A stretch of 64,000 nucleotides of DNA, taken from the NCBI GenBank assembly GCA_030586155.1, contig CP130741.1, positions 2,474,680-2,538,679 of the forward strand, in the 5' to 3' direction. Position 1 is the stretch's first letter; each line of letters opens with the position of its first letter. Shown here in pieces: positions 1 to 64,000 of this stretch. The notes beneath the pieces are model-generated. The model worked only from the letters and a program-made list of their open reading frames with translations, had not been told where the DNA came from and did no database searches. The translations under genes and the position numbers were made by a program. The DNA comes from Eubacteriaceae bacterium ES3 (GTDB lineage Bacteria > Bacillota > Clostridia > Eubacteriales > Eubacteriaceae).

Positions 1-510
1 GGTCTTACGTTCAATAAGATATTTAGCAGTCACCTGGGCAAACATACCCGCTTCGATAAATTGGCCAAGCTTTTCCGGACGATCCTCAAAGATCCGATAG
101 CGCTCGATATGTGCCAAAATTATTTTATATCCTTTTTCAAGCAAATTATAGAGAAACGCTTCATGAAACTCATAAAAATGGTAGGTTGGCAGTTCAATTA
201 AAACATAGTCACTGCCTGCCATGGTATTGGCCACCCCAGAAAAAATAGCCTCCACATTTTCTTCGGATAAATGAATCTCATTGCCAAGACGAATCTTCAA
301 ACTAATATTTTCTTCCTCCAACACCTGCGACAAAAGTTCAAACTGCTGTCTGGCATTAGTCTGATAATCTATATTATTAACAAAATGAGGTGTTACAATC
401 ATTTGTGAAATTCCTTCATCAACAGCTCTTTTTGCCATTTGTCGGGATATCTCAAGATCATTAGCACCATCATCAACTGCTGGTAATAAATGAATATGCG
501 TATCAATCAT
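1..510 (-). CDS. PHP-domain protein-tyrosine phosphatase, CpsB/YwqE-like (3' end outside window)
   Basis: Not closed inside the window: 170 codons are visible from the ATG at 508-510 to base 1, with no stop. The N-terminus reads MIDTHIHLLPAVDDGAND, the metal-binding HxH plus DDG signature of Mn-dependent PHP-type tyrosine phosphatases that regulate capsule or exopolysaccharide tyrosine kinases. Further metal-ligand candidates are TPHF near residue 47, the Glu of GNEIHL, and AHIERY near residue 140. A paralogue with the same start and motif order lies at 31434-32234. The start is preceded by an AAGAGAG-like ribosome site. Cytoplasmic, no signal peptide. The family is clear; the substrate (a polysaccharide kinase) is inferred from the family. 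Confidence 0.85.
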   Translation of the reverse strand, partial: MIDTHIHLLPAVDDGANDLEISRQMAKRAVDEGISQMIVTPHFVNNIDYQTNARQQFELLSQVLEEENISLKIRLGNEIHLSEENVEAIFSGVANTMAGSDYVLIELPTYHFYEFHEAFLYNLLEKGYKIILAHIERYRIFEDRPEKLGQFIEAGMFAQVTAKYLIERKT

Positions 511-595
511 TAGAATCACTCTCTTTTGATTTATTTATATGCTTATTTACCCACTTCTAAATAAAATATTCTATTAAATATTAGATAAACTTAAA

Positions 596-636
596 AAACA
601 CCCACTTTTGTTTGTAATGTTTAACAAAAGTGGGTC
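596..636 (-). terminator. Intrinsic terminator of the ChW/FIVAR gene
   Basis: A 13-bp stem (ACCCACTTTTGTT pairing with AACAAAAGTGGGT, 600-612 and 623-635) is followed on the minus strand by a TGTTTTTT run. It lies 15 bases past the stop at 651. Confidence 0.85.
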
Positions 637-650
637 TTCCTAAAAATCTG

Positions 651-2462
651 TTATGCAATTTCCAAACCTATATTAATAGTATTAGCAGCTGCGCCACCAT
701 CGTTTGGTGTAATTGTAAAATATACGGTCGTTCCAACATCTCCGACACTTGTTATTTCACCGGTTTCTTCATTAATCACAGTAGATCCTGAATCCACACG
801 GATAAAGGTTACTGTATAATCTGCAGAATCGATTCCTGCTGCTTCGATAAATTCATTTGCAATTGTTAAAATGTTATCGCCGACAGTAAGTTCACCAAAT
901 TCGGAACCCGTCATACCTGCATGGCTGACTACATATGAAGCCTTGTAAACCAGGTCCGTTTGAGCTGCAATAATATTAGCCGTAGCAGTCGATACCTGGG
1001 CTTGCGTATTATCAACACTGACGACATTTTCGTCCACTACTGCCTGGTAGATCGTCCAGGAAGCTGATGTAAAATCACTTTCTTCAACTGCTGCCAGTGC
1101 CATTTCATATTGACTGAGATCAGCTCCATAAACCAGAATCTCTTCCTGCAGGGCAAGCAAAGTTGCTGTATAACCATCAACTACGCCTTGAGAATAGCCC
1201 TTCATTGTCGCTGTCGGAACCTCCACAATAGCAATGACTCGGGAATCAGCCTGATAAGCTTCAAATGAAGCTGTCGTGTAATTGCCCTGTTCAATATTCT
1301 TGGCGGCACTAAAAGCAGAAAGGTCAGCTGCCGATTCTAATTCCAGCCAAACAGCCTCAATGACTTCTGTGGCATCATCCACTACTTCCTGGGAACTTTC
1401 TTTAGAAATCACATCGTATTCCCATTCGCCATCAGAAAGACTTCCATATTCCTCACAGACCGCCACATAAGCATCCCAGGTATCGATGGAATAAGGGGTA
1501 TAAGTACTGTCTGCACCATAAAGAACATACAATTGAATAGCATCATTAAAAGCAGTTAAATCGGAATAAAACACCAAATCTTTCTGAGCGGCAAGAATAT
1601 TTGCAGTCGCTGTATCAACTTCTTCCTGAGTATTCTGAGCCGTCATCACATTGGCATCAACCACAGCCTGATAGGCAGTCCATCCTTCTTTTACCTGGTC
1701 TTCAGTCACTGCTGCCAGTGCTGCTTCATAGGCTGTCAGATCTGATTTAGAGACAAGATTTTTTTGCGCCTTTAAAATACTGATGGTCGCCACATAGACT
1801 TCTTCCTGAGTATTCAATTTAGTCACAGTATTGGCTTCAACCACGTCCTGATAGACAGTCCATGATTCTTCAGTATAATTTTCTTCTGAAACACTGTCCA
1901 GAGCTTCCTGATAATCTGTCAGATCGGCATCTTTAGTAATAATAATTTTTATTGCTTCAAGACGAAGGCTTTCTCCTTCAGTCCCAGCCGCTTCACCGTC
2001 AACAAACCAGGTTGTTGAGTCATCTTCGTCCATTAACCAGCCTTTATTCTGAACCTGCACATTGTAGCGGAGGCTATAACCAGGCATATTATTTAATTGC
2101 AAGGTAATTCGCTCCAGACGTTGGCTTTTACCTTCGCTTCCGGCAGCCTCGCCCATGATGAATGGCCCCTTATCACCTTCATTCTGAACATGAACCCAGG
2201 TTTCGATGTTTGCATCCTCCGGAACATCCCCGGTCAATTCCACCTTAATGGCTTCAAGCCGTTTGGACTCCCCTACTGTCCCTGACAATTCCCCGTCAGC
2301 CTTCCAGGCCGTTTCCCAGCCCTTATCCTGAATATGGGTTTTATAACGGACTCCCACTGTTTCGGTTGCCTGGCTGACAGGACTTGCTGCCAGGACATTC
2401 CCCGACATTAAGACAAGTAGCAAAGTCAACACTGAAACCAGACTTGTAAACTGCTTTTTCAT
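651..2462 (-). CDS. Secreted ChW-repeat protein with about five FIVAR-like helical repeats
   Basis: 603 residues. A Sec signal peptide (MKKQFTSLVSVL..., cleavage near VLAASP, residue 26) is followed by three ChW repeats (about 38-180). These have the pattern Y-x-T/V-H/Q-(I/V)-Q-(N/D)-x-GW ... GExxGTxGxxxRLEAIxIxL. About five repeats of 55-75 residues follow (about 182-525), each with a Y(T)xxSWxxYQxVV ... TQxEVxxATxxIxxAQxxLV pattern typical of FIVAR-like three-helix domains. A beta-rich tail of about 75 residues ends the protein. There is no LPXTG or SLH motif, so cell-wall retention would depend on the ChW repeats. An AAGGAG site sits 8 bases before the ATG. Paralogue of the 1144-residue protein at 3834-7268. 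A role in adhesion or sugar binding is family-based inference. Confidence 0.85.
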   Translation of the reverse strand: MKKQFTSLVSVLTLLLVLMSGNVLAASPVSQATETVGVRYKTHIQDKGWETAWKADGELSGTVGESKRLEAIKVELTGDVPEDANIETWVHVQNEGDKGPFIMGEAAGSEGKSQRLERITLQLNNMPGYSLRYNVQVQNKGWLMDEDDSTTWFVDGEAAGTEGESLRLEAIKIIITKDADLTDYQEALDSVSEENYTEESWTVYQDVVEANTVTKLNTQEEVYVATISILKAQKNLVSKSDLTAYEAALAAVTEDQVKEGWTAYQAVVDANVMTAQNTQEEVDTATANILAAQKDLVFYSDLTAFNDAIQLYVLYGADSTYTPYSIDTWDAYVAVCEEYGSLSDGEWEYDVISKESSQEVVDDATEVIEAVWLELESAADLSAFSAAKNIEQGNYTTASFEAYQADSRVIAIVEVPTATMKGYSQGVVDGYTATLLALQEEILVYGADLSQYEMALAAVEESDFTSASWTIYQAVVDENVVSVDNTQAQVSTATANIIAAQTDLVYKASYVVSHAGMTGSEFGELTVGDNILTIANEFIEAAGIDSADYTVTFIRVDSGSTVINEETGEITSVGDVGTTVYFTITPNDGGAAANTINIGLEIA

Positions 2463-2541
2463 CAGAATTCTCCTTTTTATACCACTTTAAGACATCTCGT
2501 CTGCTCCCAAATATGGGAATTTAAGCGATTGTTTTAACTGA

Positions 2542-2570
2542 ATTTTACACTTTCTATCCCCATTTTGCAA
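2542..2570 (-). promoter_or_regulatory. Predicted sigma-A promoter of the 651-2462 gene
   Basis: On the minus strand TTGCAA (2565-2570), a 17-base spacer, then TAAAAT (2542-2547), about 80 bases before the start codon. Confidence 0.6.
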
Positions 2571-2575
2571 GTTAA

Positions 2576-2598
2576 AAAGAAACCGCCCGAAGGCGGTC
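2576..2598 (-). terminator. Intrinsic terminator of the CHAP gene
   Basis: ACCGCC-TTCG-GGCGGT hairpin (2582-2597) followed on the minus strand by TTCTTTTTAA, just after the stop at 2611. It also partly insulates the next gene's promoter. Confidence 0.85.
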
Positions 2599-2610
2599 TC
2601 AGGTCTACTA

Positions 2611-3567
2611 TTAAATTACCGGTGGCGCTTTATCACTTTCTTTTGATGCAGTTAGCAGATCACCTACATCCGTTATCGTCGGATAGACCGTATTAATTGA
2701 GGTGTGGGTGGTCACCAATGACTGATTCCCATTATAGTCATAAGCATACAAATGAATGGAGTAGTCTCCCTGCTCATTGTTATGATCAGCATATTCAACC
2801 CGACAGGTTACGGTGTTTCCATCCAGGCTTCCGTCGTACCAGATGCGATCATCCTGACCGCCGGCATCTGTCCAGACAGGGATGGTAATTTTTGAAATAC
2901 CAGTATCAGCATCACTTACTTCTGCTGTTACCGTAAAGCCCTCATCATCTACTTCCGAAACACGGACATTTTCAATTGTCGGCTTTACTGTATCTGTCGA
3001 AGCATCAACAAAATCACCAACATAGATATAGCCCTGGAAGCCGCCAACTGAAGTATTATTTTCATTTCCAATAGTATAGGTATAGGAATTAAATATCGGA
3101 CCGCTCCAGGCAGATTCCGATACCGTTACCTGATCGCCGTTGATGGCTTCAACCACCGCTACATGCCCATAATAACTGCCGTTCCAGCAGATAATTGCAC
3201 CCAGTTTAGGGGTTGAACCGTAGGCATAAGTTCCTGAAGCCATATTATCAGACCACCAGCCGCCGGCGTCATTCATTGGTAAACCGGGATCATAGCCTAA
3301 AATTTCATAGGCGCGTCCATAGGCATAAGCCGTACAATTGGGCAAACCATAGCCGCCTTGATAATAGCGATTGTTGGCATAGAAATATGGGTTGTCTGAT
3401 GTCGGCTGTGTTAATCGGGGGGTAAAAAACGTTTTTTGCGCTACCGTCGTCTGCACCGCTGTGTCTTCTGTATTACTTTCGTTGGCCAGTACCGCTGACG
3501 GTGCAAAGCCAAGCATTAAAACCAGGGCCGTGCCAAGACACAGTCTTTTTAAACCAGTATTCTTCAT
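2611..3567 (-). CDS. Secreted CHAP amidase/endopeptidase with GBS-Bsp-like domain
   Basis: 318 residues from the ATG at 3565-3567, chosen over an upstream in-frame ATG (3630) because GGAGGAG lies just before it and the signal peptide then starts cleanly (MKNTGLKRLCLGTALVLML, cleavage near VLA-NES). The CHAP domain spans about residues 55-180. NCTAYAYGR carries the catalytic Cys and GHVAVVEAI the catalytic His. A second domain (about 190-300) has the alternating pattern of the GBS Bsp-like repeat (TVKPTIENVRVSEVD..., IHLYAYDYNGN). Such proteins cut peptidoglycan cross-links or stems. Own promoter and terminator, so monocistronic within the surface-protein island. Family assignment is strong; the exact bond cleaved is unknown. 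Confidence 0.85.
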   Translation of the reverse strand: MKNTGLKRLCLGTALVLMLGFAPSAVLANESNTEDTAVQTTVAQKTFFTPRLTQPTSDNPYFYANNRYYQGGYGLPNCTAYAYGRAYEILGYDPGLPMNDAGGWWSDNMASGTYAYGSTPKLGAIICWNGSYYGHVAVVEAINGDQVTVSESAWSGPIFNSYTYTIGNENNTSVGGFQGYIYVGDFVDASTDTVKPTIENVRVSEVDDEGFTVTAEVSDADTGISKITIPVWTDAGGQDDRIWYDGSLDGNTVTCRVEYADHNNEQGDYSIHLYAYDYNGNQSLVTTHTSINTVYPTITDVGDLLTASKESDKAPPVI

Positions 3568-3635
3568 TTCTCCTCCTGCAATTATGAATGTCATCATCCT
3601 TAGATGTATTCTTTTTGTTACAATTAACAAAGGAA

Positions 3636-3664
3636 AGTTTACAATAAAAATGTATTCTTTGCAA
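3636..3664 (-). promoter_or_regulatory. Predicted promoter of the CHAP gene
   Basis: Minus strand TTGCAA (3659-3664), 17-base spacer, TAAACT (3636-3641), about 70 bases before the start. Confidence 0.5.
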
Positions 3665-3765
3665 GTTCTTAAAGAATCGACTTGTTTTAATATGGTTTTA
3701 AGAGTTTTATGACCAATTTTTGAGCAGTTAATAAGCCCGGTAGTAAGGGAAATTTAAAGGCCACT

Positions 3766-3802
3766 AAAAAACGACACCTGAAAGTCAGGTGCCGTTTTTA
3801 TT
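3766..3802 (-). terminator. Intrinsic terminator of the 1144-residue FIVAR gene
   Basis: Stem CGACACCTGA/TCAGGTGCCG around AAAG, with a T-run on the minus-strand side (CGTTTTTTAG) and another on the plus side, so potentially bidirectional. It lies 32 bases past the stop. Confidence 0.85.
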
Positions 3803-3833
3803 AATTTTTATTTAAGTATACTAAAAGCTTATT

Positions 3834-6800
3834 CTATGGATTACTAATAATTGGTAAGTCAGTAAGCGTTATAACTTTAGTTGTTGAACCATCTGAAACA
3901 GTAAATGAAATTGTAACTTTTTGGTCAACTAAACCATTTACGATTCCTGAACCATCCACATTTACGTTTGCTGTTGTCGGTGCAGGAGTCAGAGTTACTG
4001 TATAACTCGTATTCAATGGGTCAGTATACTTATCATCAATAAGATCTACTGCCAAGTCTAAAAGATTTTCACCCATTACAACCCCTTCTTTATAAGTATC
4101 AGCTTCTTGATAAGCCATTACTTGAATCGCTTCGTTTGTTAATCGAGAAGAGACAGTATCAATCGTCCTCTTATCTGAAGCAATAATCAATCCGATTCGT
4201 TTCTCTCTTAAGTCTTTTGTCGCATCAATAACTTCTTCATCTGTGTTGTTATCCTGAGTATAAGCATAAATCGGATTATCATAGTAATTGCTCCAGGCAT
4301 CACTATAGGTATTCCACGATGTTTGTGTGTAATTAGCACTGTTTAATGTATCGTGAATTGCAGCTTCTGCTTCAAATAAATCCCAATTCGCCTGCGTAAC
4401 TCTTTTCTCCAACTTATCTTTCATACTCTGAATGGTGTCAGCCATTCCCTGAAGTACCGGTGCATCATACTCAATAACCGATTTTGTCAAAGGATAGCGA
4501 TCAATTGTCGATTGATACTCAGTATAAGAATCAAGGGTAAACATTTCCTGGGTATCATTTCCGTCAAGTTTGATGGCCGCCACGTATGCACTATAGGCAT
4601 TATATAAAGCTGGTGCAGCTGTTTGATCCGGAAGAATATTATCTAACGCCTCCTGAATTACGCCGGTTGCGATATCAACCGAATTCTGCGAAGAACTCGA
4701 GGTAATCTTCGGATCTTTACTCTCATCGTAATCCCATGTTGTTTCATCAAATGCCGCATAATATTCGACCCAATATTCATAGTCAGCCCAGGTGGCAGCG
4801 GTAGCATTCTTCTGAATATTCTCGTTTGCAATTTTATCCCGCTGATACAATCCAAGTGTTGTCAGGAAGTTGGATAAATTAGTACTTCGTACCAGATTCT
4901 TAGCAGCATTTGTGATATTTACCGTTGCGGTATCAACTTCACTCTGAGTATTGTCTTTGGTTACCAGATTTTTTATGATTACCGCCTGGTAAACAGCCCA
5001 GGAAGTTTCTGTATATTCTGATTCCAGTCCATCATAGGCATGAAGCGCATTATTGTAATAAGTCATGTTAGATGCTTTTATTAATCGATCCTGAGCCGCT
5101 TTAATTCGCTGAATTGCCACGGCAATTTCAGAGTTAGTATTTTCAGTGGTCATAACATTAGCAGCCAGAACAGCCTGATAAGCTGCCCATGAAGCAGTCG
5201 TATAACTATCTGCCATCCCGCTCTTGGATTCAATCAATTCTTCATAAGCAGTGACATCGCCTTTATAAACCAGTTCCAACTGAGCCAAGGTAATTTTTAA
5301 AACTGCCTCAGTGATTTCGGCTTGAGAATTATCTTCAGTCATATAATATTTCATCAGAACTTTTCGATAATCGGTCCATGAGTCCACCGTATAATCATCC
5401 TGACTAACGCTGTTAATCAGGGTGGTAAACTCTGTAATATCTCCTCTTTCAATGAGTTTTAGATAGGCCAGTTTAATTTTAGACATTGCTGAATTAATAT
5501 CCGTCTGATTGTCATCGGTGGTCATATAATTTGATGTCACCACTTTCTGGAAAGCTGTCCAGGAATCGGAAGTCCACTGGTTCTGAGTACTGTTATATGA
5601 ATCCAACAAGGCATTATACTCAGTCAGATCACCTGCCAGTTCCAATTTAAGCTGGGCAGCGGCAATTTTAACAATAGCCGAATCAATAGCAGATTGACCA
5701 CTAGCTTCGGTTACAATATTGGCTTTGACCACTTTCTGATAGGTTGCCCAGGATTTAGGTGTGTAGTCTTCTTCAATGACCTGATCCAGGATATCCAGGT
5801 ATTCTGAAAGATCACCCAGACCAACCAGCTTTAACTGCGCTTTAAGAATGGTTTCTGCCGCTTTGTCAACATCAGACTGAGGGCTGTCTTTGGTTACATA
5901 ATTTTTATCTACCACTTTCTGATAGGCGGTCCAGGAATCAGTGGTACAGGAGTACTTGTCAACATTATCAAGAACTGCATAATAAGCAGAAAGATCACTG
6001 CCTTTAACCAGCCCTTTTTGAGCTTCTTCGATGGCCAGGATAGCTTCTTCGATATCACTCTGGGTATCATTTTCCGTCACGCCGTATTCTTCAATTGCCG
6101 CCTGGTATTTTCCCCATGAAATGGTTGTATAATCCTCTTGTTCAACCGCCTTTAAAAGGGCATTATAGGCTGAGAAATCAAATTTTCGAACCAGTTTGTT
6201 CTGAGCGGTTTTAATATTTTCTACCGCCTTATCGACTTGAGTCTGGGTATTACTTAAATCCACCTGATTACTGTTGACTGACTGCTGATAGAAAAACCAT
6301 GACAATGCCGTATAATTGTCTTCGCGAACCGATGCCAGGAGTTCCAGATATTCAGTTAAATTAACCTTTCCTTCAAGCAGTTTCTGCGCTTCCAGAATAT
6401 TTACCGTCGCTTCATCAATCTCTGACTGAGTATTGGACTGATCCACATAATTACGATTTACTATTGTCTGATAGGCAGACCATGAATCAGGTGTATAATT
6501 TTCCTCTGTTACTTTTGCCAGAGCTTCTTTATACTTTTTCATATTCATTCCCTTGACCAGATTTTTCTGGGCTGACACAATAGTCTCCGTTGCCAGATCA
6601 ATCAGCTCTTCATCGTCGTCTTCAGTCATTGCATAGGCCGTTACAACCCGTTTATAGGTTTTCCAGGAGTCAATGGTGTAATCATCCTCATCAACATTGG
6701 AGAGAGCTTCCAGATATGCAGCATAAGCCTCATTAACTTTAATCAGCTCAATTCTGATCCCTTCAAGACGAAGTCCCATCCCGGTGGTACCGGCTACCTC

Positions 6801-7268
6801 ACCGCTTCTAAACCAGTCTGTGGTATCATACTCATCCCTAAGCCAGCCATAATTCTCCACCTGTACGTTATACGCCAGGGTATAGGCCGGAAGATTTTTA
6901 AGTACCAGTCTGATTCGTTCCAGACGCAGCCCTTCCCCCGACGTTCCGGCATCCTGGCCCATCGTAAAAGGACCTTTGTCGCCGTAATTCTGGACATGGA
7001 CATAAGTCTGTATTTCTGCATCGCTGGGATAATTGCCTGTCAATTCAATTCTCAGGGCTTCCAGCCGTTTACCTTGCCCCACGGTTCCTGACAGTACCCC
7101 ATCTTCTTTCCATTCACTTTCCCAACCATAATCCTGAATATGAGTCTTATATTCAACTCCAACTGTCGAAGCAGTTTCAAGGGTCTCACTGGCTGCCCAG
7201 ACACCGCTGGACATAACCATTGAAAGACTTAATACGCCGGACATCAGTATGGCAATTTTCTTCTTCAT
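3834..7268 (-). CDS. Large secreted ChW protein with about 13 FIVAR-like repeats
   Basis: 1144 residues. Signal peptide (about 1-26), then three ChW repeats (about 35-178), then an extended array of about 13 helical repeats. Ten are canonical at about 61 residues each with the pattern DLxxYxxLLxxV ... YTxxSWxxYQxVV ... TQSEIDxAxxxIxxAQxxLV. Three near the C-terminus are longer and divergent. The protein ends in a beta-rich tail like that of the 603-residue paralogue. The repeated Trp/Tyr and Gln positions match FIVAR-type three-helix bundles; a rod-like stalk is my inference. Only 47 bases separate it from the stop of the 7316-10318 gene and no terminator is visible there, so the two may be co-transcribed. 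GGAGAAAG precedes the ATG. No LPXTG. Confidence 0.85.
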   Translation of the reverse strand: MKKKIAILMSGVLSLSMVMSSGVWAASETLETASTVGVEYKTHIQDYGWESEWKEDGVLSGTVGQGKRLEALRIELTGNYPSDAEIQTYVHVQNYGDKGPFTMGQDAGTSGEGLRLERIRLVLKNLPAYTLAYNVQVENYGWLRDEYDTTDWFRSGEVAGTTGMGLRLEGIRIELIKVNEAYAAYLEALSNVDEDDYTIDSWKTYKRVVTAYAMTEDDDEELIDLATETIVSAQKNLVKGMNMKKYKEALAKVTEENYTPDSWSAYQTIVNRNYVDQSNTQSEIDEATVNILEAQKLLEGKVNLTEYLELLASVREDNYTALSWFFYQQSVNSNQVDLSNTQTQVDKAVENIKTAQNKLVRKFDFSAYNALLKAVEQEDYTTISWGKYQAAIEEYGVTENDTQSDIEEAILAIEEAQKGLVKGSDLSAYYAVLDNVDKYSCTTDSWTAYQKVVDKNYVTKDSPQSDVDKAAETILKAQLKLVGLGDLSEYLDILDQVIEEDYTPKSWATYQKVVKANIVTEASGQSAIDSAIVKIAAAQLKLELAGDLTEYNALLDSYNSTQNQWTSDSWTAFQKVVTSNYMTTDDNQTDINSAMSKIKLAYLKLIERGDITEFTTLINSVSQDDYTVDSWTDYRKVLMKYYMTEDNSQAEITEAVLKITLAQLELVYKGDVTAYEELIESKSGMADSYTTASWAAYQAVLAANVMTTENTNSEIAVAIQRIKAAQDRLIKASNMTYYNNALHAYDGLESEYTETSWAVYQAVIIKNLVTKDNTQSEVDTATVNITNAAKNLVRSTNLSNFLTTLGLYQRDKIANENIQKNATAATWADYEYWVEYYAAFDETTWDYDESKDPKITSSSSQNSVDIATGVIQEALDNILPDQTAAPALYNAYSAYVAAIKLDGNDTQEMFTLDSYTEYQSTIDRYPLTKSVIEYDAPVLQGMADTIQSMKDKLEKRVTQANWDLFEAEAAIHDTLNSANYTQTSWNTYSDAWSNYYDNPIYAYTQDNNTDEEVIDATKDLREKRIGLIIASDKRTIDTVSSRLTNEAIQVMAYQEADTYKEGVVMGENLLDLAVDLIDDKYTDPLNTSYTVTLTPAPTTANVNVDGSGIVNGLVDQKVTISFTVSDGSTTKVITLTDLPIISNP

Positions 7269-7315
7269 CTTCTTTCTCCTTCCTGCTACTTTTCAACGCT
7301 ATTGCATATTCCTAA

Positions 7316-10300
7316 TTAATTTCCATAAACCTCTCGATAAACCTCAAGATTTTCGATGGCAATTAAAACATCATTTTCATCATACCAGTATATTTTTTCA
7401 TTCCAGGTTTTTTCCTGGGAAATTCCTACAAAATTATTACTGCTATCCTTCACTGCTACCGGGTAATAAAACAATAATCCGGTGGGCAGCGTTCCATTTA
7501 TTTGATCATCCAAAGCTACTTTTGCATCATCAATCAGAACCTGTGTAGCACCCTCCGGTTTTAAAACCAGCAGATCCACATATACATAATTGGGGTCACC
7601 GCCCAAATCAACATTTGGTTCCTGGTCAGTCGGCCAGGCAATAGAGTCAGAAAAACTGATTGTTGCCCTTCCATCTACACCCGCATCAGCAGCAACTGTC
7701 ACGCCATCAACTGTTGTATTATAAGTTGTAATACGACTAGCCGGAACCAGCGTCTCAACGGGGATGACCGTCAGGTTAAATGAAGTTGCCTCATTGCCAT
7801 GATCAAGCATATCCAGAAGAGCCCCAGCCGGTACATTGAAGGTAAATGTTCCTAATAATGCCGCAGTTCCATTTGAACCGCCTGGTGTAATGATTATGGT
7901 TTTTCCGCTGGTATCATTAGTATCCAGACTAATGGTCCCATAAACCACATTTGTCCCGTTAAAATAAACTGTCGGGTCGGTGCCCAGCTTGACTTTCTCA
8001 TTCATGACAACGGAAATTGACTTGGTTAAAGTATTTTGTTCAAGGGTCAGGCTCAGAGTCTCGCCGGAGGCTTGTACCTCGCTGTCATCATCAAGAACTG
8101 CTGTTAAGGCCGTCATATAGGGCTCAGTTTCAGCATCCGTTACCGTCACCAGACAGGACGCTGTTTTTTGACCATCTGTTGTCGTTGCGATTATATAAGT
8201 CCGACCTTCCGATACCGGTGTCACTTTGCCGGCAGTTACGGTTGCCACTGAAGTATCCTGGGAAGACCAACTAACCGTCTTAATCGTTGCATTTGTCGGC
8301 AAAACAGTCGTTGTCAGAGAACCGGTCGCTCCACCAGTTGTTAAAGCCATAGTTGATGCTGATAATGACACTGATGTCACCGCTACTGTGGGAACAGTCA
8401 GCTCAATCGCGTTGGAGGCTTGTCCTCCGGATAAAGCAGATTGTCCGGCCTGAATAGAAATCGTTCCCGGCACGGCTGTCCCAATAAAACTGATTGTCAC
8501 CTGAGAGGATAAATCCCTGGTTATAGTGTTTAAGGCCAGTCCAGTCGTTCCGGTTGAGATCGTCCAGTATGAATTTAAGTTAGCTGTTGTTGTAAAAGTG
8601 TCATTTGTCAGAGTTAACACAACTTTTGGATCGACTGTTCCACTGACGATTGTACTTGAAGCCGCTGAAATGGTCGGTTCGGTCTGATTGGTAATCACCA
8701 CCGACATCGAACCGCTAATTCGAGAGCCGTCTTTAGCTGTGGCATAAACAGTTACTGTACCATTCTTGACAGCGGTAAGTAAGCCACTGCTGCTGATGGT
8801 TGCTTCACCGGTAGAATTCACCACTGACCAGGTTACGTCCTGATTGTCAGCATCTTCCGGCTCAAGCTCTGCGAGCATCTGCAGTGTCCCACCATCCGTT
8901 TTGATGGTACTTGCTCCATTATAACCGGAAACTGAAATCGCTTCAACCATGACCGGAACATCAATATCGACGTTATCATCAAGAATCAGGGTATCCGGCG
9001 CTTTTTCAAAACTGACATCTCTGGCTGTCACCTCTGCCCATTCAATATCTCCCAGACCATAAAAAGTGACTTCCGGCCCGTTCACATACAAGTCTGAAAT
9101 GGTCGCGTTGTCTTCAACCGTAATCATACTGCCTAAACCCAGCGGTTTGACAATTAATTCATCAATTACTGATGAACCGGCTATCGTCAAATCCACATCA
9201 ATGCCTTCAAGGGTTACACTGGTAAAATTTCCTTCTAAAATCACTGAATCTTCGCTGGCATCTTCAGCAATAACCACTTCCAGCCCATCCAGGGTGGTTA
9301 CCACCCGAACCGAGCCTGAAGCTGTTCTTTGAATAATGATATCGTTATAATCACCGCCGTTGATATGAATGCTGTTGTCGCCGCCACCGCGAATGTAGGT
9401 TTCGCCGTAAACTACCACATTCTCCAATGTACAGTCGCCGCTGCCAACTCCTTCACCAATGATCAGATTGCCTTTGATGACCATATTCTTAAGTATAATG
9501 TCCTCTTCATCAATTATCACATTTCCCGCTATTACCTGTGGTGAACTGCTCGATGAAGAACCATAGGTCCCTTCCTCGTCATAAACCGTCGCCTCGCTTA
9601 AGCTTTCCAGATTATCAAGGGCCTGGGTGATTTTCTCGACTGCTTTTGTTACTTCAGAAGCCGTATTTCTCTGTGTTACAGCATAGGTTTCCATTGTCGT
9701 CTGAAGAAGGTCCCAGGAATAGTCAGTATACTGATAGGATTTTAAACTATCTATTTCTTCCAACAACGCATCATATTCTTCCAGGTCGGCATCATCCTTA
9801 ACCAGTTTAATCTGAATCCCTTCCAGCCGCAGACTTTTTCCTACGGTCCCCGAAGTTTCTCCATCTGTCGACCAGGTTTGCTCCCAGCCCAGATTCTGGA
9901 TATGGGTACGATATTCCAGATGATAGCCAGGGCAGTCAACCAGACGGATTTGAATAGCTTCCAGCCGATAACCCAGGCCCGTCGTTCCCGAGGTTTCTGC
10001 ATCTGTTGTCCAGCTTTGCTCCCAGCCCAGATTCTGCACCTGAGTCCGGTATTCAATGGAGGCGCCCTCTGGTATGTTACCAGTTAACTTTATCTGAATT
10101 CCTTCCAGCCGCAGGCCTTTGCCAAATGTACCGGAAGTATTTCCGTCAGTGATCCAGTCCCATTCCCAACCAATATTCTGTATGTGGGTATGATAGTCAA
10201 CCTGAAAATCAGATATGCTGTTTGTTTTTAATAACGGACTTTCTTCCGCTGAAACGGTTGAGGAAAAAAACAACAGACCGAGTAATAGACCTGTTATAAG

Positions 10301-10318
10301 ACTGAATTTTTTTATCAT
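7316..10318 (-). CDS. Secreted ChW protein with predicted beta-helix and bacterial Ig-like (Big2) domains
   Basis: 1000 residues. Signal peptide (MIKKFSLITGLLLGLLFFSS, cleavage near VSAEE), three ChW repeats (about 38-180), one FIVAR-like segment (about 183-245) and a Ser-rich linker. Residues about 258-455 alternate short hydrophobic strands with turns (GNVIIDEEDIILKNMVIKGN and so on), as in right-handed beta-helix or polymer-forming folds. Big2-type Ig domains follow: one at about 463-550 (VTWSVVNSTGEATISSSGLL) and one at about 645-730 (VSWSSQDTSVATVTAGKV), with an X2-like domain between. The tail of about 270 residues is unassigned. Ribosome site weak (GCGAGAAAA). Wall-associated by ChW inference; ligand unknown. 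Confidence 0.8.
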   Translation of the reverse strand: MIKKFSLITGLLLGLLFFSSTVSAEESPLLKTNSISDFQVDYHTHIQNIGWEWDWITDGNTSGTFGKGLRLEGIQIKLTGNIPEGASIEYRTQVQNLGWEQSWTTDAETSGTTGLGYRLEAIQIRLVDCPGYHLEYRTHIQNLGWEQTWSTDGETSGTVGKSLRLEGIQIKLVKDDADLEEYDALLEEIDSLKSYQYTDYSWDLLQTTMETYAVTQRNTASEVTKAVEKITQALDNLESLSEATVYDEEGTYGSSSSSSPQVIAGNVIIDEEDIILKNMVIKGNLIIGEGVGSGDCTLENVVVYGETYIRGGGDNSIHINGGDYNDIIIQRTASGSVRVVTTLDGLEVVIAEDASEDSVILEGNFTSVTLEGIDVDLTIAGSSVIDELIVKPLGLGSMITVEDNATISDLYVNGPEVTFYGLGDIEWAEVTARDVSFEKAPDTLILDDNVDIDVPVMVEAISVSGYNGASTIKTDGGTLQMLAELEPEDADNQDVTWSVVNSTGEATISSSGLLTAVKNGTVTVYATAKDGSRISGSMSVVITNQTEPTISAASSTIVSGTVDPKVVLTLTNDTFTTTANLNSYWTISTGTTGLALNTITRDLSSQVTISFIGTAVPGTISIQAGQSALSGGQASNAIELTVPTVAVTSVSLSASTMALTTGGATGSLTTTVLPTNATIKTVSWSSQDTSVATVTAGKVTPVSEGRTYIIATTTDGQKTASCLVTVTDAETEPYMTALTAVLDDDSEVQASGETLSLTLEQNTLTKSISVVMNEKVKLGTDPTVYFNGTNVVYGTISLDTNDTSGKTIIITPGGSNGTAALLGTFTFNVPAGALLDMLDHGNEATSFNLTVIPVETLVPASRITTYNTTVDGVTVAADAGVDGRATISFSDSIAWPTDQEPNVDLGGDPNYVYVDLLVLKPEGATQVLIDDAKVALDDQINGTLPTGLLFYYPVAVKDSSNNFVGISQEKTWNEKIYWYDENDVLIAIENLEVYREVYGN

Positions 10319-10476
10319 ATTTTTCTCGCTTTCTGATCTTTTTTAAGGCTTTATTAAGTCAACGTTCTAATCAATTAATTTATTGCATAAGCTATCAAAT
10401 TTTTTTATTTTTTCTAGCTTCTATAGTGTTCTATCGGCTTTTTTACAGAAATCTTTAGCCATTTCACATAAATCAA

Positions 10477-10500
10477 AAGCCGCCAAATCGGCGGCTTAAA
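10477..10500 (-). terminator. Intrinsic terminator of the subtilase gene
   Basis: AAGCCGCC/GGCGGCTT stem (10477-10484 with 10490-10497), followed on the minus strand by TTTTGATTTA. It lies about 45 bases past the stop at 10545. Confidence 0.85.
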
Positions 10501-10544
10501 GATTCATTAAGTTGATTTATTAATATATCTAATGGCAACTTCTG

Positions 10545-12299
10545 CTAAGCTTCTATGAAAGCATTTTCCATTGACCCGGTCGGCATCTCACCAGCCGGCA
10601 AAACGACTATTTCTATCCCCTCAAGACGATAGCCATAGCCAGAGGTTCCCGAATCGGCGCCATTTTTGGCCCATCCCATCCAACCAACATTTTGGGCATG
10701 AACCCGATAGTAAACATCAAACAGTTCGGCATCTTCACCCACCAGATCTATCCGGATAGCTTCAAGCCGCAAACCCTCGTCCTGTGAACCGCTCATTTGC
10801 CCGTTATAGACATAATCCTGCCAGCCGTAATTTTCTACATGCGTGGAGTAGGCAATACCCAGATCATAATCCGATCCTCCAAGATTAATCTCAATGCCCT
10901 CCAGTCGCAGACCTTCACCCGAGGTACCACTGGTTTCACCATTGGAAACATAATTCTGCCAGCCATAATTTTGCACATGGGTATGGTAAAAGACATCTGG
11001 AGCTTCTAAGCCAACCGGATCAGCAGGATCTTCGGGATCTGTCGGTTTAGCTTGAGTGACCAGTTCCAAAGCCTTGTCTAGCTGAATCAGGCCATATCCA
11101 TAATAATTATCTTTGCCGGTTTGTCCCAAGTCAAGGGCTGTTTCTTTTAAAGTTGATTCGACTTCCGTAGCAGTTAAACTACTGTCAGCTGCCAGAAGAA
11201 GCGCACAGGCTCCGGCAACAATCGGTGAAGAAAAGGAAGTCCCATCAACATCTTCTGTAGCATAGCCACCTGACTGATCAGTTGTGACAAGTCCAACACC
11301 TGGTGCCACCAAATCGACTTTATCGTTATACTGGGAAAAATAGGCAATCTGCTGATTGCTGTCTGTTGCACCAACAGAGATAACGCCATCGTATGATGCC
11401 GGATAGGAATATTGGCCGGCTTCACGACCATCCCCTTCATTCCCTGAAGAAGCCACCAGTATTTTTCCTTTTGAAAGGGCATAGTTGATAGCCATCAGTT
11501 CTGTAGCATTAGCACCATAACCGCCATAGCTCATATTAATCACATCAATATCCGCTCGATCGGCCGCATCCATCAGGGCAGCCGCAATTGTCGCATTTGA
11601 ATAACTGCCATCGCCAATGCAGAATGGCGCAACTTTCACATTAGCCGTCCCGGCTACACCAGCAGTCCCAATCCCATTATTTGCAGTTGCCACAACAAAA
11701 CCACTGACCGCAGTTCCATGACCTTCTTCCCAGTCGCGATCAACCACCTGGGTAGAGCCGGAAAGATAATCGTAGCCCTCAACAATTCTCCCCAGCAGAT
11801 CCGGGTGTTGGGTATTAAGGCCGGTATCCAGTACAGCTACTACTACCGCCTCTTCATTCTCTACCTGATCCCAAACCAAATCCTGACCAATTCCGGTAAA
11901 CTGCCAAGCCTGACCATTCTGAATGTAGGGATCATCAGGCAATGAAGATTTTTCGTAAAGCTGATTGAGGTCCGCCGCCAATACATTGGGCTGGCTTCTT
12001 AATTCGGCCAGAAAGGCATCAATATCCACATCTTCTGCCACTTCGATGACATCGACCCGGCTGGATACTGATTCTCCCCCAATTATTTCACTGTTTGATA
12101 AATCAAGGGTCCCAATATTATCTTCCTGTTTTTCATTATAGATCACAACTACCTGACGGCCGGTCGCATCCAGAACATCGACCGTTTCCAGCTGGTCCAG
12201 GCTGTTAACCTGCAGGGTTTCCTCTGCCATTACCGAAAGGGGTAAGGACAGCAATATGAGTATCAGCGACATGGTCACTGCAAAGCTTTTTTTAAACAC
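10545..12299 (-). CDS. Secreted subtilisin-family (S8) serine protease with three C-terminal ChW repeats
   Basis: 584 residues from a GTG start (12297-12299) with AAGGAG 8 bases upstream. Signal peptide about 1-25, propeptide-like region about 26-120. The S8 domain spans about 122-412: catalytic Asp158 in VAVLDTG, His194 in GHGTAVSG, oxyanion Asn287 in SSGNEG, Ser355 in DGTSFSSP. A linker rich in Pro/Asp leads to three ChW repeats (about 434-575), each with the GW...G-x-SGTSGxGxRLEGI pattern. The active site is complete. The ChW repeats being C-terminal here, but N-terminal in the neighbouring proteins, suggests a portable wall-targeting module. It may process the neighbouring surface proteins (inference). 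Confidence 0.92.
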   Translation of the reverse strand: MFKKSFAVTMSLILILLSLPLSVMAEETLQVNSLDQLETVDVLDATGRQVVVIYNEKQEDNIGTLDLSNSEIIGGESVSSRVDVIEVAEDVDIDAFLAELRSQPNVLAADLNQLYEKSSLPDDPYIQNGQAWQFTGIGQDLVWDQVENEEAVVVAVLDTGLNTQHPDLLGRIVEGYDYLSGSTQVVDRDWEEGHGTAVSGFVVATANNGIGTAGVAGTANVKVAPFCIGDGSYSNATIAAALMDAADRADIDVINMSYGGYGANATELMAINYALSKGKILVASSGNEGDGREAGQYSYPASYDGVISVGATDSNQQIAYFSQYNDKVDLVAPGVGLVTTDQSGGYATEDVDGTSFSSPIVAGACALLLAADSSLTATEVESTLKETALDLGQTGKDNYYGYGLIQLDKALELVTQAKPTDPEDPADPVGLEAPDVFYHTHVQNYGWQNYVSNGETSGTSGEGLRLEGIEINLGGSDYDLGIAYSTHVENYGWQDYVYNGQMSGSQDEGLRLEAIRIDLVGEDAELFDVYYRVHAQNVGWMGWAKNGADSGTSGYGYRLEGIEIVVLPAGEMPTGSMENAFIEA

Positions 12300-12359
12300 G
12301 GTTTGATCTCCTTTAGTTTTTATCTTAAAAATATAGACTTACTCCAGTATAACATATTT

Positions 12360-12388
12360 ATTATAAGCCCTGTCCTGATCAAAAGCAA
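12360..12388 (-). promoter_or_regulatory. Predicted promoter of the subtilase gene
   Basis: Minus strand TTGCTT (12383-12388), 17-base spacer, TATAAT (12360-12365), about 60 bases before the GTG. Confidence 0.55.
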
Positions 12389-12459
12389 GCGAATCCCCAT
12401 AATAAAAAAACCTTTAAGTCTACTATTAAACCCCCGAAAAAGCTGGGGTCTTTGCTTTC

Positions 12460-12488
12460 TTGTTTTCAATAAATGAATAGGCTATAAT
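12460..12488 (+). promoter_or_regulatory. Predicted promoter of epsC
   Basis: TTGTTT (12460-12465), 17-base spacer, TATAAT (12483-12488), 30 bases before the ATG. An ACCCC/GGGGT hairpin (about 12429-12450) lies just upstream. Confidence 0.55.
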
Positions 12489-12517
12489 AGAAGAAAACGT
12501 GCAAAGGAAATAATACC

Positions 12518-13465
12518 ATGAGTAATGAATTTAAAGGAAAAATTGATGATCTGGTTTTAATGATATCCGAAAGCTATGATAAAGAGGATCGAATTGCTCC
12601 CTATGAACAAGGCTATATTCCCAATCGTTCGGTTATTATCGAAACCACAAAACTGTTAAGACAACTGGTCTTTCCCAGCTATTTTTCGAACACCCATTTC
12701 CGCAAGGAAATACAGGACTACCATATCAGTGAACTGGCTGTTTCCATTACTGAAAAAATGACGGAGCAGATCACCCTGACACTAAAACATAACTCCTGCA
12801 TTAATAAGGGTGGTGACATTTCTGATTGTCAGGCTGTTGCAGAAAATCTCTGCTGTACTTTCATGAAAAAAATACCGGAAATCCGCGAATTTCTGGCTAC
12901 CGATGTTCAGGCTGCTTTTGACGGTGACCCAGCGGCTCAAAGTAAAGATGAAGTCATCTTTTGTTATCCGGGCGTTTTCGCCATTTCCATCCACCGTCTG
13001 GCCCACGAGCTCTATAAATTATCGGTCCCGATGATTCCCCGAATTATGAGTGAATACGCCCACAATATTACGGGAATCGATATTCATCCTGGTGCCACCA
13101 TTGGCAAATACTTTTTTATCGATCACGGAACTGGTGTCGTAATCGGTGAAACAGCCCTCATTGGCGAACGGGTAAAAATCTATCAGGGTGTTACTCTGGG
13201 CGCCCTGTCAACCAGAGGCGGACAAAAGTTGCGTGGCGTCAGACGTCACCCCTGTCTTGAAGATGAAGTGACCGTTTATTCCGGCGCATCAATCCTCGGT
13301 GGCGATACAGTGGTCGGAAAAGGGGTCGTTATCGGCAGTAATGTCTTTATCACCAAGTCAGTTCCCGAAGGAACCAAGGTCAGTATTAAAAACATGGAAC
13401 TTCATTTTTCCGGCGGCAAACCCAGTAAAGATGTCAAAGATGATTCCATTAACTGGGATATCTAA
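12518..13465 (+). CDS. epsC: Serine O-acetyltransferase, EpsC/SrpH type
   Basis: 315 residues. Transfers acetyl from acetyl-CoA to L-serine to give O-acetylserine, the first step of cysteine synthesis; cytosolic. The N-terminal alpha-helical part (1-180) contains the FCYPGVFAISIHRLAH segment. The C-terminal left-handed beta-helix (about 185-290) has hexapeptide repeats and the signature IDIHPGATIGKYFFIDHGTGVVIGET, followed by GVTLGALS and HPCLEDEVTVYSGASILGG. It is longer than E. coli CysE, as is usual for the EpsC branch. Single gene with its own promoter and a shared bidirectional terminator. No cysteine synthase gene is adjacent. Confidence 0.92.
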   Translation: MSNEFKGKIDDLVLMISESYDKEDRIAPYEQGYIPNRSVIIETTKLLRQLVFPSYFSNTHFRKEIQDYHISELAVSITEKMTEQITLTLKHNSCINKGGDISDCQAVAENLCCTFMKKIPEIREFLATDVQAAFDGDPAAQSKDEVIFCYPGVFAISIHRLAHELYKLSVPMIPRIMSEYAHNITGIDIHPGATIGKYFFIDHGTGVVIGETALIGERVKIYQGVTLGALSTRGGQKLRGVRRHPCLEDEVTVYSGASILGGDTVVGKGVVIGSNVFITKSVPEGTKVSIKNMELHFSGGKPSKDVKDDSINWDI

Positions 13466-13499
13466 AAAAAGACCCGCTTCAGCGAAGCGGGTCTTACTC
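13463..13499. terminator. Bidirectional terminator between epsC and the HD-GYP gene
   Basis: AAGACCCGCTTC-AGC-GAAGCGGGTCTT hairpin with an A-run before it and TACTCTATTT after it. It serves the convergent genes on both sides. Confidence 0.85.
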
Positions 13500-13530
13500 T
13501 ATTTGGGCAAGATTATTCCTTTGCCGGAAA

Positions 13531-14883
13531 TCAGGCCTGAAAAGCTTCTTCCTGATGCAGATAAGACCTTGTATCAGGCCAGGCAGAAGGGTCGAAAACG
13601 GGTTCCTTTCGTGGACTGGGTTCATCCGTTTCTGCTTTTAACCGCTGATAATGGTCGCGGGCTCCGGACTGTGAAGAGATCCTGACTTTTTCCAGCAGCT
13701 CATAATTTGCATCTACAACTTCTAAAATTGCCGGATCTAACTTGTTTTCATTTTTCAGTTCGTTAAATATTTCTTTGACAGCGACCTGACTCATTCCTTT
13801 TCGGTAAGGCCTGTTTTCAGTTAAGGCTGTAAAAATATCAGCAATGGCTAAAATTCTCGCTTCATAACTGAGCTGGTCGCCGCTTAATTTAAAAGGGTAA
13901 CCGCTGCCGTCCATTTTTTCGTGATGTAAAGCGGCAATAGCGGTAATTTCCTGCATCCCGTTCACCCGATCCAATAAAATATAGGTTTCATAAACATGGG
14001 CTTTAACCAGAGAAAATTCTTTTTCTGTCAACCGATCCGGCTTTTCCAGAACTTCATTGGAAATCGCCAGTTTACCCAAATCATGAAGGTAGCCGGCAAT
14101 TTTAATTTTCTGGCAGGTATCATCATTTAATCCGCATAATTTTCCAATTTCAGCACCGACACAGGCAACTCCCACACTATGGACTGCGGTAAAAGGACTT
14201 CTAAAATCGATAACCCGAGAAAACAGGCGGGAAATATCCAGCAACCCCTCCAGATCAATCTGAATCTTTGAGAAATCAGTAAACTTGCGGTAAAGATTGT
14301 TGCCCTTCATGATCGATTCCAGATCGAACCAGAAATAGTCAAAATGTCTGATTTGGGCAAAAGCCTCAACAAATGCCGGATTAAATTTCCGGCCAGATGC
14401 CCGTTTGATCTTTTCATAAATAGCATCACCCTGATTGATGAGATCCTCAGTTGGATTAATTGATGTGGATATTCGGTCCGCCAGATGAATTAAATGACTT
14501 TCAAGGGGCACTGCTTCACCATTAAAGAAAATACCGCTGCCGTTATCCCAATCAACATGATGGAATTTGATGATTTCAGCAATCTCCGTCAGGTTTGTAT
14601 TTTCTTTAAGCAGCTGCCAGCCAATCCGAGCGTGCCGATGGGGATGAATGGCATCGAATTTCAGGACATCAATTCGTTCCTGCAAGCTCAAACCACCGAT
14701 ATCATGTAAAATCCCAGCCATTCCTATGGTATTCAGGCTCTCCTTGGAGAAGCCCATCTGCTCACCCAGACAACAGGCAATAAAGCCAACCTGATGCTGA
14801 TGATGATTGAGTCTTGGGCTGACCAGATCTGTAGCCTTAGACAATTCAAGTAACAGTTCAAACAATTCGACCATGTATAACAT
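13531..14883 (-). CDS. HD-GYP domain protein with two HD domains, probable c-di-GMP phosphodiesterase
   Basis: 450 residues. The N-terminal HD-like domain (about 20-160) shows NHHQHQVGF, GILHDIGG and KFHHVDWDNG. The C-terminal HD-GYP domain (about 225-400) shows AVHSVGVA, GYLHDLGKLAI and HHEKMDGSGYP. This is the full HHExxDGxGYP signature of HD-GYP enzymes, which hydrolyse c-di-GMP (some members 3',3'-cGAMP). No membrane segment or receiver domain is visible, so it is probably soluble. It neighbours the divergently transcribed GGDEF-EAL gene, suggesting shared second-messenger control. The longer of two starts 9 bases apart was kept because AGGAAAAG is well placed for it. Confidence 0.85.
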   Translation of the reverse strand: MLYMVELFELLLELSKATDLVSPRLNHHQHQVGFIACCLGEQMGFSKESLNTIGMAGILHDIGGLSLQERIDVLKFDAIHPHRHARIGWQLLKENTNLTEIAEIIKFHHVDWDNGSGIFFNGEAVPLESHLIHLADRISTSINPTEDLINQGDAIYEKIKRASGRKFNPAFVEAFAQIRHFDYFWFDLESIMKGNNLYRKFTDFSKIQIDLEGLLDISRLFSRVIDFRSPFTAVHSVGVACVGAEIGKLCGLNDDTCQKIKIAGYLHDLGKLAISNEVLEKPDRLTEKEFSLVKAHVYETYILLDRVNGMQEITAIAALHHEKMDGSGYPFKLSGDQLSYEARILAIADIFTALTENRPYRKGMSQVAVKEIFNELKNENKLDPAILEVVDANYELLEKVRISSQSGARDHYQRLKAETDEPSPRKEPVFDPSAWPDTRSYLHQEEAFQA

Positions 14884-15021
14884 CTCTTTTCCTGTAAAAA
14901 TTTCAAGTTTAATCTAATATAATATTCTAGCATGACTGTCCGTTAGTCTCAAGCTTAACTAAAGAGTTTATTAAATCAAATCGCCACAAATAATGTGGTA
15001 ATAAAATTTAGGAGAATCATT

Positions 15022-15168
15022 TTGGCTAATACTACTCTACTAGGATTGGCAGACCTGGTGTCGGGAATCATCACCACTATTCTGAAATTTTATGTATTGA
15101 ATCAGTTTACCATTTCAACAATCACCTTTACAGGTTTTGTTCCTCCTTTATTTCTTAAAAGCCTTTAA
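15022..15168 (+). CDS. Possible small hydrophobic protein with TTG start
   Basis: A 48-codon open frame begins with TTG 9 bases after an AGGAGA site and ends in TAA at 15166-15168. The product is hydrophobic (GLADLVSGIITTILKFYVL..., then TFTGFVPPLFLKSL), which would suit a small membrane peptide. It sits in the otherwise empty 367-base gap between the HD-GYP and GGDEF-EAL genes, directly before the latter's predicted promoter. No family recognised. The ribosome site and hydrophobicity favour it; the short length and TTG start weaken it. Confidence 0.3.
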   Translation: MANTTLLGLADLVSGIITTILKFYVLNQFTISTITFTGFVPPLFLKSL

Positions 15169-15184
15169 AAGCTCTCCCCGCTAA

Positions 15185-15193
15185 TGCTATAAT
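15185..15193 (+). promoter_or_regulatory. Possible extended -10 promoter of the GGDEF-EAL gene
   Basis: ATGCTATAAT gives an extended -10 (TGC-TATAAT, -10 at 15188-15193). The -35 is poor (TTAAAA at 17-base spacing). Confidence 0.4.
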
Positions 15194-15250
15194 AAGTTAA
15201 ATTACCAAAATAGTGATTGTCCATTCGTACTATCACAAGAGAGGATTGTC

Positions 15251-17158
15251 ATGAAAGAAATAACCAGGAATCTGAAAGATCAGTATCAAACTATCCGGGC
15301 AAATACTATCCATCAAGTGTTTATTCTGGCCATAATTATTATTACCCTCACTTTCTTTCCTGCTATCTTATTATCTATTTATCCTTTGTCTTATAAACTC
15401 TTGTTGTTGGGTGTCAATGTTGGGACAGCACTTATCTCAACTTTGGGACTGGTCATCATCAAGAAAAAAATCTCTGACCAGAGTTTGCGCCTACGCATCT
15501 ATCTGATTATTTCACTTATCTATATTATAATGTTGACAATTCTGCCAACAGAAAAATATCTGACCACCAACGGCCTGGCAGTTTATACCATGACCGTGGT
15601 CATTTTTCTTAGCCTGAATAAACGCTATCTCTATATTGCCGGTTTTCTCACCCTGGGCTTCATCACTTATTACGGCATACTTGGGGTAGGCCAATTTGTC
15701 GCGCTGGGCCTAGGTTATCTTTTCTCCAATTTCGGAATGTACCTGCTGATGCTTATTACCCTGGTCAAGGGAATTGACATGTACGCCCAATTCGAAGAAT
15801 TATACCAGCTTCAACTGTTGAAAATGAACGACCTCCATCTCAGTCTGCGCCATTTAAATGAAGAAATCATCAGCACCGACCAGGAATTAAAGCACAGCCT
15901 GATTCATGACAGTCTTACTGGAGCCCTGAACTGGCGGGGATTCGCTGACGCTCTGGAACAACGGATTGCTGTTGACAAAAACACTGATTTCTATGTTGTC
16001 CTCTTTGATCTGGACAATTTTATGTATATCAACAATTCATTCGGCTACAATACCGGCGACCAGATTATTATCAAACTGGTCAATCAGCTGATGAGTAAAC
16101 ATGACTTATTTGAATATGTCTCACGGTCTGACGGCGATACCCTGATGTTTATCGTTAATCATTCGATTGCTAAAAAAGTTGTCCTTTGTCAGCTGGAACA
16201 GATTTTCAAGTCGATTAAAATCGGTGAAATGGAGTTTAGAATAAAGGCCAGCATCGGCATCTCTGAAGCTTACGAGAATGCCCGAACTATTGACTTGATT
16301 CGCAATGCTGAAATGGCCATGCATAAGGTAAAAGATGAAGGAAAAGGAAATTATGCCGACCATGACGATGCTTACATTCAGATGATCGACCGACAATATA
16401 AAATTTCCAGTATAATGAGTGAAGCCATCGAAAAAGGGGAGTTTTATAATCTCTACCAGCCAAAGGTTGGTCTGAACAATAATTCGGTGGACGGTTTTGA
16501 GGCCTTAGTCCGCTGGAATTCCCAGGAACTGGGAACTATTTATCCTGATGAATTTATCCGGGTAGCAGAGCAATCCGGCCAGATAATCGAACTGGGTCAG
16601 GTCATTATGAAAAATGCTATGATTTTTGCCAAAAACGCTTCTCAGATTGATGCCTCGATCGTGGTCTCGATCAATATTTCGGCACGGCAGCTGCTGGAAG
16701 AATCTTTTCTTGTCAGAACCCAAAAAACAATTAAAGATACTGATGTAGCGGTAAATAACATTGCCTTCGAAATTACCGAAACTGCCTATATTGAAAACCT
16801 TGATAATGCCAAACGGGTAATGGAGCGGATTAAGGGCTTGGGGATTCCCATCTATCTGGACGATTTTGGCACCGGCTATTCTTCTTTAAGCTATCTGCAC
16901 AAACTGCCCATTGATGTTTTAAAAATTGACAAATCTTTTGTCGACACCATCGGCAACTCCGAGCAGTCCAGAGAACTACTTGTCTCTGTTATCATGCTGG
17001 CCAAGTCTTTAAAACTTTCCAGCTGCGCGGAAGGGGTGGAAACATTTGAACAGCTAAAGATCTTAAAGGGATACGGCTGCGAATATGTCCAGGGTTATTA
17101 CTTTGATAAGCCGCTTGCTGAAGATGAAGCAATAAAGAGGCTGGGATTTAAATACTGA
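15251..17158 (+). CDS. Membrane GGDEF-EAL protein; EAL phosphodiesterase intact, GGDEF degenerate
   Basis: 635 residues. About six N-terminal membrane segments (20-190) form a sensory part, followed by a short coiled linker. The GGDEF domain (about 210-370) keeps FDLDNFMYINNSFGYNTGD but has DGDTL where GGDEF is expected. The catalytic Glu is replaced, so it is unlikely to make c-di-GMP. The EAL domain (about 380-630) has EALVRW, NISARQL, EITETAYIEN, DDFGTGYSSLSYL, LKIDKSFVD and AEGVET, with all metal and catalytic positions apparently present. Probably a membrane-tethered c-di-GMP phosphodiesterase in which the GGDEF domain may bind GTP or c-di-GMP allosterically. AGAGGA precedes the ATG. Confidence 0.88.
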   Translation: MKEITRNLKDQYQTIRANTIHQVFILAIIIITLTFFPAILLSIYPLSYKLLLLGVNVGTALISTLGLVIIKKKISDQSLRLRIYLIISLIYIIMLTILPTEKYLTTNGLAVYTMTVVIFLSLNKRYLYIAGFLTLGFITYYGILGVGQFVALGLGYLFSNFGMYLLMLITLVKGIDMYAQFEELYQLQLLKMNDLHLSLRHLNEEIISTDQELKHSLIHDSLTGALNWRGFADALEQRIAVDKNTDFYVVLFDLDNFMYINNSFGYNTGDQIIIKLVNQLMSKHDLFEYVSRSDGDTLMFIVNHSIAKKVVLCQLEQIFKSIKIGEMEFRIKASIGISEAYENARTIDLIRNAEMAMHKVKDEGKGNYADHDDAYIQMIDRQYKISSIMSEAIEKGEFYNLYQPKVGLNNNSVDGFEALVRWNSQELGTIYPDEFIRVAEQSGQIIELGQVIMKNAMIFAKNASQIDASIVVSINISARQLLEESFLVRTQKTIKDTDVAVNNIAFEITETAYIENLDNAKRVMERIKGLGIPIYLDDFGTGYSSLSYLHKLPIDVLKIDKSFVDTIGNSEQSRELLVSVIMLAKSLKLSSCAEGVETFEQLKILKGYGCEYVQGYYFDKPLAEDEAIKRLGFKY

Positions 17159-17162
17159 GCTA

Positions 17163-17214
17163 TAAAAGACAGAGGCAATCCGATCTCTTTCGGCTCGAGT
17201 TACCTCTGTCTTTT
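17163..17214 (+). terminator. Terminator of the GGDEF-EAL gene, resembling repeat unit A
   Basis: AAAAGACAGAGG pairs with CCTCTGTCTTTT around a CTCGAG-containing loop. The flank CCAACTCAATAAGTTAA (17229-17245) matches unit B of the modular repeats at 18.6-24.6 kb, so this is a divergent member of that family. Confidence 0.75.
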
Positions 17215-17310
17215 AACTTCACACCCGCCCCAACTCAATAAGTTAATTGACATGCGCTAAAGTTAAAATTGCCTGCCACCGTTTTATTAAAAACCTGTCG
17301 CCTTGTATCC

Positions 17311-17790
17311 TTAAACATTTTTTTCCATCTGACCAAGTTTGTAATATCCGTTTTGACAGATAAGCAGCCCTTCCAGCTCCATATCTGACAGTAACTGCAG
17401 CAGAGTGACTTCAGTAAAACCCAGTTTTTCAGCAAGCTGCAGAACCTTCTTAGGACAATCATCAAGCAGATTTACAATTTTTTCTTCATTAGCCGTCAGC
17501 TTCTTAGCAACACTATTTTTTGCCATATAATCTGCACAATCAGAATCAAATGAGAAAGGTCTTGATCTGTTAATTGCCTGGGTTCAAAATAAAGTTCTGC
17601 CGTTTTTTGCAGCAGCAGATTGCTCCCAAGACCACGAGAATCATAAATCTCATGAGGAGGCACCAGAATTTTGCGTTTCAAATCTGCAGCAATACTGGCA
17701 GTATACAAAGTGCCGCTTTTTGCTCAGGCTTCAACAATTAAAATCTGCTTGCAGAAACTGGCGATCTGCTCATTGCGTTTGAGGAAAAAT
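17311..17790 (-). pseudogene. dprA: 3' remnant of dprA (DNA-processing protein A)
   Basis: Only the C-terminal half of DprA can be read, and in broken pieces. From 17785 down: LKRNEQIASFCKQILIVEA, an in-frame TGA at the place of the usual VEAxAKSG motif, then AKSGTLYTASIAADLKRKIL and the SRGLGSNLLL segment. A frameshift near 17530 leads into a winged-helix tail (KKLTANEEKIVNLLDD ... LLQLLSDMELEGLL). The GSR/Rossmann N-terminal half is missing. Its place is taken by a degraded Y1 transposase whose C-terminus runs directly into it. DprA loads RecA on incoming single-stranded DNA during transformation; this copy cannot be functional. Both the stop and the frameshift are seen in the sequence; disruption by the transposon is inferred. 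Confidence 0.8.
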
Positions 17791-18549
17791 TTGCATTTAG
17801 TGCCTGAGTAATAAATTTCTTCTTAACTTCTGTTAGCGTTCGTTGTCTGGATCCAGTTAAAATTGCGGAATAAGCCGTATCGTCAGCGCATTCCTTTAAA
17901 ATTTTATCCAGTGATTTTGAGTGACTAACTTTTATTGGAGCGGAAGCAGGTATACATGGCATTTTGGGAGCCAATTGAAGCTCCAAATCAAAATCGGATT
18001 CGATCTTATATTCATTCATAAAAATATCGTATTCCTTAAGCGCAATATACCGATCCTCAGAAAAAATATTCAAGATAAAATCGATAGACGTGAGTCCCAG
18101 TGGTTCGTTTTTTCGATAGGCACTGTCGCTGCTCCAGGGATATTCACTTACTTTTCGTCACATTTTTGCCACAACCGGATTCTGATGAATGTAACGAAGG
18201 AGGGCTAAAAGGTAAGCATCGTCTTTCACCAGATAACCTCGATAGCGATTTCAAAGACATGTCCAGTCCGCTTGTTTTTCAGATTATAGTATCGGGCAAA
18301 ACGAAAATTAATACGATGCATAATCTCTGAAATTGAAGCGGATGACTCCCTTTTAATGATAAGGTGATAATGATTGCCCATGATTACATAGCCCAGGCAT
18401 TCAAAACCCAGTTCCAGCTGATAGGCGCGAATCAGATCAAGCAGCTCGGCCTTATCTTCTTTTTTCTCGAATATATAAATACGATTATTACCGCGCTGTA
18501 TCAAATGATAAATACCACCTGGGTAATCGATTATAGGTTTCCGGCTCAA
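17785..18549 (-). pseudogene. Degraded REP-associated tyrosine (Y1/HUH) transposase inserted at dprA
   Basis: The intact N-terminal part (18549-18240) reads MSRKPIIDYPGGIYHLIQRG ... GNHYHLIIKRE, with the HUH metal motif HYH and a RHYN-like region typical of TnpA_REP (RAYT). A frameshift near 18240 moves the reading to GYLVKDDAYLLALLRYIHQN, which carries the catalytic-Tyr segment. An in-frame TGA follows AKM (about 18166). The frame continues through EYPWSSDSAYRKNEPLG and a C-terminal HTH-like region (TGSRQRTLTEVKKKFITQAL). It then loses homology at the dprA remnant. At least two lesions make it inactive. An intact relative is at 20870-21628. Confidence 0.8.
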
Positions 18550-18660
18550 CTAATCATCTCTTTCTGATATTCAGTTTACCAGAACATGGCAACGCTTTCA
18601 ACCAAAAATAGATAGGATTTAATAAATATTAATTTGATTGCATATCATCGCAATTTTCAC

Positions 18661-18775
18661 TTTTTAAAAAGCGATCCGAACCCTCCAGAGCTCGAATCGC
18701 CTCTTATTATTCTTTTCTCAATCCCGCATCGCATCACCCCAATAAGTTAAGACAGGCCTGGCACCGTATTCTGCT
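18661..18775. repeat. Modular intergenic repeat, units A+B
   Basis: Unit A: GCGATCCGAACC...CTCGAATCGC hairpin with T-run on the minus side. Unit B: CAATAAGTTAAGACAGGCCTGGCACCGTATTCT. It directly follows the stop of the DUF2442 gene (18774), so unit A can act as its terminator. Confidence 0.85.
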
Positions 18776-19013
18776 AACAGGCTATGCTCTTTTCATATAA
18801 AAACTCTGGATCAAGATCTGCTTGATTACACCATTCAATACTATCAAAACTAACACGTACAGTATTGAATTTATCCAAATTCCTTAATTCTTGAAAAATA
18901 CCCTTACCCAAATATGGACTAACATCAAATATTCGCTTTTCGTCATTTTCAAAAGTTAAAAGAAGCTTATAATCATTTAAAGGTTCTACCTCTATAACTG
19001 CTAAGTACATCAT
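18774..19013 (-). CDS. DUF2442 protein, putative antitoxin-like partner
   Basis: 79 residues. The pattern EVEPLNDYKLLLTFENDEKRIFDVSPYLGKGIF...L...FNTVRVSFDSIEWCNQADLDPEFLYEKS is typical of DUF2442. It lies 8 bases after a DUF4160 gene, a pairing seen widely and often listed as toxin-antitoxin-like, though the biochemistry is not established. No membrane or export signal. Its stop codon lies inside the start of the adjoining repeat block, so the last residues (SIAC) may be altered by repeat insertion. Placed in a region of decayed mobile DNA, consistent with a mobile small module. Confidence 0.8.
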   Translation of the reverse strand: MMYLAVIEVEPLNDYKLLLTFENDEKRIFDVSPYLGKGIFQELRNLDKFNTVRVSFDSIEWCNQADLDPEFLYEKSIAC

Positions 19014-19021
19014 TCGACCTC

Positions 19022-19288
19022 CTATTTTAATGGATCAATTTTATATGGAAGCTCACTGTTCATAGCCAATATCCAATCGGCAAGTAGTTCTTCCTGTCTT
19101 AACTCAGCCCAAGCCAAAACAAGCTTAAGTTGTTTTTTGGGCAAATTCCCTTCCTTTAATTCACACGTTTTAATATCAATAATGGCCTTGAACTCCCCAT
19201 AATACGCATGAAAATGCGGCGGATTATGTTCTTCTGGCGCACAAAACATTCGAATAATAATTCCATAAAACATACTAATTGTCGGCAT
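19022..19288 (-). CDS. DUF4160 protein, first gene of a DUF4160/DUF2442 pair
   Basis: 88 residues, starting MPTISMFYGIIIRMFCAPEE and continuing HNPPHFHAYYGEFKAIIDI, the DUF4160 hallmark (His-rich PPHFH motif). Then LPKKQLKLVLAWAELRQEELLADW. AAAGGA precedes the ATG. The two genes form a short operon ended by the unit A hairpin at 18661-18710. DUF4160/DUF2442 pairs are proposed toxin-antitoxin modules; which member would be toxic is not known from the sequence. Confidence 0.8.
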   Translation of the reverse strand: MPTISMFYGIIIRMFCAPEEHNPPHFHAYYGEFKAIIDIKTCELKEGNLPKKQLKLVLAWAELRQEELLADWILAMNSELPYKIDPLK

Positions 19289-19667
19289 TTTTTAGTCCTT
19301 TCATGTTCAAATTATTTTCTCATTTCTCTTTAGAATCATCATAACCAATAGTTTACGATATTTATCAACTTGAATATGAAGTAAAACATTTATGTCTTTT
19401 TGTCTTTATTTTATCACCTCAACTCCTTAATAGCAATGACATCACAATAGAATAATAATTTCATTTATGTGTTTGTGTCCACTGTGCCACCCGAAACCTT
19501 GTTCTTACGAGTGTGATTTCATCCATATAATATACCTCAGCTAGAGTTTTTCAAGGCACTTAAAAACTCGAAAAACTATTACTTGAAAAACTCTTATTCG
19601 GGAGTATTATCTCATGGATTATTTTTGAATGTAAGGCACCCTGTTATCAAGCGTTTACTTTTAGACA
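19289..19667. other. AT-rich intergenic stretch with a 13-bp inverted repeat, no gene seen
   Basis: No credible reading frame. The main structure is AGAGTTTTTCAAG (19543-19555) and its exact complement CTTGAAAAACTCT (19582-19594). Between them lies a partial internal repeat (AAAAACTCGAAAAACT). It could be the end of a lost mobile element or a hairpin; it has no clear U-tail. Confidence 0.5.
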
Positions 19668-19800
19668 AAAGAAAAGACGCTCCGAACCTTCTCGAGCTCG
19701 AATCGCCTCTTATTATTCTTTTCTCAGTCCCGCTCCCATCAACTCAATAAGTTAAGTCAGGCCTGGCACCGTATTCTAAGGGACGGTTCTTTTGTGTTCT
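19668..19800. repeat. Modular repeat, units A+B plus truncated REP (D)
   Basis: AAAAGACGCTCCGAACC...GAGCTCGAATCGCC, then CAACTCAATAAGTTAAGTCAGGCCTGGCACCGTATTCT, then a cut REP unit AGGGACGGTTCTTTTGTGTT. The minus-strand hairpin ends in TCTTTTCTTTT. Confidence 0.85.
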
Positions 19801-19922
19801 ATGTTATTTGCTAACATTCTTACCACCAACAAATTATCTTCACCAATGATTGAATACGATTTTAATTTCTGCTAAACTGAAGTATATTAATTATCGATTA
19901 AAGAATGAAAGGCAGAAATATT

Positions 19923-20820
19923 ATGGCCTCAATTGTAAAAAGTTTTGGACTTTCCGGTGTAGATGCCTATCCTGTTGATGTGGAGGTTAAAGCCATTAAT
20001 GGATTGCCGATGATTTCTATCGTTGGTTTGGGCGACACTGCCGTCAAAGAAGCCAGAGAACGTGTAGAAGCGGCCATTTGTGACGGGCACTTCACATTTC
20101 CACAGAAAAAGGTGGTCATCAATCTTGCCCCCAGTGATATGAAGAAAAGCGGCTCTCATTTTGACCTGGCAATTGCGCTGGGGATTCTTATTGAAACCAA
20201 ACAAATCTCTATTTTAAGACCAAATCCCTTTGCATTAATAGGAGAATTGTCTCTAAATTCAAAACTGCGTGCTTGCAGTGGAATTCTTCCGATGATGATA
20301 GCAGCACGCAATGCTGGAATTACAGATATTATTGTACCCGCTAAAAACCTCCCAGAAGCAAGTCTGGTTACTGGTTTAAACATTTACGGTTTTGACAATT
20401 TACAAGACGTCGTGGATTTTCTGGAGGAAAGAAAGCCTTACCAGGATATTATTCCCGGTTTTAAAGCTTCACAAGCGACAGAGCCATCTGATCATGTTGA
20501 TTTTTCCGATATTGCCGGTCAGGAAGGTTTGATCGAATATCTTGTTGTAGCCGCTGCCGGCGGCCATAATCTGCTGATGATCGGTTCACCCGGCTGCGGA
20601 AAATCGATGATCGCCAAACGAATCCCAACAATTTTACCGGAAATGAGCGAATCCGAAGCCCTGGAGGTGACAACCATTTACAGCGTTGCCGGATTGATCA
20701 ATGATGACAGCGGCCTGGTAAGAAAACGACCCTATCGCGCACCCCACCACAATGCGTCTACCAATGCCTTAATTGGTGGCGGCAGAAATGCCACACCCGG
20801 TGAAATTTCTTTGGCCCATA
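19923..20820 (+). pseudogene. comM: 5' fragment of comM/yifB (Mg-chelatase-like AAA ATPase)
   Basis: About 298 codons of YifB/ComM from the ATG at 19923 (MASIVKSFGLSGVDAYPVDV; preferred over 19905 because the family starts here). The N-terminal chelatase-associated domain (1-165) and the first half of the AAA domain are present, with Walker A GSPGCGKSMIAKR near 223-235. Homology stops at SLAHN, where the family normally continues into the Walker B strand. A tandem REP repeat begins exactly there, followed by the intact Y1 transposase on the other strand. Without Walker B and the C-terminal half the protein cannot work. ComM is a helicase involved in natural transformation in some bacteria, so this is the second transformation-linked gene destroyed within 3.5 kb. 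Confidence 0.85.
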
Positions 20821-20868
20821 ACACAAGGGGACGGTTCCCTCATAACACAAGGGGACGGTTCCCTTGTG
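20817..20868. repeat. Tandem REP (unit D) at the comM breakpoint
   Basis: Two 24-base copies (CATAACACAAGGGGACGG then TTCCCT) at 20817-20840 and 20841-20864, running into CTTGTGTTCA. The last bases overlap the TGA stop of the transposase gene on the opposite strand. Confidence 0.9.
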
Positions 20869-20869
20869 T

Positions 20870-21628
20870 TCACAGCTTTCGAATTATTCCAAAACTTACA
20901 CCTGTCAAACGTACAATCTGTCTAATGGACATTCCTTGTTGCTTACAGCTCAGAATTATCTGATCCCTTGATTCCTGCCCCATATTCTGAATTTCTGTCG
21001 GGCTGACAACCGATGCTAGTTTCTTGATGAATATGCTGGCTTCATTGTCTTTCCAGCGTATTTTTTCATCATCATCCAGTACATTGTCTTCGACCTTTCC
21101 TATACTGAATTCCTTAAATAGAATAACTGCTCGCTCCGGATTTTTAGAAAAGATTTTCAAGGCTGTTTGTGTTTGACAAAAACCTTTCTCTCCCAGATAC
21201 TCATTATAACTGCACCACGGATATTGCTCCAAATTTTTTGTAATACCCGCTTTTAGCGGATTTTGGTGAATATATTTAATTACAGTCAGAAAATAATTAT
21301 CATCCTGAACTTCTTCACTTTTAAACCGATCCTGATATAAGTGTCCCCGTCGATTGTATTTCCAATTATACCAGTAGACATAACTTGCTCCGATACGTTT
21401 GAAAACAGTTCCCAGTTCTTCGCTGCCTTCTTTGATCAACAAATGGATATGGTTGCTCATTAAACAATAAGCATAAATCTCAATTCCGCTTTTCTCCTTT
21501 TGCTCTTTCAAAACTTCCAGATATTGCTGACAGTCTTCGTCATCCTCAAAGATGATCTGTCGATTTATGCCTCTAATCAAGATATGGTAAATACCAGTGC
21601 TGCTTTTAATACGCGCTTTTCTTGGCAT
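20870..21628 (-). CDS. REP-associated tyrosine transposase (RAYT, Y1/HUH family), intact
   Basis: 252 residues from the ATG at 21626-21628 (MPRKARIKSSTGIYHILIRG), chosen because GAGGTG precedes it closely; an ATG 15 bases upstream is possible. HUH motif SNHIHLLI near residue 68. Catalytic Tyr in NYFLTVIKYIHQNPLKAG near 115-125. RRGHLYQDRF loop, YPWCSYNEYLG. The C-terminal part (about 190-252) ends in an HTH-like segment (QQGMSIRQIVRLTGVSFGII). These enzymes nick and rejoin single-stranded REP hairpins. The gene is bracketed by tandem REP units on both sides (20817-20868 and 21668-21741), the usual RAYT arrangement. It is the best candidate source of activity for the REP copies in this window. 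Confidence 0.9.
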   Translation of the reverse strand: MPRKARIKSSTGIYHILIRGINRQIIFEDDEDCQQYLEVLKEQKEKSGIEIYAYCLMSNHIHLLIKEGSEELGTVFKRIGASYVYWYNWKYNRRGHLYQDRFKSEEVQDDNYFLTVIKYIHQNPLKAGITKNLEQYPWCSYNEYLGEKGFCQTQTALKIFSKNPERAVILFKEFSIGKVEDNVLDDDEKIRWKDNEASIFIKKLASVVSPTEIQNMGQESRDQIILSCKQQGMSIRQIVRLTGVSFGIIRKL

Positions 21629-21667
21629 TTTATCACCTCTCATCTATTCTATCAGCACTCTTATTTA

Positions 21668-21741
21668 TAGTCAACACAAAAGAACCGTCCCCTTGTGTCC
21701 CTCTTTATAGTCAACACAAAAGAACCGTCCCCTTGTGTTCC
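21668..21741. repeat. Tandem REP (unit D) upstream of the RAYT gene
   Basis: Two copies with a 40-base period, each CAACACAAAAGAACCGTCCC then CTTGTGT, separated by CCCTCTTTATAGT. Opposite in orientation to the copies at 20817-20868, so the transposase gene is flanked by inverted REPs. Confidence 0.9.
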
Positions 21742-21755
21742 ATGGCACTGTATCT

Positions 21756-21986
21756 CTATGCGATCCGATCATATTCCATAATTGTCAATTCGCTCGCTAA
21801 AATTTCTGCTTTATCCATCAGTTCATCAAGTTTTTCTGCAACAGAAGCAGAAAACAAAATTTCACCACACTGCTCACATTTATAACAAGGTACATTTTTG
21901 ACAATAATCATGCAATTCTTCAAGTCCGCAAAGTAGGTTGTAACTGAACTTTCCATTTCACCACTTTTACAACTTAAACATTTCAT
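21756..21986 (-). CDS. YgiT-type zinc-finger protein (MqsA-N-like), antitoxin candidate, copy 1
   Basis: 76 residues. CLSCKSG near the N-terminus and CYKCEQCGEILFS near residue 35 give the two CxxC pairs of the YgiT/MqsA zinc domain. The short helical C-terminus (ASVAEKLDELMDKAEILASE) lacks the DNA-binding HTH of full MqsA. Overlaps the upstream DUF4258 gene by 4 bases (ATGA), so translation is coupled. Together they resemble MqsRA-like toxin-antitoxin pairs, with this as putative antitoxin. A second copy lies at 22602-22835. Confidence 0.85.
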   Translation of the reverse strand: MKCLSCKSGEMESSVTTYFADLKNCMIIVKNVPCYKCEQCGEILFSASVAEKLDELMDKAEILASELTIMEYDRIA

Positions 21987-22309
21987 TTTGATCTTTCCTT
22001 TCTAGTCTTTAAATCTGCTTCCCATTTATCTTTATCTGGATAATATGCTGTAACAATTTTTGCTGTTTCACCATTACTTGCAATTACTACATGAATAGAT
22101 ACATCAAATGAAGTCATTCCAAGAATCAAACAACTCGGAGTTGGAAAATCATTTGGATAATCTTCTATGATCTCTCCTGTCATTACCGCTTCTCTGATAT
22201 TACTAGGACGGATGTTTCGCTGCTTACAGCGTTCAATTACATGTTGTGTTAAAAAAACTAGATCTTGCTTGTAAAGAACTCTTAATTTTTCAATATTCAT
22301 TTTTTCCAT
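21983..22309 (-). CDS. DUF4258 protein, toxin candidate, copy 1
   Basis: 108 residues. FLTQHVIERCKQRNIRPSNI, then EAVMTGEIIEDYPNDFPTPSCLILG, VSIHVVIASNGETAKIVTAYYPD: the DUF4258 pattern, with the HxxxRxxxR and the AYYPD end seen in RelE/MqsR-like folds. AAGGATG precedes the ATG. First gene of a two-gene operon with the YgiT-type protein. An mRNA interferase activity is inference from fold and pairing only. Confidence 0.85.
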   Translation of the reverse strand: MEKMNIEKLRVLYKQDLVFLTQHVIERCKQRNIRPSNIREAVMTGEIIEDYPNDFPTPSCLILGMTSFDVSIHVVIASNGETAKIVTAYYPDKDKWEADLKTRKERSK

Positions 22310-22396
22310 TTCATCCTTATGTAAATACTGTAATATTAATAGTATTACTGCAAAAATATATGACTTTTACTTTATTACATTATAAATGATTTCCCC

Positions 22397-22590
22397 AAAA
22401 AAGAAAAGACGATCCAAACCCTTTCGAGCACGAATCGCCTTCTATTATTCTTATTCTTTTCTCAGTCCCGCTCCCCATCAACCCAATAAGTTAAGTTAAT
22501 ATGCTTAGTCAGGCCTGGCACTGTATCTTAATATCGGCAGAATACTCACCTAGTACGCGAACACAGAAGAACAGTCCCCTTGTGTCCTGT
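22397..22590. repeat. Modular repeat, units A+B plus spacer and REP (D)
   Basis: AAAAGACGATCCAAACCC...GAGCACGAATCGCC (A), CAACCCAATAAGTTAAGTTA with GTCAGGCCTGGCACTGTATC (B), a spacer TAATATCGGCAGAATACTCA shared with 23598-23625, then GAACACAGAAGAACAGTCCC (D). It lies directly downstream of the second DUF4258/YgiT pair. Confidence 0.85.
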
Positions 22591-22601
22591 CTCAAGCAAG
22601 A

Positions 22602-22835
22602 CTAAGCAGCGTTATGATGAAAATCGATAACAGATATTTCACCAGCTAGTGATTTTGCCGCATTTACGATGTTTTCAAGCACTTCCATAGTTTCATCACT
22701 AAAATACTTTTCACCACACTGTTCACATTCTTCGCAAGGAACGTTCTTTATAATGATAATACAATTTTTATAATTTACAACGTGTGACGTGATGCTATTA
22801 ATTAAATCACCTTTACAATAAAAACACATCTTCAT
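22602..22835 (-). CDS. YgiT-type zinc-finger protein, antitoxin candidate, copy 2
   Basis: 77 residues. CFYCKGDLINS near the N-terminus and CEECEQCGEKYFSDETMEVL near residue 36 form the zinc-finger cysteines. The central NCIIIIKNVPC matches copy 1 closely (NCMIIVKNVPC). Overlaps the DUF4258 gene by 4 bases. The two copies differ throughout, so this is an old duplication or independent acquisition and not a recent copy. Confidence 0.85.
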   Translation of the reverse strand: MKMCFYCKGDLINSITSHVVNYKNCIIIIKNVPCEECEQCGEKYFSDETMEVLENIVNAAKSLAGEISVIDFHHNAA

Positions 22836-23143
22836 GATTTTCTCCTTGTTTTATAGTCTGCTTCAAATTTATTAAGGTTTGGATAATATGCCGTTATAAT
22901 AAAAATGTAATCACCATCAGATCCAGCTACAACATGTATTGATTTTCCATCATTGCGTAAACCTAAAATCAGGCAACTGGGGTTGGGATAATCTTCAGGA
23001 TAACTTTCAATAATTTCACCTGATGATATGCAGTTAATGACATCAAGCCGACTGATATCACGTTCCTGAATTCTTTGGGCCACATGTGCTGTCCACTTTA
23101 TTTTTCGTTCAAATACTTTTACTCTTAAATCTTCGATTTCCAT
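22832..23143 (-). CDS. DUF4258 protein, toxin candidate, copy 2
   Basis: 103 residues from the ATG at 23141-23143, chosen over an upstream ATG (23224) because GGAG is placed before it and MEIEDLRVKVF aligns with the start of copy 1. Core: WTAHVAQRIQERDISRLDVI, SSGEIIESYPEDYPNPSCLI, KSIHVVAGSDGDYIFIITAY. Same pairing and gene order as copy 1. Confidence 0.85.
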   Translation of the reverse strand: MEIEDLRVKVFERKIKWTAHVAQRIQERDISRLDVINCISSGEIIESYPEDYPNPSCLILGLRNDGKSIHVVAGSDGDYIFIITAYYPNLNKFEADYKTRRKS

Positions 23144-23221
23144 GTTATCTCCGCAGCTTAACAATTCCGAAAGTCTTATTGATTTCAACCTGTATATTAT
23201 AACTATTATATCTGATTTCCC

Positions 23222-23431
23222 CAAAAAAGAAAAGACGTTCCGCTCCCTCTAGAGCTCGAATCGTCTCTTATTTTTCTTTTCTCAGTCCCGCTACCCATCA
23301 TCTCAATATGTTAAGTCAGGCCTGGCACCATATCTTTGCATCAGCACTCAAAAATTTTCCTGCCAAATTTACCATTCTTTTTAAACCAGTCCCAACGCAA
23401 GCGAACACAGAAGAACCGTCCCCTTGTGTCC
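23222..23431. repeat. Modular repeat, complete A+B+C+D copy
   Basis: Units in order: hairpin A (AAAAGACGTTCCGCTCCCTC...), B (CAATATGTTAAGTCAGGCCT), C (TTTGCATCAGCACTCAAAAA ... CCAGTCCCAACGCAAGC) and D (GAACACAGAAGAACCGTCCC). B-C-D is almost identical to 24121-24266. Confidence 0.9.
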
Positions 23432-23439
23432 ACCAGGGC

Positions 23440-23518
23440 TGGATTACCGTAATGAGCCTGAAGAGCTGGAAGCGCTGATGCCATGGTCTGAACAGATCCA
23501 GTTAGATTTTAAAATGTA
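23440..23518 (+). pseudogene. C-terminal fragment of a transposase, possibly IS66 family
   Basis: A frame entering from the REP repeat reads LDYRNEPEELEALMPWSEQI and ends QLDFKM-stop (TAA at 23516-23518). The LMPWSE segment near the end resembles the C-terminus of IS66 transposases of Firmicutes. A terminator hairpin follows. The rest of the gene is missing, cut at the REP unit. The family call is tentative. Confidence 0.35.
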
Positions 23519-23528
23519 AATCAATTTT

Positions 23529-23572
23529 TCCAGAATCGGTTAGCTGTCGCTACCGGTTCTGTTGTTTTTTGC
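23529..23572 (+). terminator. Intrinsic terminator after the transposase fragment
   Basis: CAGAATCGGT pairs with ACCGGTTCTG (one G-U pair), followed by TTGTTTTTTG. Confidence 0.7.
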
Positions 23573-23597
23573 GACACCCTATAGTTGAGCGCTTACT

Positions 23598-23656
23598 TAA
23601 TATCGGCAGAATACTTACCTAGTACGTGAACACAGAAGAACCGTCCCCTTGTGTTT
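23598..23656. repeat. Spacer plus REP (D) unit at the IstB truncation
   Basis: TAATATCGGCAGAATACTTA CCTAGTACGTG then AACACAGAAGAACCGTCCCC TTGTGT; the same spacer occurs at 22535-22562. The REP end joins directly to the istB fragment. Confidence 0.85.
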
Positions 23657-24004
23657 CATATTCGTTTGCCGGATCTCTTTAGCGCCTTTGAAGCTGCCCG
23701 TATTCAGGGGAAGTATCATCATCTTCTCAATCAGTATAAAAAATGTTCTCTGATGATTCTGGATGAGTTTCTACTGGTCCCAACTACAGATACTGAGCAG
23801 CGGGATCTTCTGGAACTTGTGGAATGTCGTTGTGATCAGGCATCCATTATTATCTGTTCACAGCTAACTGCCGAAGGCTGGCATGAACGTTTAGGTGGTG
23901 GTGCGCTGGCTGATTCAATTCTTGACCGCATTGTTCCATCTGCTTATTCAATGATTATTGATGGCGATGTTTCAATGCGCTGGCGAAAACGAACCATTAA
24001 ATAA
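23654..24004 (+). pseudogene. istB: IstB-like ATPase (IS21 helper), N-terminally truncated
   Basis: About 116 codons matching the C-terminal half of IstB: FHIRLPDLFSAFEAARIQGK, Walker B-like CSLMILDEFLLVP, SIIICSQLTAEGWHERLGGG, ADSILDRIVPSAYSMIIDGD, ending SMRWRKRTIK. The Walker A half is missing, replaced by a REP unit. The sequence after the stop carries repeated TGGCTC motifs (24030-24106) typical of the multiple terminal repeats at IS21 ends. Non-functional remnant. Confidence 0.85.
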
Positions 24005-24106
24005 TTCAACTACCAGGGAGCTATCTCTAGTGGCTCCCTCTTTCGGAGCACTGGCTCTCGATAAAAGATTACCTGGCTCTATCACAGGAGATTGGTTGGC
24101 TCTGTC
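24005..24106. mobile_element. Right-end remnant of an IS21-family element
   Basis: After the istB stop the motif TGGCTC(C/T) recurs at about 24030, 24049, 24073 and 24095, and the region ends near TCTGTCG. Subterminal repeats next to istB are characteristic of IS21 elements. The left end and istA are not seen. Confidence 0.55.
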
Positions 24107-24120
24107 GCTTCATAATATAC

Positions 24121-24266
24121 ACCCGCTACCCATCATCTCAATAAGTTAAGTCAGGCCTGGCACCATATCTTTGCATCAGCACTCAAAAATTTTCCTGCCA
24201 AATTTACCATTCTTTTTAAACCAGTCCCAACGCAAGCGAACACAGAAGAACCGTCCCCTTGTGTCC
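24121..24266. repeat. Modular repeat, B+C+D copy
   Basis: Starts in CCCGCTACCCATCATCTCAA and runs through B, C and D units nearly base-for-base as in 23282-23431. Unit A is absent because the copy abuts the IS21 end. Confidence 0.9.
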
Positions 24267-24403
24267 TCATCATCTCAATAAGTTAAGTCAGGCCTGGCAC
24301 CGTATATTTACATCAGCAGTCAAAAATTTTCCTGCCAAATTTACCATTCTTTTTCAACCAGTCCCAACGCAAGCGAACACAGAAGAACCGTCCCCTTGTG
24401 TCT
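24267..24403. repeat. Modular repeat, tandem B+C+D copy
   Basis: Directly follows the previous copy. Begins TCATCATCTCAATAAGTTAA and ends in the REP unit AACACAGAAGAACCGTCCCC. A few substitutions (TTTACATCAGCAGTC, TTTTCAACC) distinguish it. Confidence 0.9.
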
Positions 24404-24447
24404 ATCCTTCTGAAATTTTAACCAGTCAGATTCCTTACTCTTTTCCA

Positions 24448-24577
24448 ACCAAAAAAGAAAAGACGATCCGAACCCTCTCGAGTTCGAATCGCCTCTATTT
24501 TCTCTGTTACTTCACTCTCAACCCAACTCAATGAGTTAAGTTAATAAGTTAAGTCAGGCCTGGCACCGTATCTGTTG
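24448..24577 (-). terminator. Modular repeat A+B acting as terminator of the 1021-residue gene
   Basis: Unit A on the minus strand forms CGATTCGAAC-TCGAGAG-GGTTCGGATCG (about 24467-24493, one G-U pair), followed by TCTTTTCTTTTTTGG. Unit B (CAACTCAATGAGTTAAGTTA ... GTCAGGCCTGGCACCGTATC) lies between it and the stop codon at 24579. Confidence 0.8.
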
Positions 24578-24578
24578 A

Positions 24579-27500
24579 TTAGTTGACGACTACGCCAAAT
24601 ACTCTAGATACGCCGTCTGCTGTAATGGTTACTGTGAAGCTATCTCCAACTTCTGCATTACCAATAGCTAATGTTCCAGTACCATTTCCAGTAATTGCCA
24701 TATCACCTGCGTCATCTGCATCAACAATGTCAGATACTGTATAGTATACAGGTGAATCTGAACCATCTGCAAATGTTACATTAGATGAATCTGTTGTGAA
24801 ATCTAAATCTTCACCATAATTATCTTCTGAATCAGTTGTAGAAATTAAAGCCGCAATGTCATCTGCATCAAATGTACCTGCTGCTAAATCATATCCACCA
24901 CTTACTACAGAAGATCCCATTACAATTGTGCTTACAACAGGTTCAACTTTAGAAATTGTAAGTGACTGTGTATACTGTTCACCACTTGCATTGATTGTAA
25001 CAATTATAGTGGCTGAGGCTTCTGTAGCATCTGTTGCGTAACTAATTACAGAAGCAGCTCCTGTTTCTACAACACCAATTGATGTTGAGTTAGTTCCTGC
25101 TGCAGCAACCAATCCAGATTGTCCAGTAATTAAAACATTATAGTTTGCTGCAGGTACTACTACTTCAGTACCATTAGATGTAACACCGTATACTGTTAAT
25201 GATTCATTATATTTTGCACTTCCTGCAGTTGCAGCAACTAATGAATCATCATAGATTGTTCCAACTGTAGACAATGTGTAAGAATCAAATTCGCTTGTAG
25301 CTGCAACACGAATGCTTGTTGTGTATTCACTATCAGTAACACCATTAATTTCAAATGTTACATCAGTAGTTCCTTTTGCTTGACCATAAACTGTTAAGGT
25401 ATCACCGTTAACGAGCGAATCTGTGGCTGCACCAGCATCATCTGTATCAGCAATAGTAACATCATCAATAGTAACATCAATTTGTGCACCACTAGTAGTA
25501 GGATCCATTACACGATCAAATTGGTCAACAACGATTACTTCATCAAAGTCAAGTGTGCTTGTACCATCAACTGTTGGGTTTAATGTTACATCATCTAAAC
25601 CTGAAATTGTTGTTGGTGTAGCAGCTTCTTCTACAGTAACTGTTAAAATTGTTACTTCACCAGTTGGTGTCGTAGCTGTCAAAGTAACTTTTCCGCCATC
25701 ATCATCAGCGTCAGTTACATCTAATGTTAAAATTAATTCAACTTCACCAGTTGAAGCATTCTTCTTGAATACAGCATCTGTAGAACCAGCATCTGCTAAA
25801 TCAGTGAAAGTGAATCCAAAGTTAACAGCATTTAACAGAGTTGTGGATGACACAGCTTCTCCATCTAAATCATAAGCTTCATATGGAATAACGACATCTT
25901 CACCAGCAACCGCTAGGTCAGGCTGTTCCAGTGTCAGTACATCAACTTGTGTTGCAGGAGCAACGGTTAATGTAACTGCTGATTTTGCACCATTGTATAA
26001 CGAAATCACTGTTAATTTAGCTGTTCCATCTGTCATAGACGCTGCATCAAGTTTCATTAATGTTTCGTCTACATCATCATCATTGATATCCATATCATAG
26101 AAGAAGTCAGGATCATCAGCTCTTACAACGTCTAATACAGAAGAATCTGTAGTAGAAACAACAACTGCGGTTGCACTATTTAATGTAGCGGCTTCAAGTT
26201 TTGTACCGTACTGATCATATGCATCTACAACCACATAAAAATCTTCTGCTGTGTTATCAGCTGAAAGTTCATAACCATCTTCATTGTAAACTTCTCCCAG
26301 TGTAATTTCAGCAACTGCAGCTGAATCTGAGCAAGTTAATTTCTGTGAAGCAGAAACGCCAGTACCGCTATCAACAAGAGTCAATACTGTAGTATCACCA
26401 ATTTCTAATGTTCCCTCTGGAATTGTAACAATACCAGTTGCAGCTGTTGCAGTAGGTGCACCTGCTCCACTTGAAGCATTTGGTACAATTGTAGAAACTT
26501 TAGATGTCATGTTTTCACCGTACTGATTATAAACAGCATATCCAACAGAATATTCACTTGTTGTTGAATTAAACACTGCGATATCTGATGCAATTGTAAT
26601 TTCAGTAACTGTTTCTGCTAATGTATCAACTGATGCTGTTAAAGTATCATCAGCTAAATTATCAACATTTACAGTATAAGTAGCTTCTGTTAATTTTGAT
26701 GCTAATGCAAGTGTTGCAACTGTTGCATCGTCATTCCATGTTACAGTTGAAACGCCAATGCTTGTAGCTGTCCCTTTAATAACACTAAATGAAGCTACAT
26801 CTGTATCAACTGGCATGTTGAATGTTACAGTCAATTGTTTTAAACCTGTAGCTTCTAAGCTAGAAATACTTGGTACCATTACAAGTGCATCCATAGCAGC
26901 GTTAATAGCCGCTGTAGCATCATCAACTTCAGTCTGAGTATTGTCTTCAGTTACTTCAACCGCTAAAGCAGCTTCAAGCTCAGCCCAAGTTTCAGCAGTA
27001 TAATCAGCTGAATCTAAAGCATTAGCAGCTTCTACAGCAGCTTCATAAGCAGTCATGTCAGCTTTAGTCTGTACGATCTGAACTTTAAGGGCTTCCAGAC
27101 GTAAACCTTCACCAACAGTACCTAACTGAGCTCCATCCATATACCAAGATCCGTCAGCAGGCATATCACCTTTGTTCTGAACATGTCCCTGATATTCTAC
27201 AGAGTAACCTTCGTAATCAGCACCGTTGTCATCAACTAATTTGATTTCAACAGATTCAATACGCTGAGCTTTACCGGTGGTTCCGCCAAGTGCGCCATCT
27301 TCAACCCACTCTAACCAACCTTCGTTCTGAACATGAACTCGGTACATGATGTGCATGTCAGCAGGAGCATCCATTAATTCGATATAGAAAGCTTCCAGTC
27401 TTAAACTTTGTCCTCTTGTACCTAATTCTTCTGGTCCTGTAACCCAATCAACGTCACCTTTGTTTTCTACGTGTCCTTTGTACTGAACACCAACAGCAGT

Positions 27501-27644
27501 GGCTTCAGTTGTTGCTGTGTCATTCGAAAATAATCCCAGGAATGAATCCCATGCAGATGTTTTTTCTGCTGCGAATACACTCGATGAGAATACCATCGAA
27601 AGCGTCAACATTACTGTTAAAATACTTGCAGTAATTTTCTTCAC
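24579..27644 (-). CDS. Major secreted ChW/Ig surface protein, S-layer-like candidate
   Basis: 1021 residues from a GTG start (27642-27644) with GGAGG 8 bases upstream. Signal peptide (MKKITASILTVMLTLSMVFS, cleavage near VFAAEK). Three ChW repeats (about 48-195), the first and third being variants with GD in place of GW. One FIVAR-like repeat (about 198-255) precedes an SbsA/Big5-like Ig domain (SISSLEATGLKQLTVTFNMP). A long series of beta-sandwich-like segments is rich in Thr, Val, Asp and Ala and almost free of Cys. The third codon position is markedly A/T-rich and uniform, unlike neighbouring genes, as in very highly expressed genes. It has a leader of about 300 bases and a dedicated terminator. 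An S-layer or main wall-protein role is inferred; no SLH or CWB2 motif is present. Confidence 0.8.
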   Translation of the reverse strand: MKKITASILTVMLTLSMVFSSSVFAAEKTSAWDSFLGLFSNDTATTEATAVGVQYKGHVENKGDVDWVTGPEELGTRGQSLRLEAFYIELMDAPADMHIMYRVHVQNEGWLEWVEDGALGGTTGKAQRIESVEIKLVDDNGADYEGYSVEYQGHVQNKGDMPADGSWYMDGAQLGTVGEGLRLEALKVQIVQTKADMTAYEAAVEAANALDSADYTAETWAELEAALAVEVTEDNTQTEVDDATAAINAAMDALVMVPSISSLEATGLKQLTVTFNMPVDTDVASFSVIKGTATSIGVSTVTWNDDATVATLALASKLTEATYTVNVDNLADDTLTASVDTLAETVTEITIASDIAVFNSTTSEYSVGYAVYNQYGENMTSKVSTIVPNASSGAGAPTATAATGIVTIPEGTLEIGDTTVLTLVDSGTGVSASQKLTCSDSAAVAEITLGEVYNEDGYELSADNTAEDFYVVVDAYDQYGTKLEAATLNSATAVVVSTTDSSVLDVVRADDPDFFYDMDINDDDVDETLMKLDAASMTDGTAKLTVISLYNGAKSAVTLTVAPATQVDVLTLEQPDLAVAGEDVVIPYEAYDLDGEAVSSTTLLNAVNFGFTFTDLADAGSTDAVFKKNASTGEVELILTLDVTDADDDGGKVTLTATTPTGEVTILTVTVEEAATPTTISGLDDVTLNPTVDGTSTLDFDEVIVVDQFDRVMDPTTSGAQIDVTIDDVTIADTDDAGAATDSLVNGDTLTVYGQAKGTTDVTFEINGVTDSEYTTSIRVAATSEFDSYTLSTVGTIYDDSLVAATAGSAKYNESLTVYGVTSNGTEVVVPAANYNVLITGQSGLVAAAGTNSTSIGVVETGAASVISYATDATEASATIIVTINASGEQYTQSLTISKVEPVVSTIVMGSSVVSGGYDLAAGTFDADDIAALISTTDSEDNYGEDLDFTTDSSNVTFADGSDSPVYYTVSDIVDADDAGDMAITGNGTGTLAIGNAEVGDSFTVTITADGVSRVFGVVVN

Positions 27645-28141
27645 ACTTAAATCCTCCGTTCGTGAATTTTATTTTGTTGTGTTTCCAGAAAAAAGCGATC
27701 TTTATGATATACTCACGCTTAGTTCCGAAAAATGTATACTCTTCTTAAATGGCTCCGCAAACGCTCTCTGCCTCCTTTCCTTTCTATTGCTTACAAAGGT
27801 AAACCTCAGCTTGCAACATCCTCTGCCCAAAAGGTTGGAAAGTTTGCAAGATTACCCATTGCGTGACCATAAAAGATTAAGAGCATTCTCATTAAGAATT
27901 TTACACCTTCTTATAGAAATTTGCAATCATTAATTCAGAATTACCCGATTTTTTTATTTACAAACTTTACAATTGAAGTCAATTGAATTTAACTTAAAAC
28001 CAATTAGTAACGGTTTTGCAACTAAAAATTTCAGCAATTGCTAATTTCCCGATTTTAGCCGGTTAAGGCGAGGCACTAAATCCTAATTACAATTGGTTAA
28101 CGATAGAGTTTTACTTTTTATCGCAACCTTTTTTAATTTTT
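27645..28141 (-). promoter_or_regulatory. Long AT-rich leader and promoter region of the surface protein gene
   Basis: 497 bases without a gene. On the minus strand TTGACT (27977-27982), 16-base spacer and TAAATA (27955-27960) could start a leader of about 310 bases. The leader contains purine-rich stretches (GGAAAGGAGGCAGAGAGCG) but no riboswitch I recognise. Such long leaders are known to stabilise S-layer mRNAs. Other promoters are possible in this AT-rich DNA. Confidence 0.4.
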
Positions 28142-29383
28142 TTAAATTTCTTTTTCCTCAGTCGGTGAAACTGTCGTTTCTTCCATAGGGCTTTCTTCTT
28201 CAGACAGGTCTGACAGCTCTTCTTCCGCCAGTTCCCGGCCGTTATCCTGGTCTTGAACTTCATCCGGATCTTTTGCCGCCTCGTCCTTATCGTGGGACTG
28301 ACTGATCTTATCAGGCGGATCTTCTAAATCAACCTGTTCTTCTTCCTCAAGGGACTGCTTGTTTTTATCCTCACTGCCAGCTACTTCTTTTGGTGTTTCA
28401 TCAGCTATTTCGCCGCTTCCACCAACCGTCTCTTCGGTGTTCTCTTCATCACTCGCAAGGCCATCAAGGCTTTGGTCAGCATCGCTGCTTGGATCTTCTT
28501 TGGAAGTGGCAGCATTTTCTACAACAAGATCATCGGAATTTTCATCTGCTTCCTCTGCGTCTTCGACTTCGACCGCACCGGTTTCTTTTGAGCTTTCGAG
28601 ACTATTCTTGACCTTGTCCGCCTCTTCCGTTTTAATAACCGAGCTTAAGTCGATATTTTTCTCATCCGACACTTGAATCAGCTGGTCCATGGACATGGCT
28701 GCCAGTGCTTCCAGCTCCAGAGACTCGTCAGCCTGATTCATCACCGTAATGACATTCATTTTACCGGTGGTCACATTCAGACTCTCAGCCAGCTCCTCTT
28801 CCGCTGTATCGATTTTGTCATAGGTCTGATTGAGGATGGTGGGGCTTATGGCTTCCGCATCGGCGGTTTTTTCGATGGTCTCGCTGACTGATGCGACCAG
28901 CTGGTCAGCCTTTGCCACATCGCTGTTCTTGACCGAGACCAGAATAGTTTTATCGGCTTCATTTAAATAGCCGTATTCGATCAGGCCATTGACAATGGTA
29001 TTGACCGATTCATTAAGATCGGCCTGCTTAAAATCTTTACCGGCAATCACTTTTTCCCCCAATGCATTTAGGGGCCTGACTGACAGCACTTTGTTCTGAC
29101 GGTTGGTTATGATTTCCACACTCTGATTAACATCCAGCCCGATCACCGAATCGGCCATCTTAAACTGGGCAAACCAGCCGGAATAAACCACTACCCCAAC
29201 CAGAAAGCTTGCCGCTACCGCTGATATTGGTTTTAGATTAATGCATTTCTTCTTTCTCGGCATGGTAATCCAGTCGTGTTTGTCCATCTTTTCGACCGGC
29301 ATGGCAGAAAGGGCTTTAAAATCCAAGAGCGGGGCCTGGTTAACAGCCCGGGAAAGCGCGCCTTCCATCTCAATTTTTTTCAT
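28142..29383 (-). CDS. Membrane-anchored anti-sigma factor, RsgI-like
   Basis: 413 residues. A short cytoplasmic N-terminus (1-50) is followed by one membrane segment (ISAVAASFLVGVVVYSGWF, about 52-71). The extracellular RsgI-N-like domain has the pattern VIGLDVNQSVEIITNRQNKVLSV ... NALGEKVI...LNESVNTIVNGLIEYGYL. After about residue 240 comes a long acidic, Glu/Asp/Ser-rich tail. Overlaps the ECF sigma gene by 4 bases (ATGA), the usual sigma/anti-sigma coupling. It would hold the sigma factor at the membrane until an external signal arrives. The cytoplasmic part is short and lacks an obvious zinc motif. The signal is unknown. Confidence 0.8.
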   Translation of the reverse strand: MKKIEMEGALSRAVNQAPLLDFKALSAMPVEKMDKHDWITMPRKKKCINLKPISAVAASFLVGVVVYSGWFAQFKMADSVIGLDVNQSVEIITNRQNKVLSVRPLNALGEKVIAGKDFKQADLNESVNTIVNGLIEYGYLNEADKTILVSVKNSDVAKADQLVASVSETIEKTADAEAISPTILNQTYDKIDTAEEELAESLNVTTGKMNVITVMNQADESLELEALAAMSMDQLIQVSDEKNIDLSSVIKTEEADKVKNSLESSKETGAVEVEDAEEADENSDDLVVENAATSKEDPSSDADQSLDGLASDEENTEETVGGSGEIADETPKEVAGSEDKNKQSLEEEEQVDLEDPPDKISQSHDKDEAAKDPDEVQDQDNGRELAEEELSDLSEEESPMEETTVSPTEEKEI

Positions 29384-29961
29384 CGTTTCACCCCCTTTTC
29401 CAACAGGTGTTTTTTAAGTTTTTTAAGACCCCGATGATATTTGGATAAAACAGTGGAAATAGGCAGATTAAGGTTCTCGGCGAGCTCCCGGTGGGTAAAA
29501 CCGGAAATGGCATGGAGAAGAATAACTTCTCTTTCCTCTTCGTTTAGAATCTTAAGGGCGGTCTGTAATACCAGCCGGTCCTCGGGATCGGTGACGTAGG
29601 AAAAATTTAAATCATTCTCTATTTCATTAACCTGTCCGTTCTCGTTTTTTGTCTGCTTGCGGATTCGACTTATCGTTAAGTTCCTGGCGATGGTAAAGAC
29701 CCAGGCCATGGGTTTGCCCATGGGCTTATAGAGGTGGGCCGCCGCCCGCACCTTTAAATAGGTATCCTGGAGCAGATCCAGAGCTTCATCGTGGTTTTTG
29801 ATAATCGACAGGATAAAGGCATACAGGGTACGCTCAGTCTGTCGATAGAAGGTTTCAAAGGCCTCCATATCATTTTCTGCAATTTTTAAAAACAGGCCTT
29901 CGTCAAGTTCACTGGTTGGCTCTGTCTCCGGTGGTACCACCATGGTCAGAAAAAGATTCAT
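29380..29961 (-). CDS. ECF-type sigma-70 family RNA polymerase sigma factor
   Basis: 193 residues. Region 2 (about 30-100): FETFYRQTERTLYAFILSII, DEALDLLQDTYLKVRAAAHL, PMAWVFTIARNLTISRIRKQ. Region 4 (about 130-185): LNEEEREVILLHAISGFTHR, ELAENLNLPISTVLSKYHRG. GGAGG lies 11 bases before the ATG; a GTG start 18 bases inside is possible. Paired with the RsgI-like anti-sigma gene. The divergent surface-protein-rich neighbourhood suggests an envelope regulon, but no matching promoter motif was identified. A TATAAT at 30169-30174 on the minus strand, upstream of the REPIN, may belong to this operon. Confidence 0.9.
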   Translation of the reverse strand: MNLFLTMVVPPETEPTSELDEGLFLKIAENDMEAFETFYRQTERTLYAFILSIIKNHDEALDLLQDTYLKVRAAAHLYKPMGKPMAWVFTIARNLTISRIRKQTKNENGQVNEIENDLNFSYVTDPEDRLVLQTALKILNEEEREVILLHAISGFTHRELAENLNLPISTVLSKYHRGLKKLKKHLLEKGVKR

Positions 29962-30045
29962 TCAGATTTTGTCCTCCATATATTAGTAACGTCCAGGGGG
30001 GACGTTTTATTGCACTGGTGCAAAATAAAAAGTTTGGGTCGTTGG

Positions 30046-30134
30046 GGACACAGAGGACACAGGGGGACGGTTCTTTTGTGTTATCTTTATTTGTTTTATA
30101 TGTTAACACAATAAGAACCGTCCCCCTGTGTCTC
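30046..30134. repeat. REPIN: two inverted REP arms upstream of the ECF sigma gene
   Basis: GACACAGGGGGACGGTTCTT TTGTGTTA and its near-complement TAACACAATAAGAACCGTCC CCCTGTGTC flank a 20-base AT-rich loop. An extra GGGACACAGAG precedes it. Confidence 0.9.
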
Positions 30135-30300
30135 GGGTATTATGCAATTCCCCTTTGTAATACCCTATATTATAACCTAAGTACTAAAGGAAGATAAAGG
30201 ATTTAAAGAAATTTCTCATTTTTTTAAGTTTTTTTGTCACATTTTCTGTCACAGGTCTATCTATTGGCATAACCGGTTAAAAAACATTAAGGAGGCCAAC

Positions 30301-30438
30301 ATGGCAATTACTAAGGAAAACTTAAGCAGCAAATTATCAATCCGCTCCAATTTCGGTAACGTTGACGGCAAAGATATGGGACACAGGGGGACGGTTCCTT
30401 TGTGTTATCTTTATTTGTTTTATATGTTAACACAATAA
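30301..30438 (+). pseudogene. DUF1659-like small gene cut by a REPIN
   Basis: An excellent AAGGAGG site precedes MAITKENLSSKLSIRSNFGN VDGKDM, which looks like the start of the small DUF1659 family often found with DUF2922 and YvrJ genes near sigma-like factors. After residue 26 the frame runs into a REPIN (30375-30456) and ends at its TAA, so the last 19 residues are repeat-derived. The normal C-terminal half and any DUF2922 partner are absent. The family call is tentative; the truncation by the repeat is clear. Confidence 0.55.
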
Positions 30439-30456
30439 GAACCGTCCCCCTGTGTC
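30375..30456. repeat. REPIN inside the DUF1659-like gene
   Basis: Same inverted arms and same loop as 30046-30134, with GGTTCCTTTG in place of GGTTCTTTTG in the left arm. Confidence 0.9.
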
Positions 30457-30469
30457 CTATATTTTACTC

Positions 30470-30498
30470 TTGCGATAATTATGAATTTCCGTTATAAT
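30470..30498 (+). promoter_or_regulatory. Predicted promoter of the sigma-like gene at 30613
   Basis: TTGCGA (30470-30475), 17-base spacer, TATAAT (30493-30498), starting 14 bases after the REPIN and about 115 bases before the ATG. Confidence 0.6.
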
Positions 30499-30612
30499 AA
30501 TTAATGATATCAGTTCTTTGCGTTATGACTATTTGTGAGTTAAGTGTGGCGATTTTCAGATCGTTCGTGACGCAATCCGGTTAACCCGAATTTTCATAAC
30601 AGGAGGAAAACT

Positions 30613-31200
30613 ATGTATGATACCCTGACGCTTATAAAAAGCGCGCGTTCACAGGACAGCCAGTCCAGGCTGTTACTGATCAGACAGTATACACCCCTTT
30701 TATATTCTATGGGGCAAAAGTATAACCTTAATAATCTCCCTCCCGAAGATCTGATTTCTGAGGGGATTGTGGTTCTTTTAATGACCATAAATGATTATGA
30801 CCCGTCATTAAAGGTTCCTTTCGGCGCCTATCTTAAAAAACAATTATTCTATCACTGGGTCGAAAAGGCCAAGAAATTTCGCTATACCTCTTCCCTGGAT
30901 GAAATAAAGCCTGATTCCGAGGGCCTCACCCTGCTTGAAAGCCTGTGTGACCCTGACCTGCTAATTGAAAGCCGTTACAGCACCCAGGAGCTGTTAAAAA
31001 CCCTGAGCGAGCTGCTAAAAAAACTCCGGCCCCGTCAGGTCTGGCTTTTAAACGAGGTTTATGCCAGAGGCAGAAGCTTAAATGAACTGGCCCAAGAAGC
31101 CGGCTGTTCGGCCAATGCCCTGTCGCAGATGCACCGCCGTCTGCTTAAACAGCTGAGAGCGGAGCTTTGTGATGCCGGCTTTTCCCATCGTCCCAACTGA
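30613..31200 (+). CDS. Sigma-70 family-like transcription factor (helix-turn-helix)
   Basis: 195 residues. Region 2-like part: RLLLIRQYTPLLYSMGQKYN, LPPEDLISEGIVVLLMTIND YDP, FGAYLKKQLFYHWVEKAKKF. Region 4-like HTH: LRPRQVWLLNEVYARGRSLN, ELAQEAGCSANALSQMHRRL. It resembles the small sigma-like proteins encoded with DUF1659/DUF2922/YvrJ genes in clostridia and bacilli. AGGAGG lies 8 bases before the ATG. It differs in type from the ECF factor at 29380. Target genes unknown. Confidence 0.8.
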   Translation: MYDTLTLIKSARSQDSQSRLLLIRQYTPLLYSMGQKYNLNNLPPEDLISEGIVVLLMTINDYDPSLKVPFGAYLKKQLFYHWVEKAKKFRYTSSLDEIKPDSEGLTLLESLCDPDLLIESRYSTQELLKTLSELLKKLRPRQVWLLNEVYARGRSLNELAQEAGCSANALSQMHRRLLKQLRAELCDAGFSHRPN

Positions 31201-31257
31201 TTCTTTGCAAAAAAATAACCGGCTATTAAACCGATCTAAAGATAATTAATCACCTGA

Positions 31258-31388
31258 GTACCGACAATTGGCTTTTCAGTAGTCTGCCTCGGGGCGAACA
31301 GTTGCTAGAAAATCTTAAATATTTGCACATGCAAATTTAGCAACTGTACGAAACCGCGCGCAGACTACGAAATTCAATTGGTCGGTAC
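31258..31388. repeat. Large nested palindrome (four stacked stems), possible structured RNA
   Basis: Four pairs of complementary arms lie in order. Outer: GTACCGACAATTG (31258-31270) with CAATTGGTCGGTAC (31375-31388, one bulge). Second: GTAGTCTGC (31279-31287) with GCAGACTAC (31360-31368). Third: CAGTTGCTA (31299-31307) with TAGCAACTG (31338-31346). Innermost: TTTGCA with TGCAAA (31322-31335). About 37 paired bases in 131. No reading frame spans it. It lies between convergent genes just before the plus-strand terminator. Confidence 0.85.
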
Positions 31389-31410
31389 GGAGTAGGAATA
31401 AGTTCTAAAC

Positions 31411-31437
31411 CGGTACTACAACCGGTTATTTTTTTAT
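31411..31437 (+). terminator. Intrinsic terminator of the sigma-like gene
   Basis: AACCGGT-ACTACA-ACCGGTT stem followed by ATTTTTTTA. The T-run overlaps the stop codon of the convergent gene. Confidence 0.85.
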
Positions 31438-32234
31438 ACCTGGCTTTTTTTAAAGAAGCCCCAGAGTAAGCTTGTTCTTTTAGGTTTCAGCTCAACCATA
31501 TAAGGTTCTGGCAGATGAATTGCTTCGTTAACCAGTAGGCGTTTGGGATTCTTGTCCATCAGGCGGTCAAGTTCTACCTCACCAATCAGTTCTGCAGCCA
31601 TGTCCAGGGCTTTGGGCATGGACTCATAGTACCTGGGTTTATGGGCGTCTGATGCAGCAAAATGAACCATCTGGTGGGTTAAAAGGATTTCGGCTGTATC
31701 CTGGGCCTGATCGCCATGAAAGCCGATCAGGCTAAGAAGATTAAGCTGGGCATAACAGCCATGACCAATCATCCGGGCCAGAATATTGGGGTTTTCCTGA
31801 ATGCAGGAGTAGCGTTCCGGGTGGGCGATAATAGGTGTGTAGCCTTTGGCCTTAAGATTAATCAGAAAGCGTTCGAAATTATGGCAGTCCAGCTTATGAC
31901 GGTTGCCTTCCACTAAAAAGTATCGGCTTTTGTTCAGGCTGATAAACAGACTTTTATCGATATCTTCCATAATATGAGGCGAATAAAAGACTTCATTGCC
32001 GGGAAAAAGAAAAATATTAATCCCTTCTGCCTTGGCGGCTTTTTTTAACCGCTTGATTAAAAGATTATTCTCACAGGCCGTGATGGTCATCTCCTTATCC
32101 TCATGGAAATGCGGGCTGCAGACCAGGGCATCAAAACCAATGCTCTCAGCCTTCTTCAACATCTTTAAACTTTCTTCAAAATTTCTGGCCCCGTCATCAA
32201 CTCCGGGCAATATATGGGTATGTATATCAATCAA
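31434..32234 (-). CDS. PHP-type protein-tyrosine phosphatase, CpsB/YwqE-like
   Basis: 266 residues. MIDIHTHILPGVDDGARNFE (HxH and DDG metal motifs), CSPHFHEDKEMT, PGNEVFYSP, FLVEGNRHK, PIIAHPERY, ASDAHKPRYY: all expected metal and active-site motifs of the Mn-dependent PHP tyrosine phosphatase family, which dephosphorylates the bacterial tyrosine kinase of polysaccharide export. The start codon immediately follows the whiA stop, so it is the last gene of the rapZ-yvcK-whiA transcript. Paralogue of the partial gene at 1-510. No polysaccharide cluster lies near this copy. Confidence 0.88.
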   Translation of the reverse strand: MIDIHTHILPGVDDGARNFEESLKMLKKAESIGFDALVCSPHFHEDKEMTITACENNLLIKRLKKAAKAEGINIFLFPGNEVFYSPHIMEDIDKSLFISLNKSRYFLVEGNRHKLDCHNFERFLINLKAKGYTPIIAHPERYSCIQENPNILARMIGHGCYAQLNLLSLIGFHGDQAQDTAEILLTHQMVHFAASDAHKPRYYESMPKALDMAAELIGEVELDRLMDKNPKRLLVNEAIHLPEPYMVELKPKRTSLLWGFFKKSQV

Positions 32235-33176
32235 CTATTCACCTAATCCTTTTTCATTTCTGACCGTTTGAGCCAGTTCCGAGAGTTTTTTGAGCCGGTG
32301 GTAGACACCGGATTTGCCAACTGGCGGGTCCAGCCGCTGGCCCAGCTCCTTAATGGTCGCATCAGGGTAATTTAGCCTGACTTCAGCAATAGCATACAGA
32401 TTTTTAGGCAAATTTTTAAAGCCGTAATGGTCTTTTAAAACCATGATATCGGCAATCTGATCACAGGCGGCAGCGACGGTCTTATTAAGGTTGGCCGTCT
32501 CGCAGTTAACCTGTCTGTTGACATCATTGCGCATCTCCTTGACAATCCGGATATTCTCCATTTCCAAAAGCCCCCGGTGGGCACCGATGACATTTAAAAA
32601 GTTGGCTACAGATTCGCTTTCCTTTATATATAAGACTGATGAATTTTTGCGCCTGATCAGATTGGATCGAATTTCGAAGCCGGAAAGCAAGGTCTTTATA
32701 TTCTGCAAAAAATCCTCACCGGTTTTAGATACCAGTTCCAGATGATAGGTCTTTTCCGGGTTAGTTACCGATCCACAGCCTAAAAAGACGCCTCTTAAAT
32801 AAGCTTTAGCGCCATTATCATTTAAGCGCCTGCTTAAGTCACCAGCAAAGCTTTGGGTATCGTTAAATATTTTTCTAGCCAGCTGTGAATCTGCTACAGT
32901 TACCAGATAGTTCCGATGGTCTCTGAATTTTCTGGTTTTTTGAATTTCCACCGAGGCTTTATAGGCATAAAGTTTTTTTAACAGCTGGTAGGTGCGGGTG
33001 GCCACCGCCGGATTTTCTGTTTTGACCGACAGTGCCGTACTGGGGTTGTCGTCAAGACTTATGATTTTGACCGTCCCAACCGCCGAGATAATCCCTGCCA
33101 GTTCAGCCAGCGTTTGGGCTTCATGCTCCAGTGGCAGCCGGGATAAGTCTTTTTTTAGAATTGCTGAAAATGTCAT
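32235..33176 (-). CDS. whiA: WhiA family DNA-binding regulator
   Basis: 313 residues from the ATG at 33174-33176, chosen because GGAGG lies 5 bases upstream and MTFSAILKKDLSRLP is the usual family start. The LAGLIDADG-like N-terminal part includes AELAGIISAVGTV and AYLRGVFLGCGSVTNPEKTYHL. The C-terminal HTH spans NLNKTVAAACDQIADI ... LYAIAEVRLNYPDATIKELG. Conserved partner of rapZ and yvcK in Firmicutes; linked to cell division and, in actinomycetes, sporulation. The ribosome site abuts a REP array that separates it from yvcK. Confidence 0.95.
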   Translation of the reverse strand: MTFSAILKKDLSRLPLEHEAQTLAELAGIISAVGTVKIISLDDNPSTALSVKTENPAVATRTYQLLKKLYAYKASVEIQKTRKFRDHRNYLVTVADSQLARKIFNDTQSFAGDLSRRLNDNGAKAYLRGVFLGCGSVTNPEKTYHLELVSKTGEDFLQNIKTLLSGFEIRSNLIRRKNSSVLYIKESESVANFLNVIGAHRGLLEMENIRIVKEMRNDVNRQVNCETANLNKTVAAACDQIADIMVLKDHYGFKNLPKNLYAIAEVRLNYPDATIKELGQRLDPPVGKSGVYHRLKKLSELAQTVRNEKGLGE

Positions 33177-33188
33177 ATTTACCTCCAG

Positions 33189-33477
33189 GGACGACACAGG
33201 GGGACGGTTCTTTTGTGTTATCTTATTATTTGTTTTTAAATGTTAACACAAGAAGAACCGTCCCCCTGTGTCCTTGCTTTCTTTGTTATCTTATTATTTG
33301 TTTTTAAATGTTAACACAAGAAGAACCGTCCCCCTGTGTCCTTGCTTTCTTTGTTATCTTGTTATTTGTTTTTAAATGTTAACACAAGAAGAACCGCCCC
33401 CCTGTGTCCTTGCTTTCTTTGTTATCTTGTTATTTGTTTTTAAATGTTAACACAAGAAGAACCGTCCCCCTATGTCC
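33189..33477. repeat. REP/REPIN tandem array between yvcK and whiA
   Basis: One full REPIN (33189-33273) is followed by three exact-length 68-base units (33274-33341, 33342-33409, 33410-33477). Each is TTGCTTTCTTTGTTATCTT...TTAACACAAGAAGAACCGTC CCCCTGTGTCC. Unit 2 has ACCGCCCC and unit 3 has CCTATGTCC, so the copies have begun to diverge. The array starts 3 bases beyond the yvcK stop and ends at the whiA ribosome site. Confidence 0.93.
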
Positions 33478-33480
33478 AAA

Positions 33481-34494
33481 TCATCCAATATAGGTTTCAA
33501 AGATGCGTTTGGCTAACAGATCGGCGTCGTGCCGCACGTAGCCGCTTTCCATGGTGACAAAGTCATCGTAGATATAGGTATAGCCGGGCAGCGGCTCCTG
33601 ATCCAGGAAAATGGTCCGAGCGTCGCATTTTTCGTACTTTTCCTTAATACTTACCGGAAGCCGGCCGGTATTGGCACAGATATAATCAAAGAGCCGTCCT
33701 TCATCGGGATCAAGATGGGACAGGATGGCCCGAACATGGTCTTCCTGCGAAAAACTGCTGGTCTCGCCGGGTTGGCTCATCAGATTGCCGATATAGAAAC
33801 GTTTGGCCCGGCTGTCGAAAATAGCCCTGGCCACCCCGGACACTAAAAGATTTGGGATAATACTGGTATAGAGGCTTCCCGGTCCGATTATAATCAGATC
33901 GGCTTCTGCAATCGCTTCAATGGTTTCGGGCAGGGGACTAATCTGTTGGGGTTTTAATGATAATTCATTAATCGGGCTGTTCTGTCGAATCACCTGATCC
34001 GGTATGGCCGACTCCCCTTCAACAATGGCACCATTTTGAAGCTTGGCCACCAGAGTCATCTGCGACAAGGTCACCGGCAGGACTTCCCCCTTAATCTGTA
34101 AAACATCAGAGGTTCGACGAACCGCATCATAAAAATCATGAGAGATCCCGTTCATGGCTGCCAGAAAGAGATTGCCAAAGGACTGGCCCATCATCCGGCC
34201 TTCCGGGAAACGGTAATTAAACAAATCCTGCATGATATTCTCATCATCAGCCAGGGCCAGGATACAGGATCTGATATCCCCCGGCGGCAGTATACCCAGA
34301 TCTTCTCTGAGCATTCCCGAACCGCCGCCATCATCGCCAACTGTTACAATGGCTGAGAGCCGGTCGGTATATTTTTTTAGTCCCCGCAGGATCACAGACA
34401 GCCCGGTTCCCCCGCCAATGGCTACAACACGGGGATTTCTGACTCTGACTATGTCCTTCAAGGTAAACTCCCGAATATATTCTTTCATTTCCAT
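33481..34494 (-). CDS. yvcK: YvcK/GlmR family gluconeogenesis factor (CofD-like fold)
   Basis: 337 residues from the ATG at 34492-34494 with GAAGGAAG upstream; an in-frame ATG 42 bases earlier is less likely. PRVVAIGGGTGLSVILRGLK, TVGDDGGGSGMLREDLGILP PGDIRSC, GQSFGNLFLAAM, IIIGPGSLYTSIIPNLLVSG VA, YIGNLMSQPGET are the UDP-sugar binding and fold motifs. In Bacillus YvcK is needed for growth on gluconeogenic carbon and for cell shape; it binds UDP-GlcNAc and stimulates GlmS. Sits between rapZ and whiA as in most Firmicutes. Confidence 0.93.
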   Translation of the reverse strand: MEMKEYIREFTLKDIVRVRNPRVVAIGGGTGLSVILRGLKKYTDRLSAIVTVGDDGGGSGMLREDLGILPPGDIRSCILALADDENIMQDLFNYRFPEGRMMGQSFGNLFLAAMNGISHDFYDAVRRTSDVLQIKGEVLPVTLSQMTLVAKLQNGAIVEGESAIPDQVIRQNSPINELSLKPQQISPLPETIEAIAEADLIIIGPGSLYTSIIPNLLVSGVARAIFDSRAKRFYIGNLMSQPGETSSFSQEDHVRAILSHLDPDEGRLFDYICANTGRLPVSIKEKYEKCDARTIFLDQEPLPGYTYIYDDFVTMESGYVRHDADLLAKRIFETYIG

Positions 34495-34519
34495 CCAATC
34501 ACTTCCTTCACAGCGATGT

Positions 34520-34560
34520 AAGACACAGGGGCACAATAAAAAACCGTCCCTCGTATTCTA
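34520..34560. repeat. Degenerate REP unit between rapZ and yvcK
   Basis: AAGACACAGGGGCACAATAA AAAACCGTCCCTCG keeps both arm fragments but has lost the central GGACGGTT symmetry. A decayed relative of the 33189-33477 array. Confidence 0.6.
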
Positions 34561-34566
34561 TGGCTA

Positions 34567-35457
34567 TCACAATTTATTTTCTCTTTTTTTGACGACATGG
34601 ACGTTTTTATCCATATCCCGATGCAGGAGGGTTACTTCCAGGCCCTGCAGTTTAAGATCCTTAGCTAAAAGTTCAGCAAAGGTCACCGAACGATGCTGAC
34701 CGCCGGTACAGCCGATAGCCACTTCCAACACCGGTTTGGAAACTTTTTTAAACTCGGGGATGACAAAGGACAGCAGCGCCAGAAGGTGGTCATAAAAGGT
34801 CTTTGCTTCGGCAAAGGACATGACATAATCCTGCACTTCTTTATCCTTACCGGTCAGGGTTCTTAACTCCTTTAAATAGAAAGGATTTTTAAGGAAACGG
34901 ACATCGAAAACAAAATCAGCCCCCACTGGGCTTTCATATTTATAGCCAAATGAGTATAGTTTAACTTTTGTTTTAATTTGCGTTTCTTCACGATTTAAAG
35001 CTTTTAAGAGGGTTTCTCTAAGTTCCGCGGTCGTGATCTCCGAGGTATCGATGACCACATCAGCCAGGTCTTTTAGATAAGCCAGACTTTGGCGCTCCCT
35101 GGCTATGGCTTCGATCAGGCTGCCACTAATTTCCGATAGGGGGTGGCTGCGGCGGCTTTCCTGATAACGGGAGATCAGTACATCATCTCTGGCATCAAGA
35201 AAAAAGTACCGAACCTGATCTTTGATCTGGTAGTATACCTTTTCTTCGCAGGAGGGATCCCTGAAAATTTCTCCCCGAATGTCTGTTACTAATGCGACTT
35301 TATCGAGGTTTTTTGCGGATTCCTGACACAGTTCCAGAAAGGTGGGAATCAGCTGGGGCGGCAGATTATCGACACAAAAAAAGCCCAGTTCCTCAAGAAT
35401 CTGCATGGCCTGGGTTTTTCCGGCACCTGACATCCCGGTTATAATAATGTTCTCCAT
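34567..35457 (-). CDS. rapZ: RapZ (YvcJ) nucleotide-binding RNase adapter protein
   Basis: 296 residues. Walker A GMSGAGKTQAMQILEELGFF at the N-terminus, FCVDNLPPQLIPTF, DARDDVLISRYQESRRSHPL, and C-terminal domain SFGYKYESPVGADFVFDVRF LKNPFY, AIGCTGGQHRSV. In enterobacteria RapZ guides RNase E to the GlmZ RNA and senses glucosamine-6-phosphate; the Firmicutes protein binds GTP/ATP and probably has a related amino-sugar role. Upstream of yvcK in a conserved order. Confidence 0.95.
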   Translation of the reverse strand: MENIIITGMSGAGKTQAMQILEELGFFCVDNLPPQLIPTFLELCQESAKNLDKVALVTDIRGEIFRDPSCEEKVYYQIKDQVRYFFLDARDDVLISRYQESRRSHPLSEISGSLIEAIARERQSLAYLKDLADVVIDTSEITTAELRETLLKALNREETQIKTKVKLYSFGYKYESPVGADFVFDVRFLKNPFYLKELRTLTGKDKEVQDYVMSFAEAKTFYDHLLALLSFVIPEFKKVSKPVLEVAIGCTGGQHRSVTFAELLAKDLKLQGLEVTLLHRDMDKNVHVVKKRENKL

Positions 35458-35491
35458 TTCTCACCTTCTCTTTCCTGACCCAAGGGGACAC

Positions 35492-36226
35492 CTAATCTTC
35501 ACAGATATTAACAATTCGATGAAGCGGTAAACCTGCTGCTTTAACAATTGCTGGCGTATCCCGCATATTCCCCAGCGCCTCTTTTTTATGAGCATCACTG
35601 TTGATGGCAAATTCTACCGGATATTTCATACATATTTTAATTTCTTCAACGTTTAAATGGTCATGCCGGGGGTTAATCTCCAAGAGCACACCATGTTTAG
35701 CCGCCGTATGAGCCACCGGTTCGATGTCGATGGGCAGCTTGTCCCCGGGATGGGTAATCAGCCTTATTTTATTTTTCTCCATGGCCTTGACATAGGTTTG
35801 GGTATTCATGGCCTTTACTTTTTTTCTAAGAGGCGGAATAACCATCGCCAGATAATTGGGAATGGCAAACAAGAAGATATCGGCAAGGGTCGCCGGAATA
35901 TAGCCATAATGATAACCGGCTAAGATCCAGTCGCAGTATTCACGTTCTTCCTGACCGATATCAATATCACCGTTTCGACCCGTAATATTTGACTCCACTG
36001 ACAAAAAGATCCGGATATCATCATACTTTTCATTTAAAGCATCGATTTCTGCCCGCATTTTTTTAAAATTCTTTTTACGGACGCCAAACAAAGGGTGGGA
36101 GCGGCCGTGATCGGAGATGGTAATGGCTTTTAAGCCAATCTCCCGGGCCTGCAGAACCATTTCTTCAATGGTATTTTTGCCGTGACTGTAGACGGTATGG
36201 GTGTGCATATCGTGGACTATTTTCAT
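35492..36226 (-). CDS. PHP-domain phosphoesterase, YcdX-like
   Basis: 244 residues. HDMHTHTVYSHGKNTIEEMV (HxH), TISDHGRSHP, VESNIT, LAGYHYGYIP, LITHPGDKL, INSDAHKKEAL. This is the nine-ligand trinuclear metal arrangement of the PHP family. Commonly found next to rapZ in clostridia. Substrate unknown; histidinol phosphatase is one family activity but no histidine genes are nearby. Confidence 0.85.
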   Translation of the reverse strand: MKIVHDMHTHTVYSHGKNTIEEMVLQAREIGLKAITISDHGRSHPLFGVRKKNFKKMRAEIDALNEKYDDIRIFLSVESNITGRNGDIDIGQEEREYCDWILAGYHYGYIPATLADIFLFAIPNYLAMVIPPLRKKVKAMNTQTYVKAMEKNKIRLITHPGDKLPIDIEPVAHTAAKHGVLLEINPRHDHLNVEEIKICMKYPVEFAINSDAHKKEALGNMRDTPAIVKAAGLPLHRIVNICED

Positions 36227-36239
36227 AATTGTGTCCTGC

Positions 36240-36572
36240 CTATTTCAAAATATCTTTGATGCTATTTTGCAGCTCTGGTATATTAATTCGAATAATCTCC
36301 CATACTGCAGCATAATCGGTATTTCCGTAATCATGCACCAGGCGGTGTCGCAAACCTGCTATTTGTCGCCAGGGAACTTCATGATGTGATTCCTTGATCT
36401 CATCTGAGAGTTTATAGACCAACTCACCAATTTGTACCAATGTCATCGTAACTGCTCTTATTGTTTTCAGATCATTTAAAAATATTTCGAGATTTATATC
36501 GTCTGTAAAAGCAATAGCTTCAAAACAGTATTGAGTAATTTTCTCCAATCGTTCTTCATCACTTTTTTTCAT
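36240..36572 (-). CDS. hepT: HepT (HEPN) RNase toxin of a MntA/HepT module
   Basis: 110 residues from the ATG at 36570-36572 (MKKSDEERLEKITQYCFEAI), favoured over 36599 because GGAATT-like purines lie before it. The HEPN active motif Rx4H appears as RHRLVHDYGNTDYAAVW; an upstream IGELVYKLS helix fits DUF86. HepT is a HEPN ribonuclease neutralised by AMPylation or oligo-adenylation by MntA. Overlaps the mntA 3' end by 14 bases. Inserted between murB and the PHP gene of a conserved block. Confidence 0.88.
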   Translation of the reverse strand: MKKSDEERLEKITQYCFEAIAFTDDINLEIFLNDLKTIRAVTMTLVQIGELVYKLSDEIKESHHEVPWRQIAGLRHRLVHDYGNTDYAAVWEIIRINIPELQNSIKDILK

Positions 36573-36867
36573 AGATACAAATTCCTTCTGATTTGGCATT
36601 TTGATATAAATCAGGATTTTTTTTCAGTTCATCTTCATCAAAAAAATCGACATCTTTTTTTAATGCCTCTCTCAGATCATACAATATACCACAAAGTTCG
36701 AAAAAGGGCTTTTTGTGAAAAAATTCAGCATATATATCGATATCGCTTTTCGCGGTCTCACTGCCTTTAGCGTATGACCCGAACAGAAAGGCTCGTCTGA
36801 CATCATTTTCAGAAAATATCCTTTTTGTTTTTCGGCTGATTTCCAAAGGTGTGTATTCCGATTTCAT
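36559..36867 (-). CDS. mntA: MntA-like minimal nucleotidyltransferase antitoxin
   Basis: 102 residues. LFGSYAKGSETAKSDIDIYA has the GSx10DxD nucleotidyltransferase motif; a third Asp follows at DVDFFDEDEL. This is the minimal MNT fold that modifies HepT at a conserved Tyr. Lies 22 bases after murB in the same direction, so it may be read from the murB transcript as well as its own promoter. Confidence 0.88.
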   Translation of the reverse strand: MKSEYTPLEISRKTKRIFSENDVRRAFLFGSYAKGSETAKSDIDIYAEFFHKKPFFELCGILYDLREALKKDVDFFDEDELKKNPDLYQNAKSEGICIYEKK

Positions 36868-36888
36868 ATTCCCACTCCTTTTATACTG

Positions 36889-37791
36889 TTATTCCCCGAT
36901 CACAATGACCTCGGTTTTTAACTCCACACCAAACTTTTCTTTAACGCCGTTCTGAATCGCTGCAATCAGGTTTAAAATGTCGGCCGCCGAGGCATTATCA
37001 CGATTGATGACAAAACCACTGTGTTTTTCCGAGACCTGAGCACCACCCAGGCTATAGCCTTTAAAACCGGCATCCTGCACCAGTTTTCCGGCAAAATAGC
37101 CTTCCGGTCTTCTAAAGGTAGAACCGGCACTGGGGTATTCCAGGGGCTGTTTATCCGACCGACGCTGATTAAGATCTGTCATTTTTTCAAGTATAGCTGC
37201 CTGCTCGCCCCTACTTAACTTAATTGTTACGGACACCAGGACCCAGTCATGCTTTTGCAGGACCGACTGACGATAGCCAAAGCCGCAGTCTTCCAGATGG
37301 ATAGTTTTAAGATTTCCATCTTCAGTAATGACCTCAATGGATTCAATACACTGTTTCATTTCTCCATCATAGGCACCGGCGTTCATGGTCACCGCTCCAC
37401 CCAGGCTGCCAGGGATGCCGGAAGCAAATTCCAGCCCGGTCAGACTATTTTCAAGGGCCACTTCAGCCAGTTCTTTTAAAGAAATCCCCGGTTGGGCGAT
37501 AATGGTTTCGTCAATCACCTCAACTTTTTTAAGACTGGTCGTTTTTATCATAATACCCCGAAAGCCCTTATCTTTAACTAAAAGATTAGAACCTTTCCCC
37601 ATAATATATACGGGAACATCATGATTTTTAAGACTTTTAAGGATCGCTTGCATTTCTTCTATAGAACCTGGCAATAACAGCAAATCCGCTGGTCCCCCCA
37701 CCTGAAAAGAAGTGTGGGCCTTCATCGGTTCGTTAATTTTAATCTGTTCCGGCTGCAGGACAGCCTGCAGTTCATTTATAATTTTTTCCAT
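36889..37791 (-). CDS. murB: UDP-N-acetylenolpyruvoylglucosamine reductase
   Basis: 300 residues. NADPH/FAD-dependent reduction of enolpyruvyl-UDP-GlcNAc to UDP-MurNAc in peptidoglycan synthesis. FAD-binding motifs HTSFQVGGPADLLLLPGSIE, YIMGKGSNLLV, GLEFASGIPGSLGGAVTMNA GAY, GFGYRQSVL; the catalytic Ser in PSAGSTFRRPEG; C-terminal GAQVSEKHSGFVIN with the catalytic Glu region. Type II MurB length. First gene of the block leading to rapZ-yvcK-whiA, linking wall precursor synthesis with its regulators. Confidence 0.95.
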   Translation of the reverse strand: MEKIINELQAVLQPEQIKINEPMKAHTSFQVGGPADLLLLPGSIEEMQAILKSLKNHDVPVYIMGKGSNLLVKDKGFRGIMIKTTSLKKVEVIDETIIAQPGISLKELAEVALENSLTGLEFASGIPGSLGGAVTMNAGAYDGEMKQCIESIEVITEDGNLKTIHLEDCGFGYRQSVLQKHDWVLVSVTIKLSRGEQAAILEKMTDLNQRRSDKQPLEYPSAGSTFRRPEGYFAGKLVQDAGFKGYSLGGAQVSEKHSGFVINRDNASAADILNLIAAIQNGVKEKFGVELKTEVIVIGE

Positions 37792-38112
37792 TTAGTTTCC
37801 TATCAATTTTTTTGTGCTGGTATACATAAATAAAATCTAAATCATTTATTAAATACACCACCGTACCAACAATTGGCTTCTGACGAGCTCCAGCCGTCAG
37901 TACGATTTTTAAGCTCTCCCGTATTCACTGACTACCAGCACTTATCATTTTTTCTTTATAAAGGACATTCTAACATGCGACCGCTTTTTTTTCCATTAAA
38001 AACTGGCCAAAGGCCTAGATTCAGGCTTTTTTAAATCATTTTTTAAGACACTTATCCTACCCAGTCTCAAAGTTTAATGTTATAATGAAAAAAAATTGAC
38101 ACAGGAGCAGGC
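37792..38112. other. Structured intergenic region between murB and recD2
   Basis: No gene. Contains outer arms GTGCTGGTA (37814-37822) and TACCAGCAC (37933-37941), an inner hairpin CTGACG/CGTCAG (37880-37900), and GTACCAACAATTGGCTT (37863-37879). The last matches the start of the nested palindrome at 31258 with one difference in 17. A GCCT-AGATTC-AGGC stem with TTTTTT follows (38009-38033). An extended -10 (TGTTATAAT, 38079-38086) probably serves recD2. Confidence 0.55.
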
Positions 38113-40320
38113 ATGGAAAGCTTAAAAGGGACGGTTGAACACATCGTCTATCGTAATGATTCCAACGGATATACGGTAGCGCATTTTGATATTGACGGAG
38201 AATTAATTACCGTTGTTGGAAATTTTGAGGAACTGAATCATGGGGAATTTTTAAAACTGACCGGCTATTTTACCGAACATCGCAGCTACGGTGAACAGTT
38301 TGCTGTAGAAACCTACGCCTTTGAAATCCCCACCTCTACTGATGGGATCATCCGTTATCTATCCTCCGGGGTCCTGCCGGGGATTGGTGAAAAAACCGCC
38401 CGCCTGATCGTTGAACGTTTTGGACAGGATACTATCGAGATTCTTGATAACGACCTGAACCGTCTATCTGAGATTAAAGGAATCGGTAAAAAAACCCTGG
38501 CCGGCATCAAGGAAGTTTACCCTGAACAGCGGGAAATCCGCAATACCATGCTTCAAATTCAGGAATACGGAATTTCCTCAACCTGGGCTATGAAACTGTA
38601 CCAGACCTACAAAGGTGATACCATTTCCGTTTTACTCAACACCCCCTATAAAATGATTGAGGACATCCGCGGTATTGGCTTTAAGATTGCCGACCATATT
38701 GCCAGTCAGCTGGGTTTTGACCCGGACAGTCCCGGTCGGGTTCTGGCCGGCATCTCTTATGTGCTGTCCGACTGCTACAGCCGGGGCAATACCTATATGA
38801 CCGAAGATGAGCTGATTGGCGGGGCAGCACGAATGCTTAATGTCAGCACGGACACGATTATGAGTCACTTAAGCGAGGTTATTTTTTCCGGTCAGGTCCG
38901 TCAGGAAGTTCTCGATGACCAGCCCGTTTACTATCCTTTATCCCTATTTGAAGCAGAAGATAATGCGGCCCTTTTAATGGCCCGAATCAGCCGTTCGCAA
39001 TATGAAATTCCTGATACTTCGATCGAAGAACAAATTTCTCGCTACGAAAAACAAATGCAGTTAGACCTGGACCCAAGGCAGCGCGAGGCCATTTCAGCAG
39101 CTATGGATCACGGCGTCATTGTCATTACCGGTGGACCGGGAACCGGGAAAACCACCATTATAAATGGAATCTTACAGATCTTTTCCAATCTGGGCCTGGA
39201 AACTGTGCTGTGCGCCCCCACTGGCCGGGCTGCCAAACGGATGTCGGAGACCACCGGGGCAGAAGCCAAAACCATCCACCGACTGCTGGAATACGAATTT
39301 GGCGGTGACGATGATAACCCCTTCTTCACCCGTGATGAAGCCAATCCGTTAGAGGCCGATGCCTTAATCGTTGACGAGTCTTCAATGATCGATATCCTTT
39401 TATTAAACAGCCTTTTATCTGCCCTTTCCCCCGGCACCCGCCTGATTCTGGTGGGCGATGCCGATCAGCTGCCCTCTGTTGGACCGGGTAATGTCCTGGC
39501 TGATATTATCGAAAGCGATGCTGTCAAGGTGGTATCTTTAGAGCGGATTTACCGCCAGTCTGAGGATAGTATGATTTCTGTCAATGCCCATGAAATCAAC
39601 CAGGGCCGCTATCCCGATATCGATAATCAGACTGACTTTCTATTTCTTAACAAAAATGATAATGACAAACTTTTAAGAGATATACTTGATCTGGTTGAAA
39701 ACCGCATCCCCAATGCCAAAGGCTTTACTGACATTTCCGATATTCAGGTTATCTCGCCAATGAAAAAGGGAACCGTTGGGGTGATTAACTTAAATCAGGC
39801 CCTGCAGTCCGTCTTAAACCCGCCCGCAGCTGATAAAAACCAGCGGGAATTCGGAGCGGTTATTTATCGGGAAGGCGACAAGGTCATGCAGATTAAAAAC
39901 AACTACCGGCAAAAATGGGAAGACGGACCCGACGAAGGTGAAGGGGTTTATAATGGCGATATCGGAATTCTGACCGATATCAACCCCGGCCGAAAAACTT
40001 TTACCATCCTCTTTAATGACGGACGGGAATCGGAATACGATTATGACCAGATGGATGAGATTACCCATGCCTATGCCATGACTGTCCATAAGAGCCAGGG
40101 CAGCGAGTTTCCGGTTGTGATTATGCCAATAGTCGGGGGACCGCCGATGTTCTTAAACCGCAAACTTTTATATACCGGCGTTACCAGGGCCAAGAAGCTT
40201 CTCATTTTAATGGGTAATCAGTATGTTTTCCGGCAGATGATTAAATCGGAAAAGAGCCAGCAGCGCCAGACCGCTCTTAAAATGCGAATTATAGATTATT
40301 TGAATAACCCGCTGCTATAG
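38113..40320 (+). CDS. recD2: RecD2-type ATP-dependent DNA helicase
   Basis: 735 residues. The N-terminal OB/RuvA-like part contains helix-hairpin-helix segments (PGIGEKTARLIVERFG, IKGIGKKTLAGI, IRGIGFKIADHIA). The SF1B helicase core has Walker A ITGGPGTGKTTIINGIL near 338-354, APTGRAAKRMSE, Walker B ALIVDESSMID, VGDADQLPSVGPGN, ERIYRQ and HAYAMTVHKSQGSEF. 5'-3' helicase of the RecB-independent RecD2 type, used in repair and replication-fork maintenance. First of two genes, with comFC 25 bases downstream. Confidence 0.95.
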   Translation: MESLKGTVEHIVYRNDSNGYTVAHFDIDGELITVVGNFEELNHGEFLKLTGYFTEHRSYGEQFAVETYAFEIPTSTDGIIRYLSSGVLPGIGEKTARLIVERFGQDTIEILDNDLNRLSEIKGIGKKTLAGIKEVYPEQREIRNTMLQIQEYGISSTWAMKLYQTYKGDTISVLLNTPYKMIEDIRGIGFKIADHIASQLGFDPDSPGRVLAGISYVLSDCYSRGNTYMTEDELIGGAARMLNVSTDTIMSHLSEVIFSGQVRQEVLDDQPVYYPLSLFEAEDNAALLMARISRSQYEIPDTSIEEQISRYEKQMQLDLDPRQREAISAAMDHGVIVITGGPGTGKTTIINGILQIFSNLGLETVLCAPTGRAAKRMSETTGAEAKTIHRLLEYEFGGDDDNPFFTRDEANPLEADALIVDESSMIDILLLNSLLSALSPGTRLILVGDADQLPSVGPGNVLADIIESDAVKVVSLERIYRQSEDSMISVNAHEINQGRYPDIDNQTDFLFLNKNDNDKLLRDILDLVENRIPNAKGFTDISDIQVISPMKKGTVGVINLNQALQSVLNPPAADKNQREFGAVIYREGDKVMQIKNNYRQKWEDGPDEGEGVYNGDIGILTDINPGRKTFTILFNDGRESEYDYDQMDEITHAYAMTVHKSQGSEFPVVIMPIVGGPPMFLNRKLLYTGVTRAKKLLILMGNQYVFRQMIKSEKSQQRQTALKMRIIDYLNNPLL

Positions 40321-40345
40321 CCCGCAGGGAAAATGGAGCGCGAAT

Positions 40346-41095
40346 ATGAACTCACTATATGAAGCTATTAATTCATTTTTAGGGGAATTTCTATTTTTGA
40401 AAAACGGGACCTGCCCGGTCTGTGGAAAGGTCCTTTTTTGGGGCGATGCTTTTCTCTGTGCTGAATGCGAAAAACGAAAGCCGCTTAATAATGGTCCTGT
40501 CTGCCAATCTTGCGGCCGGGCTCTGACTGACAATCAAAAATTGGTCTGTAAACATTGCCGGCAGGAAGAAGACCCTTTTTCCGGCGGCTTGTGTCTTTTT
40601 CACTATCAGGAAGATTCAAGAAAAATGATTACTGACCTTAAATTTAAAAACCGGCCGGGACTGGCTGTTTATCTGGGCCAGGAAATGGGCAAAGCAATCA
40701 AAACACAGGATTGGATTAACAAGGTTGACTTAATTATGCCAATCCCCATTCACCCAGAACGGCGGAAGGAAAGAGGCTACAACCAGAGTGAGAAAATAGC
40801 TGAAGGTCTAGCCGCTGAACTGCCTGAAAATCTGGCGATTCACCTTGCTAATGATAATCTCTTTCGGAGCCACAACAACCCCCATCAAATCGGCCAGTCT
40901 TTAAAGAAACGTAAGGAAAATATGCTGGGCGTATTTGATTTAAGTAATCCGAGAGAGGTTTATAAAAAGAACATTCTACTGGTTGATGATGTACTGACCA
41001 CTGGGGCAACGCTTTTTGAAGCAGCCGCCACGCTAAGAGACGGCGGGGCTGGAAAAATCTTTATAGCCGTTATCGCCGCTCTCGACGACCAATAA
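40346..41095 (+). CDS. comFC: ComFC-like phosphoribosyltransferase family protein
   Basis: 249 residues. Zinc-ribbon N-terminus with CPVCGK, CAECEK, CQSCGR, CKHCRQ. PRTase-like C-terminal domain with LIMPIPIHPERRKERGYNQS, QIGQSLKKRKENMLGVFD and the PRPP-binding ILLVDDVLTTGATL. ComFC works in DNA uptake during transformation in some species, though the family is also kept in non-competent bacteria. Intact here, in contrast to dprA and comM in the same window. Confidence 0.9.
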   Translation: MNSLYEAINSFLGEFLFLKNGTCPVCGKVLFWGDAFLCAECEKRKPLNNGPVCQSCGRALTDNQKLVCKHCRQEEDPFSGGLCLFHYQEDSRKMITDLKFKNRPGLAVYLGQEMGKAIKTQDWINKVDLIMPIPIHPERRKERGYNQSEKIAEGLAAELPENLAIHLANDNLFRSHNNPHQIGQSLKKRKENMLGVFDLSNPREVYKKNILLVDDVLTTGATLFEAAATLRDGGAGKIFIAVIAALDDQ

Positions 41096-41118
41096 AAAAA
41101 GACCTCTAGGGTCTTTTT
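41090..41118. terminator. Bidirectional terminator between comFC and the TetR gene
   Basis: AAAAAAAGACC-TCTA-GGGTCTTTTTTT, with A and T runs on both sides. Confidence 0.9.
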
Positions 41119-41775
41119 TTATACCAGCAGTTTAATGTCTGAAAAATCGTTTCCCCGGAAAAACAGCAGGGCTTCATAGCTGACTTTGTAAATTACCTTT
41201 TGGGGAATCCCAAAGCAGCGGGCGGTATTGGAAATTAAAAGGATGGAGAAATCCTCCACCGGCATATTAATATTACCTTCACAGTAGTTTCTGGTCAATT
41301 CCCGGCGGGCCCCGAAATCGGCGATTAGGAGGGCATCAAATTCGATCGGCCGGATGCGCAATTTATAGTCATCCACAAACTGGTGATAAATGGCTTCAAT
41401 ACTCTTATGGAGAAACTGATAGAGTGAATCAATTCGGGAGATTTCATAATAAAAATTTCTGACCTGGGGATCGGATAAGAGATAATGATACCAGACCATC
41501 GTTAAGTAAAAATGATTTTCGAAAGCATTGATGGGGCGATATCCGATCAGCTTTTCTTTTAAGCTATCATGAATATTATTTAAATAATCTTCAAAAATTT
41601 GAGCAATAAAAAGGTCTTTCGTCGCAAAATGATAAGTCATAGAGCCCAAAGTGGAATTTGAACGCTCAGCAATCTGGACTATTGTCGTTGCATTATAGCC
41701 CTGCTGATAAAACAGTTCTTTTGCACTGTCGAAAATCCTTTCTTTTGTCATTTCGCCTTTAGTTTTTTTACGCAT
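41119..41775 (-). CDS. TetR/AcrR family transcriptional regulator
   Basis: 218 residues. N-terminal HTH: KERIFDSAKELFYQQGYNAT TIVQIAERSNSTLGSMTYHF ATKDLF. The C-terminal ligand-binding part is not assignable. It reads away from the methyltransferase genes that begin 220 bases upstream of its start and is the nearest regulator to them, so it may control the O-demethylase locus. GGAGA precedes the ATG. Confidence 0.85.
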   Translation of the reverse strand: MRKKTKGEMTKERIFDSAKELFYQQGYNATTIVQIAERSNSTLGSMTYHFATKDLFIAQIFEDYLNNIHDSLKEKLIGYRPINAFENHFYLTMVWYHYLLSDPQVRNFYYEISRIDSLYQFLHKSIEAIYHQFVDDYKLRIRPIEFDALLIADFGARRELTRNYCEGNINMPVEDFSILLISNTARCFGIPQKVIYKVSYEALLFFRGNDFSDIKLLV

Positions 41776-41925
41776 CTCTCTATCTCCTTAGGACTGAAGT
41801 GGATATCTGATTGAAACATTCCGATTTATAATATCCAACAAAATAATAACACATTATTTTTTAATATCCACTTATTTTTTCCCGAACTAAAGTCTTTTTT
41901 ACTGCCAAAAAAATTTTGCACATAT

Positions 41926-41968
41926 AAAAAGCCTTCCATGAGTAGGTATTTTATCACAGAAGGCCCAA
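41926..41968 (-). terminator. Intrinsic terminator of the corrinoid methyltransferase operon
   Basis: GCCTTC pairs with GAAGGC across a 22-base loop; TTTTTATATG follows on the minus strand, 30 bases past the stop of the corrinoid protein gene. Confidence 0.75.
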
Positions 41969-41996
41969 TTATTGCAATCTTTAAATAAAGAGTTTC

Positions 41997-42626
41997 CTAT
42001 GCGCCAATTAGTTCTTTGGCTTTTGAAGCTGAGCTACCAGCATCTGGAGCGTATCCATCTGCGCCAATTTCTGCAGCATATTCTGGTGTTACAGGAGCGC
42101 CACCAACGATAACTGGAAGTTCAGGATAAGCAGCTTTTACAGTCTGAACTGCTTCTTTTAAAGCTGGCATTGTAGTAGTTAACAGACCAGAGCAGGCAAC
42201 TAAAACTACATTATCGTTTTCTTTAACCGCTTCAACGAATTTGTCTGCTGGTACATCCACACCCAGGTCGACCATGTCAAATCCTGAGCTTTCAAGCATC
42301 ATAACAACCAGGTTTTTACCGATATCATGCAGGTCTCCGGCAACAGTTCCCATAATACAGGTTCCTAAAGAAGTAGAATTTTCACCAGCCATAACCGGTT
42401 TTAAAATATCCACACCTTTTGACATTGCTTTGGCAGCAATCAACATTTCTGGAACGAAGATTTCGCCAGCTGAGAATTTTTCACCGACAACGCCCATGGA
42501 TTCGATCATGCCATCTAAAATTTCCTGAGCAACTACGCCTGCATCCAAAGCAGCCTGTACAGCAGCTCCTACTTTTTTAGATTTTCCAGTTTCTACCAGT
42601 GTTTTTACTTCTGCAATTGTTGACAT
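41997..42626 (-). CDS. Corrinoid (methyl-carrier) protein of a methyltransferase system
   Basis: 209 residues. N-terminal helical cap (1-85) and B12-binding Rossmann domain with the base-off signature DLHDIG, followed by LVVMMLESSGFDMVDLGVDV and SGLLTTTMPALKE, IVGGAPVTPEYA. It carries the methyl group from the substrate-specific methyltransferase I to the methyl-THF methyltransferase II. Its size fits MtvC/OdmC-type proteins. Operon with the two genes upstream (42682-43479, 43491-44471), giving the complete MT1-MT2-CP set. Confidence 0.92.
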   Translation of the reverse strand: MSTIAEVKTLVETGKSKKVGAAVQAALDAGVVAQEILDGMIESMGVVGEKFSAGEIFVPEMLIAAKAMSKGVDILKPVMAGENSTSLGTCIMGTVAGDLHDIGKNLVVMMLESSGFDMVDLGVDVPADKFVEAVKENDNVVLVACSGLLTTTMPALKEAVQTVKAAYPELPVIVGGAPVTPEYAAEIGADGYAPDAGSSASKAKELIGA

Positions 42627-42681
42627 ATTCTTTCTCCTTAGAATTTAATTTTATTTTTTATCTTTGTGTGTGCAAAATTAT

Positions 42682-43479
42682 TTATTTTACAAAAATACCT
42701 TCGCGGAAAGCGCCGATATATTCCATACAGTACTCATCTTCACCCATCATGGCTTCAGTGGCAAAAAGCATTCCCATCATGTCCTTGTTTAGTGGATCCA
42801 GGATGAAGGAGTCCATGCCAGCGTTCATTGCTAGCACGGCAAAAGCCTGGTTGGCAATTCGACGAGCTGGCAGGTTGAAGGAAATATTTGAAACCGCACC
42901 GGTGACATGAATAGTCGGGTAGGCTTTTTTAATTTCACGGATAACTTCAGTAACCATATTAATGCCATCTTCAGAGGTACACAGCATTTCAATCAATGGA
43001 TCGATGTGCATACGGGATGGATCAATGCCATATTCTTTACATTTAGCCATAATGTCGTGGAATACATCCAAACGGTCTTTAGCTGTTTTAGGAATTCCTT
43101 TATCGCTGTTTAACAGAGCAACACATTCCCATTCGGTATCAGCCAGCGCTTTAAAAGCCGCGTCAATTTTGTCCCCTTCCATGGAAACTGAATTGAATAA
43201 TCCCGGTTTTTTGCAAAGTTTCATGGATTCAATACAAGTGAAAACATTAGGACTGTCTACAGCAATAGGGGTATCTACCGCTTCCTGTACGATATCAATT
43301 AACCATTTCATGGTTTCCATTTCAATGTCATCATCTACTGATGCACAGACATCAATATAATCTGCGCCTGCTTCTGCCTGTTTAATGGCCAGATTCTTAA
43401 TGAATTCAGCATCCTTAGCCGCAATCGCTTTGGCGGTTGACGGAATCGCTCCGTTAATTTTTTCTCCAATAATAATCAT
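42682..43479 (-). CDS. Methyltetrahydrofolate:corrinoid methyltransferase (MT2, pterin-binding)
   Basis: 265 residues. Pterin-binding TIM barrel: MIIIGEKINGAIPSTAKAIA, ADYIDVCASVDDDIEMETMK, PIAVDSPNVFTCIESM, KPGLFNSVSMEGDK, GIDPSRMHIDPLIEMLCTSE DG, VTGAVSNISFNLPARRIANQ AF. This is the MtvA/MtgA/AcsE-like group that passes the methyl group from methyl-Co(III) corrinoid to tetrahydrofolate for entry into the Wood-Ljungdahl pathway. Length is that of stand-alone MT2 enzymes. GGAG lies upstream of the ATG. Which methyl donor the system serves is not visible here. Confidence 0.9.
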   Translation of the reverse strand: MIIIGEKINGAIPSTAKAIAAKDAEFIKNLAIKQAEAGADYIDVCASVDDDIEMETMKWLIDIVQEAVDTPIAVDSPNVFTCIESMKLCKKPGLFNSVSMEGDKIDAAFKALADTEWECVALLNSDKGIPKTAKDRLDVFHDIMAKCKEYGIDPSRMHIDPLIEMLCTSEDGINMVTEVIREIKKAYPTIHVTGAVSNISFNLPARRIANQAFAVLAMNAGMDSFILDPLNKDMMGMLFATEAMMGEDEYCMEYIGAFREGIFVK

Positions 43480-43490
43480 TAGTATCTCCT

Positions 43491-44471
43491 TTAAAACATT
43501 TCTTTGGTCATTTTATCAATTGCTTCATCACTGGCTTCGTAAACGCCTGGGAAGGAAGATACGCCCATTCCCTGACAAGCTCCCGGGATGAAGTAAAGTT
43601 TACCGCATTCACGACAGGCACGGGTAAATTCTTCTTCTACCTGCTCTTTTGTCCAATCCGGATGATCAATGATGCCTGAGTGAACACCGCCCATAAAGGT
43701 AATTTGTCCGCCGTATTCCTTAATCATTGCCGGAATATCGTTAGTTGTCATAACACCCTGCCAGACATCGATTCCCATTTCAATCATCGCTGGAACGATA
43801 GTTGCACCATAAGAGTCACTGTGATGAACAATTAATTCTACACCGTTTTCTTTATAGAAGCCGTATAATTTTTTATATGCTGGCAGTAAGAATTCTTCAA
43901 ACATTGCTGGAGAAAGGAAAGTAGAAATCTGACTGCCCCAATCATCATGATGAAACAGGCAATCTGGTTTTAAATAAGTAACCAGCTCTTTAGCATAAGC
44001 TAATTCGAATTCTGTCAGATAGTCAATCAGCTCTTTCATGGCTTCCGGCTCTTCATAAAAACTCATTAATGCATCTTCCATCCCCATCAGATAATGCGTT
44101 AATTCGAAAATTCCCGGTGCAATAAAAGCAGTAACATATTTATTATCACGATCAACTGCCTTTGCAGCTTCAATCGCCGGTTGCCAGTCAGCTTCCGGAA
44201 AGACAACATTTGGAGCTTTAATATACTCTTTCCATTCAGTAATATCTTTTAAAACGATTTTACCATTATTATGAACCGGGAAAGCACCAAGCTGTCCTTC
44301 CGGCCATGCAACGGTTACACCCCACTCGTTAACCACCTCTTCGCCAATAGCTGGTTTAATTCGGCAAGATGGAACATTCATAATCATTTCCATAAATTCA
44401 AACTGTTTTACAAACCGATCCGGTTTGCCACCTGACATTACTTCCTTTAAGTTCTCTTTAATCGTTAACAC
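43491..44471 (-). CDS. URO-D family methyltransferase I (MtvB/MtaA-like), copy 1
   Basis: 326 residues. Uroporphyrinogen decarboxylase-type TIM barrel used by corrinoid methyltransferases: PDRFVKQFEFMEMIMNVPSC, EWGVTVAWPEGQLGAFPVHN, FLFHHDDWGSQIS region, LIVHHSDSYGATIVPAMIEM GIDVWQGV, ITFMGGVHSGIIDHPDW. His and Cys positions (HHSDSYG; ACQGMG near the C-terminus) may bind zinc. Probably demethylates an O-methyl donor such as a methoxyaromatic compound. Close paralogue of 46529-47509. First gene of the minus-strand operon, with a strong predicted promoter at 44582-44610. Substrate unknown. Confidence 0.88.
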   Translation of the reverse strand: MLTIKENLKEVMSGGKPDRFVKQFEFMEMIMNVPSCRIKPAIGEEVVNEWGVTVAWPEGQLGAFPVHNNGKIVLKDITEWKEYIKAPNVVFPEADWQPAIEAAKAVDRDNKYVTAFIAPGIFELTHYLMGMEDALMSFYEEPEAMKELIDYLTEFELAYAKELVTYLKPDCLFHHDDWGSQISTFLSPAMFEEFLLPAYKKLYGFYKENGVELIVHHSDSYGATIVPAMIEMGIDVWQGVMTTNDIPAMIKEYGGQITFMGGVHSGIIDHPDWTKEQVEEEFTRACRECGKLYFIPGACQGMGVSSFPGVYEASDEAIDKMTKEMF

Positions 44472-44581
44472 TTGTCAACCTCCTCAATGATTTTCCCATA
44501 ATTACAAAACCCATCTTCGTAATTATTAGTATTAAATTTATTGATTACTGTTTTATTAGTAATTTTAAATTATTTTACTGT

Positions 44582-44610
44582 AGTATAAACGGTTTCAGCA
44601 ATATTGTCAA
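44582..44610 (-). promoter_or_regulatory. Predicted promoter of the minus-strand methyltransferase operon
   Basis: Minus strand TTGACA (44605-44610), 17-base spacer, TATACT (44582-44587), about 110 bases before the start at 44471. Confidence 0.7.
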
Positions 44611-44723
44611 TCATAAGTTTCAAAAAGTCCCTATTTTCTCAAGCTGAATTTACGAATTATCAAATTAAATTTAAAATCATTTTTATATTTTTGTAAATGT
44701 TATCCTTTATATAGCATTTTGTA

Positions 44724-44751
44724 TTGACAATCCATAAAACATCGATATAAT
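44724..44751 (+). promoter_or_regulatory. Consensus promoter with no gene close downstream
   Basis: TTGACA (44724-44729), 16-base spacer, TATAAT (44746-44751): perfect hexamers. The next start codon is 375 bases away. Either a long leader for the MFS gene or a small RNA starts here. Confidence 0.6.
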
Positions 44752-44920
44752 TTAAGCGTATTTAATTTTTTACTGTTTATTTTTCCTTATTCTATTTTTT
44801 TTCGTTAATTCATTTTTTTTGATGAAATACCTATTTTCCGTAAGTTATTTGATTATTACTGAATGTAAACGAAATCATCTGGCGAAAAACAAAAATATTT
44901 TAATAATATACTAAAATATG

Positions 44921-44949
44921 TTGACTATGAATGTGAAACCGAGTACAAT
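44921..44949 (+). promoter_or_regulatory. Predicted proximal promoter of the MFS transporter gene
   Basis: TTGACT (44921-44926), 17-base spacer, TACAAT (44944-44949), about 175 bases before the ATG at 45127. Confidence 0.6.
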
Positions 44950-45126
44950 GAAGTCATGATTTCTATAGTAATTATTGGCCAATTTACTGTTTGTAAAATC
45001 ACAGGTATTTAAGACGTTCTTATATCGTAATTATGAAGAGGGTAAGAGGGTTTTAAAAAGAATCATCAACACATTTATAAAATCTAAAATTATCAGTTTA
45101 TTGACTGAAATGAAAAGGAGAAACAT

Positions 45127-46479
45127 ATGAATCAACCTTTAAGCAAGTCAGCCATAAATCTCTATGGTTTGCCGTCGTTCGGCTTTCAGACAATGGTTAA
45201 TATCGAGGTCATGCTCTTTGCAGCGTTTCTGACCGATTACGCTAAAATACCATTGGCACTCGCCTCTGCTGTACTTTTGTTAACTTCTATTGTTGATATT
45301 GTGTCGGTTCCAGTATCTGGGATCATTCTTGAAAAAAGCAATATGAAATGGGGTAAATATCGCTCCTGGCTATTAGTCGGCCCACCGATTGCAGCCTTTT
45401 TCTATGTCTTCCAGTTCTCTCAGATTGGTGAAGCGATGACAACAGCTGTTATTATCTTTATCGGTTTTGCCGTTTCCCATCTGGTTTGGAACACCTTCTA
45501 TGCGGCTCATATTTCTATGAATAATGCCTTAACCACCATTCGTGAAGAGCGAATTTCTATGGCTGGTAATCGTGGTATGTTTAATGCTGCCGGAAGCCTT
45601 GTCTTCTCATATTTTGGCGTTAAATCTATCGCTGCTGTTGGCGCCGGTATTGGTAATGAAGTGTTAGGTTATACCATCATAGCTGCTGTTACCGGATGTA
45701 TTATGATCATCTGTAACCTGACTTATTTTAAAATTACTACTCCATATAAAGATAATGGTTCTGAAGCTCAGGCCACTAAAGAAAAAATGCCTATTAGCGA
45801 AATGCTTAAACAGATCACTGTCAATCCTCCTTTAATGGGACTGATGTTAGTAGAGCTGGGTCGTTATCTGGGACGTTTTGTTATCTTCGGTATGGCTTTC
45901 TATTACTTCAAATATGTTATTGAAGACCTGCCAGGTCTGGCTTTATTTATGACAGGACTGACCATCGTTTCCTTCTTTGCTGCTATGATCGCTGCACCGA
46001 TTGCCAAGAAATTGGGTGAAAAAATGACTTATGTCATTGCCCTTTTATTCCTGATTGTCGGTCTGCTGGTCGTCTGGTTTGTGCCTTTAAGCGCTACAGC
46101 CTTTAAAGTGGTTATGTTTGTTGCTTACATCGGTTATGGACTTCCTGATTCACTGGGTGTTGCCATGTACTCTGCAACTGTTGACTATGGTGAATGGAAA
46201 ACTGGTAAAAACGCCCGAGGTTTCATCATGTCATTGATTTCTTTCCCCATAAAAATCTCTGTATTTGTACGTTCGGTAATTATTTCAGCAGTACTTGCTT
46301 CTGTTGGTTATGTTGCTGATATGGCAGTTACTCCAGAACTTGTTCAGGGAATTAAAAACGGTTTTGCTCTGTACCCTGCTATCATCATGGCAATTGGTCT
46401 GCTTCTGATGTTAAAACTTTACTCGTTGACTCCATCGAAAATGGCTGAAATTAAGCAAGATATGGATAAACAAAAATAA
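45127..46479 (+). CDS. GPH/MFS-type sodium or proton:substrate symporter
   Basis: 450 residues with about 12 membrane segments. YGLPSFGFQTMVNIEVMLFA near the N-terminus and the GPH-like loop KWGKYRSWLLVGPP after segment 2; YGEWKTGKNARGFIMSLIS in the second half is the second GPH motif. The family imports glycosides and other organic compounds. Located between the two paralogous methyltransferase I genes, so it probably imports the methylated substrate of this locus. AAAAGGAG ribosome site 6 bases before the ATG. Confidence 0.85.
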   Translation: MNQPLSKSAINLYGLPSFGFQTMVNIEVMLFAAFLTDYAKIPLALASAVLLLTSIVDIVSVPVSGIILEKSNMKWGKYRSWLLVGPPIAAFFYVFQFSQIGEAMTTAVIIFIGFAVSHLVWNTFYAAHISMNNALTTIREERISMAGNRGMFNAAGSLVFSYFGVKSIAAVGAGIGNEVLGYTIIAAVTGCIMIICNLTYFKITTPYKDNGSEAQATKEKMPISEMLKQITVNPPLMGLMLVELGRYLGRFVIFGMAFYYFKYVIEDLPGLALFMTGLTIVSFFAAMIAAPIAKKLGEKMTYVIALLFLIVGLLVVWFVPLSATAFKVVMFVAYIGYGLPDSLGVAMYSATVDYGEWKTGKNARGFIMSLISFPIKISVFVRSVIISAVLASVGYVADMAVTPELVQGIKNGFALYPAIIMAIGLLLMLKLYSLTPSKMAEIKQDMDKQK

Positions 46480-46528
46480 GCAGTTGTAAAATCAGCATCG
46501 AATTCTTATCAATGTTAAAGGAGATACC

Positions 46529-47509
46529 ATGTTAACTAAACGACAAAATTTAATGGAAGTTATAAAAGGCGGAAACCCTGACCGATTTGTTAATCAGTAT
46601 GAAGCGCTGCATCTGGTCATGAAAACACCGATCACTAGAATTAAACCGCCAGTTGGTGGTGAAGCTTATAATGAATGGGGCGTACTGCTACGATGGCCGG
46701 AAGGACAGCTTGGCTCTTTCCCGGTTCATGATGAGGAACATATTGTCATCAAAGACATCACAAAATGGCGTGACTATGTAAAAGCACCTAATCTTGACTA
46801 TCCTGATGAAGCCTGGGCAGAAGCTGCTGCAGAAGCTGCTGCGGTTGATCGCGATGAATATTTTGTCACTGTCTTTGTTGCACCCGGTCTGTTTGAACAT
46901 ATCCATTATTTGATGAGTATGGAAGAAGCTTTAATGGCCTACTATGAAGAACCGGAAGCGATGCATGAACTAATTGATTTCCTTGTTGATTTTGAACTTA
47001 GACTGGCAAAAGAATTTATCGAACACCTCCATCCAGATGCTGTTTTCCATCATGATGATTGGGGCAGCCAGATTAATTCCTTCATTTCTCCTGAAATGTT
47101 TGAAGAGTTCTTTGTCCCAGCTTATAAAAAGATTTATGGTTTCTATAAGGAAAACGGCGTAGAACTAATTGTTCACCACAGTGATTCTTATGCTGCCAAC
47201 CTGGTCCCCTCAATGATCGAGATGGGCATTGATATCTGGCAGGGAGTCATGAATACCAATAAAATTCCCGAACTGATTAAAGAGTATGGTGGAAAGATTT
47301 CATTCATGGGTGGTATTCACTCTGGTCTGGTTGATTTCCCAGACTGGACCCCTGAAATTGTTGCAAAATATGTTGAAGAAACCTGCCGGGAAAATGGAAA
47401 ACTGTATTTCATTCCTTGTCAGACTTCCGGTCTGCCGGTCGAATCCTTCCCTGGAGTTTATCAGACTCTGACCAATGAAATCGATCGAATGTCCAAAGAA
47501 ATGTTCTAA
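46529..47509 (+). CDS. URO-D family methyltransferase I, copy 2
   Basis: 326 residues, the same length as copy 1 and aligned end to end: PDRFVNQYEALHLVMKTPIT RIKPP, EWGVLLRWPEGQLGSFPVHD, FHHDDWGSQINSFISPEMFE, LIVHHSDSYAANLVPSMIEM GIDIWQGV, ISFMGGIHSGLVDFPDW, ending in a variant CQTSGLPVESFPGVY. It differs from copy 1 near the C-terminus (CQTSG for CQGMG) and in the substrate-facing segments, suggesting a different donor for the same corrinoid protein. AAAGGAG lies 6 bases before the ATG, and an intrinsic terminator follows. Confidence 0.88.
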   Translation: MLTKRQNLMEVIKGGNPDRFVNQYEALHLVMKTPITRIKPPVGGEAYNEWGVLLRWPEGQLGSFPVHDEEHIVIKDITKWRDYVKAPNLDYPDEAWAEAAAEAAAVDRDEYFVTVFVAPGLFEHIHYLMSMEEALMAYYEEPEAMHELIDFLVDFELRLAKEFIEHLHPDAVFHHDDWGSQINSFISPEMFEEFFVPAYKKIYGFYKENGVELIVHHSDSYAANLVPSMIEMGIDIWQGVMNTNKIPELIKEYGGKISFMGGIHSGLVDFPDWTPEIVAKYVEETCRENGKLYFIPCQTSGLPVESFPGVYQTLTNEIDRMSKEMF

Positions 47510-47520
47510 ACTAACTATAC

Positions 47521-47548
47521 AGGGAGGATTATTCCTCCCTTTTTTTTT
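47521..47548 (+). terminator. Intrinsic terminator after the second methyltransferase gene
   Basis: AGGGAGGA-TTA-TTCCTCCCT stem with TTTTTTTT, 12 bases past the stop and 17 bases before the next ATG. The next gene may depend on read-through. Confidence 0.9.
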
Positions 47549-47564
47549 ACAAGTGAGGTGAAAA

Positions 47565-48959
47565 ATGAATAAAAAACAGATTGTCGGCATCGCTCTGGGA
47601 ATCCTGGTTCTGTTAGCCAGTATTTTCTTACCTATCCCTGAAGGTTTGACTGAAATCGGATTTCGGACCATCGGACTGCTGATTTTTTTCCTGGTTTTGC
47701 TTATTTTCGAATCTCTGCCGGTTGGGATTATCTGCTTTATCAGTCTAGCCCTTTTACCGCTTTTAGGGGTGACCAAGAATTTAGCCAGTGGTTTGACAGG
47801 TTTTTCCAACACCATGCTTTTCTTTGTTATCGCCTCTTTTGGCCTGGCAGAAGCAGTAACTTCAACACCAATTGTCAGGCGAATTCTATACGCCATTATC
47901 AAGAGCTTTGGCAAGGACGTAAAAACCTGTATACTGGCCATTATGATCTCCGGAACAATCGTATCTTCTATGGTTACTGATGTGCCTACGGTGGTGGTTT
48001 TTATGGGTATCGGGAGCAGTTTTTTAAAGCTTTTTGAAAACGAGGCCGACCGAAAAAAAACTGCCCGACCCTTAATGATCGGAATCCCCATTGCGATTAT
48101 GCTGGGGGGAATTATGACTCCAGCAGGCAGTGGTATCAATATCCTGACCATCGGACTGCTCCAGGAGATAGCCGGTATTCAGATTACCTTTATTCAATGG
48201 ATGGTTTGTGCTATCCCGATAGTCATTATCATGGTACCTTTTTCATGGTGGCTGCTGATAAAGATTTTCCCTCCCGCAGACATTGAACATGACCGCGTTC
48301 AAACCTACCTTGAAAGCATCGCCATTACTGAAGGACTACAGACGATTGAAAAAAAGGTCCTGACCATCGGTGCCACAATGCTTTTTTTCTGGATACTGAG
48401 TTCATTTGTTTCCGGTATTGACGTATCAGTTGTCGCCCTGTTGGGCTGCTCCCTATTCTTCATGCCGGGAATCAACGTTCTAAGCTGGGAGCAATATGTA
48501 AAAGCGGTCTCCTGGACTTCCTTTATTTTAATCGGTACTGTTCTATGTATCGCCAATACACTGGTTACCAACGGTGTCAGTGAATGGTTTGTCAGTCATG
48601 TCCTGCCTGCTTCTCTGACACTAACCGTGATGCAAGGTGTCCTATTTGTCTCTATAATCGCTTTTGTGGTCATGCTGGTGGTACCTGTAGCCCCGGCCCT
48701 GATTGGGGTTTTATCCCCGGTTATTGTCAGTATTGCTCTGACCACGGGCATTAATCCGGCTCTTTTAATTATCACCCTGGGGCTTTGTGCCGGGAATTGT
48801 TATCTGTTCCCCATCGATACCATTCCCCTCATAACCTACACAGCCGGTTATTACAAAATGATGGATATGCCTAAGGCAACCATTTATATGCAATTGGCCT
48901 TCATCGTCCTTTGTACCATCTGGCTGCCAATCGGCGGGCGACTGATCGGACTGGTTTAA
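47565..48959 (+). CDS. DASS/SLC13-type sodium:anion symporter
   Basis: 464 residues, about 12 membrane segments. ASFGLAEAVTSTPIVRRILY, the SNT-like ATPAGSGINI region near residue 185 (MTPAGSGINILTIGLLQEIA), and a second SNT-like segment APALIGVLSPVIVSIAL with PIDTIPLITYTAGY near the C-terminus. The family moves dicarboxylates, sulfate or aromatic acids with Na+. As it follows an O-demethylase locus, import of an aromatic acid is plausible. GAGGTG ribosome site. Confidence 0.83.
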   Translation: MNKKQIVGIALGILVLLASIFLPIPEGLTEIGFRTIGLLIFFLVLLIFESLPVGIICFISLALLPLLGVTKNLASGLTGFSNTMLFFVIASFGLAEAVTSTPIVRRILYAIIKSFGKDVKTCILAIMISGTIVSSMVTDVPTVVVFMGIGSSFLKLFENEADRKKTARPLMIGIPIAIMLGGIMTPAGSGINILTIGLLQEIAGIQITFIQWMVCAIPIVIIMVPFSWWLLIKIFPPADIEHDRVQTYLESIAITEGLQTIEKKVLTIGATMLFFWILSSFVSGIDVSVVALLGCSLFFMPGINVLSWEQYVKAVSWTSFILIGTVLCIANTLVTNGVSEWFVSHVLPASLTLTVMQGVLFVSIIAFVVMLVVPVAPALIGVLSPVIVSIALTTGINPALLIITLGLCAGNCYLFPIDTIPLITYTAGYYKMMDMPKATIYMQLAFIVLCTIWLPIGGRLIGLV

Positions 48960-48982
48960 TTCTTCTCTATAAATAAGAAATA

Positions 48983-49036
48983 AAAAAAAGGCTGCTGCCG
49001 ACTGACCACAACGGTCACCGGCTAGCAGCCTTTTTG
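48983..49036. terminator. Bidirectional terminator between the DASS gene and hydA
   Basis: AGGCTGCT pairs with AGCAGCCT around a CGACTGACC...GGTCACCGG inner structure; A-run before, TTTTT after. Confidence 0.85.
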
Positions 49037-49051
49037 ATGTTTAAAACTAGA

Positions 49052-50806
49052 TTAGATCATTTTAGGTTTTTCAGAATAAGTCGTGTGAAGAATGTCATGG
49101 GCAACATGACTGTTAGGCTCTTCCAGGAATTCTTCGTAGATCCGTTTAACAGATGGGCTCTGGTGCGATTTACGATATTTTAACACCTGAGCATCTTCAT
49201 TATATAAAGCTTTAGCCCGTTCTGTGCGGATATCTATATCAATTTGATCTTTAGGTGCGACAATTGGTTGTCCACCACCGTTTACACAACCACCCGGACA
49301 GGCCATCAGCTCAATAAATGACACATCGGATAATTTTCCGGCTTTTAAATCTTCCATAACGGTTTTAATATTATTTCCACCGTGAGCGACCAGAACATTA
49401 ACATCCATTTCCGGTGTAACAGAAACGGTTGCCCGTTTAATGCCTTCTACGCCACGAACCATTTCATAATCGATTTCCTGGATATCTTTGTCATTCAAAA
49501 TATCAGCCAGGGTTCGAACTGCGGCTTCCATAACACCACCAGTTGCGCCAAAAATAACGGCTGCACCTGTCGATTCACCATAGTATTCATCAAAACTTTC
49601 GTCTGGTAATTTCGTGAACATGATTCTGGCTTCTTTAATCATTCTTGCCAGTTCACGGGTAGTAATTGAAACATCAACATCTGCCAGGCCATCTTTCGAT
49701 GCCAGTTCTTCACGCTGTACTTCATATTTTTTAGCAGTACATGGCATAACCGATACAACAAACATATCTTTAGGATCAATTCCGTTTGCTTTTGCATAGT
49801 GCGATTTTAACAGGGCTCCTGTCATATTCTGTGGCGATTTACAGCTTGACAGATGAGGAATCATTTCCGGATAATAGGTTTCGATATATTTAACCCAGCC
49901 AGGTGAACAGGAAGTGATCATCGGCAGAACGCCATTATTATTAATCCGTCCTAATAGTTCTGTTCCTTCTTCCATAATTGTCACATCAGCGCCAAAATCA
50001 GTATCGAAGACTTTATCAAATCCCAGTCTTTTGAGTGATGCCACCATTTTACCTGTTACCGCAGTTCCCATAGGCAGTCCGAATTCTTCACCCAGAGCAG
50101 CACGAACGGCTGGCGCAGTCTGAACAACAACCATTTTTGAAGGATCAGATATTGCGTCCCAGACCTGTCGGATATTTGATTTTTCGGTTAAAGCACCAAC
50201 TGGACAATTGACGATACACTGTCCACAATTGATACAGCCTACCTCGGCCAGCGATTTATCGAAGACTGGTTGAACCTGTGATGTAAAACCACGGCCTACA
50301 GCTCCCAGAACTGCAACTCCCTGCACGCTGCTACATACAGCTGAACAGCGTTTACACAGGATACATTTGCTTTCATCCCGAACAATAGAGGTTGACATAT
50401 TATCAATTAAATGTCCAGAACGTTCCCCTTCAAATGGGACATCAGATACGCCCAAATCTTTAGCCATGGACTGCAACTCACAGTTTTCGCTACGGACACA
50501 GGTTGTACATTCCCGGTTATGGTCAGAGAGAATCAGCTCCAAATTCACACGTCGAGCTTCTCTGACCTTTTCAGAATTAGTCAGGACCTCAATCCCATTG
50601 GCAACTGGATACACGCAGGAAGCCTGCAGAGCTCTAGCACCGGCGATTTCCACCAGACACATTCTACAAGCACCAATTTCATTGATATCCTTGAGATAAC
50701 ACAATGTTGGAATATCAATGTTTTTCATTCTGGCAGCTTCCAGCACAGTTGTACCTTCCGGGACAGTCATTTCCTGACCGTTAATTTTAAATGTTACTTC
50801 TTTCAT
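49052..50806 (-). CDS. hydA: [FeFe]-hydrogenase catalytic subunit HydA of the electron-bifurcating complex
   Basis: 584 residues. Domains in order: [2Fe-2S] ferredoxin (1-80; CYLKDINEIGACRMC), His-Cys [4Fe-4S] site (HNRECTTCVRSENC), two [4Fe-4S] sites (CILCKRCSAVC, CINCGQCIVNC), H-cluster domain (about 225-510) and small-subunit-like C-terminus. H-cluster motifs: L1 TSCSPGW (Ser where TSCCPxW has its second Cys), L2 MPCTAKK, L3 ELMACPGGCVNGGGQP. Makes or oxidises H2. In Acetobacterium the HydABCD complex reversibly splits electrons of H2 between ferredoxin and NAD. Last gene of hydCEDBA. Confidence 0.95.
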   Translation of the reverse strand: MKEVTFKINGQEMTVPEGTTVLEAARMKNIDIPTLCYLKDINEIGACRMCLVEIAGARALQASCVYPVANGIEVLTNSEKVREARRVNLELILSDHNRECTTCVRSENCELQSMAKDLGVSDVPFEGERSGHLIDNMSTSIVRDESKCILCKRCSAVCSSVQGVAVLGAVGRGFTSQVQPVFDKSLAEVGCINCGQCIVNCPVGALTEKSNIRQVWDAISDPSKMVVVQTAPAVRAALGEEFGLPMGTAVTGKMVASLKRLGFDKVFDTDFGADVTIMEEGTELLGRINNNGVLPMITSCSPGWVKYIETYYPEMIPHLSSCKSPQNMTGALLKSHYAKANGIDPKDMFVVSVMPCTAKKYEVQREELASKDGLADVDVSITTRELARMIKEARIMFTKLPDESFDEYYGESTGAAVIFGATGGVMEAAVRTLADILNDKDIQEIDYEMVRGVEGIKRATVSVTPEMDVNVLVAHGGNNIKTVMEDLKAGKLSDVSFIELMACPGGCVNGGGQPIVAPKDQIDIDIRTERAKALYNEDAQVLKYRKSHQSPSVKRIYEEFLEEPNSHVAHDILHTTYSEKPKMI

Positions 50807-50824
50807 CGTTTTTAAAACCCCCTC

Positions 50825-52624
50825 TTATGCCTTTATTACTGCGCCAAATGGACAGGCTTCAATACAGGCACCACACTTAATACAAGCCTCTGTATCGATG
50901 GTATACGGTTTTTTCTTTTCGCCGCTGATAGCAGAAACAGGACATTTTTTCGCACAGATGCCACAGCCTTTACAGGTTTCTGGCACAATGGTAAAGTCAA
51001 GCAGGTGTTTACAAACGCCAGCCGGACATTTTTTATCACGGATATGGGCTTCATATTCGTCTCTAAAGAATTTGATGGTAGAAAGTACCGGGTTAGGTGC
51101 TGTTTGTCCCAGACCGCAAAGGGCAGATGACTTGATCCCCACAGCCAGTTCTTCAAGCCGTTCAATATCGCCTTCTTCACCTTTACCATCGCAGATTCGT
51201 TCAAGAATCTCCAGCATTCTCTTGGTTCCGATACGACATGGCGGACATTTACCACATGATTCGTCCTGAGTAAAGTCTAAGAAGAAGCGGGCTACATCGA
51301 CCATACAGTTGTCTTCATCCATTACGATCAGACCACCGGAACCCATCATAGAGCCAATTGCAATCAGGTTATCATAATCAATTGGTGTGTCTAAAAGATC
51401 TGCTGGAATACATCCGCCCGAAGGACCACCGGTTTGAGCCGCTTTAAACTCTTTTCCATTTGGAATTCCGCCACCGATTTCAAAAATAATCTCACGCAGG
51501 GTTGTTCCCATTGGGATTTCCAGAAGACCGGTATTATTGATCTTACCACCTAAGGCAAATACTTTGGTTCCTTTTGATTTTTCAGTACCAACTGAAGCAA
51601 ACCATTCTGACCCATTTAAAATGATAGCTGGTATATTAGCATAGGTTTCAACATTGTTTAAAACGGTTGGTCGGCCAAATAAACCTTTATTAGCAGGGAA
51701 TGGCGGACGTGGACGTGGTTCACCTCGTTTACCTTCAACAGAATTCATTAAAGCAGTTTCTTCACCACAAACGAAGGCACCGGCACCCAATCGAATTTCT
51801 AAATCGAAAGAGAAGTTTGAATCAAAAATATTGTTCCCCAGGATTCCGTAGTCTTTAGCCTGATCAATAGCAATTTGCAGACGATCAACGGCAATCGGAT
51901 ATTCCGCACGAACATAAACATAGCCTTTTTCCGCTCCTACAGCGTATCCGGCAATGGCCATCGCTTCGATTAGAGCATTAGGATCTCCTTCTAAGACAGA
52001 ACGGTCCATAAATGCACCCGGGTCACCCTCGTCGGCATTACAGGCTACAAATTTAACACCGTCTTCGGAGACTGCGTCATGGGCGAACTGCCATTTTAAA
52101 CCAGTTGGGAATCCACCGCCGCCACGGCCTCGGAGTCCGGAAGCTTTAATCTCATCGATTACATCTTGAGGACTCATAGAACCCAATACTTTTTCCAGAG
52201 CCATATATCCATTAAAAGCAATGTATTCATCAATATCTTCGGGGTTAATAACACCACAGTTAGCCAGGGCGATTCTTTTCTGTTTTTTGAAAAAGCCCAG
52301 TTCATTAATTGATAACGGGTGCTGTCCGTCACCTTTTTCAGAATAGATCAGTCTTTCTAAAGGACGTCCCTTAACTAGGTGTTCTTCGACCATTTCCGGA
52401 ATGTCGCTGGTTTCAACCCGACTATAAAAAGTACCTTCGGGATAAACAATAACCACTGGGCCCAGCTCACATAATCCAAAACATCCTGTAATAATAATTT
52501 CAATTTCTTCCAGAATGTCATGTTTAACCAGTTCTTTTCTTAATTCCTGTGCCAATACCTGGGATCCTGACGAAGTACACCCAGTACCCCCGCAGATCAG
52601 TATCTGAGAACGTTTATATGCCAT
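50825..52624 (-). CDS. hydB: HydB, flavin NuoF-like subunit of the bifurcating hydrogenase
   Basis: 599 residues. N-terminal thioredoxin-like [2Fe-2S] domain (CGGTGCTSSGS, TGCFGLCELGP). NuoF core: GLRGRGGGGFPTGLKWQFA (FMN/NADH site), GAGAFVCGEETALMNSVEGK RGEPRPRPPFP, LNNVETYANIPAI, SLBB-like part, ESCGKCPPCRIGTKRMLEIL ([4Fe-4S]). The C-terminal 2x[4Fe-4S] ferredoxin domain reads CKGCGICAKKCP and CIKCGACIEACP. Site of NAD reduction and electron bifurcation. Lies 18 bases from hydA. Confidence 0.95.
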   Translation of the reverse strand: MAYKRSQILICGGTGCTSSGSQVLAQELRKELVKHDILEEIEIIITGCFGLCELGPVVIVYPEGTFYSRVETSDIPEMVEEHLVKGRPLERLIYSEKGDGQHPLSINELGFFKKQKRIALANCGVINPEDIDEYIAFNGYMALEKVLGSMSPQDVIDEIKASGLRGRGGGGFPTGLKWQFAHDAVSEDGVKFVACNADEGDPGAFMDRSVLEGDPNALIEAMAIAGYAVGAEKGYVYVRAEYPIAVDRLQIAIDQAKDYGILGNNIFDSNFSFDLEIRLGAGAFVCGEETALMNSVEGKRGEPRPRPPFPANKGLFGRPTVLNNVETYANIPAIILNGSEWFASVGTEKSKGTKVFALGGKINNTGLLEIPMGTTLREIIFEIGGGIPNGKEFKAAQTGGPSGGCIPADLLDTPIDYDNLIAIGSMMGSGGLIVMDEDNCMVDVARFFLDFTQDESCGKCPPCRIGTKRMLEILERICDGKGEEGDIERLEELAVGIKSSALCGLGQTAPNPVLSTIKFFRDEYEAHIRDKKCPAGVCKHLLDFTIVPETCKGCGICAKKCPVSAISGEKKKPYTIDTEACIKCGACIEACPFGAVIKA

Positions 52625-52644
52625 ATTGCTTTTCTCCTCCTCTA

Positions 52645-53043
52645 CTAAGCTTTCTTAGTGGGTTCAATGATTTTGCCGTCTACTACCGTCATGGTGTATT
52701 CTTCAACAACTTTTCCGTTTGTCAGGTGTTCATCTACAATACGGCTGACTTTTTCCGGTGTCATTTTTATATAAGTAACTTTTTCACCCTCAGCATTATA
52801 CACTTCTACCATTGGCTCAAGACGACATGAACCAATACAACCTGTTTGAGCAACAGTTACATCTGTTAAATTTTTTTCTGCTACTTCTTCCATCAGTTTA
52901 ACCATTACTGGTCGCGCTCCGGCAGCAATTCCGCAAGTTGCCATCCCAACAACCACACGATAACCCTCTTTACCTTTTCTTAAATTCATTTCATTGAATT
53001 TTTTTTCGCGAATTTCTTTTAATTCAGCTAATGACTTTGCCAT
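52645..53043 (-). CDS. hydD: HydD-like thioredoxin-fold [2Fe-2S] protein
   Basis: 132 residues. A helical start (LAELKEIREKKFNEMNLRKG) precedes a thioredoxin-like ferredoxin fold with Cys in MATCGIAAGARP and in TGCIGSCRLEP. That gives three of the four expected cluster cysteines by eye; the fourth is not clear, so cluster binding is uncertain. Position between hydB and the GHKL gene matches HydD of the Acetobacterium complex. Confidence 0.8.
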   Translation of the reverse strand: MAKSLAELKEIREKKFNEMNLRKGKEGYRVVVGMATCGIAAGARPVMVKLMEEVAEKNLTDVTVAQTGCIGSCRLEPMVEVYNAEGEKVTYIKMTPEKVSRIVDEHLTNGKVVEEYTMTVVDGKIIEPTKKA

Positions 53044-53046
53044 TTT

Positions 53047-53592
53047 TTATCCCTCCATTATTTCTTCCAGGCCTTCAGCCACATTTTCCCTAATCCACTC
53101 AAGAATTTCAATCTCATTAAGGCTCACTACTTCTAGCGCAGCTCTTATTTCCCGAGTGTCAAAAACGAAAATATTTTCATTATAAATATGTTGGTATAAC
53201 AGATCTGCCGCTCCAAATGACATCACCATGGTCACAATGGTATCCGCCATATTCCCCAGGGGTACACGATCAATATGATCGTAGATAAAGCTGGCTGAAA
53301 CCGTAGTTCCCAAGCCTTCCCGTGACTGGATCTCAAATTCTCCTCCGCATTGTTTTGCCGCTGCTTCAAACATCGAAAGCCCCAGTCCCACCCGTCTGGT
53401 GGTTCTGCTGGTAACAAAAGGATCGGTAATAACTGCCAGCCTGTCACTGGGAATCCCTTTTCCGTTATCTTCTATTTCCATTGAAAGAAGATTTTTTTTT
53501 ACGGCTTCGTTGATTGTTAATTTAATCAGGCTGGCCTGAGCTCGAACAGAATTTTGTGTGATATCCAGCAAATGAAGCGAAAGTTCTTTCAT
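53047..53592 (-). CDS. hydE: HydE, GHKL-type ATP-binding protein
   Basis: 181 residues. Histidine-kinase-like ATPase: DITQNSVRAQASLIKLTI (N box), EIEDNGKGIPSDRL (G1), VGLGLSMFEAAAKQCGGEFE (G2), GLGTTVSASF. No phospho-acceptor His domain, so it is an isolated ATPase. Conserved beside hydC and hydD in acetogens and clostridia; not to be confused with the radical-SAM maturase HydE. Role unknown. Confidence 0.8.
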   Translation of the reverse strand: MKELSLHLLDITQNSVRAQASLIKLTINEAVKKNLLSMEIEDNGKGIPSDRLAVITDPFVTSRTTRRVGLGLSMFEAAAKQCGGEFEIQSREGLGTTVSASFIYDHIDRVPLGNMADTIVTMVMSFGAADLLYQHIYNENIFVFDTREIRAALEVVSLNEIEILEWIRENVAEGLEEIMEG

Positions 53593-53594
53593 AA

Positions 53595-54065
53595 TTAATA
53601 TTTTGCCAATATATCAGCCACGTCGTTTGCAACCAGACGGCCGTAAACTTCTTCATTAATCATCATAACCGGAGCCAGACCACAAGCACCTACACAGCGA
53701 GTTGCATCCACTGAAAATTTACCGTCTTCGGTAGTATCACCAGTGTTAATCCCCAACTGGCCATTGACCTTATCCAGAATATCCTGTGAACCACGGACAT
53801 AGCAGGCCGTTCCCAGGCAAACCCCAATTTTGTATTTTCCTTTTGGTTTTAAGGTGAACTGAGAGTAAAAAGTTGCTACTCCGTAGACCTCTGTTAATGG
53901 AATCTTTAGTTCATCAGCAATGGTGCTCTGAAGTTCCAGTGGTAAATAACCATACTTTTCCTGGGTTTCCTGCAGGATTCCCATCAGACATCCCGGTACA
54001 TCTTTCTGCGCCGCGACGATTTCTTTCACCACATCCAAGTTTTCAACTGGTACATAATCAGCCAA
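53595..54065 (-). CDS. hydC: HydC, NuoE-like [2Fe-2S] subunit
   Basis: 156 residues. PGCLMGILQETQEKYGYLPL, EVYGVATFYSQFTLKPKGKY, the cluster ligands CLGTACYVRG and CVGACGLAPVM. Shuttles electrons in the bifurcating hydrogenase. First gene of the five-gene operon; GAGGAGG ribosome site. Confidence 0.93.
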   Translation of the reverse strand: MADYVPVENLDVVKEIVAAQKDVPGCLMGILQETQEKYGYLPLELQSTIADELKIPLTEVYGVATFYSQFTLKPKGKYKIGVCLGTACYVRGSQDILDKVNGQLGINTGDTTEDGKFSVDATRCVGACGLAPVMMINEEVYGRLVANDVADILAKY

Positions 54066-54129
54066 TTCAATAACCTCCTCAAAATTTATGCAAACCTTTA
54101 CGATTGCAATTACACTTTTTGTATACTCG

Positions 54130-54158
54130 ATTATAGCATAGCGGTCTTGCCTCTGTTA
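54130..54158 (-). promoter_or_regulatory. Predicted extended -10 promoter of hydCEDBA
   Basis: Minus strand TATAAT (54130-54135) with TGC directly before it and a weak -35 (TAACAG). About 65 bases before the hydC start. Confidence 0.5.
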
Positions 54159-54392
54159 TATAAATATCAGATAAATTTTTACCGGTTTTGCACAAATATT
54201 TAATAATTTGGGGGCATTTTTTATGAATTATATCAATTTTTTTTCTCATAAAGACAGACCTGATAAAAACAGAAACTTTTTTGCCCCTAGCAAACCCGGT
54301 TCCTTCTCTTTATTTTTTGTTAATTATTTGTCAATTTTACCACAAATTCTAAAATCTTTCAAATCAAAAAAATAACCAATTTTTTGCAATTA

Positions 54393-54442
54393 AAAAACTG
54401 CCATTTGAGTTTCAATGCACTTGAATCAATACGCAGTTTTAA
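54393..54442 (-). terminator. Terminator of the DRTGG/hydrogenase-like/PHP cassette
   Basis: Minus strand AAAACTGC ... GCAGTTTTTTAA, 36 bases past the PHP gene stop. Loop about 33 bases, so only a moderately good terminator; partial read-through into hydC is possible. Confidence 0.6.
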
Positions 54443-54477
54443 GTCTATAGCTATTTTAATCAGTTGAAAGTATCGTT

Positions 54478-55215
54478 TCAGATTTGTCTGCTGTCATTTT
54501 CTCCCAGAAAAGAAATCAAGGTTTCCCGCTGCAGGTCAGGCAGTTCAATAAAAAACTCCCTTTCAGCGATATCCATCAGCTGGTGAGCATCTGAGGCTTT
54601 AATAAACTGATAGGGTTTAAAAAAGCGAAAACTTTTTTTCACAGTTTCAATTTCGCTGTGTCTGGAAACTTCCAGCGTCTTAATTGGTAACTCAGGCGGA
54701 ACAAAGCCAAGAGATGCTACAATACTGTAAGATTTTCGATCGATATGGGCCGGTACAATAACTCCGCCAAAACCGGAAACCAAATCATAAAGTTCATCAA
54801 TCCCTAAATCAGTCGCTGAAATCAACAGTTTGTCTACTTCCCCGATCACCTGATCGTTATTGTCCAAAATCAGTTGGGGCCCAAAGATAGCTTTATCATT
54901 CTTAATGTCCGGCAGGTGGCTGTAAAGCAAGTCTCCAAACTCCAGTGCATCAGAAACGTTCTTGAAATAAGCTAATACATGGGCTTCCTCTTTGGTCGTT
55001 ACTTCAATCCCGGGCAACAGACAAATCCCCTGATTAAGCACTTCAATCACTTCAGCCACCGCCGGTAGATTCTTTGCTGAATTGTGATCAGTCACTGCAA
55101 TATAGTCCAGTTCTTTTAGAATTGCCATATTGACAATATTATTTGGTGTCATCTCCTCCTCGCCACAAGGCGAGAGACAGGAATGAATATGAAGATCGAC
55201 GGCAATCTTTTCCAT
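54478..55215 (-). CDS. PHP-domain phosphoesterase of the hydrogenase-sensor cassette
   Basis: 245 residues. DLHIHSCLSPCGEEEMTP (HxH), YIAVTDHNSAKNL, PGIEVTTKEEAHVLAY, IVPAHIDRKSYS, IKASDAHQLMD. PHP metal sites are complete. Starts inside the stop of the DRTGG gene (TAATG overlap), so translation is coupled. Conserved neighbour of DRTGG and hydrogenase-like genes in anaerobes. Substrate unknown; a nucleotide or phosphohistidine signal is inference. Confidence 0.85.
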   Translation of the reverse strand: MEKIAVDLHIHSCLSPCGEEEMTPNNIVNMAILKELDYIAVTDHNSAKNLPAVAEVIEVLNQGICLLPGIEVTTKEEAHVLAYFKNVSDALEFGDLLYSHLPDIKNDKAIFGPQLILDNNDQVIGEVDKLLISATDLGIDELYDLVSGFGGVIVPAHIDRKSYSIVASLGFVPPELPIKTLEVSRHSEIETVKKSFRFFKPYQFIKASDAHQLMDIAEREFFIELPDLQRETLISFLGENDSRQI

Positions 55216-55547
55216 TAGATGCCGGCTTTCGCCAGAACCCGACAGACCTCATAGGCATTTAATTCAGTTGTTACGATCGGCACATCCTCCAGGATAGCCC
55301 GTTCCAATGCAGAATCCTCAATTTCTGCACCTTCCGGGATTATAATACAAGCCATTTCCAATAAGGTTGCCACCGCTACAATATTGACATGGGTTTGAAT
55401 AGTCACCCAGGCTGAGCTGGCTTTGGCATTCGCCATCACCCAGCTTAAAAGATCTCCGGTATAGCCTTCTTTAATTTCGCCTTCCAAACCAACTTCCGGA
55501 TTCAGGCAGGTGAATTCACTCTTTTTACACAAGTCACTTACTTTCAT
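55215..55547 (-). CDS. DRTGG-like domain protein, copy 2
   Basis: 110 residues from the ATG at 55545-55547; the upstream reading is inside the preceding gene. MKVSDLCKKSEFTCLNPEVG, GYTGDLLSWVMANAKASSAW VTIQTHVNIVAVATLLEMAC IIIPEGAEI, PIVTTELNAYEVCRVLAKAG. Small ligand-binding-like fold. Overlaps the hydrogenase-like gene by 14 bases. A second copy is at 57338-57688. Confidence 0.8.
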   Translation of the reverse strand: MKVSDLCKKSEFTCLNPEVGLEGEIKEGYTGDLLSWVMANAKASSAWVTIQTHVNIVAVATLLEMACIIIPEGAEIEDSALERAILEDVPIVTTELNAYEVCRVLAKAGI

Positions 55548-56898
55548 TCTTAGCTTCTCCCTTTTCCTCATTATTCTTTCCGGTTGGTTGGGCCAACTGC
55601 AACAACTCATTGGTCAGCTGCGAAAGTTCCAGCAACCGGTCTTTCAAAACAAAGACACAATCTATTTCCCGGGCCTTGCCGATGACAATATCTTCAGCCA
55701 GGGCCCGGCAGCCCGGTGCCCCGCAGGACCCACAGTCCAACCGTGGCAGCCGTTCTTCGATCTCTTCGATCTTTTTCATTTTTTCGATGGCTTTATTGAT
55801 GTCGTGATCCAAGGGTTCGGGACTGCGCGGGAGAATTCGCTCCTTAATATGCATCATCCCCGAATTATAGATTTCCTTAACATACTCCTCTGACATATGT
55901 ACGATAGAAGTTTCACTTAATTGCTTAACCCGCTCTTCCATGTACATTTTTGCCACATAATTGTTTTCAACGGTTAAGCAGCCACCCACACAACCGCCGA
56001 TACAGGCCAGGCCTTCGAAAAACTCAATTGACTCCAGTTTTCCACATTCAATTTCCTCCAACACATTGATAACATTTTGAATCCCATCGACATGGAGAAT
56101 ATTTTTATTTTTCAGGTATTTGCTCTCCCCGCCACTCAAGGCCCAGGAAAACCCTTCGGCAGTAGAATTGACAATCCCTTCATCCAGTTGGCAGTGGCCC
56201 AGTTGCTTATGGAGATCGGCAAAAATATCTTTCATGGCAATAGCTCCATCGATATGTCCATAAGAATCATATTCACTGGAAGCAGGATTATTGACCATCG
56301 TCGCCTTGGCTGCGCAGGGTGTAATAAAAAACACACCCACTTCCCCGTTTTTAAAGCCTTTCTGATCCCTCAGTCGTTTTCTCACCAGCCTTGCCGTCAG
56401 AGCCATTGGAGATTTTAAACGACAGATATTATCAGTCAGTTCAGGAAACCGAACCTGAATCAGTTTAACTACTGCCGGACAGGCCGATGATATAAGTGGT
56501 TTTGGATAACGTTTGGCATGAAACTCATATTTGAGTGCCCGTCCCACTACTTCAGCACCATAAGCGACTTCCACCACTTCGTCAAAGCCCAGAGCTTTAA
56601 TCGCCGAAAGCACTTCAACAATAGAATATTTGGGTTTAAACTGTCCCAAAATCGAAGGCGCCGGAATGGCTACCTTGTATTTGAATTGGGAAATTTTTGC
56701 CAGCGGGTCAGTTTTTGCCAATTTTGCGTGGTGGGGACATACCCGAATACACTCTCCACAATCGATACACTTTGATTCAATTATAATCGCTTTTCCGTCC
56801 CGAACTCGGATGGCTCCGGTGGGACAATTCCTCAAACAGGTTGTACACCCCAAACATTTATCCGAGTCGAGGTAAACGGAATGCAAAAGCTTTTCCAT
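55534..56898 (-). CDS. HydS-like putative sensory [FeFe]-hydrogenase with C-terminal 4Fe-4S domain
   Basis: 454 residues. Two [4Fe-4S] sites (CLGCTTCLRNCP 15-26, CIDCGECIRVCP 44-55), H-cluster domain (about 75-315), then a C-terminal Fe-S domain (CGSCGAPGC 389-397 with Cys414) of the PF04060 type and a coiled C-terminus. L1 reads SSACPAV: Ala139 replaces the proton-transfer Cys of TSCCPxW while Cys140, the cluster ligand, stays. L2 is TPCAAK (Cys195; Met of MPC lost). L3 is ACIGGCVGG (Cys299, Cys303). Loss of the proton-transfer Cys is reported for putative sensory HydS enzymes. It sits between a GHKL ATPase and a DRTGG protein, upstream of hydCEDBA. A sensor role is inferred. Confidence 0.85.
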   Translation of the reverse strand: MEKLLHSVYLDSDKCLGCTTCLRNCPTGAIRVRDGKAIIIESKCIDCGECIRVCPHHAKLAKTDPLAKISQFKYKVAIPAPSILGQFKPKYSIVEVLSAIKALGFDEVVEVAYGAEVVGRALKYEFHAKRYPKPLISSACPAVVKLIQVRFPELTDNICRLKSPMALTARLVRKRLRDQKGFKNGEVGVFFITPCAAKATMVNNPASSEYDSYGHIDGAIAMKDIFADLHKQLGHCQLDEGIVNSTAEGFSWALSGGESKYLKNKNILHVDGIQNVINVLEEIECGKLESIEFFEGLACIGGCVGGCLTVENNYVAKMYMEERVKQLSETSIVHMSEEYVKEIYNSGMMHIKERILPRSPEPLDHDINKAIEKMKKIEEIEERLPRLDCGSCGAPGCRALAEDIVIGKAREIDCVFVLKDRLLELSQLTNELLQLAQPTGKNNEEKGEAKNESK

Positions 56899-56921
56899 TC
56901 CTCATCCTCTATTTCTTTAAT

Positions 56922-57341
56922 CTATGTAGTTTTAAAATGCATTTCAATTCGAGTGCCCACACCTGGCTCAGATGTGATCTCGAAGGCGTCAGAATTATTA
57001 CGCATATTGGGAAGCCCCATCCCGGCCCCAAATCCCATTTCCCGAGCTTCATCACCAGCCGTAGAGTAGCCTTCCTGCATAGCAAGGGAAATATCTGGAA
57101 TCCCGGGACCGTTATCTTCAATAATCAAGAGCAGTTCACCCTCTAAAACCGTTAAACAAATGGTCCCGCCATCGGAATGAATGGCCAGATTCATCTCACC
57201 TTCATAGCCGGCTATCGACACTTTTCGAATTGTCTTATTATTGATCCCCAACTGTTGCAGGGTTTTTTTAATTTTTCGGGAAGCCTGGCCGGCCGATTCG
57301 AAATCGCCCCGCATTACTTCAAATTTCAATTCATAACTCAT
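56922..57341 (-). CDS. GHKL-type ATP-binding protein (anti-sigma-kinase-like)
   Basis: 139 residues. KTLQQLGINNKTIRKVSIAG YEGEMNLAIHSDGG (N box), LLIIEDNGPGIPDISLAMQ (G1), GFGAGMGLPNMRNNSDAFEI (G2). It resembles RsbW/SpoIIAB-type kinases more than sensor histidine kinases. Overlaps the DRTGG gene upstream by 4 bases and precedes the hydrogenase-like gene by 23. Probably receives or gives a phosphate signal within the cassette (inference). Confidence 0.82.
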   Translation of the reverse strand: MSYELKFEVMRGDFESAGQASRKIKKTLQQLGINNKTIRKVSIAGYEGEMNLAIHSDGGTICLTVLEGELLLIIEDNGPGIPDISLAMQEGYSTAGDEAREMGFGAGMGLPNMRNNSDAFEITSEPGVGTRIEMHFKTT

Positions 57342-57688
57342 CTTTTATTAGCTCCGGAAAGGCCATGCTGATAGAGGACTCCACAGCATTCAAAAAGGAT
57401 CATCCGGGTCGTCATCACCAGCATATCCATTTCCATCGCCAAAGCGATCAGGTCCTCTGACGGTCTTTTGTTTCTGACAAAAACTACGCAACGCATATTG
57501 GCCATCTCCGCTGTGTTTAAAACCTGTCTGTTAATCAGGCCAGTTAAAAGAATTGCATCATCATTGGCATAACAAAGCACGTCACTCATCAGATCGCTAC
57601 CAAAACCGCAAAAAACCTCATCCTCCAGGTGATCCTCACCCGTGAGTACAACGGCATTTAATAAATCCTTAATTTCTTTGAGTTTCAT
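57338..57688 (-). CDS. DRTGG-like domain protein, copy 1
   Basis: 116 residues. MKLKEIKDLLNAVVLTGEDH, EVFCGFGSDLMSDVLCYAND DAILLTGLINRQVLNTAEMA, RCVVFVRNKRPSEDLIALAM EMDMLVMTTRMILFECCGVL. First gene of the five-gene cassette. Same fold as 55215-55547. Confidence 0.82.
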   Translation of the reverse strand: MKLKEIKDLLNAVVLTGEDHLEDEVFCGFGSDLMSDVLCYANDDAILLTGLINRQVLNTAEMANMRCVVFVRNKRPSEDLIALAMEMDMLVMTTRMILFECCGVLYQHGLSGANKR

Positions 57689-57768
57689 AATACTCCTTTT
57701 TACCTGTTCTCAAATGAACCACTTAAGTCTAACTCCAATCTCCGGAAATGTAAAGGGTTACTTTTTTA

Positions 57769-57796
57769 ACGACCAGGGCAAAGCCCATGGTCGTTT
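57769..57796 (+). other. Hairpin between the DRTGG and YhaN-like genes
   Basis: ACGACCA and TGGTCGT around GGGC-AAA-GCCC, followed on the plus strand by TTTGG. On the minus strand no U-run follows, so it is not a clear terminator for the genes that flank it. Confidence 0.4.
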
Positions 57797-57809
57797 TGGT
57801 CGGTCCAGA

Positions 57810-60119
57810 TTACAATTCGATCCGGTGGTATTTTCGCCCCAGAGATTCGAGGATTCTATCCTCATCACTACCGCAGGTAAACAAAATGATCTGCTTATCT
57901 TTTGATAAATCAGAAAGCAGTTTAAGAGCCTGAGTTTTTCGATTTTCATCATAGCGGACAAAGGGTTCGTCCAGGATAAAAGGCATGTCCCGGGTAATCA
58001 TATTACCCATCCCATAACGAAAGGCAAAATGAACCTGATCCATGGTCCCGGCGCTGAGCTGGTCAGCTTCTTTAAAATCACCGCCAGACGGATCAACCAC
58101 TTTAACCTGCATGGCTTCATCGATTTTAACTCCCTTATAGCGGCCGGTCAGGGTCTCCAACACATCACCAATCGAATCATTGAGTTCCGGTGCTGATTCC
58201 CGATGTGTTTCTTTTTGCATCCGGGCCATAACCTTAAGAGCCGCGTCGCAGGCTGCAATTTCTCTGTTATATGATGAAATTTGCGCTTCCAGGGATTCTA
58301 TGGTTTCTGCTATTTCCACCGGCAGATCCACTCCTTCGGTCAGGGCTGCATTTTCACCTTCCAGCCGTGCTATTTCCTTCCCGATCATTAACAGCTCATC
58401 TGCTTTGGGATTGGTCTTATTCCAGGTATTAGAAATCCGCTGTTCTTCGCTTTCTGTCACAGATTCACGCAAACTCTCTATCTGATCTTTGTTATCCATG
58501 AAATTTTCTTTTAACTCTTTGATTTCCCGAGCAATCACGCAGTTTTCAGCATAGGCCTCAACTGAATCAACGCCGTTTAGCTCAAATTTTTTCTCCAGTT
58601 CTCTTTTTATTCCTCGACTTTGTTCAAACAGTATTTCAAAACCGGTCTGATGACGCCCCAATTGGACAGAAAGCAGTTCCTTTTCGTTGAACAATTGTTC
58701 CAGTTCCCGCTGGGCACGACTGGCTTTTTTAAAAAAGTCTTCGAATTCCTGTCCATTGGAAAAATCGTATTTTTTTAATATCTCTTCCTGATCCATGGTC
58801 AGCTGAATCTCATAACGGCTTCTGCGGATTTGAAAGGCCGAAATAATCCCAAAGATCGAACCACCTACACCAACAATCATCAGCACCGATCCGATAAGCA
58901 GGGCCGCAGTCTGATCCAAACCATCAATCGGTGTAAAACCCATCACATTAAGCCAAATCACTAAAAGGCCTAGAAAAGTTACAACGATAGAAGCTGTACT
59001 GATCAAAACATTTTTTTTCTGAATCGCATCCTCTTTGCCCGTTTTTTCCTCTCCAAAAACTTCGTAATCGGCGTGAATCATTTCCCAGTTGTTGCCTTCC
59101 AGGACCTGTTCTTTTGCTTCTACCCGCGTTCGCAATGCTTTTAACTGTTCAGTCAGGTCATCAATTTCTTTCTGGATGTATTGGATCTGATCTTCCAGGC
59201 GGTCAATCTGACCTTGGGTGGTTCTTAAATTTTCAAGGGTTTCCTGATTATAGCTTTCTTTATCTCCCAAAATCTCCAAACGTTCTGTGATTGCCAGATT
59301 TTCTTTTTCCAGTTCGGTGATTTTCTCATAAGATTTTAATAAATCGCGTTTGTTTCGGACTTCTGTTTCCTGAATCAAATAATTATTTTCTGTTTCCACT
59401 TTTTTAAGCCGCTTGGACAGTCTGGTAATTTTCTCCTGATTATCTGCCACTCTCTGATAAGCTTCCTGGGCTTCTTTTAAAGTCTCTCTGAGTTCCTCTC
59501 TCTTTCTCATCAAGAGACCGATTTTTGATTTAGACTGACCAGCACGACCGACACTTTTTTTACGATCTTCCAGATTTTTAGCAACCTTGCTGAGATTTAA
59601 ATCGAAGTTTCCAGCATTTAAGAATTCCAAGTAAGAATCTCTGATTTCTTCACTTGAAGCCGGATCAAAGTCATAACCGGTCTGCTTCAGATTCACGGTC
59701 TGATTGTAAATCCCCGGTGTTATTCCCAGATTTCCCAAAGGCAAATGTTGTCTGATTACGCCATCGTATGCGAATTTTTTTGTCAGTTCGCTGCCAGTTG
59801 CATTATCAAAGATTGTCAGGCTATCCTTGCCACGCAGGAAATTTCGCTCCAGACGCAGTTCTTCACCATCTAATTCGTATACTAAGGAGCCACTGTAGTC
59901 AAACTGGGCCCAGGGCATATATTTTTCATAATCATCGCTATAGGTCTTTTTCTTTCGGTAGGGTTTGAAAAAGCCAAAGAACATCCCCTGAATAAAGGCC
60001 TGCATGGTCGTTTTACCAGCTTCATTCTCACCATAGACGATATTTAAGCCTGGTTTTAGCGACAAAGTGCGATCTTTAAATTTCCCAAAAGCTTTGATTC
60101 TAAGCGCTTTTATTTTCAT
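57810..60119 (-). CDS. yhaN: YhaN/SbcC-like AAA ATPase with coiled coil and two membrane segments
   Basis: 769 residues. N-terminal Walker A in GLNIVYGENEAGKTTMQAFI. Long coiled coils (about 185-330 and 450-600). Two hydrophobic segments in the middle (TASIVVTFLGLLVIWLNVMG and ALLIGSVLMIVGVGGSIFGI, about 375-425) suggest membrane attachment. C-terminal signature QLSAGTMDQVHFAFRYGMGN, Walker B MPFILDEPFVRYDENR. Stop and start overlap the nuclease gene by 4 bases. YhaN partners YhaO in Firmicutes; DNA end processing is likely but unproved for this branch. Confidence 0.88.
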   Translation of the reverse strand: MKIKALRIKAFGKFKDRTLSLKPGLNIVYGENEAGKTTMQAFIQGMFFGFFKPYRKKKTYSDDYEKYMPWAQFDYSGSLVYELDGEELRLERNFLRGKDSLTIFDNATGSELTKKFAYDGVIRQHLPLGNLGITPGIYNQTVNLKQTGYDFDPASSEEIRDSYLEFLNAGNFDLNLSKVAKNLEDRKKSVGRAGQSKSKIGLLMRKREELRETLKEAQEAYQRVADNQEKITRLSKRLKKVETENNYLIQETEVRNKRDLLKSYEKITELEKENLAITERLEILGDKESYNQETLENLRTTQGQIDRLEDQIQYIQKEIDDLTEQLKALRTRVEAKEQVLEGNNWEMIHADYEVFGEEKTGKEDAIQKKNVLISTASIVVTFLGLLVIWLNVMGFTPIDGLDQTAALLIGSVLMIVGVGGSIFGIISAFQIRRSRYEIQLTMDQEEILKKYDFSNGQEFEDFFKKASRAQRELEQLFNEKELLSVQLGRHQTGFEILFEQSRGIKRELEKKFELNGVDSVEAYAENCVIAREIKELKENFMDNKDQIESLRESVTESEEQRISNTWNKTNPKADELLMIGKEIARLEGENAALTEGVDLPVEIAETIESLEAQISSYNREIAACDAALKVMARMQKETHRESAPELNDSIGDVLETLTGRYKGVKIDEAMQVKVVDPSGGDFKEADQLSAGTMDQVHFAFRYGMGNMITRDMPFILDEPFVRYDENRKTQALKLLSDLSKDKQIILFTCGSDEDRILESLGRKYHRIEL

Positions 60120-61234
60120 TTAAGCACCCCCTCTTTAAGCATCGCTTCAATAGAGTAAAGGATGGCCCGTTTTCGCAGTTCTTCGTCCTGAATCTCCTGA
60201 AGTTCCAACAGAAAGCTTCCCACAGGATTGTCTTTATTTTCATCAATCAGCTTCTCGATATCAATATCAGTTTCTAAACTCGAAAGATCTGTTTCGACAT
60301 AATAAAAGGAATCCTCCAGATCATCTTCAATCCAATCCAAATGGATTTCCGGATCAATGAGTCCGGTCAGCTTAAGCCGGTAATAATTGTTCATCCGATT
60401 ATCCCGGGAGTCACAGGTTGTTGCTTTATCGAGAATATCCGAGTAGGAATCTTCGGGAGTAACTGAAATCTCCAGTGACTCATAACATCTGGAATGAATG
60501 GGATTAAAGCGGTTCTTGGTGAGAAACAGCTGCTTCTCATAATCCACTTCCACCCGCGCCGATAAGAAGCCATGGTCCCCAGTCTCCCCAAAATCTAGAG
60601 GAACCGGCGAGCCGCAATAGGCTACGCCGCCGGAAGTAATTCCCGGCTTGTGAATATGCCCGAGACAAATGGCATGAAAGCCTTTTTCTTCAATTTTTTT
60701 AAGGTTAATGGGCAGGTAAGAACTCTTTGAAGCCACTTCTCCGTGCATCAAAAGAATATTATATCGACCCTCATTGAGACGCAAACGATCAAAAGAAAGT
60801 TCAGGAAATTCCCGGTATTCGTTCTCCACCCATGAAAAACCATAAACTTCAGTATTTAATTCCTGTATATAAACAGACCGAAACCGGTCTTCATTGAAAA
60901 TATAAACATTTCGGGGCCACTCCACCTTTTTATAAGGAGAATCTTCCCCATTGTAATCGTGATTTCCAGTAACAATAATCACCCAGGCCTTATCAAGACT
61001 TTTAAAACTTTCGGCCACCCGTTTAATATCCATTGTCAGCACATTGACTGAATCGAAAAGATCTCCGGCAATCAGCACCAGTTCAATCTCTTTTTCTTTT
61101 GCATAGGCAATCATATGATCAAAGGCCTTCCACAACTCTTTACGCTTGGACTTTCCATAATAATTGCCCTGCTGTAAAAAGGTAAAGGGGCGCCCGAGAT
61201 GAAAATCTCCAGTATGTATAAAACTCTTAAGCAT
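60116..61234 (-). CDS. yhaO: YhaO/SbcD-like metallophosphoesterase nuclease
   Basis: 372 residues from the ATG at 61232-61234 (MLKSFIHTGDFHLGRPFT) with GGAGG placed before it; the ATG 21 bases upstream is unlikely. Metal motifs: HTGDFHLG, LIAGDLFDSVN, VTGNHDY, MHGEVA, CLGHIHKPG. Calcineurin-like fold of Mre11/SbcD. The C-terminal cap (about 265-372) binds the partner ATPase. Two-gene unit with the YhaN-like protein. Confidence 0.88.
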   Translation of the reverse strand: MLKSFIHTGDFHLGRPFTFLQQGNYYGKSKRKELWKAFDHMIAYAKEKEIELVLIAGDLFDSVNVLTMDIKRVAESFKSLDKAWVIIVTGNHDYNGEDSPYKKVEWPRNVYIFNEDRFRSVYIQELNTEVYGFSWVENEYREFPELSFDRLRLNEGRYNILLMHGEVASKSSYLPINLKKIEEKGFHAICLGHIHKPGITSGGVAYCGSPVPLDFGETGDHGFLSARVEVDYEKQLFLTKNRFNPIHSRCYESLEISVTPEDSYSDILDKATTCDSRDNRMNNYYRLKLTGLIDPEIHLDWIEDDLEDSFYYVETDLSSLETDIDIEKLIDENKDNPVGSFLLELQEIQDEELRKRAILYSIEAMLKEGVLK

Positions 61235-61380
61235 CCACTTGCCTCCAGTTTTCAAATTTACAGATTGTCACTACCGGAAATCAATTCCGTTTCCGAAATA
61301 AGTCGCTTACACATGACTTCTGTTTTATAAAGATACGCTTTATTGTACCATTATCAGGGCTAAAAATGAAGCTATATAAA

Positions 61381-61420
61381 GAAAAAAACACCTCGCCGGT
61401 TGCTACCGTCGAGGTGTTGA
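61381..61420 (-). terminator. Intrinsic terminator of the alcohol dehydrogenase gene
   Basis: ACACCTCG/CGAGGTGT stem around a 15-base loop, then TTTTTTTC on the minus strand. Confidence 0.88.
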
Positions 61421-61432
61421 GTATTTAATTTC

Positions 61433-62581
61433 TTAGAAAGCAGCCTTATAAATAGCAATAATGTCTTCTTTTGAAGGGCATTTGGGATTTCCAGGAGTAC
61501 AGGCATCGGCAAGAGCCAGATCAGCTAAAGTTGGGAAGTCTTCTTCTTTGACACCCAGTTCCTGCAGACCAGAAGGAATTCCAACATCTTTAGACAGCTT
61601 TTTAATGGCATCAATTGTCATAATATTGATTTCTTTTGGTTCACGACGGCTAATGTCAAGTCCCATCGCAACAGCGATATCTTTAAGTCGATCACCAACA
61701 GAATCAGCATTATACGCTACAACATGAGGAAGAAGTACTGCATTTGCCACACCATGAGGCAGGTCATAGAAACCACCCAGCTGATGAGCCATGGAGTGAA
61801 CGATGCCCAAGCCCCCATTAGAGAAGCCCATACCAGTTACAAACTGACCATAAGCCATTTCATCACGGGCATCCAGATCATCTCCGTCTTCAACTGCAGC
61901 TCTAAGGCTCTTAGAAATAACTTTGATGGCTTCCAGGTTAAACAGGTCAGTAAAAGCTGAAGCACCAGCTGTTGTATAGCCTTCTACTGCATGGGTCAGG
62001 GCGTCCATACCGGTTGCTGCAGTTAAAGATTTTGGCATTTTAAGCATCAGAATCGGATCATTAACGGCAACAGTTGCAATCGAGTTAGGATCGACAATAA
62101 CCATTTTTACTTTTCGTTCTTCATCGGTAATAACATAGTTAATCGTTGCTTCGCTGGCAGTTCCGGCGGTTGTATTAATCGCTACAATCGGAATTGATTT
62201 ATTAGCGGTTTTACCCACACCTTCGTAATCTCTTAAATCACCCGGATTAGTGGCCAGAATTGCAACCCCTTTACCGGTATCCTGAGGAGACCCGCCACCA
62301 ATACTGATAACAAAGTCACATTCATTATCCTGCAGCGCCTGGTATCCATCATTTACATTTTTAACAGTAGGATTTGGTTTAACATCAGAGAAGATAGCAT
62401 AGGCAATTTTCGCTTCATCCAAAACCTTAGTCACTTCTTCAACGACTCCAGCTTCCATTAAAACTTTGTCTGTCACAATTAATGCTTTTTTGACATTCAT
62501 TTTCATAATTTCGGGAACAATCAGTTCTACAGCTCCCGGTCCCATGATAACAATCGGTGGGAAATAATATGTTCTACCCAT
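61433..62581 (-). CDS. Iron-type (group III) alcohol dehydrogenase
   Basis: 382 residues. NAD(P)-binding part with ISIGGGSPQDTGKGVAIL and NTTAGTASEAT. Metal ligands in MDALTHAVEGY and GIVHSMAHQLGGFYDLPHGV ANA (Asp and three His). Group III ADHs interconvert alcohols and aldehydes; the 1,2-diol/butanol type has this length. In acetogens such enzymes act in ethanol or 1,2-propanediol metabolism. Single gene with GGAGG ribosome site and own terminator. Substrate not predictable. Confidence 0.9.
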   Translation of the reverse strand: MGRTYYFPPIVIMGPGAVELIVPEIMKMNVKKALIVTDKVLMEAGVVEEVTKVLDEAKIAYAIFSDVKPNPTVKNVNDGYQALQDNECDFVISIGGGSPQDTGKGVAILATNPGDLRDYEGVGKTANKSIPIVAINTTAGTASEATINYVITDEERKVKMVIVDPNSIATVAVNDPILMLKMPKSLTAATGMDALTHAVEGYTTAGASAFTDLFNLEAIKVISKSLRAAVEDGDDLDARDEMAYGQFVTGMGFSNGGLGIVHSMAHQLGGFYDLPHGVANAVLLPHVVAYNADSVGDRLKDIAVAMGLDISRREPKEINIMTIDAIKKLSKDVGIPSGLQELGVKEEDFPTLADLALADACTPGNPKCPSKEDIIAIYKAAF

Positions 62582-62854
62582 TAAAATAACCTCCAGAATT
62601 TGTTATGATTTTATTCGTTTACACGATTATATGCCAAACATTTAGCAGATAGAATGGAAATTTTTTATGGTTTGGGATACATTATTGAATTAATTTACAC
62701 AGAAACCGTAATTTATTACCCTCTCAAAATAATTATTGGTAGTCATCTCTTTCTTTGACAGAAATTTAAGATTTGACGGTTATAATTAAAATGATTGACT
62801 GAAAACGCAATCAGAAGCTGGTCTTAATTGAATTGTAATGTGAAAGAGGTAAGC

Positions 62855-63997
62855 ATGAAAAAAATATCAATTATCGGCTCCACTGGATCTATCGGTACTC
62901 AGTCTCTGACAGTTGCCGCCGAATATCCAGAGGAAATAAAAGTTATTGGCTTGTCCACCAATAAAAATATCGATTTGCTGGAAGAGCAGATTAATACCTT
63001 TCACCCAAAAGTTGTTTGTGTCATGGATCCAGATGCGGCTTTAACCCTAAAAAAACGACTTTCCCATAAAAATGTTGAAGTTTTAAGCGGTATTGACGGT
63101 CTGATAGCCGTTTCCACCCTGCCAGGCTGTGACCTGTTATTAACTGCAGTGTCTGGTATGATTGGTTTAAAACCTACTCTGGCGGCAATTAGTGAAGGTA
63201 TTGATATAGCCCTGGCCAACAAGGAAACCCTGGTTGCTGCCGGTAAACTGGTGATGAAAGCCGCTGCTGACAAAGATGTCTCGATTTTACCTGTCGACAG
63301 CGAGCATTCGGCCATTTTTCAATGTCTGCGGGGAAATCCGAAGGAAGCCATAAAACGAATCATTATCACTGCATCCGGCGGCCCATTCCGTAATAAAAAT
63401 GCCGATGAATTAAAAAGCGTCACCCTGGAGCAGGCCCTTAAGCATCCCAATTGGGCTATGGGTCAAAAAATCACAATTGACTCAGCCTCACTGATGAATA
63501 AAGGTCTGGAAGTCATCGAAGCAAAGTGGCTGTTTGATCTGGAACTCCCCCAGATTGATGTGATCGTTCATCCCCAGAGCATTATTCACTCAATGGTGGA
63601 ATTTGTCGACCACTCCACAATCGCTCAGATGGGAATGCCTGATATGGCACTGCCTATTCAATACGCTTTCTTCTATCCCGATCGAGTTTCCAACAACCGG
63701 ACTCCTCTGGATTTTAAAAAAGCGTCAACTCTGACTTTTGAAGATCCCGATATAAAACGCTTCCCCTGCTTGGGCCTGGCCTTTGATGCCTTAAAGCTGG
63801 GCGGCTCCTCTAGCTGCGTCTTAAACGCCGCCAACGAAATAGCCGTTGAGCGATTCCTAAACCGTCAAATCGGTTTTTTGGATATTCCGCGCATAAACGA
63901 AGCCGTCATGGATGCTCACCAGCTGATTGCCGACCCCGGTCTTTCCGATATCCTGGAATCTGATGCCTGGGCCCGTGATGTAGCCCGACATCTGTAA
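62855..63997 (+). CDS. dxr: 1-deoxy-D-xylulose 5-phosphate reductoisomerase
   Basis: 380 residues from the ATG at 62855-62857, chosen over 62828 because AGAGGT lies 5 bases upstream and MKKISIIGSTGSIGTQSLTV is the normal start. NADPH motif GSTGSIG, VDSEHSAIFQC (metal site), TASGGPF, HPNWAMGQKITIDSASLMNK GLEVIEAKWLF, VHPQSIIHSMVEFVD, GGSSSCVLNAANEIAVERFL. Second step of the MEP isoprenoid pathway (DXP to MEP). In clostridia it is usually followed by rseP and ispG, which would lie just beyond the right edge. Confidence 0.96.
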   Translation: MKKISIIGSTGSIGTQSLTVAAEYPEEIKVIGLSTNKNIDLLEEQINTFHPKVVCVMDPDAALTLKKRLSHKNVEVLSGIDGLIAVSTLPGCDLLLTAVSGMIGLKPTLAAISEGIDIALANKETLVAAGKLVMKAAADKDVSILPVDSEHSAIFQCLRGNPKEAIKRIIITASGGPFRNKNADELKSVTLEQALKHPNWAMGQKITIDSASLMNKGLEVIEAKWLFDLELPQIDVIVHPQSIIHSMVEFVDHSTIAQMGMPDMALPIQYAFFYPDRVSNNRTPLDFKKASTLTFEDPDIKRFPCLGLAFDALKLGGSSSCVLNAANEIAVERFLNRQIGFLDIPRINEAVMDAHQLIADPGLSDILESDAWARDVARHL

Positions 63998-64000
63998 AAA

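Follow-up and report, generated by a model that had tools for sequence, protein, structure and literature searches.

As far as the available portions of the published reports go, HydS of Thermoanaerobacter mathranii (TamHydS) is a Group D (M2e) [FeFe]-hydrogenase that takes up the H-cluster and turns over H2 (PMC8163306). Group C (M2f) HydS proteins, such as TmHydS (PMC10055695) and HfsB (PMC5707799), carry a PAS domain, and deletion of hfsB leads to increased adhE expression and increased hydrogenase activity (PMC5707799). The question of how the PAS-less Group D hydrogenases transfer a signal is raised there but left open (PMC8163306, PMC13104023). The portions of the TamHydS studies at hand (PMC8163306, PMC10407848, PMC13104023) describe HydS alone and make no mention of DRTGG, PHP, or GHKL2 partners. 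Among the literature matches listed, we found no experiments on Group D cassette genes other than HydS.

The window analyzed here, a stretch of 64,000 nucleotides from Eubacteriaceae bacterium ES3, contains a five-gene cassette that adjoins the main hydrogen enzyme of its host, an acetogen-like bacterium. Reading along the minus strand, the cassette encodes DRTGG1 (57338..57688, 116 aa; PF07085 at 20.3 bits, below the cut-off of 25.2), a SpoIIAB/RsbW-like GHKL ATPase (56922..57341, 139 aa; PF02518, E 1e-10), HydS (55534..56898, 454 aa; PF02906, PF04060, and Fer4), DRTGG2 (55215..55547, 110 aa; PF07085 at about 23 bits, below the same cut-off of 25.2), and a PHP-domain metallo-phosphoesterase-like protein (54478..55215, 245 aa; PF02811, E 6.6e-07). 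DRTGG1 and GHKL overlap by 4 nt, GHKL and HydS are separated by 23 nt, and DRTGG2 and PHP overlap by 1 nt. The start of DRTGG2 overlaps the end of HydS by 14 nt, given the ATG at 55547, which we used in place of the open reading frame list's start at 55610 and which agrees with aligned relatives. A preliminary description of this DNA had placed five overlapping or nearly overlapping genes upstream of hydC, and the coordinates and junctions bear this out.

A gap of 412 nt separates PHP from hydC (53595..54065; PF01257, E 4.2e-51), the first gene of a bifurcating hydrogenase operon that lies on the same strand. It is followed by GHKL2, a second GHKL ATPase (53047..53592, 181 aa; PF02518, E 2.8e-16) that is probably the hydE of the hydCEDBA operon in the preliminary description, by a 132-aa [2Fe-2S]-ferredoxin-like protein (52645..53043; PF01257, E 1.3e-06, 28.7 bits), and by the electron-bifurcating hydrogenase genes hydB (50825-52624; PF01512 and PF10589) and hydA (49052-50806; NF040763, group A6, 872.9 bits against a cut-off of 765). 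The hydB and hydA products are a candidate target of the cassette. An Rfam scan of 48900-58000 returned nothing above the gathering score.

PF02906 matches HydS at E 2.1e-35, and PF04060 matches its C-terminus (residues 384-416, E 3.8e-11), a region that contains Cys389, Cys392, Cys397, and Cys414. The motif SSACPAV places Ala139 at the position of the proton-transfer Cys, followed by Cys140, and the ligand cysteines Cys140, Cys195, Cys299, and Cys303 are all in place. A Pfam scan gave no match to a PAS domain in HydS. Thus, the features first claimed for this protein, namely loss of the proton-transfer Cys to Ala with retention of the ligand cysteines, absence of PAS, and a C-terminal PF04060-like Fe-S motif, are all present. 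They are not peculiar to it, as PAS absence and the C-terminal Cx2Cx4Cx16C are Group D traits in the published portions available (PMC8163306, PMC13104023). TamHydS, as described there and in PMC10407848, likewise has C299 replaced and lacks PAS, has two N-terminal [4Fe-4S] motifs and the same C-terminal motif, has the Group D proton path, and carries a hydroxyl residue in place of M353, a position occupied by Thr193 in the window HydS, in keeping with the Ser or Thr of Group D. The Group D path E252-E289-S249-D265 corresponds to Glu258, Glu295, Ser255, and Asp271, and 15 of 17 published TamHydS positions are retained, whereas R42 and S384 are changed to Lys43 and Ala394. The surroundings also agree: a bifurcating hydrogenase nearby, reported as common for Group D, is found here as the hyd operon (49052-54065), and both loci have a histidine-kinase-like ATPase nearby. 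The two differ in that TamHydS has an AraC-type regulator as a neighbor in the available description, while none was seen at the window cassette.

Across 110 HydS sequences including that of the window, in an alignment filtered on score and length that leaves out short fragments and the broken HydS of L138, position 139 is occupied by Ala (80 sequences), by Ser (25), or, in single sequences, by Phe, Asp, Thr, Gly, or His; Cys never occurs there. Cys140, Cys195, Cys299, Cys303, and the four C-terminal cysteines are kept in 110 of 110. In a tree built without group B, for which the tool warned of long A-D branches, 23 Group D rows cluster together, separate from A and C, with support of 100/99, the clade being anchored by the Thermoanaerobacter wiegelii protein (L049), whose numbering fits TamHydS. 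Judged by its sequence, then, the window HydS belongs to the putative sensory [FeFe]-hydrogenases of Group D (M2e), and the residues and tree rule out a catalytic Group A hydrogenase. Like the window HydS, Group C proteins have a sensory hydrogenase domain with an altered active site, but they possess the PAS domain that it lacks; PAS-bearing Group C HydS is fused to a histidine kinase in L142 and L143 and to a sigma-54 activator in L148. The host genome encodes a separate PAS-HydS beside a SpoIIE-type phosphatase, and it carries HydF and HydG above the cut-off. Ala139, the Fe-S and H-cluster cysteines, and the absence of PAS are already published for Group D; it is the cassette that is new.

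We counted neighbors by domain in named relatives, the best 80 of 559 confirmed loci, a sample that favors close relatives. Among those with room, meaning enough flank, GHKL lies upstream of HydS in 79 of 79 (at least 600 nt upstream), DRTGG1 is present in 69 of 74, DRTGG2 in 68 of 76, and PHP in 62 of 72, and the complete DRTGG-GHKL-HydS-DRTGG-PHP set is found at 46 of the 51 loci with enough flank. Chance clustering of the five genes is ruled out by this last count, as well as by the recurrence of the identical gene order in Bacillota and in one Spirochaetales assembly (L097). Separate searches of viral contigs (39 stretches, none confirmed) and plasmids (16 records, best identity 42.8%) were also made.

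Natural fusions join neighboring members of the cassette: DRTGG1 to GHKL (L047, L144-L148), GHKL to HydS (L149 and L150, both family f115), HydS to DRTGG2 (L142 and L143, both family f44), and PHP to GHKL2 (L153, a single genome). Pfam confirms those in L047, L142-L144, L148-L150, and L153. These fusions may represent few events, namely the f115 pair, the f44 pair, the one L153 genome, and six loci that share an overlap with rex; taken at the level of sequence, they suggest that the members act as one device. In all six DRTGG1-GHKL fusion loci, rex overlaps the fusion gene by 4 nt, and it is not a general neighbor, being present only in L047 among the best 80 of 559 loci.

The profile of GHKL aligns with SpoIIAB, and the best structural match to its AF2 model is SpoIIAB (TM 0.83), followed by RsbW. 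The N-box residues Glu47 and Asn51 and the GPGI and GFGAGMGL motifs are invariant across 27 aligned sequences, so the predicted ATPase motifs are intact. Like the SpoIIAB/RsbW anti-sigma kinases, GHKL is a stand-alone GHKL fold with equal N-box Glu/Asn spacing. Unlike those systems, the cassette comes without a STAS antagonist or sigma factor, neither of which was found among 10 proteins scanned around it. A Pfam scan of the cassette proteins and GHKL2 gave no match to a HisKA or receiver domain. The earlier proposal of a relay built on an RsbW-like ATPase, with no classic histidine kinase, is therefore upheld by the structural matches and the invariant N-box.

We lean, with slightly better than even confidence, toward the reading that HydS is the Group D sensory input subunit of a protein switch that is read by the SpoIIAB/RsbW-like ATPase and that has its output on electron-transfer complexes. 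HydS would undergo a redox change, here probably through H2 at a slow H-cluster, through reduced ferredoxin, or both, and its altered conformation would be read by the neighboring ATPase, which may act as a kinase. We infer that HydS, GHKL, and the two DRTGG proteins would form one complex, with PHP and often also GHKL2 acting downstream. The output would tune NADH- or ferredoxin-linked electron-transfer complexes, here most likely the adjoining bifurcating hydrogenase. If the module does tune bifurcating hydrogenase, Rnf, or formate dehydrogenase, it matters for the redox balance of acetogens and for the anaerobic cycling of H2. With the constant GHKL partner, the fusions, and the exchange of HydS for CBS domains described below, a specific first partner can be named, and the signaling question becomes testable in vitro.

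Rather than signaling, the cassette might mature, protect, or inactivate the bifurcating hydrogenase by direct contact. Two observations are consistent with such an accessory role: among loci with 7 kb or more, hydB follows the cassette in 39 of 53 (best 80 of 559), and GHKL2 is encoded within the hyd operon itself. However, hydB is absent from the locus in 9 of 46 complete cassettes (best 80 of 559), the cassette occurs in genomes in which no other [FeFe]-hydrogenase was found, and both the CBS input swap and certain neighbors, namely rex or the genes for response regulators or CheW that lie upstream of the GHKL-HydS pair in L050, L052, L059, L061, and L157, favor signaling, so that we regard this role as improbable. 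GHKL2 is a possible sixth member of the cassette, though not an obligatory one: it lies directly 3' of PHP in four cassettes that lack HydS and in five hydrogenase-less ones and is fused to PHP in L153, and it was not found beside the nine complete cassettes without hydB (best 80 of 559 loci).

In the five cassette-bearing genomes of family f39, no other (catalytic) [FeFe]-hydrogenase was found, and neither HydF nor HydG scored above the cut-off. All Fe-S cysteines remain in their HydS, which has Gln in place of both Lys198, the diiron-site Lys, and Glu258, the Group D proton relay. H2 is therefore unlikely as a general signal, and in this lineage the cassette probably works without hydrogen chemistry, as judged from these residues and genes. 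Family f39 calls into question whether H2 sensing can be assumed for Group D proteins, and it supplies a naturally occurring control that lacks H-cluster maturation.

A second input emerges from five GHKL proteins, in four genomes, that carry two CBS domains. Four of the five lie within DRTGG1-GHKL-DRTGG2-PHP-GHKL2 cassettes that have no HydS; the CBS pair is a predicted swapped input, and the pattern suggests reuse of the switch as a module with an exchangeable sensor. Some relatives have Rnf genes after or near the cassette (L125, L126, L137) or molybdopterin genes of the formate-dehydrogenase type near it (L131, L139). These observations, together with f39, would also fit a pure Fe-S redox sensor in which H2 turnover is vestigial, the input everywhere is reduced ferredoxin or an NADH-linked reductant at the ferredoxin-like clusters, and the H-domain does no more than switch conformation. 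Against this, Lys198 and Glu258 are each kept in 99 of 110 HydS, that of the window included, and HydF is above the cut-off in 48 of 56 HydS-positive genomes (E 1e-100 or better; examined with 24 others as 80 genomes hand-picked from 398), and therefore H2 chemistry appears to be selected. The H2 turnover of TamHydS in the available report (PMC8163306) points the same way, and we consider a pure Fe-S sensor unlikely, if less so than the accessory role above.

Because hydB is missing from some complete cassettes and f39 has no other [FeFe]-hydrogenase, the module appears broader than a dedicated hydrogenase controller. It is best read as a putative redox or energy relay for which H2 is a plausible input here, not everywhere. 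A wider proposal, which we hold tentatively and rate as short of even, is that DRTGG-GHKL-PHP, in many cases joined by GHKL2, serves bacteria generally as a redox/energy relay whose input can be exchanged (HydS in most of the lineages observed, a CBS pair of the adenine-nucleotide type elsewhere), and that in at least one family a hydrogenase fold minus its diiron site and proton relay persists as an Fe-S switch, purely a signaling part. If true, an enzyme family best known for H2 production would have been turned into a signaling component.

The DRTGG and PHP proteins raise the question of a nucleotide signal. Although the two DRTGG domains of the window fall short of the Pfam cut-off, those of the fusion homologs in L047, L142, L143, L144, and L148 exceed it, and the five best PDB matches of the AF2 model of DRTGG1 (pLDDT 94.7) are all solved DRTGG domains, with the AF1212 DRTGG domain as the best Foldseek match. 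In the model, the invariant DRTGG1 residues D32, S35, T49, G50, and N53 lie where two strands end and the helices after them begin. Ser35 and Ser38 were considered as phospho-sites; in the model, the invariant residues at strand ends resemble a ligand pocket. The closest solved relatives of PHP, a putative phosphatase in the preliminary description, are in a sequence search Endonuclease Q and a 5'-3' exoribonuclease, and its solved relatives are mostly nucleases and phosphoesterases. SDG is the usual motif of PHP domains, and the aligned relatives have an invariant SPC in its place. DRTGG1 is similar to the regulatory CBS-DRTGG region of the family II pyrophosphatase of C. perfringens (3l31, 3l2b), which shares the DRTGG fold with the cassette and CBS domains with its HydS-less version, whereas the cassette proteins are separate and have no pyrophosphatase domain. 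An adenine (di)nucleotide could accordingly be the ligand of the DRTGG proteins and the substrate degraded by PHP, its level being set by HydS and GHKL with no protein phosphorylation, and the CBS domains on GHKL of the HydS-less cassettes and the placement of the invariant DRTGG1 residues are compatible with this. Yet no nucleotide synthase is seen in the cassette and PHP lacks its usual motif, and we give a nucleotide signal little credence.

Finally, we considered the region between PHP and hydC. A promoter-like site lies ahead of hydC at 54159-54130 on the minus strand, and the inverted repeat ctgttatataaatatcag (54153..54170) overlaps its -35 element; dyads resembling this repeat were seen by eye at the corresponding place in L034 and L035. 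The best Rex-like match ahead of hydC in the window (54317-54334) has 2 mismatches. In L034, the nearest relative among the best 80 of 559 loci (95% at HydS), the Rex-like matches listed have 4 mismatches, and the window as a whole has 7 matches at 3 or fewer mismatches compared with 7.38 expected. We therefore rejected a Rex operator ahead of hydC in the window, where the match has no counterpart in L034 and may be due to chance. Among relatives, Rex-like sites with at most 1 mismatch occur within 300 nt upstream of hydC at 10 of 50 loci, compared with 0.1 in shuffles, and Rex-like sites occur upstream of DRTGG1 at 5 of 70 loci, compared with 0.0 in shuffles.

The five cassette genes lie on the minus strand of the window in the order DRTGG1 (57338-57688), GHKL, which encodes a SpoIIAB/RsbW-like ATPase (56922-57341), HydS (55534-56898), DRTGG2 (55215-55547), and PHP (54478-55215). 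Given that their junctions consist of overlaps of 4, 14, and 1 nt and a single 23-nt gap, translational coupling of these genes is likely. Downstream of PHP by 412 nt lies hydC, followed by a gene for a second GHKL ATPase, GHKL2 (53047-53592, minus strand), one for a 132-aa ferredoxin-like protein, and then hydB and hydA. Our analysis scripts label GHKL2 as HydD and the 132-aa protein as HydE; the gene order hydCEDBA in the preliminary description implies the opposite names. A dyad at 54153-54170 overlaps the -35 element of a hydC promoter-like site, and similar dyads occur in two loci from relatives (L034, L035). SbcC/SbcD-like genes (57810-61255) lie directly upstream of the cassette, as they do in L034-L037, and are probably unrelated to it.

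The HydS residues named in the preliminary description, including the Ala in place of the proton-transfer Cys and the retained cluster-ligand Cys residues, are all present in the window protein. We compared this protein to the Thermoanaerobacter mathranii Group D enzyme, TamHydS, at 17 positions taken from the accessible portion of PMC13104023 (C20, R30, R32, K35, R42, K58, S249, E252, D265, E289, D378, C379, S384, E392, D393, D403, and C404). All 17 expected residues are found, with unshifted numbering, in T. wiegelii HydS (L049), which was therefore used as the anchor; the window HydS keeps 15 of 17, with R42 replaced by Lys and S384 by Ala. In a phylogenetic tree without group B, the 23 Group D rows cluster together (100/99 support) and separate from the four HydA and three group C rows; two long rows fall outside D, and a long-branch warning applies between the A and D sides. 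The window HydS almost certainly belongs to Group D, also called M2e, a term reportedly coined in older clostridial hydrogenase surveys. Table 6 of PMC3561251, in the portion of that paper available, contains six M2e genes whose locus tags differ by seven from that of the gene closing the A1 trio, a spacing that we infer to fit the order HydS, DRTGG2, PHP, hydC, GHKL2, 132-aa protein, hydB, hydA. Among the papers listed, from mostly non-subscription literature without the older M2e surveys, titles and the starts of abstracts yielded no DRTGG-GHKL-HydS-PHP module. The one paper listed for DRTGG together with hydrogenase, on Desulfovibrio, is in its accessible part unrelated to the cassette.

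Among the best 80 of 559 confirmed loci, GHKL lies just upstream of HydS on the genome contigs in 79 of 79 with room, and the same 80 loci contain DRTGG1 in 69 of 74, DRTGG2 downstream of HydS in 68 of 76, and PHP in 62 of 72 with room, and, where 7 kb or more was available, hydB in 39 of 53. The cassette is complete in 46 of the 51 full-flank loci of this set; 37 of these complete cassettes are accompanied by hydB and nine are not (L042, L054, L062, L063, L064, L070, L091, L108, L111). Six of the best 80 loci have GHKL-HydS without DRTGG or PHP (L050, L052, L059, L061, L087, and L098, the upstream flank of the last being too short for judging DRTGG1). Upstream of GHKL lies a response-regulator gene in L050, L052, L061, and a further GHKL-HydS pair (L157), a CheW gene in L059, and neither in L087.

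Natural fusions join DRTGG1 to GHKL (L047, L144-L148), GHKL to HydS (L149, L150), HydS to DRTGG2 (L142, L143), and PHP to GHKL2 (L153), with Pfam support in L047, L142, L143, L144, L148, L149, L150, and L153. Only L047 is within the best 80 of 559, the rest coming from hand-picked genomes, and since few families are involved, the fusions may represent only a handful of events. The cassette is very probably one device. GHKL2 directly follows PHP in four HydS-less cassettes and five cassettes of the bacterial family f39, which, together with the L153 fusion, ties it to the cassette and not only to the hydrogenase. No GHKL2 was found within the loci of the nine complete, hydB-less cassettes among the best 80 of 559, and it is counted as a frequent, non-obligatory sixth member.

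In 80 genomes picked by hand from 398, the DRTGG1 profile matched (E 0.001 or better) all 56 HydS-positive genomes and 7 of the 24 others, three of them strongly (G009, G117, G150). HydS-less cassettes in G304, G387, G117, and G150 comprise DRTGG1, a 288-324-aa GHKL protein whose N-terminal extension is a CBS pair (PF00571, 99-110 bits), DRTGG2, PHP, and GHKL2. G304 and G387 possess, besides, a HydS adjoining a DRTGG1; the best HydS match is only 4.5e-48 in G117 and 3.1e-41 in G150. Judging from these sequences, the input of the relay can apparently be swapped, HydS versus a CBS pair. In L123 and in L122, which is a fragment ending at the contig end, rex is encoded no more than 195 nt upstream. 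After a fifth CBS-GHKL gene (L125) come genes for a ferredoxin-like protein and for Rnf. L126 also has an RnfC gene close to its cassette, L137 has one immediately behind GHKL-HydS-DRTGG2, and formate-dehydrogenase-type molybdopterin-oxidoreductase genes are near the cassette in L131 and L139.

PF02906 proteins occur in 8 of 20 f39 genomes: five have the cassette HydS alone (G173, G223, G028, G295, and G379; 99, 99, 98, 91, and 84% complete) and a catalytic hydrogenase is present in the other three (G247, G108, G403). HydF and HydG exceed the cut-offs in exactly these three, indicating that the searches work in f39, and in none of the five, an absence that is not proof in these many-contig assemblies. 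A weaker HydG-like match in G028 and G295 (E about 1e-60, under the cut-off) is probably another radical-SAM protein, since G247 and G070, the latter with no PF02906 match, share such a match. Maturase absence alone can mislead, because six other HydS-positive genomes (G011, G016, G020, G063, G288, G394) have catalytic hydrogenases yet no HydF or HydG above cut-off, owing either to assembly gaps or to another maturation route. The five f39 HydS proteins keep every Fe-S Cys and have Gln at 198 and 258. In CpI, the conserved Lys corresponding to Lys198 binds one of the cyanide ligands at the diiron site. Glu258 corresponds to TamHydS E252, whose exchange strongly reduces activity according to the accessible part of PMC10407848. 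Among 110 HydS proteins, position 198 is changed in 11, 258 in 11, and both in nine.

GHKL aligns with SpoIIAB, and its predicted structure best matches SpoIIAB (TM 0.83), then RsbW; the 27 sequences compared all share Glu47, Asn51, GPGI, and GFGAGMGL. DRTGG1 is modeled as a DRTGG domain. The classic PHP motif is SDG; the 26 PHP sequences compared have SPC in its place and keep H9, H11, D43, H44, E71, H79, H157, D209, and H211. We consider a signalling role for the cassette likely and H2 a somewhat favored input in Eubacteriaceae bacterium ES3; whether the hyd operon is the main target is an even call. According to the available part of PMC5707799, both adhE expression and hydrogenase activity increase when the PAS-type hfsB is deleted, which shows that sensory hydrogenases can influence expression. 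The ES3 genome has a separate run (G000:C1:1050010-1053176; L174:7011-10177) of a 99-aa [2Fe-2S] ferredoxin-like protein, a 567-aa group C-like HydS-PAS, and a SpoIIE-type phosphatase, and we speculate that this phosphatase and the RsbW-like kinase of the cassette could form a kinase-phosphatase pair. Near Group D cassettes of relatives, a group C-like hydrogenase domain is fused to PAS-HisKA-HATPase (L142:11643-13979 and L143:10469-12772, both minus strand) or to a PAS-sigma-54 activator (L148:15831-18001, plus strand).

At each of the six loci with a DRTGG1-GHKL fusion, the fusion gene shares a 4-nt overlap with rex; among the best 80 of 559 confirmed loci, rex is found in L047 only. Rex-operator-like sites with 0-1 mismatch lie upstream of hydC in L041, L049, L053, L057, L067, L073, L076, L086, L088, and L107, and such sites upstream of hydC in relatives are far more numerous than in shuffled sequences.
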